Positions 1 to 47,951 of a stretch of DNA of 47,951 nt are shown in pieces. A program made the position numbers and the translations under genes. The notes below the pieces were generated by a model. That model saw only the letters and a list, made by a program, of their open reading frames with translations. It was not told the origin of the DNA and ran no database searches. Position 1 is the stretch's first letter, and every line of letters starts with the position of its first letter. This stretch comes from Acidobacteriota bacterium (GTDB lineage Bacteria; Acidobacteriota; Vicinamibacteria; Vicinamibacterales; CAVVIG01): positions 1 to 47,951 of the forward strand of contig JAHFUI010000012.1 of NCBI GenBank assembly GCA_023265175.1, given 5' to 3'.

Positions 1-36
1 TAATCCATGGCCGGAAATGTAGAAAAGCACCAGCAT
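1..36 (-). pseudogene. Possible caspase-like peptidase fragment at the window edge
   Basis: Read on the minus strand, the first 36 bases encode a hydrophobic strand ending in FYISGHG, which then runs off the window. Caspase/metacaspase p20 domains carry a very similar strand ending in the catalytic His-Gly pair. An in-frame stop lies a few codons upstream, so a normal N-terminus is missing here. This could be the remnant of a truncated gene or chance. Only about twelve codons are visible, so the call is weak. Confidence 0.2.
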
Positions 37-84
37 GGTGAGGTTCAGATTTCAGAGCTCAGATTGATTCGACCCTTCGCATTC

Positions 85-220
85 TAGGAGCGTGTCTGAG
101 TAACCGGAACACGCTCCTAGTAGGCCGGCTTCGCCGGCGAAAAAGCCAATGATTTGGAACGGACGCGCGCGCAGCGCGCCTACTAGGAGCCCGTTTCGGC
201 ATTACTCGGACGGGCTCCTA
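85..220. repeat. Paired palindromes downstream of lon
   Basis: There are two 11-bp-stem hairpins. The first has arms TAGGAGCGTGT/ACACGCTCCTA (85-95 and 109-119). The second has arms TAGGAGCCCGT/ACGGGCTCCTA (184-194 and 210-220). Their loops resemble each other in opposite orientation (GAGTAACCGG against CATTACTCGG), so the pair looks like two inverted copies of one element. The second hairpin contains the lon stop codon and may terminate or stabilise lon mRNA. Between them lie GCCGGCTTCGCCGGC and a GCGC-rich stretch. No gene is apparent. Confidence 0.7.
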
Positions 221-2611
221 GGTCGCGTTGATCTCGCGCGGCAGCGCCACCTTCAGCGCTTCCTCGAGCGTCGTCACCGGCACGAACGTCATGTCCCGCT
301 TCACTTCCGAGGGCAGCTCGGCGACGTCCGGCTCGTTGCCCGCCGGCAGAATGAATTCCTTGATCCCGTGGCGGCGCGCGGCCAGCACCTTCTCGCGGAT
401 TCCGCCGACTGGCAACACGAGGCCGCTGAGCGTGATCTCGCCTGTCATCGCGACGTCCTCGCGCACGGGCTGATTCTTGATCGCCGAGAGGATGGCGGTG
501 GCAATGGTGACGCCGGCTGAGGGGCCGTCTTTCGGGATCGCGCCGGCGGGTACGTGCACGTGTAAGTCGTGCGACTTGAGAAACTCCGGCGAGACGCCGA
601 GGTTCCGCGCCTGCGCGCGGATATGGCTGACCGCCGCGCGGGCCGATTCCTGCATCACGTTTCCGAGCTGGCCCGTGAGGATGATGTTGTGATGTCCGGC
701 CGGCAACAGGCTCGCTTCGATGAACAGCACGTCGCCGCCGGTCTCGGTCCACGCCACACCGGTGGCGACACCGGGGCGGGACGTGCGGAACGCGACCTCG
801 TCGTGGAACCGGGGCGGACCGATGTAGTCGTGGAGGTCGGCCGCGTGCACCACGGCGGCGGCAGGCGTGGTGCTCGCGTCAACCGCGGCGACGCGCGCCG
901 CAATTTTTCTGGCGATGGCGCCGATCTGCCGTTCGAGGCTGCGGACGCCGGCCTCTCGCGTGTACTGGACGATGACGCCGCGCAGGGCGTCGTCCGCGAT
1001 CGTGACCTCGCTTGGTTTGAGCCCGTGCTCCCCGATCTGCCGGGGGATGAGATAGCGGCGCGCGATCTGCAGCTTTTCCTCCTCGCTGTAGCCGGTCAGC
1101 GAGATGATCTCCATGCGGTCGACCAGCGCCGGGTGGATGGTTCCGAGCTGATTGGCCGTCGCGATGAACAGCACGCGTGAGAGATCGACGTTGATTTCCA
1201 AATAGTGATCGCGGAACGAATGGTTCTGCGCCGGATCGAGCACTTCGAGCAGCGCCGCCGCGGGATCGCCCTGAAAGCCGACGCTGATCTTGTCGATTTC
1301 GTCGAGCATGAAGACCGGGTTCATCGCGCCGGCCTGCTTCAGTGCCTGCACGATGCGGCCGGGGATCGCGCCGATATAGGTCCGCCGGTGCCCCCGGATC
1401 TCGGCTTCGTCGCGCACGCCGCCCAGCGAGATGCGCACGAACTTGCGATTCATCGCGCGCGCGATCGACTGGCCCAGTGACGATTTGCCGACGCCGGGCG
1501 GGCCGACGAAGCAGAGGATCGGTCCGCGAATGACTACGCCGGCCGCGCCGGCCGTGCCCGCGCCGGCGGCCTCTCTCGCCTTGAGCTTCTGTACGGCGAG
1601 GTATTCGACAATCCGTTCCTTGACCTTGTCGAGATCGTAATGATCCTGATCGAGGACCTCGCGCGCCGCGACCGGGTCCAGGCGATCCGGCGTCGTCACC
1701 GACCAGGGGATGTCGAGCACCCAGTCGATGTAGCTGCGGATCATCTGGTACTCAGGAGATGCCGGCGTCATCCGTTCGAGGCGGACGACTTCGCGGTTGG
1801 TGATAGTCGCAACCGGTTCAGGCAGCTTCGCCTCGGCGATCCGCGCGCGGATCTCCTGCGCCTCCGGCTTCTCACCTTCGCCGAGCTCGTCCTGAATCGC
1901 TTTGAGCTGCTGCCGGAGGTAGTACTGGCGCTGCGCGTCGGTCATCTCCTGCTGCGCGGCCGATTCGATCTTGCCTTTGAGCTCGAGGAGCGCGACCTCG
2001 CGATTGAGCGCGTCGGAGACGCCCTTCAACTTGGCGATGACCTCGTCGGCTTCGAGAATCCGCTGCTTTTCATCGGCCTTGATGTCGATGAGGCTCGCCA
2101 GGACATAGGCCAGCCGCAACGGGTCCTCGATGCCCATGACCAGGCCCCGCAGCTCCTGAGACAATCCGCTGGAGAGCGACAGGCCGCGCTCGATCAGCTC
2201 CTGAATCCGACGGACGTACGCGTCCGCTTCGAGCGTGGTGTCGGGCTTCTCGGGCAGCGGCGCGACCGTCGCTTTCAACGACAGGTCCGACCGCGTCACG
2301 AGCTGGGCGCTGGCGCGCATCAGGCCTTCGACGATGATGTGGACGCCGCCGTTGGGCGCCCTGGCCATCTGCCGGATGGCCGCGATCGTGCCGACCTTCC
2401 GCAAGTCGTCAGGCTGCGGATCGTCGCGGTCGTTGTCTTGCAGGACGAGAAAGAGCAGGCGATCGCCGGCGAGCGCGCGATTGACCGACTCAATCGAGAT
2501 AGGACGGTCGATCGCGAGCGGCTGTAGCGTCAGGGGGAAGAGGACCGTTTGCCGCAGCGCGAGCACCGGAAGCTCGCTCGGGTAGGTTCGCGTCGGATCA
2601 GTCTCAGCCAT
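218..2611 (-). CDS. lon: ATP-dependent Lon protease
   Basis: This is a 797-residue cytosolic AAA+ serine protease that degrades misfolded and regulatory proteins. In order it shows the N-terminal LON substrate-recognition domain ([20 protein letters not shown]), a coiled linker with the [17 protein letters not shown] signature, a Walker [10 protein letters not shown] near residue 370, and a Walker B FMLDEIDK. The C-terminal protease domain has the catalytic Ser in PKDGPSAGV near residue 697 and the downstream Lys in [10 protein letters not shown]. Length is normal for LonA. The frame stays open upstream, but the Met before [10 protein letters not shown] fits the family start and avoids overlap with the divergent gene. 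No Shine-Dalgarno is visible. Confidence 0.97.
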
Positions 2612-2636
2612 CGTCAAAGAATAGTATGATTCCAGA
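2612..2636. promoter_or_regulatory. Very short divergent promoter between lon and the zinc-ribbon gene
   Basis: Only 25 bp separate the two start codons. The centre reads AATAGTATGAT, giving a -10-like TAGTAT on the plus strand and a near-equivalent TACTAT on the minus strand. Each lies about 9 bp from its start codon, and neither gene has a Shine-Dalgarno. The arrangement fits one symmetric, bidirectional -10 element driving two leaderless or nearly leaderless transcripts. This is inference from spacing. Alternatively each promoter lies inside the opposite gene. Confidence 0.4.
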
Positions 2637-2924
2637 ATGGCGCTCGACGAACGCGACTTCTTCAACAACAAGAACGAGACGCGTACCGATAAGTTGACCT
2701 GCCCCCGGTGCAAGCGGGTGAACGATTATCAGATGCGCTGGGTGGTCCGGACGCGAAAGGAACGCATTCCCCCGGGCGCCGACGAGCGCGACCGCGCGCT
2801 GTTTGCCAAGCTGCGCGACTACATGATCCGCGTCGATGATTCGGTGACCTGCAAGACCTGCGGCAAGAAGTTCGACATCCCTTCCCAGCATTCGATGGTG
2901 TTCCTGCAGCAGGGTGCGGACTGA
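2637..2924 (+). CDS. Small zinc-ribbon protein of unknown function
   Basis: This 95-residue soluble protein has two CxxC knuckles, CPRC near residue 22 and CKTC near residue 76, about 50 residues apart. Together they could bind one zinc ion. The segment between them is rich in Arg and Asp. There is no signal peptide or membrane segment. It is divergent from lon and may share its promoter, which hints at a stress or proteostasis link but proves nothing. Its stop codon lies inside the foot of a large hairpin shared with the next, convergent gene. I do not recognise a named family. Confidence 0.75.
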   Translation: MALDERDFFNNKNETRTDKLTCPRCKRVNDYQMRWVVRTRKERIPPGADERDRALFAKLRDYMIRVDDSVTCKTCGKKFDIPSQHSMVFLQQGAD

Positions 2925-3007
2925 CGCTGTAATGCAAAATGTCTCATGCAGAATGCATCGGGCATTCTGAATGAGCATTTTGCATTTTGCATTTTGCATT
3001 ACGTCAG
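2921..3007. repeat. CATTTTG-repeat hairpin across two convergent stop codons
   Basis: The arms are AATGCAAAATG...CAGAATGC and GCATTCTG...CATTTTGCATT around a 4-6 nt loop, with only a few mismatches. The right arm holds three tandem CATTTTG units. The outer foot pairs CTGACG with CGTCAG and contains the stop codons of both flanking convergent genes. It may act as a two-way terminator, though it lacks an intrinsic U-tract design. Its inverted-tandem layout resembles the CTGGTTAT elements elsewhere in the window, with a different unit. Confidence 0.75.
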
Positions 3008-3723
3008 TACACGTAAGGCACCAGCCTCCATTTCACCTGCCGCGTGTACCGATCGTACTCGTCGCCGAATTCGGCGTGGAGCGAGCGTTCTTCCCACGGA
3101 ATGGCGATCAACAAGTACGCCGTGGCGATTGCCGCGAATGCGAGGCGGTCGCCGGTCATGAGCGCCGGGCCAAAGACCACGAGGAGCCACCCGAGATAGA
3201 TCGGGTGCCGGACGAAACGATACGGGCCTGCGATTTGCAGCCGTTCGGCACTGTCTGTGGGGTCCCTCTTTCCGCCTTCGCGTCGCTTCGGCGAGAGATG
3301 ACGGATTCCGGCAAGCTCGAGCACGTCGATTGTCTTGGCGGACCGGGCGATGAGCCAGACACCGAGCAACTGAACCAACGCGTGCGCGATGCCGAGCGAT
3401 CCGGCGTGTCGGTACACGACGCCGCCGACCGGCTGCCATGCTGCACACACCGCGATGAGGAGCAGGCTCGCCACCCAGACGTACACGGATCGCAGCATCG
3501 GGTGCGGAATGAATCGTGAGAGCCAGCCCTTCACGCGCGTGCGGGCGAACAGGCTGTGCTGCAGCGCGAACACGCTGAAGAGCAGCGCATCGAAGATGGA
3601 CGCCAGCGCGTTGGGGGCGTGCGGCGCCGACCAGGGGAAGATGAACGAGTACGCGCAAAACGCGAGCGAAGCGACGAACATGGCGCCGCCCAGCCACGCG
3701 AACGGGCGTTCGAATCTGGTCAT
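3004..3723 (-). CDS. NnrU/isoprenylcysteine methyltransferase-like membrane protein
   Basis: This is a 239-residue integral membrane protein with about five hydrophobic segments (for example LGGAMFVASLAFCAYSFIF and VYVWVASLLLIAVCAAW). The C-terminal motif GPYRFVRHPIYLGWLL followed by PWEERSLHAEFGDEYDRY is the SAM-binding signature of the ICMT/PEMT/NnrU superfamily. Members methylate small lipophilic or prenylated substrates at the membrane; the substrate here is unknown. The start codon is immediately next to, and its first codons (ATGACCAGA) resemble, the repeat unit of the adjoining hairpin element. A second ICMT-like protein lies 7 kb away. Confidence 0.8.
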   Translation of the reverse strand: MTRFERPFAWLGGAMFVASLAFCAYSFIFPWSAPHAPNALASIFDALLFSVFALQHSLFARTRVKGWLSRFIPHPMLRSVYVWVASLLLIAVCAAWQPVGGVVYRHAGSLGIAHALVQLLGVWLIARSAKTIDVLELAGIRHLSPKRREGGKRDPTDSAERLQIAGPYRFVRHPIYLGWLLVVFGPALMTGDRLAFAAIATAYLLIAIPWEERSLHAEFGDEYDRYTRQVKWRLVPYVY

Positions 3724-3824
3724 CTCGTCATCTGGTTATCTGGTTATCTGGTTATCTGGTTATTGGCGTCACGACAATCGAACACTCAATGACCAGATAA
3801 CCAGACGACCAGACAACCAGATAG
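3724..3824. repeat. CTGGTTAT inverted-tandem element, copy 1
   Basis: The left arm has four tandem CTGGTTAT units. A spacer containing GGCGTCACGACAATCGA follows, and the right arm carries the reverse-complement units (ATAACCAG and variants). The whole can fold into a long hairpin. It fills the divergent gap between the NnrU-like gene and fabF, so it touches the 5' end of both. Its spacer is nearly identical to that of copy 2. Confidence 0.9.
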
Positions 3825-3838
3825 TATAAGTTTTAAGC

Positions 3839-5113
3839 ATGCGCCGGAGCGGTGAACCGAGGGTCGTCATCACGGGCATCGGCGTCGTCTCGCCGTTCGG
3901 CGTGGGACGCGAGCGGTTCTGGGACCATGTCAGCCGCGGCTGCAGCGGCACCCGCGCGATTACTGACTTCGACGCGTCGGAATTCGGCTGCCGCGTCGCG
4001 GCGCCGGTGTCGCAGGTCACGATCAACGATGTCCCGCCGATCGAGGGCGACGACATCTGGGACACTGACTACCGCGCCGATCCGAAGCGCTACTCGCGCG
4101 CGGCGCTCGTCGGCGTGATTGCGGCGCGCGAGGCGTGGATTGACGCCGGACTCCGTATCAACGAGCCGAACGCCGGCGTGGTGGTGGGGAGCGGCGGCGG
4201 CGGCATCGACGTCGGCGAGCGCCAGTACTACGACTTCTTCGTCGAGCGCGGCCGCAAGGTCACGCCGTACGCAATTCCCGTCTCGATCGTCGGCATGGTT
4301 TCGAGCGAGATCTCGATCTCGCTTCGGCTGCGGGGCATCAGCCACGTTCTCTCCTGCGGATGCACGAGCTCGACGGACGCCATCGGCTACGCGACGGCGC
4401 TGATTCGAGCCGGTGATGCCGACGTGCTGTTGTCCGGCGGCACCGATGCATGCGTCACCCCCGGCATGATCTTCGGCTTCTCGCGGATGAAAGTCGTGTC
4501 GATGGCTTACAACAACACGCCGGCCGCCGCTTCGCGGCCCTTCGATCGCAGCCGCGACGGGTTCGTCCTGGGCGAAGGCGCCTGGATGATCGTGATCGAA
4601 CGCGAGGACCGCGCGACGGCGCGCGGCGCCACCATCTATGCCTCGATCGACGGCTACGGATCGACGTGCGACGCCTACCACCGCGTGCAGATGGCGCCTG
4701 ACGGCGAGGAGATCGTTCGCGCGATCACGCTGGCAATCGAGCGGTCGGGACGGCGGCGGGAAGAGATCGGCTACGTCAACTACCACGGCACGTCCACGCT
4801 GTTGAACGACGCCGTCGAGTCGCGGTGCGTGCGGCAGGTGTTCGGCGATCATGCAGAGCGGCTCGCCGGGTCGTCGGTCAAGTCGATGATCGGCCATCCC
4901 CAGGGCGCGAGCGGCGCGGCCGGCGTCGTCACGGCGGCGCTGGCGATGTCCCGTCAGCTGCTGCCGCCCACGATTAATCTGCACGACGCCGATCCGGCCT
5001 GCGATCTGGATTTTGTGCCCAATCACGGACGTTGCGCTGATGTCGAAGCCGCGCTCTGCAACTGCCTGGGATTCGGCTCAAAGAACAGCGCTCTGGTCCT
5101 CGGACGGGTCTGA
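3839..5113 (+). CDS. fabF: Beta-ketoacyl-ACP synthase II (FabF-type ketosynthase)
   Basis: This 424-residue thiolase-fold condensing enzyme joins malonyl-ACP to an acyl-ACP. The catalytic triad is visible: Cys in CGCTSSTDAIG near residue 175, His in NYHGTSTLLND near 315, and His in SMIGHPQGASG near 352. The N-terminal VVITGIGVVSPFG is typical of FabF. No acyl carrier protein or other fab gene is adjacent. An FAD reductase follows after a repeat element, so a role in a specialised lipid or polyketide is possible as well as primary fatty-acid synthesis. No clear Shine-Dalgarno precedes the start. Confidence 0.9.
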   Translation: MRRSGEPRVVITGIGVVSPFGVGRERFWDHVSRGCSGTRAITDFDASEFGCRVAAPVSQVTINDVPPIEGDDIWDTDYRADPKRYSRAALVGVIAAREAWIDAGLRINEPNAGVVVGSGGGGIDVGERQYYDFFVERGRKVTPYAIPVSIVGMVSSEISISLRLRGISHVLSCGCTSSTDAIGYATALIRAGDADVLLSGGTDACVTPGMIFGFSRMKVVSMAYNNTPAAASRPFDRSRDGFVLGEGAWMIVIEREDRATARGATIYASIDGYGSTCDAYHRVQMAPDGEEIVRAITLAIERSGRRREEIGYVNYHGTSTLLNDAVESRCVRQVFGDHAERLAGSSVKSMIGHPQGASGAAGVVTAALAMSRQLLPPTINLHDADPACDLDFVPNHGRCADVEAALCNCLGFGSKNSALVLGRV

Positions 5114-5120
5114 AACCTGA

Positions 5121-5235
5121 ATCTGGTTATCTGGTCATTTGGTTATCTGGTTATCTGGTTGTTGGCGTCACGACAATCGAGCAATCAATGACCAGATAAC
5201 CAGATAACCAGATAACCAGATAACCAGATAACCAA
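5121..5235. repeat. CTGGTTAT inverted-tandem element, copy 2
   Basis: The left arm has about five CTGGTTAT-type units. The spacer GGCGTCACGACAATCGA matches copy 1, and the right arm has about six ATAACCAG units. The array ends directly against the ATG of the next gene, so it takes the place of a ribosome-binding site. It forms most of the 122-bp gap between fabF and the FAD reductase gene. Confidence 0.92.
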
Positions 5236-6387
5236 ATGGACGACGTAGTCATTGTCGGCGCGGGACCTGCGGGCTCCGTGGCCGCAACGGTGCTCGCGCG
5301 CGCGGGCGTGCGCGTCCGGCTGCTGGATCGTGCGGCCTTTCCTCGAGACAAACTGTGTGGCGATACCGTCAATCCCGGTACGCTGGCCGCGCTGCGGCGT
5401 CTGGGGCTGTCGACACGGATTGACGACCGCGGTCTCCGAGTGGACGGGATGCGTGTCACGGGTCCGCGCGGCATCGCGATCGAAGGGCGGTATCCGGACG
5501 GCGTGTTCGGGCGCGCGCTCCTGCGCCGCGACCTGGATTGGGCGCTGCTGCAGCACGCGATGGACGCCGGCGCTCAGTTCGAGCCGTCCACCGCCGTCCG
5601 CCGCGCGATCGTCGAAGAATCGCACGGCTCGCCGTGCGTTGGCGGTGTTGTTGTCGGCGTCAACGGCCGCGATCGCGAGCTACGTGCGCACGTGACGCTG
5701 GCTGCGGATGGACGGCGATCGACCCTGGCATTCGGGCTCGGGCTCGCGCGGCATCCCGCGCGGCCGAGGCGATGGGCGATCGGCGCGTATTACGAGAACG
5801 CACGCGGACTGTCATCGCTCGGCGAGATGCACGTGCGGCACGGGCGATATATCGGCGTCGCGCTGGTTCCCGGTGGGCTCGCGAACGTGTGTCTCGTCAA
5901 GCCGTTCGACGAAAAACGGGTCAGAAGTCCCGGCCCCTTGTTCACGACCTTGTTGGCGGCGGAGCTCGCTGCTGATCCGATCCTGCGCGAGCGGTTCGCC
6001 GACGCACGGCTCGCGCAGCCGCCGGTTGTGCTCGGGCCGCTCGCCATCGAGGTCGGGGCCGAGCAGGTCCGCGGGCTTCTCCTGGCCGGCGATGCCGCGG
6101 GATTCATCGATCCCATGACCGGCGATGGATTGCGATTTGCCGTCCGCGGCGGCGCGCTCGCGGCCGAAGCGGCGCTCGAATCGCTCGCCCGAGGGTGGAA
6201 CGGCGTCCACGAGCGGCTCGTCAAGGCGCGGCGCCGTGAGTTTGCCTCGAAGTGGAGATTCAACCGCGCGCTGCGGACGTTGGTCGCGTCGCCGCGAGGA
6301 ATCGAGGCCGCCATCATCGGCACCCGTCTCGCGCCCGGGCTCCTGCGGCGGATCATCGCGACCGCAGGCGATTGCTGCACGGTCTGA
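5236..6387 (+). CDS. FAD-dependent oxidoreductase, geranylgeranyl-reductase family
   Basis: This 383-residue flavoprotein has an N-terminal Rossmann dinucleotide fold (VVIVGAGPAGSVAATVLARAG), the family motif around RAAFPRDKLCGD near residue 35, and the FAD-binding GLLLAGDAAGFIDPMTGDG near residue 280. The PxxxPRxKxCG-like element is typical of geranylgeranyl reductases and tailoring monooxygenases or halogenases. It follows fabF on the same strand, which suggests work on a lipid, quinone or polyketide product. The substrate cannot be read from the sequence. The last codons and stop lie inside a perfect palindrome. Confidence 0.85.
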   Translation: MDDVVIVGAGPAGSVAATVLARAGVRVRLLDRAAFPRDKLCGDTVNPGTLAALRRLGLSTRIDDRGLRVDGMRVTGPRGIAIEGRYPDGVFGRALLRRDLDWALLQHAMDAGAQFEPSTAVRRAIVEESHGSPCVGGVVVGVNGRDRELRAHVTLAADGRRSTLAFGLGLARHPARPRRWAIGAYYENARGLSSLGEMHVRHGRYIGVALVPGGLANVCLVKPFDEKRVRSPGPLFTTLLAAELAADPILRERFADARLAQPPVVLGPLAIEVGAEQVRGLLLAGDAAGFIDPMTGDGLRFAVRGGALAAEAALESLARGWNGVHERLVKARRREFASKWRFNRALRTLVASPRGIEAAIIGTRLAPGLLRRIIATAGDCCTV

Positions 6388-6396
6388 AGACCGTGC
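6377..6396. repeat. Palindrome spanning the stop codon of the FAD reductase gene
   Basis: GCACGGTCT and AGACCGTGC form a perfect 9-bp stem around a 2-nt centre. The TGA stop codon sits in the middle. It may act as a terminator or mRNA-stabilising hairpin. The stem carries no T-tract. Confidence 0.7.
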
Positions 6397-6456
6397 CCTA
6401 CACCAGTCGCGACGACGGTGTGCCCTGCATCTCTCGCCTCATGATCTCTCGCGTGG

Positions 6457-6478
6457 GGGCCGGCCTTCAGGCCGGCCC
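6457..6478. repeat. GC-rich palindrome (GGGCCGGCC-TTCA-GGCCGGCCC)
   Basis: This is a perfect 9-bp inverted repeat with a TTCA loop in the 131-bp gap before the YVTN gene. Similar hairpins with a TTGAAG-type loop occur near 24.8 kb. It looks like a small dispersed extragenic palindrome, and its function is unknown. Confidence 0.75.
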
Positions 6479-6518
6479 ATGACCGGCAGATCCTTTACAA
6501 TACGCGCGAAGGGCACCC

Positions 6519-7562
6519 ATGAAGATCAAGATTTGCGCATCGGCGTTGGCTCTTGGCGCAGCGATCGCCTGCAATCGACCGCCTGCCGCTCCGCCCTTGC
6601 CGCCAGTTCGGGTGTATGTCACCAACGAGGCGTCCGGCGACATCAGCGTGATCGATCCGGCCACTCAGATGGTCGTCGCGACCGTGAAGGTGGGCAAGCG
6701 GCCCCGCGGCATCAAGGTCAGTCCGGACAAACGATCGCTGTACGTCGCGCTCAGCGGTTCACCGAACGCGCCGCCAGGCGTCGACGAAAAGACGCTGCCG
6801 CCGCCTGACCGCACTGCCGACGGCATTGGCGAAGTGAACACGGCCACCAATCAGCTCGTTCGGGTCATTCATGCCGGCAACGATCCCGAACAGCTCGACG
6901 TGAGCACCGATGGCACCCGCCTGTACGTCGCCAACGAGGACACCGCGCAACTCAGCGTCGTCGACCTGAAGTCGGGGAACATCATCGCGACGGCAAAGAC
7001 CGGCGACGAGCCTGAAGGCGTCACGATCCGGCCGGATGGCCGTGTCGTCTACGTGACGAGCGAAGGCGACGGCGACGTCGCGGCGATTGACACGACGACC
7101 AACGCGGTCCTCAAGCGAATTCCCGTTGGCCATCGACCGCGCGGGATCGGCTTCCTGCCCGACGGATCGCGCGCCTTTGTGACGCTGGAGAACGACGGCG
7201 CCGTCGCCGTGATCGATAGCATGCGTCACGAGCTTCTCCAGTTGATTCAGCTCGGCGACCCCGACCAGACGTCCCGGCCGCGTCCGATGGGGATCGCCGT
7301 GCGGCCGGACGGCACGATGATCTACATCACCACCGGCTCGTTCGGACGGTTGTTCCTGCTCGACCCGGCGAAGAGCCAGCCGGCCGGATCGCTTGCGGTC
7401 GGACAACGACCGTGGGGCGTGGGATTGATGCCCGATGGGCGCACGCTGTACACGGCCAACGGACCGTCGAACGACGTCTCGGTCGTCGACCTCATGTCGC
7501 AGCAGGTTGTGAAGAAAATTCCGGTGGGCCAGCGGCCGTGGGGAATCGCCGTGTTGAAGTAG
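6519..7562 (+). CDS. YVTN-family beta-propeller lipoprotein
   Basis: This 347-residue protein begins with a short hydrophobic signal ending in AAIAC at Cys18-19, a likely lipidation site. The rest is a series of seven-bladed-propeller repeats of about 40 residues. Each has a variation of RPRGIKVSPDKRSLYVA, TNAVLKRIPVGHRPRGIG or LYTANGPSNDVSVVDL. Such YVTN proteins are usually extracytoplasmic binding scaffolds; no enzyme motif is visible. The partner or ligand is unknown. It stands alone between two palindromes and the ACT-domain gene. Confidence 0.88.
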   Translation: MKIKICASALALGAAIACNRPPAAPPLPPVRVYVTNEASGDISVIDPATQMVVATVKVGKRPRGIKVSPDKRSLYVALSGSPNAPPGVDEKTLPPPDRTADGIGEVNTATNQLVRVIHAGNDPEQLDVSTDGTRLYVANEDTAQLSVVDLKSGNIIATAKTGDEPEGVTIRPDGRVVYVTSEGDGDVAAIDTTTNAVLKRIPVGHRPRGIGFLPDGSRAFVTLENDGAVAVIDSMRHELLQLIQLGDPDQTSRPRPMGIAVRPDGTMIYITTGSFGRLFLLDPAKSQPAGSLAVGQRPWGVGLMPDGRTLYTANGPSNDVSVVDLMSQQVVKKIPVGQRPWGIAVLK

Positions 7563-7598
7563 GGCCTGGCCCCCAGCTCTTCGTGGTACATTCCCCCG

Positions 7599-8252
7599 AT
7601 GCCGGCCCATGCGGTACTCACGACGGTCTCCAATCAGCCGGGAATGCTGTTCGGTCTCACGGGAGTTCTTGCGAGCCACCAGGCCAACGTCAGCTCCGTC
7701 GACATCATTCCACGCGACGATCAGCACGCCGAAATCTACCTGGAATTCACCGCTGAAGCGGCGATCGAGACGATCGTCGCCGACCTGCGGCAGATTGCCG
7801 GCGTCTCGCGCGTCGAGCTGACGCCGTCGTTCACCAAGATCTACGGCAAACGCATCATCATCATGGGCGGCGGCGCGCAAGTCGGGCAGGTCGCCTTAGG
7901 GGCGATCACCGAGGCCGACCGCCATAACATTCGGGGCGAGCGCATTTCGGTCGACACGATCCCGCTCGTCGGTGAAGAGGCGCTCGCCAGCGCGGTCCGT
8001 GCGGTCGTGCGCCTGCCGCGCGTGCGCCTGCTCGTGCTCGCCGGATCGCTCATGGGCGGCGAGATTACGGCGGCGGTCGAGGAAGTTCGGGAAAAAGGGC
8101 TGATCGTGATCTCGTTGAACATGGCCGGCAGCGTGCCGGACGTCGCCGATCTGGTCGTGTCCGATCCGGTGCAGGCCGGCGTGATGGCCGTGATGGCAAT
8201 CGCCGACACGGCGAAATTCAACATCGTCCGGCAGCAGAAGCGGCGATATTGA
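7599..8252 (+). CDS. ACT-domain protein with conserved C-terminal domain
   Basis: This is a 217-residue soluble protein. Residues 1-75 form an ACT-type ligand-binding fold (VLTTVSNQPGMLFGLTGVLA), as used by amino-acid-sensing enzymes. The rest is a Rossmann-like domain with IIIMGGGAQVGQVALGAI and LVVSDPVQAGVMAVMAIAD. The two-part layout recalls ACT proteins best known from methanogenic archaea (the domain I remember as DUF5612, not checked). A regulatory or sensor role is likely. Its position does not show which amino acid is sensed. Confidence 0.75.
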   Translation: MPAHAVLTTVSNQPGMLFGLTGVLASHQANVSSVDIIPRDDQHAEIYLEFTAEAAIETIVADLRQIAGVSRVELTPSFTKIYGKRIIIMGGGAQVGQVALGAITEADRHNIRGERISVDTIPLVGEEALASAVRAVVRLPRVRLLVLAGSLMGGEITAAVEEVREKGLIVISLNMAGSVPDVADLVVSDPVQAGVMAVMAIADTAKFNIVRQQKRRY

Positions 8253-8364
8253 GGCTGTGCAACATGCTGGCCCCGCCCAACGTATGTTGCGGTAAGATCC
8301 CGAGCGGGGTAGCGGAGTCACAGCCCGCAGGCTTCAAAACACGTCAACTGAGGAGGAGGGTTTC

Positions 8365-8733
8365 ATGAAACCGATTGCGTATCTCACGGCGGCGATGGTT
8401 CTGGCCGTAGGTGTGGCAGGAGCGGCAGCGCAGGCCCCGATTCAGTCGTTTATGGGGACTGTCAAGGCGGTGACCGGTTCATCGGTGACCGTCGAACGCA
8501 TCTCGCTCACGGGCGTGTTCACCGTGGACCCGAAAACCCATGTCGCGGCCAAGGGTGCGACGACGAAAACCAAGGAGAACAAGGAGGCAGGCAAGCCCGG
8601 GTTGACGGTTCCAGACGCCGTCCACGTCGGCGATCTGGTGGTGGTCAGGTACCGTGAAGTCGCTGGGACAATGCTCGCGACCGACATCCAGGTGCGCACG
8701 CCGGCCCCGGGGGCGGCGGCGACCAAGAAGTAG
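8365..8733 (+). CDS. Secreted small beta-rich protein of unknown function
   Basis: This 122-residue protein has a Sec signal peptide (MKPIAYLTAAMVLAVGVAGAAAQA, cleaved after AAAQA) and a strong Shine-Dalgarno (GAGGAGGAGGG). The mature part reads as alternating strands (MGTVKAVTGSSVTVERI, HVGDLVVVRYREVAGTMLATDIQVR). This pattern resembles the OB-like DUF5666 type of periplasmic proteins. A Lys-rich linker lies between the two halves. The molecular role is unknown. Confidence 0.75.
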   Translation: MKPIAYLTAAMVLAVGVAGAAAQAPIQSFMGTVKAVTGSSVTVERISLTGVFTVDPKTHVAAKGATTKTKENKEAGKPGLTVPDAVHVGDLVVVRYREVAGTMLATDIQVRTPAPGAAATKK

Positions 8734-8797
8734 GCGAATAGGCGACGGGGGCTCGCGGGGCGCCGATATCCCGGCTACTCGCGGGTCCCGTTCAGGC

Positions 8798-9967
8798 TTA
8801 CATCCCCGGCGCTCGCGTGCATCCGTCGACGAGCGCCTTCTTCACACTGTCCTTGCGGCTGATCAGCGAATAGAACTCCTCGAGATACTTCTTCGCGTTG
8901 CGCCGGTAGCCCGGCTCCAGATCGGCCAGCGAGTCATAGAGCGCCATGATGTCGCCTTTCCTGGCGCGAAACTTCTCCAGCACAGGGTCCAGGTCGGCTT
9001 CGCTCCGGCAGGGGCCTCGATACAATCGGTCGCGCACCGTGCTGATGCCGAGCTGCTTGTCGACAAGCGCGTACGACGTGTCGACGAGCCCCGCCAGGTC
9101 CCAGTCATACGGGACGGGATAGAGCGGAGTGCGCCGCTGGTCCATCACGAGGCGGACATTGTGCAACTTGATGATGGAGAAGTCGGTGCTGCCGATCATG
9201 TACTCGAAGAGCGCCATCAGCGTCAGCGTCTCGGTGTCGAGGTCCTTGAACAAGGCATTGGGGAGCTCGGCGACGCGTCCTTCCATGCGGTGCGCGACGT
9301 CGTCATCGTCCTCGAGAAACATGGCGTACCGCGTGGTGAGCGGTTTGCCGCTGGCTGAATCGACGTACGTCGCCTTCGCCAGCCGCGCGCGGAAGGAGCG
9401 GGGGGTAAGCAGATTGAAGATTCTGTACACCAGATACTCGCGCAGCACGTACTGCTCGTACTCGTTGGCGTTCCGGCAGTGCGTCACGAGCTTCAACGCG
9501 TGCTGTCCCTCGAACATCGTTCCCGTGGCGTCCTGCTTGCCGAATTCCACGCGGAGCGGAACGAACGTGCAACTGGTTTGCCGCAGGCGGAAGTGGCCGC
9601 GCGTGCCGAGAGTCACGGCCATCGGATCGCTCCTCCCCTTCTCGCTCGTGACGAGAAGAGTGGCCGGAAACCGTTTCGTGCTCTTTTCCTTGCGATCCTT
9701 GTTCACGGCGTTGAAGTTCGCCGTGAGCGTGAACGGCAGTGGATCGGCGCTCTGAAACAGCGGCCGATCTTCGGCGTCGGCGCGGCGCTGGCGCAGCACC
9801 TCGACATCGGGCCACGGCTCGGCGAGCTTGAGGAGGCCTTTCGCCGGCGCGACCGCAGGAGTCTTGGGCTGCGTTTTCTGCGATGGTGCCGCCGAGGCCG
9901 GTCCGGCCGACAGCGCGACGAACGAGCACAGTAGCAACGCCGCATAGATAGCCATCACGCGTTTCAC
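8798..9967 (-). CDS. Secreted protein, possibly CotH-kinase-like
   Basis: This 389-residue protein has a clear signal peptide (MAIYAALLLCSFVALSAGPASA) and a Pro/Lys-rich linker. The core contains HALKLVTHC near residue 170, then a long helix YEQYVLREYLVYRIFNLL, and later PVPYDWDLAGLVDTSY near residue 285. The Lys-strand, helix, Asp-x-Asp order resembles atypical secreted protein kinases of the CotH type. This match is by eye only and catalytic residues are unproven. It has no operon partner; it is convergent with the upstream secreted protein gene and divergent from the CoA-transferase gene. Confidence 0.65.
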   Translation of the reverse strand: MKRVMAIYAALLLCSFVALSAGPASAAPSQKTQPKTPAVAPAKGLLKLAEPWPDVEVLRQRRADAEDRPLFQSADPLPFTLTANFNAVNKDRKEKSTKRFPATLLVTSEKGRSDPMAVTLGTRGHFRLRQTSCTFVPLRVEFGKQDATGTMFEGQHALKLVTHCRNANEYEQYVLREYLVYRIFNLLTPRSFRARLAKATYVDSASGKPLTTRYAMFLEDDDDVAHRMEGRVAELPNALFKDLDTETLTLMALFEYMIGSTDFSIIKLHNVRLVMDQRRTPLYPVPYDWDLAGLVDTSYALVDKQLGISTVRDRLYRGPCRSEADLDPVLEKFRARKGDIMALYDSLADLEPGYRRNAKKYLEEFYSLISRKDSVKKALVDGCTRAPGM

Positions 9968-10074
9968 TGTTCAGCCTCCTTCGCTGCCAGCCTGTTGCGT
10001 GGAGTCTTTGCCGACGATTGTATGCGAGTCAGCCGGTCGGTTTGGAGCCAAAATAGGAATAACTCGGAGGTCAC

Positions 10075-10725
10075 ATGGACATCCGCGCACGCATCGTGAA
10101 ACGCGTTGCCCGGGAGCTGAAGGACGGCGACTACGTCAACCTCGGTATCGGCATGCCGACGATGGTCGCCAACTTCGTGCCGCCTGGCATCGACATCACG
10201 CTGCATTCGGAGAACGGCATGCTTGGCGTGGGACCGTATCCGCGCGAAGACGAGGTCGACCCGCTGTTGATCAACGCGGGCAAAGAGACGGTGACCGAAA
10301 TGCCGGGCTGCAGCTACTTCAGCAGCGCCGATTCGTTCGCGATGGTGCGCGGCGGGCACATCGATTTAACGGTTCTTGGCGCGCTGCAAGTCGATCAGGA
10401 AGGCAACCTCGCCAACTGGATGATCCCCGGTAAGATGGTGAAGGGCATGGGGGGCGCGATGGATCTCGTCGCCGGCGCGAAGAAGGTCATCGTCGCGATG
10501 GAACACACGACGCGCGATGGCGGCCACAAGATTCTCGCGCGATGCACGCTGCCGTTCACCGGTCTGAAAGTCGTGCACATGATCGTGACCGAGCTGGCGG
10601 TGATCGAGGTGACGCCGGCCGGGCTCGTGGTGCGCGAGATCGCCGTAGACACCACACTCGAGAAGGTCAAGGCCGCGACCGGCGCGCCGCTCACTGTTGC
10701 GCCTGCGCTCGGCACTTTCGAGTGA
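10075..10725 (+). CDS. scoB: 3-oxoacid CoA-transferase subunit B
   Basis: This 216-residue beta subunit of a class I CoA-transferase moves CoA from succinyl-CoA or acetyl-CoA to a 3-oxoacid such as acetoacetate. The catalytic Glu lies in [13 protein letters not shown] near residue 46. [19 protein letters not shown] and the C-terminal region are typical of ScoB/AtoA. A Shine-Dalgarno (CGGAGG) precedes the start. The A subunit is normally encoded directly upstream, but here the upstream gene is an unrelated divergent one, so this subunit is an orphan within the window. Confidence 0.92.
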
Positions 10726-10727
10726 GG

Positions 10728-10800
10728 CTGGAGGTCGGAGGCTCGGGCCTGGGAAAGCCTTGATGTCTGTCCAGCCTCCGGACTCTCGCCTCTAGCCTCG
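10728..10800. repeat. GCCTCNN short-repeat hairpin
   Basis: The left part reads GGCTGGAGGTCGGAGGCTCG. The right part reads CCAGCCTCCGG then GCCTCTAGCCTCG, a reverse-complement relation with spaced GCCTC units of about 7 bp. It fills the gap between the CoA-transferase and ICMT-like genes. The layout matches the inverted-tandem elements elsewhere, with a degenerate unit. Confidence 0.55.
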
Positions 10801-10807
10801 AACTGTC

Positions 10808-11311
10808 ATGCGAATGCTCTTCTTGTTCGCAATCGTCTACCTGCCGATGCTGATCGAAGCGCGGCGGGCCGCCTCGAACGAACGTGCGCAGCGCGGCCGC
10901 GGCGGTGTCGAGCCTCCACACGATGTCTACACGATGATGCGGGTGGCGTATCCGGCCGCCTTCCTGTTGATGATCGTGGACGGCACTCTCGGCGGCAGGC
11001 CGGCGTCACCGACAATCGCGGCGGGATTCGCGCTCTTCGTGGCGGCCAAAGCGCTCAAGTGGTGGGCGATTCGGACGCTCGGTCCCGCCTGGACCTTCCG
11101 GATCATCGTCGTGCCGGCTGCGCCGCTGGTGGTGGATGGTCCGTATCGGCTCGTCCGCCATCCCAACTACATCGCCGTCGCCGGAGAGCTGCTGGCGGTC
11201 GCGATCATGACCGGCTCGCGCATCGCCGGTCCGATCGCCATCGTCGGATTCGGCCTGCTGATGTTGAAACGGATGGCTGTCGAGAACCGCGCGCTCTCAC
11301 GGTCCGGCTAA
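10808..11311 (+). CDS. Isoprenylcysteine carboxyl methyltransferase-like membrane protein
   Basis: This 167-residue membrane protein has about four hydrophobic segments (MLFLFAIVYLPML, AYPAAFLLMIVDG, FALFVAAKALKWW, IAGPIAIVGFGLLML). DGPYRLVRHPNYIAVAGELL near residue 115 is the SAM-binding motif of ICMT family enzymes. In bacteria such proteins often methylate alkylresorcinols or other lipids. It may share a transcript with the preceding CoA-transferase gene, 82 bp upstream, but repeats lie between them. The substrate is unknown. Confidence 0.82.
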   Translation: MRMLFLFAIVYLPMLIEARRAASNERAQRGRGGVEPPHDVYTMMRVAYPAAFLLMIVDGTLGGRPASPTIAAGFALFVAAKALKWWAIRTLGPAWTFRIIVVPAAPLVVDGPYRLVRHPNYIAVAGELLAVAIMTGSRIAGPIAIVGFGLLMLKRMAVENRALSRSG

Positions 11312-11325
11312 CCGCCTCCGCTAAG

Positions 11326-11406
11326 AGCCCGTGGTGAAAGTCTGGCGTCGCACCGAGACGGCCGATGCATCGCTCGTCGAATGCAGCCAGACTTTCACCA
11401 CGGGCT
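11326..11406. repeat. Inverted-repeat element with 20-bp arms, copy 1
   Basis: The arms AGCCCGTGGTGAAAGTCTGG (11326-11345) and its exact complement (11387-11406) enclose 41 bp. A second, longer copy with the same arms is near 44.2 kb; part of its inside matches this copy in reverse orientation (GATGCATC, CGTCGCACCGAGACG). The pair behaves like a small non-coding mobile or REP-type element. No encoded protein is seen. Confidence 0.85.
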
Positions 11407-11470
11407 GCCAAGGCTACGGCCGTCCGCCGCCGAAGCTGTATGCGCCGCGGCATGGGATAATACGAGCGTC

Positions 11471-14029
11471 ATGATGCATCGCCATCCGGAAACGGATCAT
11501 CCGCCTGTCGAAACGCCGGCTCCCACGCCGTCGCGACGCGTGTGCGCATCGGCGCTGGCGGTGTCTGTGGGACTCGTCGTCCTCGGGCTGATTGCCCTGG
11601 GCACAGTTGCCGCGGCGCAGGCGCGGCGGAGCCAACCGCCGCTCCAGCAAGCCACGCGGGCCATGCTCGACGGCCGCTACGATGAAGTCGATCAACTGAC
11701 CGCTCAGCTCGATCAGCGCGATCCGAACGTCGTCGCGATCAGGGCGCGCGCCGCCATCGCGCGCGGACGCTACGACGACGCCGAAGCCGCGTTGCGTCCG
11801 GTGGCCATGCGGGCGCCGACGAGCGCGGCGGCGGTGGAGCTGGGACTTCTCGCGCAGATGCGCGGCCGCGCGGACGCGACCGCCATCCTGCGTAAAGTTG
11901 CGGTGGAATCGACGGATCTCCTGGTGGCCGCGCGTGCCCTGCGCGCACTCGGTGTCTTTTCGGAGGCCAATGACGCCTACCGAGACGCCGTCGCAAGGGC
12001 CCCGAAGGATCCGGAGGTCATCACCGCGTGGGGCGAGCTGTACCTCGACGTCCACCAGGATGCCGACGCGCTGGAATTGTTTCAGATGGCGCTCGAGAAC
12101 GACCCGAAATGGACGCCCGCGCTTCTTGGCGGCGCGAAGGCACTGGCCGACTCCGATCCGCCACAGGCGATCGCGGTCGCCAGGAAGGCGCTCGAGATCA
12201 ACCCCTCCTACGTGGAGGCGTACGTCTTCGTCGCGAGCCAGGCAATGGATCAGGATCACAAGGACGAGGCCCTCCAGTCGCTGCAGAAGGCGCTCGCGAT
12301 CAATCCGTCGAGTCCCGACGCACATGCAGGTCTGGCTGCAATCGCGTATGTCGAGGATAAGACCGCCGAGTTCGAAGCCGAGATCGCCAAGGCGCTCGCC
12401 GTCGCGCCGATGTTCGGAGAGGCGTACCTGGTCGCGGGCGAGCTGACGGCGCACAATTACCGGTTCGACGAAGCGGTGGCGTTGACCCGCAAGGCACTCG
12501 CGCTCCAGCCGGAGAGCCCGCAGGCGCTGACCGATCTCGGCACGCAACTGCTGCGCACGGGCGACGAAGCGGGCGCGCGGACGGCACTCGAAGCGTCATT
12601 CAAGACATTCGCATACGACAAACCGACCAAGAACATGCTCGACATGCTCGACAAGCTCGACAAGTTCACGACGGTGCGCGATGGCGATCTCGTCCTCCGG
12701 TTCAACAAAGACGAGGCGGCCGTCCTGCAGGAGTACGCGATTCCGCTGGCGCATCAGGCGCTGGCGACGTTCGCGAAGAAGTACGAATTCGCGCCGCAAG
12801 GACCGACGCTGATCGAGATCTTCCCGGTGCACGACGACTTCGCCGTCCGAACCGTCGGCCTGCCCGGCATGGTCGGCGCGCTCGGCGCCTGCTTCGGTCG
12901 CGTGGTGACGCTGGACTCGCCGAAGGCGAGGCCGCCGGGCAGCTTCCAATGGGAAGCGACCCTGTGGCACGAGCTCGCGCACGTCGTGACGATTCAGGCG
13001 TCGAACCAGCGCGTGCCGCGCTGGCTCACCGAAGGCATCTCGGAGTACGAGCAGAAGCTCGCGCGGCCGGAGTGGGCGCGGCAGATGGACCTGGAGCTCG
13101 CGGGGTTGATGAACACCGACAAGGTGATCAAGCTGCGCGATCTGAACGCCGCGTTCACCGATCCAAGAAAGATCGGCATCGCGTACTTCCAGGGCTCCGT
13201 GGTCGTTGAATATCTGGCCGACACCTACGGTCAGGCCGGCCTGAACAAGCTGTTGCGCGCCTACGGCCAGGGGCTGGACACCAACGCGGCGCTCAAATCG
13301 GCGCTCAATGCTGATTTCGATCAGATGCAGCCTGGCTTCGATCAAGCGCTCGAGCGCCGGTTCGGAAGCATTCGGCGCGCCCTCGCCGGACCGGATGACG
13401 AGGCGCTGGCAAGAAAATCGCTCGACGAGCTGAAAACGATGGCGGGCGCGCAGCCGGGCAGCTATTGGGTGCAGATGACGCTCGGCCGGGCGCTTCGCAA
13501 GGCCGGCGACGTCGACGCCGCGGTGCGCGCGTTCGAGACCGCGGCGCGCCTCGTGCCGATCGCACCGGGGCCCCACAGCCAGCTGGCGCAGGTGGCCGTG
13601 GAGAAGAAAGATCGCGCCCGCGCGATCGCGGAGCTTCAGGCCCTCGTGGCGGTCGATTTCGACAACGTCGACGCCGCGCGCGCGCTCGCGTCCGAGATGC
13701 GCCAGGCGGGGATCACCGACGCGGCCGCAGTCCGCGCCGTGAACGAGCGGATTGCGGCCATCGATCCGTACGACGGCGAGGCGCACACGATCCTCGGCCG
13801 TCTGGCCATGGATCGCAACGAGGCCGCGACGGCGACGCGCGAGTTCAAGGTCGCGCTCGCGCTCAATCCGATCGATCGCGCCGTGGCGCACACCGATCTC
13901 GCCCGGAGCTACTTCAAGGCCGGCAAGACGGCGGACGCGAAGAAGCAGACGCTCGCCGCGCTCGAGATTGCGCCGACCTACGCGCCGGCGCAGGAACTGT
14001 TGCTCCAGCTGGTGGAGGCGCGGCCGTGA
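11471..14029 (+). CDS. TPR-repeat protein with gluzincin (peptidase MA-like) domain
   Basis: This 852-residue protein has one N-terminal membrane anchor or signal (VGLVVLGLIALGTVAAAQA, residues ~35-53). It then has roughly ten tetratricopeptide repeats (for example ALEINPSYVEAYVFVASQA), a zinc-peptidase domain, and more TPRs to the end. The zinc motif is WHELAHVV near residue 500, with a downstream Glu in WLTEGISEYE about 20 residues later, the HExxH...E layout of gluzincins. It is probably an envelope-facing peptidase or scaffold. The start is the first Met of the MMHRHP pair, after the inverted-repeat element. The substrate is unknown. Confidence 0.88.
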   Translation: MMHRHPETDHPPVETPAPTPSRRVCASALAVSVGLVVLGLIALGTVAAAQARRSQPPLQQATRAMLDGRYDEVDQLTAQLDQRDPNVVAIRARAAIARGRYDDAEAALRPVAMRAPTSAAAVELGLLAQMRGRADATAILRKVAVESTDLLVAARALRALGVFSEANDAYRDAVARAPKDPEVITAWGELYLDVHQDADALELFQMALENDPKWTPALLGGAKALADSDPPQAIAVARKALEINPSYVEAYVFVASQAMDQDHKDEALQSLQKALAINPSSPDAHAGLAAIAYVEDKTAEFEAEIAKALAVAPMFGEAYLVAGELTAHNYRFDEAVALTRKALALQPESPQALTDLGTQLLRTGDEAGARTALEASFKTFAYDKPTKNMLDMLDKLDKFTTVRDGDLVLRFNKDEAAVLQEYAIPLAHQALATFAKKYEFAPQGPTLIEIFPVHDDFAVRTVGLPGMVGALGACFGRVVTLDSPKARPPGSFQWEATLWHELAHVVTIQASNQRVPRWLTEGISEYEQKLARPEWARQMDLELAGLMNTDKVIKLRDLNAAFTDPRKIGIAYFQGSVVVEYLADTYGQAGLNKLLRAYGQGLDTNAALKSALNADFDQMQPGFDQALERRFGSIRRALAGPDDEALARKSLDELKTMAGAQPGSYWVQMTLGRALRKAGDVDAAVRAFETAARLVPIAPGPHSQLAQVAVEKKDRARAIAELQALVAVDFDNVDAARALASEMRQAGITDAAAVRAVNERIAAIDPYDGEAHTILGRLAMDRNEAATATREFKVALALNPIDRAVAHTDLARSYFKAGKTADAKKQTLAALEIAPTYAPAQELLLQLVEARP

Positions 14030-14182
14030 TTCCGCGCGGCGTGCCTGCGGGCCGCCTCGTCCGTTCCCTTCGCCCGGCTGCCGGTGCTGGCGAGGGAATC
14101 CCTGATCGACATAGCCCGGCTCTCCCGTCAGATCGGCGCAAAACCCTGAGTAGACAGTTGACTCGCGATCGCGATGGTGGAA

Positions 14183-14204
14183 GTATTACCAGTAGGAGTA
14201 ATAC
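14183..14204. promoter_or_regulatory. Possible autoregulatory operator of the toxin-antitoxin pair
   Basis: GTATTAC (14183-14189) and GTAATAC (14198-14204) form a perfect 7-bp inverted repeat 8 bp apart. It ends one base before the antitoxin's GTG start and overlaps its ribosome-binding site (AGGAG). AbrB-type antitoxins commonly repress their own operon by binding such palindromes. Binding is inferred. Confidence 0.5.
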
Positions 14205-14205
14205 C

Positions 14206-14433
14206 GTGAGGATTACCAGCAAGGGGCAGGTCACCATCCCTCAGGACATCCGCGAGCAGCTCGGGTTGCTGCCGCACTGCGAGGTCGAGTTCGAGATCGC
14301 TGGCGATGCCGTCCGAATCCGCAAGGTGAAAGGCAGCAAGAGCCGTGGCCAGCGTCTTCTCGAGGCGATGCGCAAGGCACCAAAACCACGCATGACGACC
14401 GACGAGCTCATGGCATTCACGCGCGACTGGTAG
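14206..14433 (+). CDS. AbrB/MazE-type antitoxin
   Basis: This 75-residue DNA-binding antitoxin has an N-terminal swapped-hairpin AbrB domain (RITSKGQVTIPQDIREQLGL) and a C-terminal tail (MTTDELMAFTRDW) that should bind and inhibit the toxin. The start is GTG with AGGAG seven bases upstream; longer open frames upstream overlap the TPR gene and lack family similarity. The stop codon overlaps the toxin start by one base (TAGTG), so the two are translationally coupled. Confidence 0.9.
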   Translation: MRITSKGQVTIPQDIREQLGLLPHCEVEFEIAGDAVRIRKVKGSKSRGQRLLEAMRKAPKPRMTTDELMAFTRDW

Positions 14434-14840
14434 TGTCGGGCCCCACGCTCGTCGACACGAACGTGCTGATCGACTATCTGGACGAAAACAGCCAGTGGTT
14501 TGATTGGTCGGCTGCGATGCTCGCCCGCGCCGCCGAGAACGGCGTCGTGGTGATCAATCCAATTATCTATGCCGAGGTCGCTGTTGAATTTGACACGATC
14601 GACGAGGTCGAAGACGCTTTGCCGCGAGATTATTTCGAGTACGCGCCGCTGCCAAAGGAAGCGGCATTCCTTGCGGCGAAAGCGTTCGAGCAGTACAAGC
14701 GCCGCGGAGGTGTAAAGACATCGTCCCTACGGGATTTCTTCATCGGTGCGCACGCCAGCGTTGCCGGCATGACGCTCCTGACCCGCGACGCGCGGCGCTA
14801 CCGCACGTATTTTCCCAAGCTCAAGATCATCACGCCTTGA
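14433..14840 (+). CDS. vapC: PIN-domain toxin (VapC family ribonuclease)
   Basis: This 135-residue PIN-domain RNase has the acidic metal-binding residues in LVDTNVLIDYLD (residue ~6), NPIIYAEVAVEFD (~48), SSLRDFFIGAHA (~98) and LLTRDARRY (~118). VapC toxins cleave tRNA or rRNA and stop translation when the antitoxin is lost. The start is GTG. The last 11 bases overlap the convergent rhomboid gene. All core residues are present, so the system looks intact. Confidence 0.9.
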   Translation: MSGPTLVDTNVLIDYLDENSQWFDWSAAMLARAAENGVVVINPIIYAEVAVEFDTIDEVEDALPRDYFEYAPLPKEAAFLAAKAFEQYKRRGGVKTSSLRDFFIGAHASVAGMTLLTRDARRYRTYFPKLKIITP

Positions 14841-15509
14841 AATCCGGCTCGTGGTCGGCTTCCCACGCGCTGACCTGGCGCTTCCGAAACACCAGCACGC
14901 CGATCATTCCGACGATGAAGCCGGCGACGTGGGCGGCGAACGCCACGCCGCCGCCCTTCCCGGTGCTCGCCGTGACCGCGATCGTGCCGGCGCTCAGGAG
15001 CTGCATGAGGAACCAGAACCCGAGCAGCAGGATCGCGGGCAGCTCGACGATCTCCCAGTAAATGATGAGCGGGATGAGCGTGAGCACGCGCGACCGCGGG
15101 TAGAGCACGAAATACGCGCCCATCACGCCGGCAATCGCGCCGCTGGCGCCGATGGTCGGCAGCGCGGACGTTGGATCGATCGCGATCTGGCCGAGCGCGG
15201 CGACGCCGCCGCACAAGAGATAGAAGATGATGAACCGGCCGTGGCCGACCCGATCCTCGACATTGTCGCCGAAGATCCAGAGGTACCACATGTTCCCCAG
15301 CACGTGCATCCAGCTCCCGTGCAGGAACATCGACGTGATGAGCGTCGATGGATGGAAATCCGCGGGCACGACGCCGTAGACGTGAAGAAAGAGCGGCAGC
15401 GTGTCGCGCGGCAGGGCGAGCTCGAACCCCCACGCCAGCGCGTTGAGCACGATGATGGTGATGGTGATGTAGGGCGTGGTCCGGGACGGGATGACGTCCC
15501 GAAGCGGGA

Positions 15510-15513
<4 letters not shown>
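14830..15513 (-). CDS. Rhomboid family intramembrane serine protease
   Basis: This 227-residue protein has about six transmembrane helices. The catalytic Ser lies in TIGASGAIAGVMGAY near residue 117 and the catalytic His in AFAAHVAGFIVGM near residue 193. The first loop has the conserved HGSWMHVLGNMWYLWIFG. It cleaves membrane proteins within the bilayer; the substrate is unknown. Its start overlaps the leuA stop by four bases (ATGA), so it is the distal gene of a leuA operon, an unusual partner for leucine synthesis. Confidence 0.93.
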
Positions 15514-16697
<1,184 letters not shown>

Positions 16698-16779
16698 CAG
16701 GTGTGTTGTAGCCGGCCGGCCGGGTAGAAGTCAAAGTGATAATTATTACGAAAAGATAAGGAAGTATTATGATGCTCCT
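16698..16779. promoter_or_regulatory. Divergent leuA/lysR control region
   Basis: This 82-bp gap contains a sharply AT-rich island in GC-rich DNA. It holds TATTAT (16765-16770) as a -10 candidate for the regulator. An imperfect dyad, ATAATTATTAC (16739-16749) facing GTATTATGAT (16764-16773), is a candidate LysR-type binding site. The gene order matches the usual self-regulating LysR layout. No binding is shown. Confidence 0.5.
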
Positions 16780-17667
16780 ATGGACATTGCCGCGCTGAAG
16801 ACCTTTCTCGCCGTCGCACAGGAGCGCAGCTTCTCGCGTGCGGCCGCGAAGATCCACCGCACCCAGCCGGCGGTGAGCCAGGCGATCCGCCGGCTGGAAA
16901 CCGATCTCGGCGAGCAGCTCTTCGACCGATCGTCGAAGAACGGCACGCTGACCGACGCCGGCCGGATGCTGCAGAACTACGGCCAGCGCCTCGTGCGCCT
17001 GGCTGAAGAAACGGAGTCAGCGATGCGCGAGCTGCGCGATCTCCGTCGCGGGCGCGTGCTGATCGGCGCCAACGAGGCGGCCATCCACACGCTGCTGCCG
17101 CTGATCGCGCGCTTCCGCGAGCGCTACGCCGATATTGCCATCGACGTCCGCCGCGTGCCGGCGCGTCAGATCGCCGTCGAGGTCCAGCAGGGCAGCCTCG
17201 ATTTCGGCGCGTTGACGTTTCACCCGACGGAGGCCGGCCTGCTCGAAGTGGCGGTCGGCAGCGACGAGCTCGTGTTGCTCGTCCACCCGGCGCATCGCTT
17301 GGCTGGCCGACGCCAGATCACCATGGAGGAGCTCGCCACGGAGCCGGTCGTCGCCCACAACGATCCCTCCCCGGCCCGCGAGCGTGTGCTGCGGCTCTTC
17401 GAGCAGCGTCACATTGCGCTGAAGATGGTCATCGCGCTCCCGAGTCTGGACGGCATCAAGGCCGCGGTCGAGCTGAAGCTGGGCGTCGCGCTCCTGCCGC
17501 GACGCTGCGCGATCACCGAGATCGCCAATGGCCGGCTCGTCGCCGTGCTGGTGGCCGGCATTTCCCGCCGGCGTCAGGTGACGCTCGTCTGCCGCCGCGC
17601 GCATCGATCGCACGCGTCCGACGCGTTTCTGGCGGTCGCGCAGGAGAAAGCGCCGGCCAGGGCGTAG
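16780..17667 (+). CDS. LysR-family transcriptional regulator
   Basis: This 295-residue regulator has an N-terminal winged helix-turn-helix (FSRAAAKIHRTQPAVSQAIR, residues ~19-38) and a periplasmic-binding-type effector domain (GRVLIGANEAAIHTLLPLIA onward). It is divergent from leuA by 82 bp, so it probably controls that operon in response to a leucine-pathway metabolite. The effector is not identifiable from sequence. Confidence 0.9.
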   Translation: MDIAALKTFLAVAQERSFSRAAAKIHRTQPAVSQAIRRLETDLGEQLFDRSSKNGTLTDAGRMLQNYGQRLVRLAEETESAMRELRDLRRGRVLIGANEAAIHTLLPLIARFRERYADIAIDVRRVPARQIAVEVQQGSLDFGALTFHPTEAGLLEVAVGSDELVLLVHPAHRLAGRRQITMEELATEPVVAHNDPSPARERVLRLFEQRHIALKMVIALPSLDGIKAAVELKLGVALLPRRCAITEIANGRLVAVLVAGISRRRQVTLVCRRAHRSHASDAFLAVAQEKAPARA

Positions 17668-17700
17668 CGTCGGGCGTCGGTACCGGACTGGCGACGCACG

Positions 17701-18282
17701 TCATCCCGCCGGAACGTCCTCGAATATCGATGAGAGCTCCAGCGTCAGGTCGGGAAAAAGCGGACTCGTGAATCGATCGCCCGTTTCCGCCGTGTACTCA
17801 CCGGCACGCTCGAAGGCAACGCCGGACGTCGCCCGTCGATGAACCTTCACCGTCTCGAGCTCCGGATCGATGATCCAGTACTCACAGACGTCGAAGCGCT
17901 CATAGAGCCGCCGTTTGACGATTTCGTCGGTCCGCCGGCGGCTGGGCGACAGGACTTCGATCGCGAGATCTGGCGACCCCGAGACGTTCTTGCGCGTCAG
18001 GATGTCGCGCCGCGCGTGTGACACGAATAGCAAGTCCGGCTCGACAACGTCGAACTGGGTGAAAACCACATCGAGCGGCGCCAGCAGGATGCGACCGATC
18101 GGGTGCCCGACAAGATAGCCGCGGATCAGGAAGTGCAAATTACCGATGACGACCTGGTGCGGGAGCGCTGGTGACGGCGACACGTACAGCTCACCGTCGA
18201 TGATTTCCCGCCGTAGGCCATCGTCCGGGAACAGTGCAAGATCTTCGTACGTGTAGCGGGTCGCTTCGCGCAGCGCGTCCAT
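17701..18282 (-). CDS. Uma2-family putative endonuclease
   Basis: This 193-residue protein has a PD-(D/E)xK nuclease-like core: EIIDGELYVSPSP near residue 22, VEPDLLFVS near 83, and PDLAIEVLSPSRRRTDE near 103. The final CEYWIIDPE near 128 is the Uma2 (DUF820) signature. The Met before DALREATRY is preferred because AAGGAG lies 9 bp upstream; another Met seven codons earlier has no Shine-Dalgarno. Uma2 proteins occur in expanded families and their biological role is unclear. Confidence 0.85.
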   Translation of the reverse strand: MDALREATRYTYEDLALFPDDGLRREIIDGELYVSPSPALPHQVVIGNLHFLIRGYLVGHPIGRILLAPLDVVFTQFDVVEPDLLFVSHARRDILTRKNVSGSPDLAIEVLSPSRRRTDEIVKRRLYERFDVCEYWIIDPELETVKVHRRATSGVAFERAGEYTAETGDRFTSPLFPDLTLELSSIFEDVPAG

Positions 18283-18436
18283 CTTGGGCGGCTCCTTCCG
18301 CATGCCGCGATTCTAACATCGTCACACGTGGTTCGACGATGCAGAAGACGAGCCACGGAGCGGACAGCGGAATCCCGAATGAAACCTGATGAAGCAGATG
18401 AGGATACGCGGAATCCGCGATCGCGAAGCCGGACTG

Positions 18437-18540
18437 CTACCGCAGTAGCTGCCGACCCGCCCAATTGAGGACGATCGTGATCGGCGGAGTCGAGGTGTCT
18501 TCGAGTGGCGTGTTCACGGGAAATCGTGCGACGGCAGCCG
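18437..18540 (-). pseudogene. C-terminal remnant of a WD40/PD40 (TolB-like) protein
   Basis: The minus strand encodes RFPVNTPLEDTSTPPITIVL then NWAGRQLLR and a stop. Acidobacterial PD40-propeller proteins and serine/threonine kinases often end in a very similar string (F-V-N-T-x-x-E-D, then P-I-T-x-V-x-N-W). Upstream the frame decays and no propeller repeats remain. The rest of this ~300-bp gap between the Uma2 gene and leuD shows nothing else I can support. Confidence 0.5.
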
Positions 18541-18602
18541 CGGCGATGGTTTTCGCAAAGGACGGCGAGATCATGGGGGCGGGCCCCATTTCGGCCCGTC
18601 GA

Positions 18603-19202
18603 TCAGAAGCCGCTGACGTAGGGCAGGCGGTTCGCAATGGCACGAACCTCATCGAACCGATCCAGCAGCATCGCGGTCGGATTCCACCGGCCGCTCACGA
18701 ACCCATCGCGCAGCGCGGGCGACACCGAGCCGGCCACACGAAGCGGGCCGGCTGTGATCGCGCCGGATTCGACGTTCGCCTCCACGACAACATCGGGCGT
18801 GCGCTCGATGAGCGTCTGCAACTGTTCGATCGCCGCGGGGTCGGCCGCGAAGCACGGAAGGCCGAGCATCGCGGAGTTGCCCTGGAAGATTTCCGAGAAC
18901 GACTCGCCCACGATCGCGCGAATCCCGTACCGCGCGAGGCCCTGCGGCGCATGCTCGCGCGACGATCCGCACCCGAAGTTCCTATTGACGATCAGAATCG
19001 CGGCCCCCGCGTGCCGTGGATCGCTGAACGGATGTTGCGGGTTGGCCTTGCGATCGTCTTCGAAGAGATGGCCTTCCAGCCCTTCGAATGAAACGGCCCG
19101 CAGATACCGCGCCGGCATGATCCGGTCCGTGTCGATGTCGTTGCCTCGAAGCGGAATGGCCCGGCCGCTCAAGGTCACGATGCGCTCAGGTGCGTAACTC
19201 AT
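18603..19202 (-). CDS. leuD: 3-isopropylmalate dehydratase small subunit
   Basis: This 199-residue swivel-domain subunit isomerises 2- to 3-isopropylmalate together with Leu[17 protein letters not shown] near residue 19 and [16 protein letters not shown] near 74 are the family signatures. The ATG overlaps the leuC stop by four bases (ATGA), so this start is well supported over longer upstream frames. Length is normal. It is the last gene of the leuCD operon. Confidence 0.95.
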
Positions 19203-20587
19203 GCGGGTACCCCTTCGAGGATTTCGCGCACGTCGGCCACCTCGCCTGCGAGAGCGGCGGCTGCCACCATCGCCGGGCTCATGAGCAACGTCCGGCCTGT
19301 CGGACTCCCTTGGCGGCCCTTGAAGTTCCGGTTCGACGAGGACGCGCACACTTCGCGGCCCTGGAGCCGGTCGGTGTTCATGCCTAGGCACATCGAGCAG
19401 CCGGCCCCCCGCCACTCGAAACCGGCGGCCATGAAGACCTCGTGCAGGCCGCGGGTTTCCGCGTCGCGCGCGACCGTACTCGATCCAGGCACGACGAGCG
19501 CCTTCACGTGGGGCGCCACGTGGTGACCGTGGACCACGCGCGCCGCTTCTTCCAGATCCGAGAGACGGCCGTTGGTGCACGACCCGATGAACGCGACGTC
19601 GATCTTGGTGCCCCGGACACGCGCGCCGCGCGTGAAGCCCATGAAGGCCAGCGCCTCCTCGTCCGCATCGGCCGGAATCGACTCGCCGATGCTCACCGAT
19701 TGTCCGGGATTGATCCCCCAGGTCACTGTCGGTTCGATCGAGGCCGCCTCGAATTGCACACGGTCGTCGTAGCGCGCGTTCTTGTCCGACGCGATTTGCC
19801 GCCACCACTGCACCGCGCGGTCGAACCCGTCGCCGGCGGGGGCAAAGCGCCGCCCTCGCAGATAGGCAAAGGTCGTGTCGTCCGGATTGACGTATCCGGC
19901 GCGCGCCCCCCCCTCGATCGACATGTTGCAGATCGTCATCCGCTCGTCGATCGTCATCCGGTCAATCGCGCTGCCGCCGTACTCGTACGCGTAGCCGTTG
20001 CCGCCCTGCACGCCGAGGCGCCTGATGATCGTCAGGATCACGTCCTTCGCGTAGACGCCGGGCGACAACGGTCCGTTCACGTCGACGCGTCGGACCTTCA
20101 ACGGCTCGAGCGCGAGGCATTGCGACGCGAGGACGTCGCGCACCTGCGACGTGCCGATGCCGAAGGCAATCGCGCCGACGGCCCCATGCGTCGGGGTGTG
20201 GCTGTCGCCGCACGCGATCGTCATGCCGGGCTGCGTGAGACCGAGCGCCGGGCCGATCACATGGACGATGCCCTGTTCCGGGCTGTCGGGCCCCCAGAGG
20301 TTGATCCCGAACTCCCGGCAGTTGCGCTCCAGCGCCGTCGTCATTTCCTCGGCCATGAGGTCGAGAAACGGCCGCCGTCGCGAATCGGTGGGGACGATGT
20401 GATCGACAGTGGCGAACGTGCGATTCGGGTAAGCGACGCGCCAGCCGTGCTGGCGCAGCATATCGAACGCTTGCGGGCTCGTCACTTCGTGCACAAGGTG
20501 CAGGCCGACGAACAGTTGTGTCTGTCCGCTCGGAAGCGTGCGTACGGTGTGGGCGTTCCAAACCTTCTGGAAGAGGGTCTCAGCCAT
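19199..20587 (-). CDS. leuC: 3-isopropylmalate dehydratase large subunit
   Basis: This 462-residue aconitase-family subunit carries the [4Fe-4S] cluster. Its cysteines are visible in [15 protein letters not shown] near residue 335 and [13 protein letters not shown] near 395-402. [15 protein letters not shown] near residue 125 supplies active-site residues. It works with LeuD directly downstream. Length is normal. A perfect 10-bp palindrome sits immediately upstream of its start codon. Confidence 0.96.
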
Positions 20588-20588
20588 G

Positions 20589-20611
20589 GTTTCAAAGCTG
20601 CGCTTTGAAAC
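20589..20611. promoter_or_regulatory. Perfect palindrome at the leuC start
   Basis: GTTTCAAAGC and GCTTTGAAAC pair perfectly around TGC. The arm nearest leuC begins one base before its ATG, where a ribosome-binding site would be. In the leuC transcript the hairpin could hide the start region; as DNA it could be an operator between leuC and the divergent subtilase gene. Confidence 0.6.
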
Positions 20612-20623
20612 TAGAATACCTGA

Positions 20624-22270
20624 ATGCCAAGTTTTCGTGTGCCCCTCGTTTTGATCGCGCTGTCGGTCGGCTTTGTGGAGATCTTCGGAGTGGCCGGCCG
20701 CGGCCAGACAGCGGACATCGCGCCGCTCGATGTCGTCGTCGGTCTTGGTCTTCCCGCCGTCGATCGCGGCGTCATCTCCGGCTCATCGCGGGTGCCCGAC
20801 AGTCCGGAAACGCGGGTTCGGCGTTCGATACGCTTGAGCTCGGCTACGCCAGATCGCATCGGTGCCTCAGGCGTCCGTTACGTGCCGGGACGTGTGATCG
20901 TGAAGTTCCGTGATGGCGTGTCGACGCCAGCGCGCCTCTCGACGCTATCGATCGCGTCGCGGACCGCGTCGATGTCCGAGAGGCCTGCGTACGCAAACTT
21001 CGATGTGGTCCGAATCGACACGAGCGAGGATGCAGAGGCCGTTGCGCAGGCGCTCGGGCAGCGACCGGACGTCGAGTACGCGCAAGCGGCGTATCGGCTT
21101 CACACGGAATTCAAACCGAACGATCCGTATTACGCCACGAGACAATGGAATCTTCCGCTGATCGATTTGGAGCGCGCGTGGGACATTCAGCCGCAGGCCG
21201 GCTCGTCGATTACCGTCGCCGTCGTCGATACCGGGATCGCCTATACGAACGCGACGATCACCCAGACCGCGGGCGCGTGGGTCGAAGGTTGCGTCGACAG
21301 GGCGCCTGACTGCGTACCGGGACCGCGCCCGGCGCTCGGCCGGCTCACGCTTCCCTACGCTGCAGCTCCGCAACTTGGAGCCATCAGCCGGTTCGTAGCC
21401 CCGCACGATTTCATCTGGGACACGTCCACCCCGCTCGACCTGGACGGTCACGGTACGCACGTCAGCGGCACGATCGGCCAGTTGACCAACGACGGCATCG
21501 GCACGGCTGGCGTCGCCTTCGGGGTGAAGCTGATGCCCGTCAAAGTGATCGACGGCGACTGGGATGACATCCTCGGTGCGCCGAACTTTGGGACCGACGA
21601 TATCGTGGCGCGCGGCATCCGGTACGCGGCCGACAACGGCGCGAAGGTGCTCAACCTGAGCATCGGCCGCAGCAGTCCTTCGGATTGCGGGACTCGGCCC
21701 ACCCAAGCCGGATGCTCGCCCATCATCGAGGACGCAGTCCGGTATGCGGTCTCCAAGGGCGCGTTCCTTGCGGTCGCTGGGGGCAACGACTTCGAGGACG
21801 GCAACCCGACGCAGCTCATTCCCGAGATCTGCTCCCGCGTCAACGGTTGCGTCTCGGTGGCAGCCGTGGATCCGCTCAAGCAGCACTCGTTCTTCTCGAG
21901 CACCGGCAGTTGGATTGAGCTGGCGGCGCCGGGCGGTTCGAATCGCGGGTTCAGCGAGGGCGGATTTATCTGGCAACAGACCTTCGACTTCAAGTACACC
22001 GACACGTTCCTGCAGCCGCCCGCTCGATACGACGCGCCGCGGTTCGACGTGCTCGGCTACATCGGATATATCGGGACGTCGCAGGCGACGCCGCACGTCG
22101 TGGGCGTGGCCGCGATGCTGATGCAGCAGGGGATTACCGATCCGGCAGCGGTTGAAGCGGCGCTGGAGAAATTCGCCACCGACTTGGGCGATCCCGGGCG
22201 CGACTCGTTGTATGGATTCGGTTTGATCAATGCCCGCAACGCGCTGCGCGGACTGGGGATCGGGAAATAG
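20624..22270 (+). CDS. S8 family serine peptidase (subtilase)
   Basis: This 548-residue secreted protease has a signal peptide ([20 protein letters not shown]) and an inhibitor-like propeptide ([14 protein letters not shown] through [11 protein letters not shown]). The catalytic domain has Asp in [10 protein letters not shown] near residue 200, His in [12 protein letters not shown] near 273, Asn in AVAGGND near 386, and Ser in [14 protein letters not shown] near 485. The Ser motif has Gln where many subtilases have Met. Cys pairs in the inserts suggest disulfides outside the cytosol. It probably degrades external protein. Confidence 0.94.
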
Positions 22271-22272
22271 TG

Positions 22273-22354
22273 AATTTGGTTATCTGGTCTGGTTATCTGG
22301 TCATTTGGCTCCTCAATTGATCAATCAATGACCAGATAACCAGATGACCAGATT
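22273..22354. repeat. CTGGTTAT inverted-tandem element, copy 3
   Basis: The left arm has TTGGTTATCTGGTCTGG-type units. The spacer includes CAATTGATCAATCAATG, and the right arm has ACCAGATAACCAG-type units. It is shorter and more degenerate than copies 1 and 2, with a different left spacer but a similar right edge. It lies between the subtilase gene and the barrel gene. Confidence 0.85.
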
Positions 22355-22369
22355 TTGGGGATCACTTGC

Positions 22370-23023
22370 ATGAGACTCGCGATTGCGCTGTTTCTGGCGC
22401 TCGCGCTTGCCGCCCCGCTCGGGGCGCAGACGCGCCGTTCGACCGTCGGCTCAGACGATACGCCGGCCGTCTCCTTCCGTCCATTTTTCGTCGGCGCGGC
22501 ACAGCAGCTTGCGGCGAAGAACACGTTCAAGGCCGTGTTCGGCCAGTCGGTCCAACCTTTCTGGGGCGGCGGGCTTCAGGTGGCGCTAGGCGGCGGGATC
22601 TATATCGAGATCGGTGTCTCGCGTTTCAAGAAGACCGGGCAGCGGGCGTTCGTCAACAATGGCCAGGCTTTTCCGCTGGGCATCCCGCTGACCGCGACCA
22701 TCACGCCGGTCGAAGTCAGCGGCGGCTACCGGTTTCGCGTGTCGCCGCGCGTGCTCCCGTACGCCGGCGCAGGTATCTCGCGGTACGCGTACATCGAAAC
22801 CTCGGATTTCGCTGACGCCGGCGAGAACGTCGACGCCACGCACACGGGCTTTCTGGTCGTCGGCGGCGTCGAGTTGCGCGTGCACCGATGGGTGGGCGTC
22901 GGCGTCGATTTTCAATACACGCATATCCCGGGCATTCTCGGCAGCGGCGGGGTCTCCAAAGAGCTCGGTGAAAACGATCTCGGCGGGACGGCTTTACGCG
23001 TGAAGGTTCTGGTCGGACGGTGA
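22370..23023 (+). CDS. Outer-membrane beta-barrel protein
   Basis: This 217-residue protein has a signal peptide (MRLAIALFLALALAAPLGAQ) and alternating amphipathic strands (GGGLQVALGGGIYIEIGVSR, PVEVSGGYRFRVSPRVLPYA, VGVGVDFQYTHIPGI), ending in a hydrophobic strand, as in OmpA-like eight-stranded barrels. The Met before RLAIAL is chosen to give a clean signal peptide. Its stop overlaps the next gene's GTG by four bases, so barrel and small protein are co-translated. Confidence 0.82.
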   Translation: MRLAIALFLALALAAPLGAQTRRSTVGSDDTPAVSFRPFFVGAAQQLAAKNTFKAVFGQSVQPFWGGGLQVALGGGIYIEIGVSRFKKTGQRAFVNNGQAFPLGIPLTATITPVEVSGGYRFRVSPRVLPYAGAGISRYAYIETSDFADAGENVDATHTGFLVVGGVELRVHRWVGVGVDFQYTHIPGILGSGGVSKELGENDLGGTALRVKVLVGR

Positions 23024-23283
23024 ACCTCTCGCTTCTGCGGACGCATCTCGCTGAAATTCTGCGAGGCGCCGCGCTTGGCCGCTACGAGCGGGATCTTCGA
23101 CAGCAGACCGCAGAGCTCAACGACTTGTTCCTGCTGCTCTGTTTCATGGAGGCGGCCGGAATGCCAAACCCGGCGACGTTGTATCTGCTGGAAATCTACC
23201 CGTACCTCCTCGAACAATTCCACCAGTGGCACCGGCGGATGGGCATCGAGCATTCACCGCTCGACGGCCTGCCGTGTTGTTAG
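23020..23283 (+). CDS. Small protein ending in Cys-Cys (resembles 'cory-CC-star')
   Basis: This 87-residue helical protein is rich in Leu (LNDLFLLLCFMEAAGMPNPA, LYLLEIYPYLLEQFHQWHRR) and ends precisely in two cysteines before the stop. I recall a family of this size and ending, called cory-CC-star, found beside ArsA-like ATPases; I could not check this. It starts with GTG overlapping the barrel gene (GTGA). The ArsA/Get3-family ATPase follows 112 bp later. The terminal Cys pair could bind metal or another thiol, or be a recognised tail. Confidence 0.7.
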   Translation: MNLSLLRTHLAEILRGAALGRYERDLRQQTAELNDLFLLLCFMEAAGMPNPATLYLLEIYPYLLEQFHQWHRRMGIEHSPLDGLPCC

Positions 23284-23309
23284 GTGGATTCTTCATCGAC
23301 TGTTTTTTG

Positions 23310-23374
23310 CCACGAAAACACGAAAGCACGAAAAAGATCACGTCTGTCTTCTTCGTGTTTTCGTGTTTTCGTGG
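23310..23374. repeat. CACGAAAA inverted-tandem hairpin
   Basis: The left arm is CCACGAAAACACGAAAGCACG, followed by AA. The right arm is its near-perfect complement, built of TTCGTGTT 8-bp units, with a 19-nt spacer. It lies between the Cys-Cys gene and the ATPase gene. The architecture is the same as the CTGGTTAT elements, with a different 8-bp unit. Confidence 0.85.
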
Positions 23375-23395
23375 TTGCATTTGAATCTCGGTGAC

Positions 23396-24337
23396 ATGAT
23401 CTCGCTTCTTGATCGTCAGGTCGTCTTCTTCGGCGGGAAAGGCGGCGTCGGGAAGACGACGTGCTCGTCGGCGTTCGCGTTGGCGGCGAGCCGCCGCGGC
23501 CAGCGCGTGCTGCTGGTATCGACCGATCCCGCGCATTCGACGTCGGACATCTTCGAGCGGCCCATCGGGCCGGAGGAGCGGGAGATCGAGCCCCGGCTCC
23601 GGGCGATCGAGATCGACGCCCTTCGCGAGTCGGCGCGCTATGTCGGCGAGGTAAAGCGCGACATCGAGCGCATGTTCGCGCCCGCCGTCATCCGCCAGGC
23701 GCACCGGCAAATCGACATGGCGGCCGCCTCGCCCGGTCTCGCGGACGTGGCGCTGCTCGATCGCATGATCGACCTGATCATCGAGCGCGAGGCCCGGTAC
23801 GACCTGATCGTGTTCGACACGGCGCCGACCGGCCACACCGTTCAGCTCCTGCGCATGCCCGAGGTGATGGAAACCTGGATCCGGGCGCTCGTGAAGCACC
23901 GCCGCGCGCTCGTCGAGATCGATCGCGGCACGGAAAACCAGGACGAGGCGGTCTCCTCGTCCGACGATCCCGTGCTGGCGGCGCTCGAGCGGCGCCATGA
24001 GCGGCTGAAGCTGCTGCGCGCCCGCGTGCTCGATCGCGCCAATACGTCGTTCGTGCTCGTGACGATCCCCGAACGGCTCGCGATCGAGGAGACGGCGCGC
24101 GCGGCCGAGCTCCTCGCCGCCACCGGCATCGGCGTCGGCGCGCTCATCGTCAACCGCATTCTCCCGGATGATCTGGAAGGGGAGTTCTACCGCTCGCGCA
24201 AGGCGCAGGAATCGCAGTACCTGCAGGAGCTCACGAGGCGATTTTCACGCGTACGACGAACCGATGTACGCCAGCTCCCGCACGATGTGTACGGTCTGGC
24301 ATCGCTGGCCCTGATCAGCGAGCAGCTGCTGCGATGA
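23396..24337 (+). CDS. ArsA/Get3-family ATPase
   Basis: This 313-residue SIMIBI ATPase has a deviant Walker A (GGKGGVGKTTCS, residues ~13-24), an A-loop-like VSTDPAHSTSD near residue 42 and a switch II DTAPTGHTVQLLRMPE near residue 140. Eukaryotic Get3 inserts tail-anchored membrane proteins, while bacterial ArsA energises arsenite export. The arsenite-binding Cys triad of ArsA is not seen, nor is an arsB or arsR gene, so a client-protein or assembly role is more likely. It follows the barrel and Cys-Cys genes. Confidence 0.88.
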   Translation: MISLLDRQVVFFGGKGGVGKTTCSSAFALAASRRGQRVLLVSTDPAHSTSDIFERPIGPEEREIEPRLRAIEIDALRESARYVGEVKRDIERMFAPAVIRQAHRQIDMAAASPGLADVALLDRMIDLIIEREARYDLIVFDTAPTGHTVQLLRMPEVMETWIRALVKHRRALVEIDRGTENQDEAVSSSDDPVLAALERRHERLKLLRARVLDRANTSFVLVTIPERLAIEETARAAELLAATGIGVGALIVNRILPDDLEGEFYRSRKAQESQYLQELTRRFSRVRRTDVRQLPHDVYGLASLALISEQLLR

Positions 24338-24448
24338 ACGCCGGGGCCCAACCGCCTCCGCACGGCTACGGTAGTCCGCCGAATCGACGCGAAGGCGGAA
24401 GGAACGCGCGGTTGTCCCGGGCCGGCAGAGGGCGTATCATCAAACGAG

Positions 24449-24751
24449 ATGTCGTCTCGTCGAGGGAGCCATCGTCGGTGGCGCCGCCAGACCATGATCG
24501 GGGCGGCCATCTACGTTTTCTTTCTGGTTACGGCGCAATTCGAGCACCACGATATCCTCTGTCACCTCAAGAACCCGCAGCACTGCACGGCGTGCACGTC
24601 GAGCCAGCTCGGCTCGGACCCGCAGGCCCTGACCGTTCCAGCCACCTCGCACCTCGCTGACCTCGGTCGCGCGATCACCGTCCATCTGATCGCCGACGGC
24701 ACGCTGCGCTCGTTTAGCTCCACCGGACGATCGCCTCCGCTTCACGCCTAA
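24449..24751 (+). CDS. Small membrane protein with His/Cys-rich segment
   Basis: This 100-residue protein has an Arg-rich N-terminus, one hydrophobic segment (MIGAAIYVFFLVTAQ), and an extracytoplasmic stretch of His and Cys (FEHHDILCHLKNPQHCTACT). The layout resembles small metal-binding proteins found at the head of metal-transport clusters. It precedes the porin, ZnuA-like and ZnuB-like genes. Metal binding is inferred from residue content and neighbours. The protein could start at the internal Met before IGAAIY. Confidence 0.6.
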   Translation: MSSRRGSHRRWRRQTMIGAAIYVFFLVTAQFEHHDILCHLKNPQHCTACTSSQLGSDPQALTVPATSHLADLGRAITVHLIADGTLRSFSSTGRSPPLHA

Positions 24752-24778
24752 TCGGCAGACTCTTTCAACAGTGGCCGT

Positions 24779-24816
24779 GCGGGGCTTGTGCCCCGCGGGC
24801 AGGCTTGAAGGCCTGC
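24779..24816. repeat. Two adjacent GC palindromes upstream of the porin gene
   Basis: GCGGGGC-TTGT-GCCCCGC (24779-24796) is followed at once by GCAGGC-TTGAAG-GCCTGC (24799-24816). They resemble the TTCA-loop palindrome near 6.46 kb and look like dispersed extragenic palindromes. They may also shape the leader of the porin transcript. Confidence 0.7.
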
Positions 24817-24870
24817 GCGACATGCGATTGAGGGTTCCGCGCACCTCCGCGGCAACCTCTGGAGGAGAAG

Positions 24871-26262
24871 ATGCGAGCGTTGCATTATGTGCACGCATCC
24901 ATGATCGCGGCAGTTCTCGTCGGAGCGCCGAGCGCGGCCCCGGCGCAGACGCCGGATGCACAGGCGTTGCGCAATGAGCCCAGCAACGCGCAGGCGTTGC
25001 GTGACGAAATCGACCAGCTCAGACGGGACTTCGATGCGGTGCGGCAGCAGTACGGCGATCGTCTCACCGCGCTCGAGACCAGACTCTCGGCGATCCAAGA
25101 CGGCGCGCCGCCCGCGGCGGCAGCCGTGCCTGCGCAGCCCGCCGTCGGGCAGAGGCCGACGGCCGAGGTGCCAGCGGGCGCGGCCGGCGTCGGCGGGCCC
25201 ACCGGCGCGCTACCGGTCTACGGGGCGGCGGTTGCCGGATCGAAGGTCTTCAATCCGGACATGGCGGTGATCGGTGATTTCCTTGGTGCCGCCGGACAGA
25301 ACAAGGCTGCCCGACAGAACAATGTCAGCCCGAATCCGGCGCTCGAGATGCATGAGTCGGAAGCCTCGTTCCAGGCGGTGGTCGATCCCTACGCGCGCGC
25401 CGATTTCTTCATTTCGTTCGGCGAGGAAGGCGTCAACCTCGAGGAAGGCTTCGTGACGTTCACGTCCCTGCCGGGAGGTCTTCTGACGAAAGTGGGCAAA
25501 ATGCGCGCCGCTTTCGGCAAGGTCAACGGCCTCCATAACCACCTGCTCCCGTGGACCGATCGCCCGCTGGTGATCAACAACCTCGTGGGAGGCGAAGACG
25601 GCATCGATGACGCCGGCATCTCGGTAGCGCGGTTGATTCCAAATCCATGGATGTTTCTCGAGGCGACCGGTCAGGTGTTCCGGGGCGACTCCGGCGCGGA
25701 TCCGAACGGGAACCCGTTGTTCAAGACGACCCAGCGCGGGGAGCTCAGCTACGTCGGGCACCTCCGTGCCTATCAGGACCTCACCGACAACGCCAACATC
25801 GACCTCGGGTTCTCGTACTCGCGCGGCCATAATGGCGCGAGCAACGGCAATCTCGTGGATCCAGGTTCGTTGGTCACGCAGCTGTACGGCATCGATGCGA
25901 CGTATCGATGGAAGCCGCTGCAGCGATCGATTTATCAGTCGTTCGTCGGCCGCACCGAGTGGATCTGGAGCCGCCGCGATCAGTTGACGAGCGTCCAGAG
26001 TGGCTCGGGCATGTACCTCTCGGGCGATTATCAGTTCGGGCGGCGCTGGTTCGCGGGCGCCCGATACGATCGCGCGAACCGCGCGGACGTTGCGTCGATG
26101 CTCGACACCGGCCAGTCGCTCGTGCTCACGTACTGGCCCAGCGAGTTCAGCCAGGTGCGCGGTCAATACCGGCGCACGGCGTACGCGATCGGACCGGCCG
26201 ACAACGAGCTCCTGTTCCAGTTCCAGTTTGCCATCGGGGCGCACGGCGCGCACCCGTTTTAG
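24871..26262 (+). CDS. Porin-like outer-membrane protein of the metal-uptake cluster
   Basis: This 463-residue protein has a signal peptide ending APAQ, a coiled coil (LRDEIDQLRRDFDAVRQQYG and on, residues ~45-75) and an Ala/Pro-rich linker. The rest is an all-strand barrel ending in ELLFQFQFAIGAHGAHPF. The coiled coil may reach toward peptidoglycan or form a trimer. GGAGGAG precedes the start. The binding-protein and permease genes follow on the same strand, so it likely admits a metal ion or its chelate across the outer membrane. Confidence 0.8.
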   Translation: MRALHYVHASMIAAVLVGAPSAAPAQTPDAQALRNEPSNAQALRDEIDQLRRDFDAVRQQYGDRLTALETRLSAIQDGAPPAAAAVPAQPAVGQRPTAEVPAGAAGVGGPTGALPVYGAAVAGSKVFNPDMAVIGDFLGAAGQNKAARQNNVSPNPALEMHESEASFQAVVDPYARADFFISFGEEGVNLEEGFVTFTSLPGGLLTKVGKMRAAFGKVNGLHNHLLPWTDRPLVINNLVGGEDGIDDAGISVARLIPNPWMFLEATGQVFRGDSGADPNGNPLFKTTQRGELSYVGHLRAYQDLTDNANIDLGFSYSRGHNGASNGNLVDPGSLVTQLYGIDATYRWKPLQRSIYQSFVGRTEWIWSRRDQLTSVQSGSGMYLSGDYQFGRRWFAGARYDRANRADVASMLDTGQSLVLTYWPSEFSQVRGQYRRTAYAIGPADNELLFQFQFAIGAHGAHPF

Positions 26263-26343
26263 TCGTCAGTCGTCAGTCGTCAGTCGTCAGTCATCAGTCG
26301 GCAGTCGTTGGTCGGCAGTCGTTGGTCGGCAGTCGTTGGTCGG
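26263..26343. repeat. CAGTCGT tandem array
   Basis: Five 7-bp CAGTCGT-type units are followed by three 14-bp units (CGGCAGTCGTTGGT). The array starts directly after the porin stop codon. It has no inverted arm, unlike most other arrays here. It lies between two genes that should be co-transcribed, so it may form a spacer or structure in the mRNA. Confidence 0.85.
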
Positions 26344-26391
26344 ATGGAGGTCGGGTCTTGTGAGACCCGGAGAACTGGTGGTGAGGAAGCC

Positions 26392-27330
26392 ATGAGACTC
26401 AAGATGATGCTCGCGTACGCGCTACTGCTCGTCAGCGCGCCCGTGTTCGCGCAAGGCAAGCTCAATGTCATGGCGACGATCGAAGATCTCGCCTCGATCG
26501 CGCGGGAGGTCGGCGGCGATCGCATTGCCATCGAATCGATCGCGAAGGGGTACCAGGATCCGCATTTCGTGGAGGCGAAGCCAAGCTTCATTCTCAAGCT
26601 GCAGAAGGCCGACCTGCTCATCGCCATCGGCCGCGAGTTGGAGATCGGGTGGCTGCCGCCGCTGATTCAGCAAAGTCGCAACGGCAAGATCCAGCCGGGC
26701 GCCGAGGCGTACCTCGACGCGTCGGCGCAGGCAAGGATTCTCGACATCCCGCAGGGGCAGATCACGCGCGCGATGGGCGACGTCCATCCGCTCGGCAACC
26801 CGCACTATTGGCTGGATCCTGAGAACGGCAAGACGGTCGCGCGGGAGATCGCCGGGAAGCTGACGCAGCTCAGGCCGAACGACAAAGCATATTTCGATCA
26901 ACGGCTGGCTGATTTCGTCAACCGCGTGAGCGAGGGGGAAAAACGCTGGCTCGCGATGATGGCGCCGTACAAGGGCGTCAAGGTCGTGACATACCACCGG
27001 TCGTTCCCGAACTTCGCCGATCGGTTCGGTCTTGATGTGATCGGCTACGTGGAGCCGCGGCCCGGCATTCCGCCGTCGCCGGGCCATACGTTGGACTTGA
27101 TCCAGGAAATGAAACGCCAACAGATCAAGATCATCCTGATGGAGCCGTACTTCGACCAGAAAACGCCGGACTCGATCGCGAGCCAAACCGGCGCGCAGGT
27201 GCTCGTCATGCCGCCGTCCGTCGGGGGTGAGAAGACGATCACCGATTACTTCAAGCTGTTCGATTACGACATCAATCTGCTCGTGAACGCCCTGAAACGG
27301 ATTGGCGCGAAACCGGCCGGAAACGACTGA
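26392..27330 (+). CDS. Metal ABC transporter substrate-binding protein (ZnuA/cluster A-I)
   Basis: This 312-residue periplasmic protein has a signal peptide (MLAYALLLVSAPVFA). Metal ligands typical of cluster A-I proteins are visible: His in KGYQDPHFVEAKPS near residue 58, His in GNPHYWLDPENG near 139, His in TYHRSFPNFADRFG near 203, and an acidic residue in LMEPYFDQ near 250. The usual His-rich zinc loop is not obvious, so zinc or manganese are both possible. The permease gene starts 9 bp downstream. Confidence 0.9.
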   Translation: MRLKMMLAYALLLVSAPVFAQGKLNVMATIEDLASIAREVGGDRIAIESIAKGYQDPHFVEAKPSFILKLQKADLLIAIGRELEIGWLPPLIQQSRNGKIQPGAEAYLDASAQARILDIPQGQITRAMGDVHPLGNPHYWLDPENGKTVAREIAGKLTQLRPNDKAYFDQRLADFVNRVSEGEKRWLAMMAPYKGVKVVTYHRSFPNFADRFGLDVIGYVEPRPGIPPSPGHTLDLIQEMKRQQIKIILMEPYFDQKTPDSIASQTGAQVLVMPPSVGGEKTITDYFKLFDYDINLLVNALKRIGAKPAGND

Positions 27331-27339
27331 GGGACTCCG

Positions 27340-28230
27340 ATGGATACAGATGTCCTCAACTTTCTCGCTGTCCCGTTTGCGGCGAGCCTCGTCATCGCAG
27401 GCATCCACGCGTATCTTGGAGTGCACGTCGTCGAGCGAGGCGTCATCTTCGTCGATCTCTCGCTCGCGCAGATTGCCGCGTTTGGGGCGACGATCGGCCT
27501 GCTGCTGCCGTTCACGGGCAGCGATCCGCATGCGCCGATCGTGTACTGGATCAGCCTGGTCTTCACATTCATCGGCGCCGTTCTCTTTTCGACGATTCGC
27601 AGTCGTCGTGCCAGGATCCCGCAGGAGGCCATCATCGGCATTGCCTACGCGGTGGCGTCGGCCGCCACCATTCTGGCGATGAGCAAGGCTACCTCGGAGA
27701 GCGAACACCTCAAGGACATGCTGGTCGGCAATATCCTGGCGGTGTCGTGGGACGAGGTGCAGAAGACCGCGTGGCTCTACGCGGCGATTGGCGCATTTCA
27801 CTTCATCTTCCGCCGGCGGTTCCTGATGATCTCGATGGAGCCCGCGAAGGCCGAGGCAGAAGGGATCTCGCTCCGTTTGTGGGATTTTCTCTTCTATGCC
27901 TCGTTCGGGTTCGTCGTGACGCGGTCGGTCTCGATTGCCGGCGTCCTCCTGGTCTTTTGTTATTTGATCGTCCCCTCGGTCGCCGCGATGCTCTACTCGG
28001 ACCGCATCGGCCCGCGGCTTGCCATCGGGTGGACGATGGGGACGATAGTGTCGGCGGTCGGCGTCTACCTCTCGCTACGGCTCGATTTGCCGACCGGCGC
28101 GACAATCGTGTGCACGTTCGGGTTAGCGCTGATAATCATGGCGGCGGTACGTCCGTTCATTCAGCGGACCACGCCGACTGACGTCCACCAGGTCGGATTC
28201 GCCGACAGGGCCCACGGGGCGTCGCATTAG
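27340..28230 (+). CDS. Metal ABC transporter permease (ZnuB-like)
   Basis: This 296-residue inner-membrane protein has about eight hydrophobic segments (VPFAASLVIAGIHAYLGV, QIAAFGATIGLLLPF, GVLLVFCYLIVPSVAAML). GVHVVERGVIFVDLSLAQIAA fits the ABC-3 (ZnuB/MntB) family. It should form the membrane pore for the upstream binding protein. The ATP-binding subunit normally encoded beside it is absent from this cluster and from the whole window. Confidence 0.9.
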   Translation: MDTDVLNFLAVPFAASLVIAGIHAYLGVHVVERGVIFVDLSLAQIAAFGATIGLLLPFTGSDPHAPIVYWISLVFTFIGAVLFSTIRSRRARIPQEAIIGIAYAVASAATILAMSKATSESEHLKDMLVGNILAVSWDEVQKTAWLYAAIGAFHFIFRRRFLMISMEPAKAEAEGISLRLWDFLFYASFGFVVTRSVSIAGVLLVFCYLIVPSVAAMLYSDRIGPRLAIGWTMGTIVSAVGVYLSLRLDLPTGATIVCTFGLALIIMAAVRPFIQRTTPTDVHQVGFADRAHGASH

Positions 28231-28332
28231 CATCTGGTTATCTCGTTATCTGGTTATCTGGTTATCTGGTTATCTAGTTGATTCACATGAACCAATCAAT
28301 AACCAGATAACCAGATGACCAGATAACCAGAT
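28231..28332. repeat. CTGGTTAT inverted-tandem element, copy 4
   Basis: The left arm has about five CTGGTTAT units. The spacer reads TTGATTCACATGAACCAATCA, with one extra base. The right arm has ATAACCAG-type units. It begins at the permease stop codon and ends about 10 bp before the next start codon. Confidence 0.9.
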
Positions 28333-28342
28333 TCGAGGATCC

Positions 28343-28621
28343 GTGACCTGTCGCCAGTGTGGAACCGAAATCGCGGAGAAGGCGCTCATCTGCTTTCGCT
28401 GCGGCACGGCCACGACCGAAGCGAAGTTCAAGCCTGCCGTGCCGAAACGGACGTCATCGTCCTCGCTCATCATCAGCGTCCTCGTCGTCGCGATGTTGAC
28501 GATCGTTGCGTTATACAGCGGACGGGCCACCACAGGCGCCACGCCCCACGTGGTCAGTTGGATCGCTGTCGCCATCGCGGTTGTCATCGTTGCCCTCCGC
28601 GCATACACGCGGCGACGGTAA
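28343..28621 (+). CDS. Membrane-anchored zinc-ribbon protein
   Basis: This 92-residue protein begins with a rubredoxin-like zinc ribbon, [19 protein letters not shown] (two CxxC pairs, residues 3-21). A Ser/Lys linker and two transmembrane helices follow ([19 protein letters not shown] and [19 protein letters not shown]). The start is GTG. Such zinc-ribbon membrane proteins are common and mostly uncharacterised. It directly follows the metal-uptake cluster, but separate transcription is likely given the repeat element. Confidence 0.7.
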
Positions 28622-28646
28622 TCGAAAAGGGCGATAATCGACTCGT

Positions 28647-28973
28647 ATGGCGACCGCTACGGTGCGTGAGTGGCTGGCGGCGCTCCGACAACCGCGGCGC
28701 GCGGCGCGAATCGCCACCACGCTGTGGCTCGTGTGGGCAGTCATCGTCTGGAACGTGGTGTTCGATCAGGTCATCGTGATGGCCGGCCGGCGATACCTGC
28801 GCGCGGCCGCGCTCGCCGATCAGGCCGGCGGCCCGTACGCGCGCATCGACGACTGGATGCGTCCGGCTGTCACCAACGGTTTGTGGACCGCATCGGCGGC
28901 CGCCGCGGCGATTCTGGTTCTCGGCGTCTTCGGCGTACGATTTGCAGTGGCTCGAGCTGAATCCAGGACGTAA
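28647..28973 (+). CDS. Small membrane protein of unknown function
   Basis: This 108-residue protein has two hydrophobic segments (TTLWLVWAVIVWNVVFDQVI, residues ~24-43, and ASAAAAAILVLGVFGVRFAV, ~81-100) and a loop between them. No motif is recognised. It lies 25 bp after the zinc-ribbon gene and 17 bp before the LeuA-like gene, so the three may be one transcription unit. Confidence 0.6.
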   Translation: MATATVREWLAALRQPRRAARIATTLWLVWAVIVWNVVFDQVIVMAGRRYLRAAALADQAGGPYARIDDWMRPAVTNGLWTASAAAAAILVLGVFGVRFAVARAESRT

Positions 28974-28990
28974 GCTCCGCGGTCGCCAGT

Positions 28991-30229
28991 ATGCGCATCT
29001 CTCCTCATCCGCTTATTTACGACTGGAACCACGACGCGGTCGGGCCGCGGCCGCCGGTGGCCATGCTGAACGATGAGACGCTGCGCGACGGCTTGCAGTC
29101 GCCGTCGGTGCGCACGCCGCCAATCGATCAGAAGATCGACATCCTCCGTCACATGGACGCGCTGGGCATCGACACCGCCGACATCGGCCTGCCAGGGGCT
29201 GGTCCGAGAGTCGTCGAGGACGTCGAGCGGCTCGCGCGGGCGATCGCCGACGAGCGGCTGAACATTCGCGCCAACTGCGCCGCGCGAACCCTCGTCGCGG
29301 ACATCACGCCGATTGCCGAGATCACGCAGCGCACCGGCGTGCCGATTGAGTGTTGTACCTTCATCGGGTCGAGTCCGATTCGCCAATACGCGGAGGGATG
29401 GACCGTTGATTACCTGAGGAGCTGCACCGAACAGGCGATCGGTTTTGCGGTCAAGCAAGGGCTGAACGTGATGTTCGTGACCGAGGACACGACGCGCGCC
29501 GATCCGGAGCAATTGCGCCTGCTGTACACCACAGCCATCAACGCCGGGGCAAAGCGCCTCTGCATCGCCGACACCGTCGGACACGCGACGCCCAACGGCG
29601 CCAAGGCGATCGTCGGCTACGTCAAGTCGCTGATCGCTGAGCTCGGCGCCGACGTCGGCATCGACTGGCACGGACACCGCGATCGCGGGTTCGGTGTCGC
29701 CAGCAGCCTCGCCGCCCTCGAAGCGGGCGCCACGCGCCTGCACGGCGCCGCGCTCGGCATCGGCGAGCGCTGCGGCAACACGCCGCTCGATCTGCTCCTG
29801 GTGAATCTCGTGATGATGGGCTACATCGATCGCGATCTGAGCAGTCTTGGCGCCTACTGCCACGCGGTCGCGCGCGCGTGCCACGTGCGGATTCCGCCCA
29901 ACTATCCGGTCATCGGCGCCGACGCGTTCCGTACGGCAACCGGCGTTCACGCGGCGGCCGTCGTCAAGGCGTTCAAGAAGGGCGATCGGGCGTTGATGGA
30001 TGCGGTGTACGCGGCCGTGCCGGCCAGCCTGGTGGGACGTGAACAGGAGATCGAAGTGGGACCGCTGTCCGGCCGCTCCAACGTCGTCTTCTGGCTGGAG
30101 AAGCGCGGCCTGCCGGCGACCGATGAGATCGTCGACCGCGTCTTCGCCGCCGCCAAGGCGTCGAACCGCGTGCTGAGCCACGATCAGATTCAGCGCCTTG
30201 TGGACGACGCCAAGGTTACTTCGCGGTAA
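28991..30229 (+). CDS. LeuA/HMG-CoA-lyase-like enzyme (DRE-TIM metallolyase)
   Basis: This 412-residue acyl-CoA/2-oxoacid condensing or cleaving enzyme has NDETLRDGLQSPSV near residue 27 for metal binding, DWHGHRDRGFGVASS near 223 for the His pair, and LGIGERCGNTPLD near 255. Its HGHRDRG differs from the HCHDDLG of the short LeuA in this window, so the two are distant paralogues. It could be a citramalate, homocitrate or isopropylmalate synthase; sequence alone does not decide. Its 3' end overlaps a HEAT-gene remnant on the other strand. Confidence 0.8.
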   Translation: MRISPHPLIYDWNHDAVGPRPPVAMLNDETLRDGLQSPSVRTPPIDQKIDILRHMDALGIDTADIGLPGAGPRVVEDVERLARAIADERLNIRANCAARTLVADITPIAEITQRTGVPIECCTFIGSSPIRQYAEGWTVDYLRSCTEQAIGFAVKQGLNVMFVTEDTTRADPEQLRLLYTTAINAGAKRLCIADTVGHATPNGAKAIVGYVKSLIAELGADVGIDWHGHRDRGFGVASSLAALEAGATRLHGAALGIGERCGNTPLDLLLVNLVMMGYIDRDLSSLGAYCHAVARACHVRIPPNYPVIGADAFRTATGVHAAAVVKAFKKGDRALMDAVYAAVPASLVGREQEIEVGPLSGRSNVVFWLEKRGLPATDEIVDRVFAAAKASNRVLSHDQIQRLVDDAKVTSR

Positions 30230-30310
30230 GAATCTCGTCGAAGAACGCCACCGCCCGTGGATCGTTCGACTGGCCCAGCCAGAACATCGCCTGTTCGCGG
30301 ACTGGCGGGT
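30216..30310 (-). pseudogene. 3' remnant of a HEAT-repeat gene, copy 1
   Basis: The minus strand encodes REQAMFWLGQSNDPRAVAFF then DEILTAK and a stop, typical of the last repeat of HEAT proteins. The intact HEAT gene 1.6 kb away ends similarly (KFFDEILAKK). Upstream codons do not continue the repeat pattern, so only about 30 codons survive. The last 14 bases overlap the LeuA-like gene. Seventy-one bases are repeated near 35.4 kb with two mismatches. Confidence 0.7.
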
Positions 30311-30370
30311 GCCTGCCCAGTACGGGAGCCCGTGGTATGCTCCCGGTGGCTACCACTTGGAGTAACCGGT

Positions 30371-30799
30371 GTGACGGCTCACTTGGCGCAGGGAACGGCG
30401 GTCTGCAGCCTGGGAGCGGCGGTTGCGGTCGCAAGCATTCTTGCGGCCTGCGGGGGCTCGAGTTCACCAACTACGCCGTCTCAAGTGCCCGGCACGGGCG
30501 GTGGAGGCGGTGCGCAAGCGCCGACCATCACGATCACGTCGAGCGGCGCGAGCCCCAGGAGCATGACGGTCAGCCTCGGCAGTCAGGTGACCTTCGTGAA
30601 CAACGACTCACGCACGCACCAGATGTATTCGAATCCCCATCCCGAACATGCCGACTGCCCGGAAATTAACCAGGTGGGCTTCCTGGATCCGGGGCAGAGC
30701 CGGCAGACGGGAAACCTCAACACCGCACGGACGTGCGGATATCATGACCACGGCGAGCCGTCGGACGTGTCGCTGCAGGGCACAATCACGATTCGGTGA
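30371..30799 (+). CDS. Cupredoxin-like lipoprotein
   Basis: This 142-residue protein has a lipoprotein signal ending ASILAAC, then a Gly/Ser/Pro linker and a cupredoxin fold (TITITSSGASPRSMTVSLGS). Candidate copper ligands are His in NDSRTHQMYS and the cluster RTCGYHDHGEP near the end. The Cys...His spacing suits a plastocyanin-like site, although a standard Met ligand is not obvious. A GTG start is chosen because GGAG lies about 9 bp upstream and it gives a compact signal. The likely role is copper-dependent electron transfer or copper binding at the envelope. Confidence 0.75.
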   Translation: MTAHLAQGTAVCSLGAAVAVASILAACGGSSSPTTPSQVPGTGGGGGAQAPTITITSSGASPRSMTVSLGSQVTFVNNDSRTHQMYSNPHPEHADCPEINQVGFLDPGQSRQTGNLNTARTCGYHDHGEPSDVSLQGTITIR

Positions 30800-30844
30800 A
30801 GCTGGACAGCGCGGGTGCTTGGGCGGCGTGAATCGAAAACAACA

Positions 30845-30875
30845 AGAGCGGGCACCCTCATGGGACGCCCGCTCT
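30845..30875 (-). terminator. Probable Rho-independent-like terminator
   Basis: AGAGCGGGC and GCCCGCTCT form a perfect 9-bp stem with a 13-nt loop between two convergent genes. Reading the minus strand, the stem is followed by TTGTTGTTTTC, a fair U-rich tail. It should therefore stop transcription of the minus-strand gene upstream; the plus-strand side lacks a T-tract. Confidence 0.55.
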
Positions 30876-30906
30876 CTGAAGACGGGGAACCCTTTCGTCC
30901 TTCCTC

Positions 30907-31641
30907 CTACTGGGGCGGCGGCGGCACGTGGCACGTCGCGCTCGCCGAATTTCCCTCTGCATCGGTCGCTGTGATCGTCGCGTCACCGGGTCCCACCCGG
31001 AAGTGCCGGAGATTGCCCGCCCCCATGTCGTTGACAAGCGTCACGCCTGTCTGCCCCGGCGTCTGGGTGATCTTGATCGTCTCGCCATTGCCCAGCGTGT
31101 AGGAGCCTAGAGAGATCGTCGGCGAGGGCGTCGCCAGATCGGAAGCCGACACCTGGTAGAACCCGTCCTGATTCTGGTTGTGGGCTTGCGGCACATTCTC
31201 GTCGCTCGGATTGACGCTCTGCACGCAACTCACCGTCGGCGGCGTCAGATCCCTGATGTAGACGGTCACGCTCGTTCTGGCATCGCATGTGACCGGCACA
31301 TCGACCTCGCTTGGGACCGCCGTCCAGCCAGGCGGAGGAATGATGCGCGCGTGGCTCTGGCCAACTTGCGGGAAATCGATGACGATTGGCGTATTGGTCG
31401 GGAGAGATGTGAACGGAGGCGTGTCTGGAAACGGCGCCAGGAAATCAGAGGATACGTCGACACCCACGGACGCCAAGGCCGAAGGCGAATTGACCATGAG
31501 GTCGAGGGGCTGCCCGGCACCATCCGTGAACCATGCCGTGTACACGCCGGGGTCGGCACTGGCGGGATCCTTCCCGATCTTGTACGGAGACCGGTCGAAC
31601 ATGTCGGGCTGCACGACGACCACCACCCACGGTCCCTGCAA
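30907..31641 (-). pseudogene. Secreted beta-sandwich protein with disrupted 5' end
   Basis: The open frame is 244 residues, with Cys-containing strands (VPVTCDARTSVTVYIRDL, TPPTVSCVQSVNPSDENV) and a final Ig/HYR-like repeat ending in TDAEGNSASATCHVPPPPQ. No signal peptide is present. Upstream in the same frame APTLVGATGSEFEIPASEVG continues to a stop; a one-frame shift there joins it to ALTALVIKPSGAP. A single frameshift near 31.7 kb would explain the missing N-terminus. A sequencing error or a TTG start is possible. Confidence 0.5.
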
Positions 31642-31830
31642 GTCACCAACCTCGGAGGCGGGAATCTCAAACTCGCTGCCGGTCGCGCCGACGAGTGTCG
31701 GCGCCCGGTGCTCCAGATGGTTTGATCACGAGGGCGGTGAGCGCGCCACTGCCGGCGAGCCCATGAACGACGCCGGCGGGCAGCGGCCGTCGGGCCAAGA
31801 CGATAGGCGGGTAACGTAGGGCTCAGGCCG

Positions 31831-32412
31831 TTACTTCTTGGCTAGAATCTCGTCGAAGAACTTTGTCGCAGCCTCGTCACCCGATCGGGCGAGCGCCGAC
31901 ATTGCCGCTCTCTTGATGTTGATATCTTTCGAGGTCCGTGCCATCTGCACCAGCCACGCGACGCCGTCCGCTGGCTGCAGATCGGTCAGCCAGACGAGCG
32001 GCAACCCACCTGCGTCGATGTCGCACTCCGGGGTGAACGATCGGAGGCGGACGATCTCGCCGGCTTCCATCCGCGCCAGGACATAGAACTCCGAGGGCGG
32101 TTCCAGCAGTACTCGCGAGCCGTTGCCGCCGCAGGTGCGCCGCGCGCCCGGCGCGGCCGCGAGGCGATACCCGATCCACGCTGGCATGTTGGCCGCCGCG
32201 ACCGACTGGACGACGCGGTCGACGCCCTGAGCGGCCGACCGCATGTCCACTTTCGCGTTGGTGACCGGTGCCTGCGCACTCAGCACGGCAGCACCCAGCA
32301 CGCCAGCACCCAGCACGAGCCCCTGAGCACCCAGCACCGCAGCATCCGGCACCAAGCACCCGCACGCAGCACGGAGCATCCCGCACGCAGCACGCAGCAT
32401 TCGGCATTTCAT
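31831..32412 (-). CDS. Secreted HEAT-type protein with repeat-derived signal peptide
   Basis: The frame encodes 193 residues. The first ~45 form an Ala/Leu-rich signal-like stretch encoded by degenerate GTGCTG-type tandem repeats. The mature part contains WIGYRLAAAPGARRTCGGNG, an FTPECDIDAGGLPLVWL segment and a final HEAT helix pair (RAAMSALARSGDEAATKFFDE). The start overlaps the upstream HEAT gene's stop (ATGA). It is the fourth gene of the sigma/anti-sigma operon, and its molecular role is unknown. Confidence 0.7.
   Translation of the reverse strand: MKCRMLRAACGMLRAACGCLVPDAAVLGAQGLVLGAGVLGAAVLSAQAPVTNAKVDMRSAAQGVDRVVQSVAAANMPAWIGYRLAAAPGARRTCGGNGSRVLLEPPSEFYVLARMEAGEIVRLRSFTPECDIDAGGLPLVWLTDLQPADGVAWLVQMARTSKDINIKRAAMSALARSGDEAATKFFDEILAKK
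32282..32400. repeat. AGCACCC/GCACGCA short tandem repeats inside a coding region
   Basis: About a dozen degenerate 7-8 bp units (CAGCACC, AGCACGC, GCACGCA) run through the 5' part of the secreted HEAT gene. They encode the repetitive signal sequence (MLRAACGMLRAACG, VLGAQGLVLGAGVLGAA). Unlike other arrays here, this one is coding and has no clear inverted arm. Confidence 0.8.
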
Positions 32413-33917
32413 TTCAACAGCTCGAGTAAATAATCGGTGCCTGCCTTCGACTTCATCAGCGACAACTTGGACACGATTTCCTTCTTGAGCGCCGCGTCCT
32501 TCTCCGCGCGCGCCAGCTCCACCAGCGCCGTCCCGTTTTGTTGGAGGAACAGTGCGTTGATGATCTCCTTCCGTACATCGGCGCCGGCGTCGGACGCATA
32601 CATGGAGCGCAACGCGTCGCCCGTCTTGGCGGCGCCCATCAGGCCGAGATTACGGATCGCCGCCCGCCGAAGCCCTAAATCCTTTTCGGTCCGCGCGAGC
32701 TCGATGAGCCTGTCTGATTTTCCGGTGAGGAACAGAGCCTGAACGATCCGCTTCCTTGCGTCGGCGGACGGCTCGTTCTGGTACAAATCCCACAGCTCCG
32801 TATCAGCATGGATCAGGCCCAGTTGCTGCACGGCTTCCCCGCGCAGCTCGGGCGCCGCTTCGGTCTTGGCGAGCGAGACGAGCCGCGCGCGATCCCCGGC
32901 GGTCATGAAGCTTCGGAGAATCGCGCGCTTGACTGCCGGATCGGTCGACGTGCGATACGCCTCGTCGAGGACCTGACGATTCTCCGGTCCGCCCATCGCG
33001 CCCAGATAACGGATCGCCCTCAGCTGCAAGTCGGGGTTGCCGTTCTTGACGACGCCCGTGATGATTTCGCGGGCGCGGGCCGAGCGGCTCTGGCTCAGGA
33101 CGAACAGCGCGTTCTCCTGCACCTTCACCGAGCTGTTCCCCGCGAGCAGCCGCTCGATCATCGGCACCGCACGCTCCGGGTCGCTCTGCATCAGGCCGCG
33201 CAGCGCGAGCAGCTTGAGCTCTTCGTCATTCTCGGCGTCAGGCGAGACCGCCTGGCCCGACGCCTGGCGGATCTCGACTTCGAGCGCCTTCGCATCCTTC
33301 AACCAGCGGCTGTCGGCGAAGCGCTTCTGCAAGTCGGCGAGCGTCGCCAGCGCTTCCGCGCGCTGCTCCAGTTTGGCGAGCGTGTACGATTTCCAATAGA
33401 GCGCCGCGTCAACACGAGTGCTGCCTGGCAACAAGGCCAGTCTGTCCAGCTGCTCGATGGCTCGTTCGTAGCGACCGCGGTCGATCGACTGGCGCGCCTG
33501 ATTGTAGAGGCCGTCGGCCTGCGTCTGACGGGTGAGCGCTTGCGCGTTTCGCGACAGCGCTTCCGCTTGTCGACCGAGCACGATCGCCTGCTCGGGATCG
33601 AATCCCGGCGCGAAGTTGCCGACAATCGACTGGACCGATTCCCGTGCGGCCTCGGCCGCCTGGCGCGCCGCCTCGCGAATCGCATCGACATCCAGATCGA
33701 CGGTGAAGTCGTCCGGGTTGAACGTGAAGTCGAACGAAAACGGCGCTGGCGGCGGTGGTGGTGACGGCACGGGAGGCAGCGGCACACGAGGCGCGGGGGG
33801 CGGCGCCGGCAGTGCCGGTACCGGCCGAACCGACTGGCCGGCTGCGACCGCAACGCCGACGGAAAAGAATCCGGCCAATGCCATGCACGACGCATGTTTT
33901 GTCATGAATGTGTTCAT
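32409..33917 (-). CDS. Secreted HEAT-repeat protein
   Basis: This 502-residue protein has a signal peptide (ALAGFFSVGVAVAAGQ), a Pro-rich linker (residues ~32-60), and an Asp/Phe-rich segment (FSFDFTFNPDDFTVDLDVD). Next come TPR-like helices (YERAIEQLDRLALLPGS), then about seven HEAT repeats of ~35 residues (for example ALFLTGKSDRLIELARTEKD). It is probably a periplasmic or envelope scaffold. The start overlaps the anti-sigma stop (ATGA) and its own stop overlaps the next start, so translation is coupled through the operon. Confidence 0.85.
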   Translation of the reverse strand: MNTFMTKHASCMALAGFFSVGVAVAAGQSVRPVPALPAPPPAPRVPLPPVPSPPPPPAPFSFDFTFNPDDFTVDLDVDAIREAARQAAEAARESVQSIVGNFAPGFDPEQAIVLGRQAEALSRNAQALTRQTQADGLYNQARQSIDRGRYERAIEQLDRLALLPGSTRVDAALYWKSYTLAKLEQRAEALATLADLQKRFADSRWLKDAKALEVEIRQASGQAVSPDAENDEELKLLALRGLMQSDPERAVPMIERLLAGNSSVKVQENALFVLSQSRSARAREIITGVVKNGNPDLQLRAIRYLGAMGGPENRQVLDEAYRTSTDPAVKRAILRSFMTAGDRARLVSLAKTEAAPELRGEAVQQLGLIHADTELWDLYQNEPSADARKRIVQALFLTGKSDRLIELARTEKDLGLRRAAIRNLGLMGAAKTGDALRSMYASDAGADVRKEIINALFLQQNGTALVELARAEKDAALKKEIVSKLSLMKSKAGTDYLLELLK

Positions 33918-34711
33918 GTGATTTTCCTGGGCTGGGTAGGCGCGATCTCGCGCTCGTGGAGTTCATCGGCAAGGATGCGGACCTTGAACAGCAGCGCCGC
34001 TAGGTCGACGCGAGCGCGCACTTCGTCCAGCTCGGCGGCCTTCGGCATCGACGGCCCGTGGACGATTTCAAGAAGGCTTCGTTCGAGCTCGTCGAGGACG
34101 TTCGCGACGAGCTCGTCTCCCGCGCGCGCCGCGGCGTCACGATACAGACGGTTGGAGTCGATGAGGTCGGCCGACCATGCCTGTTGATCGGTCAGGTCGA
34201 CGGTCTGTCCTTCAGCGTTCATCAGATCGAGCAGCACGCGCTCGGATCGATCGAGGTGATCGCTGGTCGCGGCCAGTCGAACGCGTGCACCGGCTTCGTT
34301 TGGATCGACGGCGACGACTGGCGACGCGGGCGCGCGCGGCGGCCACATGCGGCCGGCGACGAACGCGCCGATGACAATCGCGACCGCTGCGCCGGCGAGA
34401 GACAGGCGCTTCCAACCAAACCATCCGTGCCACCACGGCACCACCGGCTCCGGCAAGCGCGACCGGATGCGCTGCCACACGTCGAGACCGTAGGACTCCT
34501 CGCGCTCAGGGACGTCGATCACCGGCACGAGCTGTAGCGTCTCGGCCAGCGCGCGGTACGCCTTGGCGCATGCAGCGCACGTCTCGAGGTGATGCTCGAC
34601 ATCGTCCCTCCACAGAGCTTGGGGCGACCCTGAGCTTGTCGATGGGTCGCCCCGGCGGCGGCCCTCGCCGTAGTAGTAGAGAATCAGGTCGTCTTCCGTG
34701 TAATGGGTCAT
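33914..34711 (-). CDS. Anti-sigma factor with zf-HC2 zinc finger
   Basis: This 265-residue membrane protein has an N-terminal anti-sigma zinc finger (HHLETCAACAKAYRALAE, HxxxCxxC). One transmembrane helix (LAGAAVAIVIGAFVAGRM, residues ~105-122) follows, then an extracytoplasmic helical domain. It should bind and restrain the ECF sigma factor encoded upstream, with which it overlaps by four bases. An in-frame 33-bp palindrome inserted at residues ~20-32 encodes DPSTSSGSPQA, a disordered addition before the finger. Confidence 0.88.
   Translation of the reverse strand: MTHYTEDDLILYYYGEGRRRGDPSTSSGSPQALWRDDVEHHLETCAACAKAYRALAETLQLVPVIDVPEREESYGLDVWQRIRSRLPEPVVPWWHGWFGWKRLSLAGAAVAIVIGAFVAGRMWPPRAPASPVVAVDPNEAGARVRLAATSDHLDRSERVLLDLMNAEGQTVDLTDQQAWSADLIDSNRLYRDAAARAGDELVANVLDELERSLLEIVHGPSMPKAAELDEVRARVDLAALLFKVRILADELHEREIAPTQPRKIT
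34621..34653. repeat. Palindrome inserted within the anti-sigma gene
   Basis: GGGGCGACCC and GGGTCGCCCC pair perfectly around TGAGCTTGTCGAT. The insertion keeps the reading frame and encodes DPSTSSGSP. Sequences with the same core (CCTGAGCTTGTCGA) are familiar as dispersed palindromes in many high-GC genomes, here found inside a gene. Confidence 0.8.
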
Positions 34712-35277
34712 TTCAAGACCGCAAGGGCGATCCGCAACTTACGCACTGCCCGAAACACGCTGTGTTTGGTCGCGCTCGTCCGCAGGCCCAGCATCCGCGA
34801 GATCTCGTCGATCGACCGTCCTTCGTAGTGGCGCAGCGTGAACGCGGCGCGCTCGAGCGGGCTCAATCCGCTCATCGCATCCGCCACGCGCGCGCCGATT
34901 TCGGCGCTCTGGGCGAGACGTTCGGGACCCGGCCCCTCCGCGGGCGTGGGAATCACGTCGAGTTCGTCCAGGCTTTCAATGCGCGCCTGGGCCTGTCGCG
35001 CCTGTCTCGCGCGCATCAAGTCCACCGAGCAATTGACCACGATGCGGTAAAGCCAGGTGCCGAAGTTGGCACGCGACTCGAACCGCCCCAGTTGCCGGTA
35101 GGCACGTAGAAAGCTCTCTTGAACCACGTCTTCGGCGTCCTGTTCATTGCCGGTCATACGAAACGCGAGACGAAAGACGTTTCGGCTGTGGCGTTCCACC
35201 AGCACGCGAAAGGCGTCGCTGTCGCCCTGGCGGGCGCGTGCCAGGACGGCTGCGGCCTCGATCGCGTCCATCTGCAT
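34708..35277 (-). CDS. ECF-type RNA polymerase sigma factor
   Basis: This 189-residue sigma-70-family factor has region 2 (NVFRLAFRMTGNEQDAEDVV, FGTWLYRIVVNCSVDLMR) and region 4 (LSPLERAAFTLRHYEGRSID, EISRMLGLRTSATKHSVFRA), joined by a Pro/Gly-rich linker (VIPTPAEGPGPE). It directs transcription when released from the zf-HC2 protein encoded just downstream. The first or the third codon could be the start (MQMDAIE). It heads a four-gene operon with four-base overlaps at each junction. Confidence 0.93.
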   Translation of the reverse strand: MQMDAIEAAAVLARARQGDSDAFRVLVERHSRNVFRLAFRMTGNEQDAEDVVQESFLRAYRQLGRFESRANFGTWLYRIVVNCSVDLMRARQARQAQARIESLDELDVIPTPAEGPGPERLAQSAEIGARVADAMSGLSPLERAAFTLRHYEGRSIDEISRMLGLRTSATKHSVFRAVRKLRIALAVLK

Positions 35278-35361
35278 CAGTTAGACGAAGTCTGGGGCGA
35301 ACAGTTGGCCGATTCAGAGGCGCTAGGTGCTGGGTCTGAGGTGATCTGCTGTTGTTGCCAT

Positions 35362-35471
35362 TCACACCAACATTGGGCGGGATTCAGGCGTCTGCCGGGC
35401 GGTAAGAATCTCATCGAAGAACGCCACTGCCCGTGGATCGTTCGACTGGCCCAGCCAGAACATCGCCTGTT
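35362..35471 (-). pseudogene. 3' remnant of a HEAT-repeat gene, copy 2
   Basis: The minus strand encodes QAMFWLGQSNDPRAVAFFDE then ILTA, after which the original stop is lost and reading continues RQTPESRPMLV to a stop. Seventy-one bases (35401-35471) match copy 1 near 30.2 kb with only two differences, in the same orientation. This remnant lies upstream of the sigma factor, copy 1 downstream of the operon. At 35472 the match ends abruptly at the next gene's stop. Confidence 0.75.
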
Positions 35472-35472
35472 A

Positions 35473-35946
35473 TCAGATTTCCTTCGCCGCCATAAGCTTC
35501 CTCCAGATTGCGTCCGCAACACTGTCTGCGTTCTCTATCGCTTGTTTATCGCTAGCGCCTAGCGCCTTTAGCGCACCAAGGCGCCGCTCCATCTCCGATA
35601 ACTCTGCCGACGTACCCTTAAGCACTGGCGTCTCGCGAAGGCCTGCTTCGAGAGCCGCGTTGCCGACTAGGGCACTATTGAGCATCTCGATCAGGTGATC
35701 TGCCGCAGTCACAGCTTCGCTGTCGTGAGCGAGTCGCGCGTCGAAGCGCGCCGCTTCCAGTGCTGCGGCCGCGGACCTGATACTGCTCCTTTCGTCGATC
35801 ACCGCAATAATGGCTTCGGATCTCATCTGGTTCCACTTTTGTTTCTTAATAGCTTTTCCATCGCGTGCGCCGCGCCACAGGTTGAACATTGAAATGGCAA
35901 CCGCCACGCCCGAGAAAGACAATGAGATGTAGTCTTTCGCTTCCAT
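35473..35946 (-). CDS. Small membrane-anchored helical protein of unknown function
   Basis: This 157-residue protein has an N-terminal transmembrane segment (ISLSFSGVAVAISMFNLW) followed by charged coiled helices (IIAVIDERSSIRSAAAALEA, ETPVLKGTSAELSEMERRLG). No family is recognised. Its base composition looks lower in GC, and codon choice more relaxed, than neighbouring genes. It adjoins exactly the broken edge of the HEAT remnant, so it may have arrived with a rearrangement. Confidence that it is a real gene is fair; its role is unknown. Confidence 0.6.
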   Translation of the reverse strand: MEAKDYISLSFSGVAVAISMFNLWRGARDGKAIKKQKWNQMRSEAIIAVIDERSSIRSAAAALEAARFDARLAHDSEAVTAADHLIEMLNSALVGNAALEAGLRETPVLKGTSAELSEMERRLGALKALGASDKQAIENADSVADAIWRKLMAAKEI

Positions 35947-35977
35947 AGAATCGAAGGGATTCTAGCAGGAATCTCAG

Positions 35978-36856
35978 CTATCGGGCCGGCCGACTCAGGT
36001 GGGCCTCAATCTGCGGCACGGCGGCGACGACGATGTCGCCGACGACTTGCAGGCTTCTGGCGCTGACCGCGTCCAGGGTATCGCCCGCGGTGTGCCACTG
36101 CGGATATTCCAGATCGATGATGTCGACCGAGGGAACGCCGGCTTTCAGGAACGGCAGGTGGTCATCCTCGATTTCGGTCGAGCTCGGCACGAAGACAGTG
36201 TCGAGCTTCTGCCGGCGAGCCGCGTCCCAAACTGCGTCCGTCAGCCACGGGGTCGAGTTCGTGTCGCGCCTGATGCGCAGATCGCGGTCGCCGATCATAT
36301 CGACGAGCACCATTGCCTTCAGGGTGGCGAGCGAGCCGTCGCGCCGGGCGGCATCCACATAGTGGCGGCTGCCGTACGTGTTGTCGGTGCCCGCCCAGAT
36401 CTCGTTGACCGCTTCCTCGCCATCGAGAAACAGCACCTCGATCGTCAAGGCGTTCTTTCGGGCCTTGAGCACCCGGGCCAGCTCGATCAGAAACGCCGCG
36501 CTCGATCCGCCGTCGCTCGCGCCGACGAATCGGAACCGGGTGAAGCGCTTCGTATCGTAGTGTCCCGCGAAGACGATGCGCTCTTTTCTGGCGCCGGGGA
36601 TCGTGGCGATGAGGTTCACCATCGGCATCTTGCCGATCGGCGTGTCGTCGATCCACTTCTGCTCGACAGCCTTCAATCCCGCCGCGGCGAGCTGGTCCTT
36701 GACATAGGTGCGCGCCAGCTCGATCGCGGCCGTGCCCGACGGCCGCGGTCCGATGGCCACGAGCTGGCGCAGATGCTCCCAGGCACGATTCGAATCGAAG
36801 TGGACCGCCGCGGGCGTTTGAAGCAGGAGCGCCGCGGCCAGAAGGAGTCTCAGCAT
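35978..36856 (-). CDS. M28-family peptidase, glutaminyl-cyclase-like
   Basis: This 292-residue exported protein has a short signal (MLRLLLAAALLLQTPA). Zinc-site motifs include FAGHYDTKRF near residue 95, VGASDGGSSAAFLIELA near 112, FLDGEEAVNEIW near 144, IEDDHLPFLKAGVPSVDII near 228 and QWHTAGDTLDAVS near 255. This order, especially DDH.PFL and WHT..D, matches animal-type glutaminyl-peptide cyclotransferases as well as M28 aminopeptidases. It may form N-terminal pyroglutamate on secreted proteins. The start codon directly touches a repeat element. Confidence 0.82.
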   Translation of the reverse strand: MLRLLLAAALLLQTPAAVHFDSNRAWEHLRQLVAIGPRPSGTAAIELARTYVKDQLAAAGLKAVEQKWIDDTPIGKMPMVNLIATIPGARKERIVFAGHYDTKRFTRFRFVGASDGGSSAAFLIELARVLKARKNALTIEVLFLDGEEAVNEIWAGTDNTYGSRHYVDAARRDGSLATLKAMVLVDMIGDRDLRIRRDTNSTPWLTDAVWDAARRQKLDTVFVPSSTEIEDDHLPFLKAGVPSVDIIDLEYPQWHTAGDTLDAVSARSLQVVGDIVVAAVPQIEAHLSRPAR

Positions 36857-36945
36857 CTGGTTATCTCGTCATTTGGTTATCTGGTTATTGATCGGATCAT
36901 TGAAACAATCATTGACCAGATGATCAGATAACCAGATGATCAAAT
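36857..36945. repeat. CTGGTTAT inverted-tandem element, copy 5
   Basis: The left arm starts immediately after the CAT (start codon complement) of the peptidase gene, with CTGGTTATCTCGTCATTTGG-type units. The spacer includes ATTGATCGGATCATTG, and the right arm has ACCAGATGATCAGATAACC-type units up to the citrate synthase stop codon. It is the most degenerate of the five. Confidence 0.85.
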
Positions 36946-38238
36946 TCAGGCGCGCTTGTCTCTCGCGATGTAGTCGCGCTGTGCGGGCCCCACATAGATC
37001 TGCCGCGGCCGCGCAATCTTCTGCTCGGGATCGAGCAGCATCTCTTCCCACTGCGCAATCCAGCCGGCGGTTCGCGGGATCGCGAACAGCACCGGGAACA
37101 TCTCGACCGGAAAGCCCATCGCCTGGTAAATCAGACCCGAGTAGAAATCGACGTTCGGATACAGCTTGCGGCTGACGAAGTACTCGTCCTGCAGCGCGAT
37201 GCGTTCGATCTCCAGGGCGATCTCGAGCAGCGGGTTCTTGCCGGTGACGGCGAAGACCAGGTCCGCGATCTTCTTGATCACCTTCGCGCGGGGATCGTAC
37301 GACTTGTAGACACGGTGCCCGAATCCCATCAGACGGACGTCGCCGTCGCTGGCCTTCACCCGCTTGATGAACTCGGGGACGCGGGCCACCGATCCGATTT
37401 CGCCAAGCATCCGCAAGACCGCCTCGTTGGCGCCCCCGTGCAGCGGACCGTAGAGCGCCGCCGCCGCCCCGGCGAGCGCCGAGTACGGATCGACGTGCGA
37501 GCTGCCGATGTTCCGCATGGCGGTGGTGCTGCAGTTCTGCTCGTGATCGGCGTGGAGGATGAACAGGACATCGAGGGCGCGCGCCAGGACCGGGTTCGGG
37601 TGGTACTTCAATTCCGTCATCTTGAACAGCATGTTCAGGAAGTTGCCGGAGAAGCTGAGCTCGTTGTCCGGGTAGATGTACGGCCGACCGATACTGTGAC
37701 GGAACGCGTAGGCGGCGATGCTCGGCACCTTCGCGATCAGCCGATGCGTCTGGCGGAGGCGCGAGACCTTGTCGAAGATCTGTTTCGCGTCGGGATAGAA
37801 CGTCGACAAGGCGCCGACCGTGCTCAGAAAAATGCCCATCGGGTGCGCGTCGTACTGGAATCCCTCCATGAACTTCTTGATGTTCTCGTGGAGCATCGTG
37901 TGGAGGGTGATCTCGCGGACCCAGGTCTGCTGCTGGGTGGCCGTGGGCAGCTCGCCGAAGAGAATCAAGTAGGCCGTTTCGAGAAAGTCGCTCTCCTCGG
38001 CGAGCTGTTCGATCGGATAGCCGCGATAGAGGAGGATTCCCTTATCGCCGTCGATAAACGTGATCGCGCTGCGGCAATTGGCCGTGCCCATGAGCGCCGG
38101 GTCGTACGTCATGAGCCCGAAATCGTCCGGCGCGGTCTTGATCTGCCGCAGATCCATCGCGCGAACGGTGCCGTTCTGAATCGGCAGCTCGTACTGCTTC
38201 CCGGTGCGGTTGTCGACGACGGTCAGCGTGTCAGCCAT
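36946..38238 (-). CDS. gltA: Citrate synthase
   Basis: This 430-residue enzyme condenses acetyl-CoA with oxaloacetate at the entry to the TCA cycle. Active-site signatures are ILHADHEQNCSTTAMR near residue 232 (His), GPLHGGANEAVLRML near 268 (His) and KLYPNVDFYSGLIYQAMG near 365 (Asp). The N-terminal extension and length match type II (hexameric, NADH-sensitive) bacterial enzymes. Upstream an AAAAGTT array abuts a ribosome-binding site (GGAGG next to the start). Confidence 0.96.
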   Translation of the reverse strand: MADTLTVVDNRTGKQYELPIQNGTVRAMDLRQIKTAPDDFGLMTYDPALMGTANCRSAITFIDGDKGILLYRGYPIEQLAEESDFLETAYLILFGELPTATQQQTWVREITLHTMLHENIKKFMEGFQYDAHPMGIFLSTVGALSTFYPDAKQIFDKVSRLRQTHRLIAKVPSIAAYAFRHSIGRPYIYPDNELSFSGNFLNMLFKMTELKYHPNPVLARALDVLFILHADHEQNCSTTAMRNIGSSHVDPYSALAGAAAALYGPLHGGANEAVLRMLGEIGSVARVPEFIKRVKASDGDVRLMGFGHRVYKSYDPRAKVIKKIADLVFAVTGKNPLLEIALEIERIALQDEYFVSRKLYPNVDFYSGLIYQAMGFPVEMFPVLFAIPRTAGWIAQWEEMLLDPEQKIARPRQIYVGPAQRDYIARDKRA

Positions 38239-38243
38239 GGAGG

Positions 38244-38274
38244 AAGTTAAAAGTCAAAAGTTAAAAGTTGAAAA
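38244..38274. repeat. AAAAGTT short tandem array before citrate synthase
   Basis: Four 7-8 bp units of the form AAAAGTT/AAAAGTC/AAAAGTTG occupy the leader of the citrate synthase gene, between it and the yacG stop codon. No inverted arm is evident. It is AT-rich in otherwise GC-rich DNA and may affect transcript folding. Confidence 0.75.
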
Positions 38275-38439
38275 CTATTTACTTTCATCGTCGGGCTCCG
38301 CGACCCGTTCACCGTGAACTCTGTAGCTACCCTCGGCCCAGCGGGCGAGATCCTGCAACCGGCACCGCTCGCTGCAGAAGGGCCGGCACGCCGGGTCCAC
38401 CGGGTGCTTCCGACAGAACACGCACACGGGAGGCGTCAC
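38275..38439 (-). CDS. yacG: YacG-type zinc-binding DNA gyrase inhibitor
   Basis: This 54-residue protein has VCVFCRKHPVD (CxxC) then RPFCSERCRLQDLARWAEGS (CxxxC), precisely the YacG zinc-finger order, and an acidic tail. YacG binds the GyrB subunit and blocks DNA binding by gyrase. It is short enough to be missed by standard length cutoffs. The start is GTG with AGGA just upstream. It sits between phoU and citrate synthase; the usual neighbour coaE is not here. Confidence 0.8.
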   Translation of the reverse strand: MTPPVCVFCRKHPVDPACRPFCSERCRLQDLARWAEGSYRVHGERVAEPDDESK

Positions 38440-38501
38440 AATCCTATTCTATCCAGGCAGGAGGGCGGGTCGGTCGGGCAGGCCGGGTGCCCTGACCCGT
38501 G

Positions 38502-39188
38502 TCATCCGCCCTGGAGATCCGCGTGGTGGCGCACATCGCGTGCGGAGACGATGAAGATGACGTCTTCGGCGATGTTCGTCGCGTGGTCGCCGATGCGTTC
38601 GAGATGCCGCGAGATGAGGATCAGATCGAGCGCCGGCTCGATGGTCGACGGATCCTGCAGCATGTAGGTGAGCAGCTCGCGGAAGATCTGGGTCTTGAGC
38701 TCGTCGAGCTTGTCGTCTTCATCGAGCACGTGCTGCGCGAGCCCGGTGTCGCGCCGGACGAACGCGTCGAGCGCGTCGCGCAGCATCGATTGTGCGATGC
38801 CGGCCATCCGCGGGATGTCGATGAGCTTCTTGACCGGCGGCCGCTGCGCGTAGCGCTGCGCCGCCTCCGCGATGTTGACCGCGAGATCGCCCACGCGTTC
38901 CAGATCCGTATTGATCTTCACCGCCGCCACGATCGCCCGCAAGTCGGCCGCCATCGGCTGGTAGAGCGCCAACAGCGTAAAGCACCGGCCGTCGATCTCG
39001 ATGTGCAGCGCGTTGACCGGCTCGTCGCCCGCGAGCGCGCGATCGATCAGCGCGCCGTCGCGCTCGACGAGGCCCTTGATCGCGATGCGGACTTCTTCCT
39101 CGGCGAGGCCGCCCATTTCGAGGATCCGCGTCTTGAGCTGCTCGAGCTCTTCCTGGAAATGCCGGACGATGCGGTCGGCCGTGCTCAT
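38502..39188 (-). CDS. phoU: Phosphate signalling protein PhoU
   Basis: This 228-residue all-helical protein is made of two PhoU three-helix repeats. Metal/contact motifs are visible in INTDLERVGDLAVNIAEAAQ near residue 89 and ILISRHLERIGDHATNIAED near 191. PhoU links the Pst transporter to the PhoR-PhoB sensor and limits phosphate uptake. The Met before STADRIV is chosen; the longer frame upstream is repeat sequence. pstB lies 183 bp upstream on the same strand, but phoR, phoB and pstSCA are not in the window. Confidence 0.94.
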   Translation of the reverse strand: MSTADRIVRHFQEELEQLKTRILEMGGLAEEEVRIAIKGLVERDGALIDRALAGDEPVNALHIEIDGRCFTLLALYQPMAADLRAIVAAVKINTDLERVGDLAVNIAEAAQRYAQRPPVKKLIDIPRMAGIAQSMLRDALDAFVRRDTGLAQHVLDEDDKLDELKTQIFRELLTYMLQDPSTIEPALDLILISRHLERIGDHATNIAEDVIFIVSARDVRHHADLQGG

Positions 39189-39200
39189 ATTTGCCTCGCG

Positions 39201-39247
39201 TGGGGCCCCACCAACACTTATCGCGGCGGGGACCCCACCCCCGCCGC
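39201..39247. repeat. GC-rich palindromes between pstB and phoU
   Basis: TGGGGCCCCA is followed by GCGGCGGGG and CCCCGCCGC (a perfect 9-bp stem, 7-nt loop). The GGGGACCCC core and nearby CCCCCAAC resemble the palindromes inside the inverted-repeat element near 44.2 kb. The rest of the 183-bp gap shows no gene. Confidence 0.65.
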
Positions 39248-39371
39248 TGCTGCTCAGCGCATTTGCGCTTCGCAACGGCTCAAGGCTGCCACGCGCCTGC
39301 CGAACTTACGCTGTGGCTCGGCCTCGAGCGTAGACTCTCGGCCTCGCGTGTCGGTCGCGGGAGCCCCCAAC

Positions 39372-40136
39372 CTATCCGAATCTGCCGGTGATGTAGTCCT
39401 CGGTCAGCTTCTCCTTCGGCGCCGTGAAGAGCTTGTTCGTCCGATCGCACTCGACGAGGCGGCCCAGCCAGAAAAATGCCGTCACGTCCGAGACGCGCGC
39501 CGCCTGCTGCATGTTGTGCGTGACGATCACAATCGTATATCGGGATTTGAGCTGATAAATCAGCTCTTCGATCTTCTGCGTGGCGATCGGGTCGAGCGCC
39601 GAAGCCGGCTCGTCCATCAGCACAATCTCGGGCTCGATCGCCAGCGCGCGCGCGATACACAGGCGCTGCTGCTGGCCGCCCGACAGCGCGAGCGCCGACG
39701 TCTGCAGCCGGTCGCGTACTTCGTCCCAGAGCGCCGCCGCCTTCAGGCTTGCCTCCACACGGCCGCGGAGCTCCTCGCGGGAACTGGTCATGCCGTTGAT
39801 GCGCAGACCGTAGGCGACGTTGTCGAAAATCGATTTGGGAAACGGATTCGATTTCTGAAAGACCATCCCGACCCGGCGCCGCAGATTCACGACGTCCACC
39901 GACGGGGCGTAAATGTCCTGCTTGTCGATGCAGATGGACCCTTCCACGCGCGCGCCAGGCACGATGTCGTTCATGCGGTTGAGCGAGCGAATGAACGTCG
40001 ATTTCCCGCAGCCTGACGGTCCGATGAGCGCCGTGACCTGGTTGGGTTGGATCCTCAGGTTGATGTCTTCCAGAACCCGGTGCGCGCCGTAATAGAAGTT
40101 CAGGCCGGCCACCTCGATCTTGGGAGTGAGGATCAT
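39372..40136 (-). CDS. pstB: Phosphate ABC transporter ATP-binding protein PstB
   Basis: This 254-residue ABC ATPase has Walker [20 protein letters not shown] near residue 38, with the NRMND phosphate-importer signature, ABC signature [16 protein letters not shown] near 149, Walker [14 protein letters not shown] near 170, and the H-loop [13 protein letters not shown]. It powers phosphate uptake with PstSCA, which are not in the window. The Met before ILTPKIEV fits the family start. It precedes phoU as in most Pst operons. Confidence 0.95.
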
Positions 40137-40210
40137 CCAAACCACGATAACGCGAGCGGCGTTTCCGCCTCGTTTCTGTTGAGTAAATTCCGTGTAAAGT
40201 CCCGGGAGTC

Positions 40211-40972
40211 TTATCTCGCGAGCGCCGCTTCCGCCGGCTTTTCCGCCGGTTCGAGGAACAGGGCGACCTGCCTCCGCAGCTCCTCCTGAATGTGTTCCAC
40301 CGATCGCCGCGCGTCGAGGTTCCGGAAATGGAACTCGTCGGCCATCGACGTGTACTCGCGCAGCAGCTTGTTCTGGTAGGTGCGGAAACTGTCGTAGATG
40401 TCGTCGCCGGTCTTCAGATCCATGCCCGATTCCCAGAAATCCATCCCGCGTGCCTCCAGCACGCGGCCGATCAGGGTCTCGACGTCGATCTTGAGATAGA
40501 ACACCAGATGCGGCGCGATCGCGAACCCGTAGAGACTGCGCAGCCACGGCCGATCGATCCCGCGCACCCCGGCGCGCGCCAGCGCGCTGAAGATGTAGCG
40601 GTCCGACAGCACCACGAACCCGGCCTTGAGCGCCGGGATGATCTCCTTCTCCAGTCGATCGGCGAAATCGGTCGCGTACAGCAGCACGAACGTCAGCTTG
40701 TTCAGCGTATTGCTCGACTTGGCGAGCTCGATCGTCGGTTGCATGAGCGGCGAGCGGGTCCAGCCGGTCTCGGCGACGCCGTAGCCCCGCACTTCGAGCC
40801 ACTCGCGCAACAGCTGAATCTGCGTCGTGCGCCCCACGCCGTCGGTCCCTTCGATGGCGATCAGCTTGCCGGGATGTCCTTCGATCGGCAGATACGGAAT
40901 GCCCCGGCCGTAGTACCGGCCGGCCTGTATTTCTCCGTTGGCCCCTTCGACGCGCGGATCAGACGGTGCCAC
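40211..40972 (-). CDS. Thymidylate-kinase-like protein with altered P-loop
   Basis: This 253-residue dTMP-kinase-fold protein has the P-loop [20 protein letters not shown] near residue 38. The Lys of GxxGxGK(S/T) is replaced by Arg. Other kinase features persist ([46 protein letters not shown]). The Arg may lower or change phosphoryl transfer, or the protein may be regulatory. Its GTG start overlaps the stop of the paralogous upstream gene by 14 bases. The N-terminal extension of ~35 residues is unusual. Confidence 0.8.
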
Positions 40973-41654
40973 CGGTGATCTCCGTATGCGTGCCGTTGAC
41001 GTACGGGGAAATCAGCTTCCGGACGACCCGCTGCTGATCGGTGATGCTGCCCACGGCGTCGATGACCTCCAGTCCGAACTCATCCACGAGACGATCGTAC
41101 TCATTCAGCACTTTTCCTTGAAACAATCGAAAGCTTTCCGCGGGATTCGAGCTCCAGCCCAAATCCATCCCGGCCTCGTAAAACTTGAGCTTCACACGGC
41201 GTGCCATCAACCGGTCGAGCGAGATGTCAATCGGCACGCGGAAATACATCGTCAAGTCCGGCTTGACGGCGAAGCTGTACAGCTCGCGCACCCATTGCCG
41301 GTCGACGCCGCGCGTGGCGTCGCGCGCGAAGGCGGTGTAGGCGTAGCGGTCCGCCAGCACGATCATGCCGGCCTTGAGCGGCGGGATGATCTTGTAGAGC
41401 AGGCGATCAGCGAAGTCCGTGGCGTGCAGCAGGCTGAACGTCATCGGCGTCAACGCGTTTTTCTTCTTCCCCGTTTTCGTCGCCGCCTTGACCAGGGCGG
41501 ACGAGTTCCATTCGGTGACGAAGACGCGCTGGCCTTCGGCGCTCAGCCACTTCGCCAGCAGCGCCAGCTGGGTCGTCTTGCCCGAGCCGTCGATCCCCTC
41601 GACGACGAACAGCTTGCCCGGATACTCGTGGGGTTTGGTGAGGTTGTTCAACAT
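40959..41654 (-). CDS. tmk: Thymidylate-kinase-like protein with intact P-loop
   Basis: This 231-residue kinase has the canonical P-loop FVVEGIDGSGKTTQLALLAK near residue 15, the DRY motif VLADRYAYTAFARDAT near 98 and substrate residues RQWVRELYSFAVKPDLTMYF. The fold fits dTMP kinase, but the long form and tandem pairing with a variant suggest a wider nucleotide or polyphosphate kinase role. An ATG is chosen; a TTG 13 codons upstream is possible. It overlaps the Ppx/GppA frame extensively. Confidence 0.82.
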   Translation of the reverse strand: MLNNLTKPHEYPGKLFVVEGIDGSGKTTQLALLAKWLSAEGQRVFVTEWNSSALVKAATKTGKKKNALTPMTFSLLHATDFADRLLYKIIPPLKAGMIVLADRYAYTAFARDATRGVDRQWVRELYSFAVKPDLTMYFRVPIDISLDRLMARRVKLKFYEAGMDLGWSSNPAESFRLFQGKVLNEYDRLVDEFGLEVIDAVGSITDQQRVVRKLISPYVNGTHTEITGGTV

Positions 41655-43194
41655 AAGCGTGTTCGCTGGCTGCGACGTGGAGCGGCTTGGCAATCAACCG
41701 CTCGAACGCCGCGGCATGACGCGCCGCCGCCCAGAGCTCGAGCTCGGCGTCGCCGCCCGTCCGCACCTGCAACAAGGCATCGTTTCCGCGATCGTGGAGA
41801 TCGAGCCCCGAGATCATCTGCGAGTGACTGCGATCGAGGCTTTCAGCCAGACGCAGAATCGCCGCGAGCGCACGAATGGCGCGCTGCCGGCGGCGGCCGA
41901 GCGCGGCGTACTCGCGGTGCCGCCTGTCCGGCGCGGCGCGCCGATGATAGCGCGCGGTCAGGGCGATCGTCTCGATCTCATCCGGCTCGAAGCCGCGCAG
42001 ATCGCCGTTCGTGATCAGGTAGTACGAATGTTTGTGATGGCGCTCGTACGAGATATGCACGCCGATGTCGTGGAGCAGCGCGGCATATTCGAGCCACTCG
42101 CGCTCGCGATCCGTGAGGCCGTGCAGGCCCCGCGTCTGGTCGAAGAGCGAGACGGCCAGCCGCGCCACCTGCGCGGCGTGCTCGGGCCAGTAGCGGCACC
42201 GCTCGGCCAGCTCCACGACGCTGCGCCGGCGGACGTCGGGGTACTGCTCGGCCTGCGCAATCTGTTTGCGGTGGCGCGCGATGTAATCGAGGATGAGCCC
42301 CTCTCGCAGCGAGAAGTCGCACAGCGTGATTTCGTCCGCGCCAAGCCGCTGCAAAACGGTGTCGAGCAGCACCGCTCCCGCCGTGGCGAGATCGGCGCGC
42401 CGCGGATCGACGCCGGGCACGCGCAGCCGCTGCTCGAGGGTCAGCGACGCGAGCTGCCTCCGCACCCGATGCAGATGCTTCACCGCCACGCGCCGGTTGC
42501 GCAGCGGCGCGTGCGGCGGACGTCCCTGTCCCGCCGCGACGACCGCCCCCAGGCTCAGGATCGTGCCCGATGTCCCGATCACGCGGTCGAACCCGGCGCG
42601 CGCGAGCTGATCGAGGTAGTCGCCGGCTTCTTCGTCGATATGCTTGAGGAGCTTGCGCTCGTCGCGCGGAGCGAGCGGATCGCTTTTCACGAACCGCTCG
42701 GTGAGACGGATGACGCCGAGCTTGAAGCTGCGTCCAACTTCGACGGTGGCGCCCACGCCCCGCGTGATCTCGACGCTGCCGCCGCCGATGTCGACGACGA
42801 CCGCTGTGTCCGCGGGGACGCTCACGCCGTACACCGCCGCGAGGTGGATGAGACGCGCTTCCTCGAGCCCCGAGATCACGCGCGGACGGATGCCGGTCTG
42901 GTCGCCGATCGCCTTGAGGAACGCGCCGCCGTTTTCGGCCTCGCGCGTGGCGCTGGTCGCGACGGCGATGATCTCGTCGACGCGGTGCGAGTCGGCGAGC
43001 CGGCGGAACTTCGACAGCACTTGAAGCGCCGCATGCATCGCCGCGGGCGCCAGCGCGCGCCCGTCCAGGCCGCCGGCGCCCAGGCGCACCATCTCTTTCT
43101 CGCGGTCGATAATCTCGAAGGAAAGATCGGGGCGCACCTGCACCACGATCATGTGCAGCGAGTTGGTGCCGATGTCGATGGCGGCAAGGCGCAT
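41407..43194 (-). CDS. Ppx/GppA exopolyphosphatase/guanosine pentaphosphatase with HD domain
   Basis: The frame encodes 595 residues. The N-terminal ASKHA phosphatase domain has AAIDIGTNSLHMIVVQV, AVVVDIGGGSVEITRG near 135 and RVIGTSGTILSLGAV near 212. The C-terminal HD domain has EYAALLHDIGVHISYERHHK near 368. It hydrolyses polyphosphate or pppGpp. Homology appears to end around FERLIAKPLHVAAS near residue 510. The remaining ~80 Arg/Gly-rich codons are the downstream kinase gene read in another frame, so the stop may have been lost. Confidence 0.88.
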   Translation of the reverse strand: MRLAAIDIGTNSLHMIVVQVRPDLSFEIIDREKEMVRLGAGGLDGRALAPAAMHAALQVLSKFRRLADSHRVDEIIAVATSATREAENGGAFLKAIGDQTGIRPRVISGLEEARLIHLAAVYGVSVPADTAVVVDIGGGSVEITRGVGATVEVGRSFKLGVIRLTERFVKSDPLAPRDERKLLKHIDEEAGDYLDQLARAGFDRVIGTSGTILSLGAVVAAGQGRPPHAPLRNRRVAVKHLHRVRRQLASLTLEQRLRVPGVDPRRADLATAGAVLLDTVLQRLGADEITLCDFSLREGLILDYIARHRKQIAQAEQYPDVRRRSVVELAERCRYWPEHAAQVARLAVSLFDQTRGLHGLTDREREWLEYAALLHDIGVHISYERHHKHSYYLITNGDLRGFEPDEIETIALTARYHRRAAPDRRHREYAALGRRRQRAIRALAAILRLAESLDRSHSQMISGLDLHDRGNDALLQVRTGGDAELELWAAARHAAAFERLIAKPLHVAASEHAYVEQPHQTPRVSGQAVRRRGDRRLGQDDPAGAAGEVAERRRPARLRHRMELVRPGQGGDENGEEEKRVDADDVQPAARHGLR

Positions 43195-43274
43195 GCTTGA
43201 GAACCGCTAGACGCGTACGCCGACCGACGAGCTCGGGTCATCCGATATAATCGGGCGCGCGCGTCATCTCTATC

Positions 43275-44183
43275 ATGCCCGTTTCACATCCCCGTGACGA
43301 ATTACTACGAAAACGTCTCAACCGCTTTACCCGAATGCTGCCCGGCGTCGGGAAGGGCGACGCGCGGGCGGTCCATCGCACGCGTGTCGCGTCGAGACGG
43401 CTTCGGGAGCTGCTGCCGGTCCTCCAGCTCGACGGCGGCGTGGCGGCCGAGTTGGGCCGACGTCTTCGCAAAGTGACCGAACGGCTCGGTCGGGCCCGCG
43501 AGCTCGACGTGCTCCTCACGCTCTTGGACGAGCTGCAGCAATCGGGCCGCTACGATCAGGACACCCTGGCGCTCGTCGCCTCGGCGATTTCCCAGGAGCG
43601 TGCAGCGGCGCGCAAGCGGCTGCTGGCGAAACTGCCGGTCACCGAGCTTCGCCGTCTGGCGTCGAAGCTGGACAGGATCGCCGATGAGCCGCTGGACCGG
43701 CCGCCAGAAGCGGACCGGACGGCCGCCGCACGCGCGTGGCGGTGGGCGGTGGGCGCCAGAATCGGTCGTCGCGCAAGAGCGCTGAAAGCGGCGATTGACG
43801 AGGCCGGCGCTGTCTATCTGCCGGACCGGCTGCACGCGGTTCGTCTCGCCGTGAAGAAGTTTCGATATGCCGTCGAGCTCGAGCGGGAGATCGCCCGCGA
43901 CGAGAAGCTCACGCCGCACCTGCGGACGCTCAAGCGCAATCAGGCGCTGCTGGGCCGTTTACACGATCGGCACGTCTTGATTGATCGCGTGCGTCAGCTG
44001 CAGGCCTCGTCGGCGCCCCCCGATCTCGGGGTGTGGCGCCGATTGGACGCGCTCCTCGCGGCGCTGGAGGACGAGTGCCGGCGCCTTCACGGGCGGTATC
44101 TGCGCGAGTCGGCGGCGCTGCTGTCGGTCTGCGATCGCATTCCTGGCCGGCCGCCGGCCGCGTCATCCCGGCGCGCGGGATAG
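43275..44183 (+). CDS. CHAD domain protein
   Basis: This 302-residue helical protein is rich in Arg, Lys and His, with HRTRVASRRLRELLPVLQ near residue 34, LHAVRLAVKKFRYAVELE near 192 and LGRLHDRHVLIDRVRQLQ near 225. CHAD domains bind polyphosphate granules through such basic surfaces. It is divergent from the Ppx/GppA gene, 80 bp apart, which fits a polyphosphate role. No enzyme motif is visible. Confidence 0.9.
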   Translation: MPVSHPRDELLRKRLNRFTRMLPGVGKGDARAVHRTRVASRRLRELLPVLQLDGGVAAELGRRLRKVTERLGRARELDVLLTLLDELQQSGRYDQDTLALVASAISQERAAARKRLLAKLPVTELRRLASKLDRIADEPLDRPPEADRTAAARAWRWAVGARIGRRARALKAAIDEAGAVYLPDRLHAVRLAVKKFRYAVELEREIARDEKLTPHLRTLKRNQALLGRLHDRHVLIDRVRQLQASSAPPDLGVWRRLDALLAALEDECRRLHGRYLRESAALLSVCDRIPGRPPAASSRRAG

Positions 44184-44420
44184 CAGCCCGTGGTGAAAGT
44201 CTGGCCGCATTCGGGGCCCCCAACGCGGCAGCCGCGTTTGGGACCCCGTTCGACGGGCGATGCATCCCCGCTCCACCCGAACGCGGCTGCCGCGTTGGGG
44301 ACCCCGGCGCTGGCTGCGTTGCTCCTCCGTCAAATACCCCCGGTATTCTCGGTCGTCGCGCCTTGCCAGCGGGGCGCCTCGCCCGTCTCGGTGCGACGCC
44401 AGACTTTCACCACGGGCTGC
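44183..44420. repeat. Inverted-repeat element with 23-bp arms, copy 2, with nested palindromes
   Basis: Perfect 23-bp arms at 44183-44205 and 44398-44420 contain the same AGCCCGTGGTGAAAGTCTGG as copy 1 near 11.3 kb. The inside is longer (192 bp) and carries two facing palindromes (AACGCGGCAGCCGCGTT and AACGCGGCTGCCGCGTT) next to CCCC/GGGACCCC blocks, plus a match to copy 1's core in reverse. This looks like one element into which others inserted. Confidence 0.85.
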
Positions 44421-44440
44421 GAGCCCATCGAGAGCTGATC

Positions 44441-44947
44441 ATGCCTGGACCGTACGAGCTCTATCTGATTCGGCACGGCGTCGCCGAAGAGCGCGGCGAT
44501 CGGTGGCCCGACGACAACAAACGGCCGCTGACTGAAGACGGGATGTCGCGCCTGCGCAAGGCGGCCCGAGGTCTCGCGTGCGTCGACGTCTCCTTCGACG
44601 TCATGCTGACGAGTCCGCTCGTGCGCACGCGTCAGACCGCGGACATCATCGCGTCCGCCTTCGATCCGCATCCGCACATCGTGACGGCGGAGTCGCTCGC
44701 GCCGGGCGGCACGTACCCGGAGGTGCTCGCGGAGCTGGAAAAGCAGGCGCGCCGCGCGAAAATCGCGCTCGTCGGTCACGAGCCTGGCATCGGCGAGCTG
44801 GCGGCGCGGCTCGCCGGATCGCGTCACGGCTTCGAGTTCAAGAAGGGTGCGGTGTGCCGCATCGACGTGGACGTTCTGCCGCCGGAAGGTCCGGGCACAC
44901 TCCGCTGGTTTCTGACGCCGCGGATCATGCGGAGCCTCAAGAGATAG
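44441..44947 (+). CDS. sixA: Phosphohistidine phosphatase SixA
   Basis: This 168-residue histidine phosphatase has the RHG motif YELYLIRHGVAEERGD near residue 11, LTSPLVRTRQTADIIAS near 57, and IALVGHEPGIGELAARLAG near 108 with the second catalytic His. SixA removes phosphate from phosphohistidine in phosphorelays or the PTS-Ntr system. The start follows the inverted-repeat element and avoids the repeat-coded extension. It is next to CHAD and Ppx, though a link to polyphosphate is only suggested by position. Confidence 0.9.
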   Translation: MPGPYELYLIRHGVAEERGDRWPDDNKRPLTEDGMSRLRKAARGLACVDVSFDVMLTSPLVRTRQTADIIASAFDPHPHIVTAESLAPGGTYPEVLAELEKQARRAKIALVGHEPGIGELAARLAGSRHGFEFKKGAVCRIDVDVLPPEGPGTLRWFLTPRIMRSLKR

Positions 44948-45107
44948 TTCGATATTTCAGAATCCTCGAGAGACACTGGCGGTCGTGCCGCGAGCCCGAC
45001 GGGCTCTCGTCCGCAGTCGAAGAGCTTCCCGGCCGGCGCCTGCGCGAGATCGCCAACTGGTTAGAGCGATGGGGGTGACCGCCGACATCTCCGCGCGCGT
45101 CCGCGAG

Positions 45108-45365
45108 CTAGCCGGGCCGTCGCTGGTCGATCGACACGTTCCGGCGCTTCTGATCGCGGAGAGCGAGCGCGGCGACGGTGGCAAACACCGCGAACGGCGC
45201 CAGAAGCAACAGCAAGATACCGCTTCTGAACGCCGCCACCATTTGCAGTCCCTCAGGCGACGCCAACGCACGGCGGCACATCGCGCACTGCGCGAAGGCG
45301 CCCTCCGGCCACAGCGCCACGAGGCCGGCCAGAGCCGCGATCGCGACAGCGCGGCGAAGAGTCAT
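45108..45365 (-). CDS. Small membrane protein with CxxC, oxidase operon
   Basis: This 85-residue protein has a signal/anchor (IAALAGLVALWPEGAFAQ), then CAMCRRALASPEG and a second helix (SGILLLLLAPFAVFATVAAL) with a basic tail. The CxxC motif suggests a thiol or metal role in oxidase assembly. Its start overlaps the upstream subunit IV-like gene by four bases, placing it last in the cytochrome oxidase operon. Confidence 0.7.
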   Translation of the reverse strand: MTLRRAVAIAALAGLVALWPEGAFAQCAMCRRALASPEGLQMVAAFRSGILLLLLAPFAVFATVAALALRDQKRRNVSIDQRRPG

Positions 45366-45643
45366 CGTACCCCCACCATGCTGTGGATGCGCGCCGCGTC
45401 CGGAGCGATGAGCACGTACAGAATCGTGCCCGTCACGAACAGACCGACGACGACCGTGACGACCATCCACGCGCTCTCCTGACGCAGGTGCATGAAGTTC
45501 GCGCAGATGATCGAGGCCTTCGTCAGCATCGCGCCAATCATGAAGATCACGAATGCCGTCCGCGGAATCGCCGCCCCGTCCGCCCACAGCATGACGGACG
45601 TGAACATCAGCAGAACGCCCCACGTAATCCAATAGACCCGCAT
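45362..45643 (-). CDS. Cytochrome c oxidase subunit IV-like protein
   Basis: This 93-residue protein has three transmembrane helices (YWITWGVLLMFTSVMLW, AFVIFMIGAMLTKASII, WMVVTVVVGLFVTGTILY). The NFMHLRQESAW segment between the last two is typical of the CtaF/COX4 prokaryotic subunit IV family. The Met before RVYWITWG is preferred because upstream codons overlap the subunit III gene. It is a structural subunit of the oxidase. Confidence 0.85.
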   Translation of the reverse strand: MRVYWITWGVLLMFTSVMLWADGAAIPRTAFVIFMIGAMLTKASIICANFMHLRQESAWMVVTVVVGLFVTGTILYVLIAPDAARIHSMVGVR

Positions 45644-45677
45644 GCAGCCTCCGGCGCCGCGTCCCCAAGGACCCGGC

Positions 45678-46286
45678 CTACAGCAGATAGAACAACGTGA
45701 AGATGAATACCCACACGAGATCGACAAAGTGCCAATAGAGCCCCGCCATCTCAACGCCTTCCGATGACGCGAGGCCTTTCGCCGATCGAATGGCCGTTGT
45801 CGCCAGCACGATCACGCCCGTCAGTACGTGGGTCCCATGGAAACCGGTGAGCAGGAAGAAGTAGGCGCCGAACGACGCGTCGCCCCAGGGATTCGTGTTC
45901 AGCCGGGCCCCTTCCGCGATGAGGTGGCCCCACTCGAACGCCTGCATGCCGAGAAAGATGACACCGCCGAGTGCTGTCAACAGGACGAACCGGAGCACGG
46001 TAGGCCGCCGTCGCTCCCGTGCGGCCCACACGGCGGTCGCCATCGTCGCGCTGCTCGAGATGAGCACGAACGTCATGGCGGCAATGTATGAGAGGCTGAA
46101 CACCGATGCCTGATCCGGCCAGTGGAACGCGAGGATTCGGGCGTAACCGTACGACGCAAGAAAGCCGGCAAACAACAGGCCGTCGGTGACGATGAACCAC
46201 CACATCATCACCTTGCGCCAGCCCGCGCCGAACGGACATGTGCCACCGCTCCATCGATCGAGGGTTGGTGCCGCCGCTTCCGTCAT
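45678..46286 (-). CDS. Cytochrome c oxidase subunit III
   Basis: This 202-residue protein has five transmembrane helices. Signatures are MQAFEWGHLIAEG near residue 115, TGFHGTHVLTGVIVLA near 148 and GLYWHFVDLVWVFIFTLFYL at the C-terminus, all typical of heme-copper oxidase subunit III. It stabilises proton uptake by subunit I. It is directly downstream of another subunit III-family gene (6-bp gap). Confidence 0.92.
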   Translation of the reverse strand: MTEAAAPTLDRWSGGTCPFGAGWRKVMMWWFIVTDGLLFAGFLASYGYARILAFHWPDQASVFSLSYIAAMTFVLISSSATMATAVWAARERRRPTVLRFVLLTALGGVIFLGMQAFEWGHLIAEGARLNTNPWGDASFGAYFFLLTGFHGTHVLTGVIVLATTAIRSAKGLASSEGVEMAGLYWHFVDLVWVFIFTLFYLL

Positions 46287-46292
46287 GACGCC

Positions 46293-46913
46293 TCAATACA
46301 GGGAAAGGAGGGCGAACAGAAACAACCACACGCCGCCGAGGTAGTGCCAGAACGTCCGGCAGATACCCATCTGCGCCGCCCACTCACGTGGATCGCGATG
46401 CCCCGACCGTGTCGCCATCGCGCCCCACACGAGCACAACCAGCGCGGCAACCAGGTGCAGCGCGTGCGCGCCGGTCAGCATGAAGAAGAAGGAGCTGTGC
46501 GGGCTGGAGGGCAGATACACGCCGGCCGCGACCATCTGCCACCACGCGGCGAACTGCCCCAGCAGGAACGCGATGCCAGACGCCAGCGCGCTCATCATCG
46601 CGACCATCGCCTGGTGCCAGCGGCCGCGGAGACCACTGCGGCTCGCGGCTTCGACCGCGAGGCTGCTGCCAGCCAGGATCAGCGTATTGAGCCAGAGAAT
46701 CGGAGGCAGCGCGACGTGTCGCCAGTCCGATCCGCTGCGCCGCACCACATACGCACTCGTGAACGCGGCAAACAGCATGGTGACCGTCGCGAGGAACATC
46801 CACAGCCCGAGACGGACCTGATCCTCGCGGAGGGTCCTCACGCGCGAGCTCTGCGCCACCTCCATATCGGCCGTGCCGTAGGCCCTGAGGCCTGCGATCG
46901 AGTAGTTGGGCAT
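46293..46913 (-). CDS. Second cytochrome c oxidase subunit III-family protein
   Basis: This 206-residue protein has five hydrophobic helices (LGLWMFLATVTMLFAAFTSA, ILWLNTLILAGSSLAVEAAS, LVAALVVLVWGAMA). SPHSSFFFMLTGAHALHLVA near residue 135 and TFWHYLGGVWLFLFALLSLY at the end fit the subunit III family. It differs clearly from the next gene, so the operon carries two distinct subunit III-type proteins. The start is Met before PNYSIAG, 4 bp after the subunit I stop. Confidence 0.85.
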   Translation of the reverse strand: MPNYSIAGLRAYGTADMEVAQSSRVRTLREDQVRLGLWMFLATVTMLFAAFTSAYVVRRSGSDWRHVALPPILWLNTLILAGSSLAVEAASRSGLRGRWHQAMVAMMSALASGIAFLLGQFAAWWQMVAAGVYLPSSPHSSFFFMLTGAHALHLVAALVVLVWGAMATRSGHRDPREWAAQMGICRTFWHYLGGVWLFLFALLSLY

Positions 46914-46917
46914 GCGC

Positions 46918-47951
46918 TCATCCCACCTGCAGGGAAGCCACGGTCTGCACCGCGAAGTCGCCGTCCATCGTCTGCACGCCGTACTCGTACGCCCAGCGCT
47001 GGACAACCGGGACGGCGTCGAAATTTCCGTGAGGCGGCGGCGACGGAACCGTCCACTCGAGTGTCGTCGCATTCCACGGATTGGCCGCGGCCACGCGCCC
47101 TCTGAACAAGCTCCAGACGAAGTTCGCGAGGAACAGGCACTGCCCCGCAATCAGCACCATGGCCGCGACGCTGATGACAAGGTTCTGCCCGCGCGTCTTC
47201 TGCAGGTAGTCGTAGGCCGTGAACGCGTAGTAGCGGCGCGGTGCGCCCTGCAGGCCCAGGAAATGCTGCATGAAGAAGATGATGAAGAACGGCGCGAACG
47301 TGAACCAGAAGTGCAGCTTTCCGAGGGTCTCGTTCATCGTGCGGCCGAACATCTTCGGGAACCAGAAATAGATCGCGCCGAACGTGGCGAGCATGGTGAC
47401 GCCGCCAATCATCATATGAAAGTGGCCGACGACGAAGTAGGTGTCGTGGAGCTGCATGTCGGCGGTGGCGTTTCCGAGAAAGAGCCCGCCGAAGCCGCCG
47501 CTGCCGAACAGCGCGATGACCCCGAGGGCGAACAGCATGGCCGTCCGCAGCTGCAGATTCGCGCCCCAGAGGCTCGCGAGCATGTTGACACCGAAGATCG
47601 TCATCGGCACGGTGATCGTCAGCGTGACAAGCGAAAAGTACTCGCCGCTGAACGGGCTCATGCCGCTGACGAACATGTGATGCCCCCAGACGATCATGCT
47701 GAGACAGCCGACCGCGACCAGGCACCAGACCGAAATGCGATAGCCGAAGACCGGCTTGCGCGTGAACGCCGGCAGGATGTCACAGGCGACGCCGAGCGCC
47801 GGCAGGATGAGCACGTACACCTCGGGATGCCCGAGGAACCAGAACAGGTGCTGCCACAACAGCGGCGACCCGCCGGTGTTCGGGAGCAGCTTGTTCCCCA
47901 CGATCAGGCCCGACGGCAGGAAGAAGCTCGTGCCGAGATGGCGGTCGAGCA
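46918..47951 (-). CDS. ctaD: Cytochrome c oxidase subunit I (5' end beyond the window)
   Basis: The last ~344 residues of the catalytic subunit are present. FLGHPEVYVLILPALG carries the proton-channel Glu and the His-Tyr cross-link, VWGHHMFVSGM the two CuB His ligands, and LHDTYFVVGHFHMMIGG the heme a and a3 His ligands. These show an aa3-type (A-family) oxidase that reduces O2 with proton pumping. The N-terminal part and subunit II should lie to the right of the window. The extended C-terminus ends VASLQVG. Confidence 0.95.
   Translation of the reverse strand, partial: LDRHLGTSFFLPSGLIVGNKLLPNTGGSPLLWQHLFWFLGHPEVYVLILPALGVACDILPAFTRKPVFGYRISVWCLVAVGCLSMIVWGHHMFVSGMSPFSGEYFSLVTLTITVPMTIFGVNMLASLWGANLQLRTAMLFALGVIALFGSGGFGGLFLGNATADMQLHDTYFVVGHFHMMIGGVTMLATFGAIYFWFPKMFGRTMNETLGKLHFWFTFAPFFIIFFMQHFLGLQGAPRRYYAFTAYDYLQKTRGQNLVISVAAMVLIAGQCLFLANFVWSLFRGRVAAANPWNATTLEWTVPSPPPHGNFDAVPVVQRWAYEYGVQTMDGDFAVQTVASLQVG

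What the first reader, a model, noticed from the sequence alone, without database searches (positions are those of the whole stretch)
2921..3007. Several unrelated 7-8 bp units share one architecture
Beyond CTGGTTAT, arrays of CATTTTG (2921-3007), CACGAAAA (23310-23374), GCCTCNN (10728-10800), CAGTCGT (26263-26343), AAAAGTT (38244-38274) and AGCACCC (32282-32400) occupy gene gaps or a gene's 5' end. The first three also face an inverted array across a spacer. Unit length is held at 7-8 bp while sequence is not. This suggests a common process that makes or expands short tandem units, rather than one mobile sequence family.
Basis: partly seen in the sequence, partly recalled or inferred. Interest (0 to 1): 0.75.

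Follow-up and report, generated by a model that had tools for sequence, protein, structure and literature searches.

The report
Families of 7-8 bp hairpin satellites
The gaps between genes of this soil bacterium (an Acidobacteriota species) are filled by many different tiny repeated words of 7 or 8 letters, often facing their mirror image to form hairpins, and related species carry different words in the same gap, so these are fast-changing 'satellite' sequences that spread by a process nobody has identified.

Summary
In 402 kb of this Acidobacteriota genome (window plus samples), 59 of 66 tandem arrays between genes have a 7- or 8-bp period or its double. Shuffles give almost none at 7 or 8, and 200 kb of E. 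coli gives no intergenic array. Of 59 arrays tested, 25 face an inverted arm of the same unit within 120 bp, against 1.5% for units of other families.

The units are not arbitrary. Most belong to a few dispersed families that also occur in relatives: ATCTGGTY, CAGTCGN, AATTNNG, AATGCAN, CACGAANN. In each family examined, arm order is fixed within a lineage (43 of 43 ATCTGGTY pairs). Orthologous gaps in sister species hold different units, while distant orthologs have short gaps without arrays.

Arms of one element are no more alike than arms of different elements. Units repeat at two-unit spacing. Two pairs of elements share near-identical loops; in the pair on different contigs the flanks are unrelated. 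No target-site duplication, Y1 transposase or intact reverse transcriptase was found.

Best reading: several families of hairpin satellites that grow by slippage or unequal recombination and spread by templated copying. The architecture is known in Xanthomonas (GGGAATC heptamers). The many units per genome, the 8-mers and the unit replacement at orthologous gaps appear new.

The parts
2925..3003 (.). AATGCAA / CATTTTG inverted array in the gap between convergent genes (units best at 2975-3000)
   Evidence: RNA fold z -6.3
3714..3823 (.). ATCTGGTY array - 31-nt loop - RACCAGAT array, divergent gap upstream of the FabF-like gene
   Evidence: fold z -9.8
5121..5235 (.). ATCTGGTY - loop - RACCAGAT element between the FabF-like gene and the next gene; loop nearly identical to that at 3714-3823; other units fill this gap in sister species
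   Evidence: fold z -15.9
10724..10800 (.). GAGGCTN array facing GCCTCNN array (weak)
   Evidence: fold z -3.1
22274..22354 (.). ATYTGGTY - loop - RACCAGAT element
23305..23378 (.). CACGAANN array - loop - NNTTCGTG array
   Evidence: fold z -8.7
26261..26343 (+). CAGTCGN array, 28-bp (4-unit) higher-order repeat, no inverted arm; 469 x3 matches of this unit in the genome
28232..28333 (.). ATCTGGTY - loop - RACCAGAT element
   Evidence: fold z -10.6
32276..32399 (.). AGCACCC-type array over the 5' end of a minus-strand gene
36855..36945 (.). ATCTGGTY - loop - RACCAGAT element
   Evidence: fold z -5.8
38244..38273 (+). AAAAGTY array; the strict three-unit pattern is unique in the genome

Best explanation
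These are several families of 'hairpin satellites'. Each element is a tandem array of a 7- or 8-bp unit, in many cases followed by a loop of about 20-60 nt and an inverted array of the same unit, and it fills a gap between genes. SHOWN: the length rule, the inverted pairing, the few dispersed families per genome, the fixed arm order, the independent evolution of the two arms, a two-unit repeat pattern within arms, near-identical loops in two pairs of elements, and arrays of different units in one orthologous gap of sister species. INFERRED: arrays grow and shrink by replication slippage or unequal recombination, often in two-unit (14-16 bp) steps. Whole elements spread to other gaps by templated copying (template switching or gene conversion at short matches to the unit), without a dedicated transposase. 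They persist mainly because intergenic gaps tolerate them. The host-level reason for 7-8 bp is unknown; a polymerase-footprint idea exists in the literature.
For: Period excess and inverted arms. Few multi-copy families: 50 of 66 arrays; genome counts of the x3 patterns ATCTGGTY 116, CAGTCGN 469, CACGAA 85, AATTNNG 87, with reversed-pattern controls at 0. Fixed polarity: 43 of 43 ATCTGGTY pairs, 4 of 4 AATTNNG pairs, 9 of 9 listed CACGAA pairs in families f1 and f37. Arm copy numbers uncorrelated, r = -0.17; opposite arms of one element no more alike than arms of different elements, 0.31 v 0.33. Identical units at distance 2: 0.51, against 0.35 +/- 0.03 across-arm and 0.39 +/- 0.03 within-arm shuffles. 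Loops of L015 and L020, on different contigs with unrelated flanks, differ at one of 31 positions in inverted orientation; the window loops at 3714 and 5121 are also near-identical. No target-site duplication: 3.50 v 3.47 +/- 0.13. No Y1 transposase; one sub-cutoff reverse-transcriptase fragment with a stop. Lineage-specific unit variants: ATCTGGTY x3 116 in own and at most 9 in relatives; ATYGGGTN x3 4 in own and up to 79 in relatives.
Against: No copying or slippage event was observed directly: no same-species genomes were available. Only two pairs of elements share a near-identical loop, and one of those pairs is 1.4 kb apart. The two-unit periodicity was measured for one family. Arrays are somewhat rarer in divergent gaps (3/57 v 44/322, Fisher p = 0.08), which could mean function or simply that promoters are avoided. 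An unidentified transposase acting in trans is not excluded.
Confidence: 0.5

Rival explanations
1. REP/BIME- or MITE-like elements: palindromic non-autonomous elements moved by a transposase acting in trans, with the inverted arrays serving as terminal repeats.
For: Intergenic, palindromic, dispersed, fixed polarity, near-identical loops in two pairs.
Against: No Y1 (IS200/RAYT) transposase in a 97% complete genome; no target-site duplication and no conserved sequence outside the arms; arms of 2-12 units with uncorrelated length.
Confidence: 0.15
2. In-situ slippage only: each gap makes its own array from local sequence by polymerase slippage with a 7-8 nt footprint; the inverted arms start from a small pre-existing hairpin.
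For: Length rule; a polymerase-footprint hypothesis for bacterial heptamers is reported in PMC4692102; a single ATCTGGT unit sits at the orthologous divergent gap of L095, and one ACCAGAT unit in L099, without an array.
Against: The same few units dominate across the genome and recur in other families of the phylum; a near-identical loop at unrelated flanks; fixed polarity.
Confidence: 0.15
3. Selected function: the hairpins act as transcription terminators, mRNA stabilisers or arrays of protein-binding sites, and selection keeps the structure while sequence changes.
For: Strong predicted RNA hairpins (z -3 to -16); intergenic; somewhat rarer in divergent gaps; different units with the same architecture in one orthologous gap.
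Against: Most orthologous gaps have no array and many are under 60 bp; 34 of 59 arrays have no strong inverted arm; arms of an element do not co-vary.
Confidence: 0.15
4. Made by an RNA-templated polymerase such as a DRT10/telomerase-like reverse transcriptase that adds short tandem repeats.
For: DRT10 makes tandem-repeat cDNA, 9 nt in one system and other lengths in others (PMC12632851).
Against: The only RVT_1 match in the genome is a fragment below cut-off with a stop; more than ten unit families in one genome would need many templates.
Confidence: 0.03

Closest known systems
GGGAATC heptamer repeats of Xanthomonas and GGGGA(C/T)T of Nostoc (Rehm et al. 2015, PMC4692102)
   Same: Intergenic arrays with a fixed 7-bp period, 2-26 units, about 185 per genome; 70-75 cases of two arrays in convergent orientation forming inverted repeats; mostly between the same genes in two species with length and sequence variation; under-represented between divergent genes.
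   Different: One G-rich, quadruplex-forming unit per lineage there; here many unit families in one genome, none quadruplex-like in the main families, 8-mers as common as 7-mers, and different units in the same orthologous gap.
TAACTGA direct repeats of Beggiatoaceae (MacGregor 2015, PMC4679880)
   Same: Intergenic heptamer arrays, often ending next to start codons; patchy distribution across phyla; no mechanism known.
   Different: Essentially one unit and only one indirect (inverted) repeat among 169 sets; here inverted pairing is common.
Cyanobacterial short tandem heptanucleotides (Calothrix; noted in PMC4692102)
   Same: Several different heptamers in one genome.
   Different: Inverted pairing and orthologous gap comparison are not described in the text read here.
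REP/BIME elements
   Same: Intergenic palindromic dispersed repeats.
   Different: No Y1 transposase, arms built of tandem 7-8 bp units, variable arm length.
Borg tandem repeats (PMC9879509)
   Same: Many different tandem units in one genome, arising independently, fast evolving.
   Different: Perfect units of varied and longer length, direct only, about half inside genes.

Membership tests
Intergenic heptamer SSRs with inverted pairs (Xanthomonas/Nostoc type) | Short tandem units of fixed 7-bp length, mostly intergenic | tested here: met
   59 of 66 non-coding arrays are period 7/8/14/16; few in CDS
Intergenic heptamer SSRs with inverted pairs (Xanthomonas/Nostoc type) | Frequent convergent inverted partner array | tested here: met
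   25 of 59 v 1.5% control; 43 of 43 same polarity
Intergenic heptamer SSRs with inverted pairs (Xanthomonas/Nostoc type) | G-rich unit able to form a quadruplex | tested here: not met
   By inspection the main units ATCTGGTY, CAGTCGN, AATTNNG, AATGCAN and CACGAANN have no G run of 3 or more
REP/BIME (RAYT-mobilised) | Y1 (TnpA_REP) transposase in the genome | tested here: not met
   PF01797: 0 matches in own genome, found in 5 of 14 controls
REP/BIME (RAYT-mobilised) | Fixed 20-40 bp palindromic unit with a GTAG/CGTC-type tag | tested here: not met
   Arms are 2-12 tandem 8-mers of variable length; no conserved sequence was seen outside the arms, though the tag itself was not searched for
MITE | Target-site duplication flanking terminal inverted repeats | tested here: not met
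   Longest shared flank word 3.50 v 3.47 +/- 0.13 control in 40 elements
DRT10/telomerase-like products | A cognate reverse transcriptase | tested here: not met
   One RVT_1 fragment below cut-off with a stop codon; genome 97% complete
Phase-variable contingency repeats | Copy number differs between strains and switches expression | not testable with these tools
   No same-species genomes available

The most novel reading that the evidence does not exclude
A transposase-free process with a built-in 7-8 bp (or 14-16 bp) step creates, homogenises and spreads families of inverted short-unit satellites through bacterial gene gaps, so that sister species carry different words in the same gap. This would be bacterial satellite DNA evolving by concerted evolution.
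Probability: 0.3. Interest if true: 0.8.

Novelty: new variant of a known kind. Interest (0 to 1): 0.5.

Why it matters
Over-representation of 7-bp repeats in bacterial genomes has been noted for years without an explanation. A genome with many unit families, roughly 800 arrays by extrapolation, and sister species that carry different units in the same gap is a natural experiment. It separates what is constant (unit length, polarity, inverted pairing) from what is free (sequence), and makes the origin question testable. It also warns that intergenic hairpins in such genomes should not be read automatically as terminators or regulatory RNAs.

Tried and rejected
(2) Y1 transposase and reverse transcriptase as drivers: absent or broken. 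(3) Loss of the hairpin nuclease SbcCD as a permissive factor: SbcD is absent here, but it is above cut-off in only 35 of 297 Acidobacteriota, and its presence does not differ between genomes with and without CACGAA/CAGTCG arrays (4/30 v 31/267, Fisher p = 0.77). Rejected. (4) Fold-back copying of one arm onto the other: no mirrored variants, arms of one element no more alike than random arms. Rejected. (5) Target-site duplications: none. (6) Local spreading, with loops more alike nearby: no effect beyond the one adjacent pair in the window. (7) Literature searches for descriptions in Acidobacteriota found none; a further search on Xanthomonas heptamers after 2016 found nothing.

Full report
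WHAT WAS CHECKED. The window is contig C202 of a 4.92 Mb, 308-contig draft genome (97% complete). Orthologs of its FabF-like gene come mostly from Acidobacteria soil MAGs, several labelled gp6 or Luteitalea, so it is read as an Acidobacteriota gp6 (Vicinamibacteria) genome. Five ATCTGGTY elements lie in the same window.

IS IT MORE THAN CHANCE? In 402 kb (window plus 20 sampled stretches) Tandem Repeats Finder gives 21 period-7 and 22 period-8 arrays scoring >=40, against 0.4 and 0.2 in order-3 Markov sequence; periods 14 and 16 give 20 and 12 against 4.8 and 3.8. With a simple gene caller, 59 of 66 arrays outside genes have period 7, 8, 14 or 16. Autocorrelation inside gaps peaks at lags 7, 8, 14 and 21. 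The same detector finds no intergenic array in 29.6 kb of non-coding E. coli DNA. A partner array of the reverse-complement unit (two or more units, >=85% identity, within 120 bp) accompanies 25 of 59 arrays, against 1.5% when units of other families are tested on the same flanks. Predicted RNA hairpins are far more stable than shuffles for six of seven window elements and marginal for GAGGCTN.

ANATOMY. The best-sampled family is [ATCTGGTY]n - loop - [RACCAGAT]n. Of 43 distinct paired elements, all have this arm order and none the reverse. Copy number per arm is 2-12 and uncorrelated between arms (r = -0.17). Unit variants are not mirrored between arms, and opposite arms of one element are no more alike than arms of different elements (0.31 v 0.33). 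Within arms, identical units are in excess at distance two (0.51 v 0.35 +/- 0.03 and 0.39 +/- 0.03 in two shuffles) but not at distance one, so the duplicating block is often a dimer. Elements fill gaps nearly from stop codon to start codon. They occur in 13% of co-directional, 16% of convergent and 5% of divergent gaps (divergent v rest p = 0.08).

FAMILIES, NOT RANDOM UNITS. In the sample 50 of 66 arrays fall in nine multi-copy unit families. Genome-wide matches to three-unit patterns are 116 for ATCTGGTY, 469 for CAGTCGN, 85 for CACGAA and 87 for AATTNNG, with zero for the reversed control patterns. AAAAGTY x3 matches once. CACGAA and CAGTCG arrays recur in 16 and 19 of 297 Acidobacteriota genomes from several families. 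Polarity is kept across genera: nine of nine close CACGAA pairs listed in families f1 and f37 are CACGAA-first, while the two close pairs read in family f68 are reversed (read from the coordinates). Variants are lineage-specific: ATCTGGTY x3 is abundant here and scarce in 60 relatives, while ATYGGGTN x3 is scarce here (4) and abundant in some relatives (up to 79). Genome G283 instead carries 199 copies of GCTGACN x3, seen as the reversed control.

SAME GAP, DIFFERENT WORD. The gap after the FabF-like gene (window 5114-5235) was compared across 37 loci. Distant orthologs mostly have gaps of about 2-60 bp without arrays. In close relatives the gap is usually 110-370 bp and holds inverted arrays: ATCTGGTY (window), AATCGGGT (L091, L095, L097), a mixed ATTGGGTA type (L092), CACGAANN (L094), a 9-mer with a 7-mer (L096), GACAGTT (L101); L127 holds an AATTGGGT-type array. 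An AAAAGTT pair lies downstream of the same gene in L098, whose contig ends there. The divergent gap upstream shows ATCTGGT units (window, L091, L125), TTTCAGC (L096) and CACCAAYT (L105); L095 has a single ATCTGGT and L099 a single ACCAGAT unit there, without an array. Whether these are replacements or independent arrivals cannot be told from these data.

SPREADING. Two elements on different contigs (L015, L020) share a 31-nt loop with one difference, in inverted orientation, while their flanks are unrelated. The two window elements at 3714 and 5121 also share a near-identical loop. Loops in general are more alike than shuffles (mean score 9.7 v 6.2), though part of this may come from degenerate units at the loop edges. 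Flanks of 40 elements carry no target-site duplication and no extra terminal repeat. The genome has no Y1 transposase and only a broken, sub-cutoff reverse-transcriptase fragment. SbcD is absent, but it is missing from most of the phylum and unrelated to array presence.

MECHANISM. The best-supported reading is hairpin satellites that expand and contract by slippage or unequal recombination and spread by templated copying without a dedicated transposase. The anatomy and comparative facts are shown; the two processes are inferred. The main gap is the lack of same-species genomes. Transposition in trans, purely local slippage and selected function remain open, with the counter-evidence given in the rivals.

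KNOWN OR NEW. Inverted, intergenic heptamer arrays are known from Xanthomonas (GGGAATC, 70-75 convergent pairs; PMC4692102). Heptamer over-representation in bacteria and a polymerase-footprint hypothesis are reported there. TAACTGA arrays (PMC4679880) are a second relative. What appears new here is the number of unit families in one genome, 8-mers on a par with 7-mers, fixed polarity with independent arms, and different units in one orthologous gap of sister species. Searches of the held library found no description in Acidobacteriota; subscription literature was not covered.

Noticed in passing
G283 (another Acidobacteriota genome): 199 matches to GCTGACNGCTGACNGCTGAC, i.e. a different heptamer amplified in a different lineage; it surfaced only as the reversed control of the CAGTCG search.
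   Followed up: no
window 26261-26343: The CAGTCGN array carries a 28-bp (four-unit) higher-order repeat of three copies, suggesting duplication of multi-unit blocks.
   Followed up: partly
L091 4662-4889; L096 7-bp/9-bp arrays after the FabF-like gene; L031 9537-9595; L070 9365-9651: 9-bp relatives (CACAAAGNN, CACGGAGGA, AGGTTCTCN, CGACCTACC), some with inverted arms, occur beside the 7- and 8-bp families; CACGAANN (8) and CACAAAGNN/CACGGAGNN (9) look like one superfamily with different period.
   Followed up: no
window 3820-3838 and orthologs: A TATAAT-like -10 element (tACTATA/AGTATAAG) just upstream of the FabF-like start codon is conserved in nearly all orthologs; in the window the array ends directly against it.
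   Followed up: no
L102 (CALQBJ020000040.1): A contig titled Bifidobacterium breve MAG encodes a 79% identical ortholog of an Acidobacteriota gene; the record looks mislabelled or contaminated.
   Followed up: no
Canonical SbcD (TIGR00619 above cut-off) is found in only 35 of 297 Acidobacteriota genomes; many others have only partial, weak matches.
   Followed up: partly
L148 (G000:C55:30411-30623): Reverse-transcriptase fragment with an in-frame TGA, the only RVT_1 match in the genome.
   Followed up: no
L096, gap orthologous to window 2925-3003: A different repeat type fills this gap: repeated copies of a GGTCCGGCTAAAGCCGGACACTACGTACTGA-like unit, itself containing a short palindrome.
   Followed up: no
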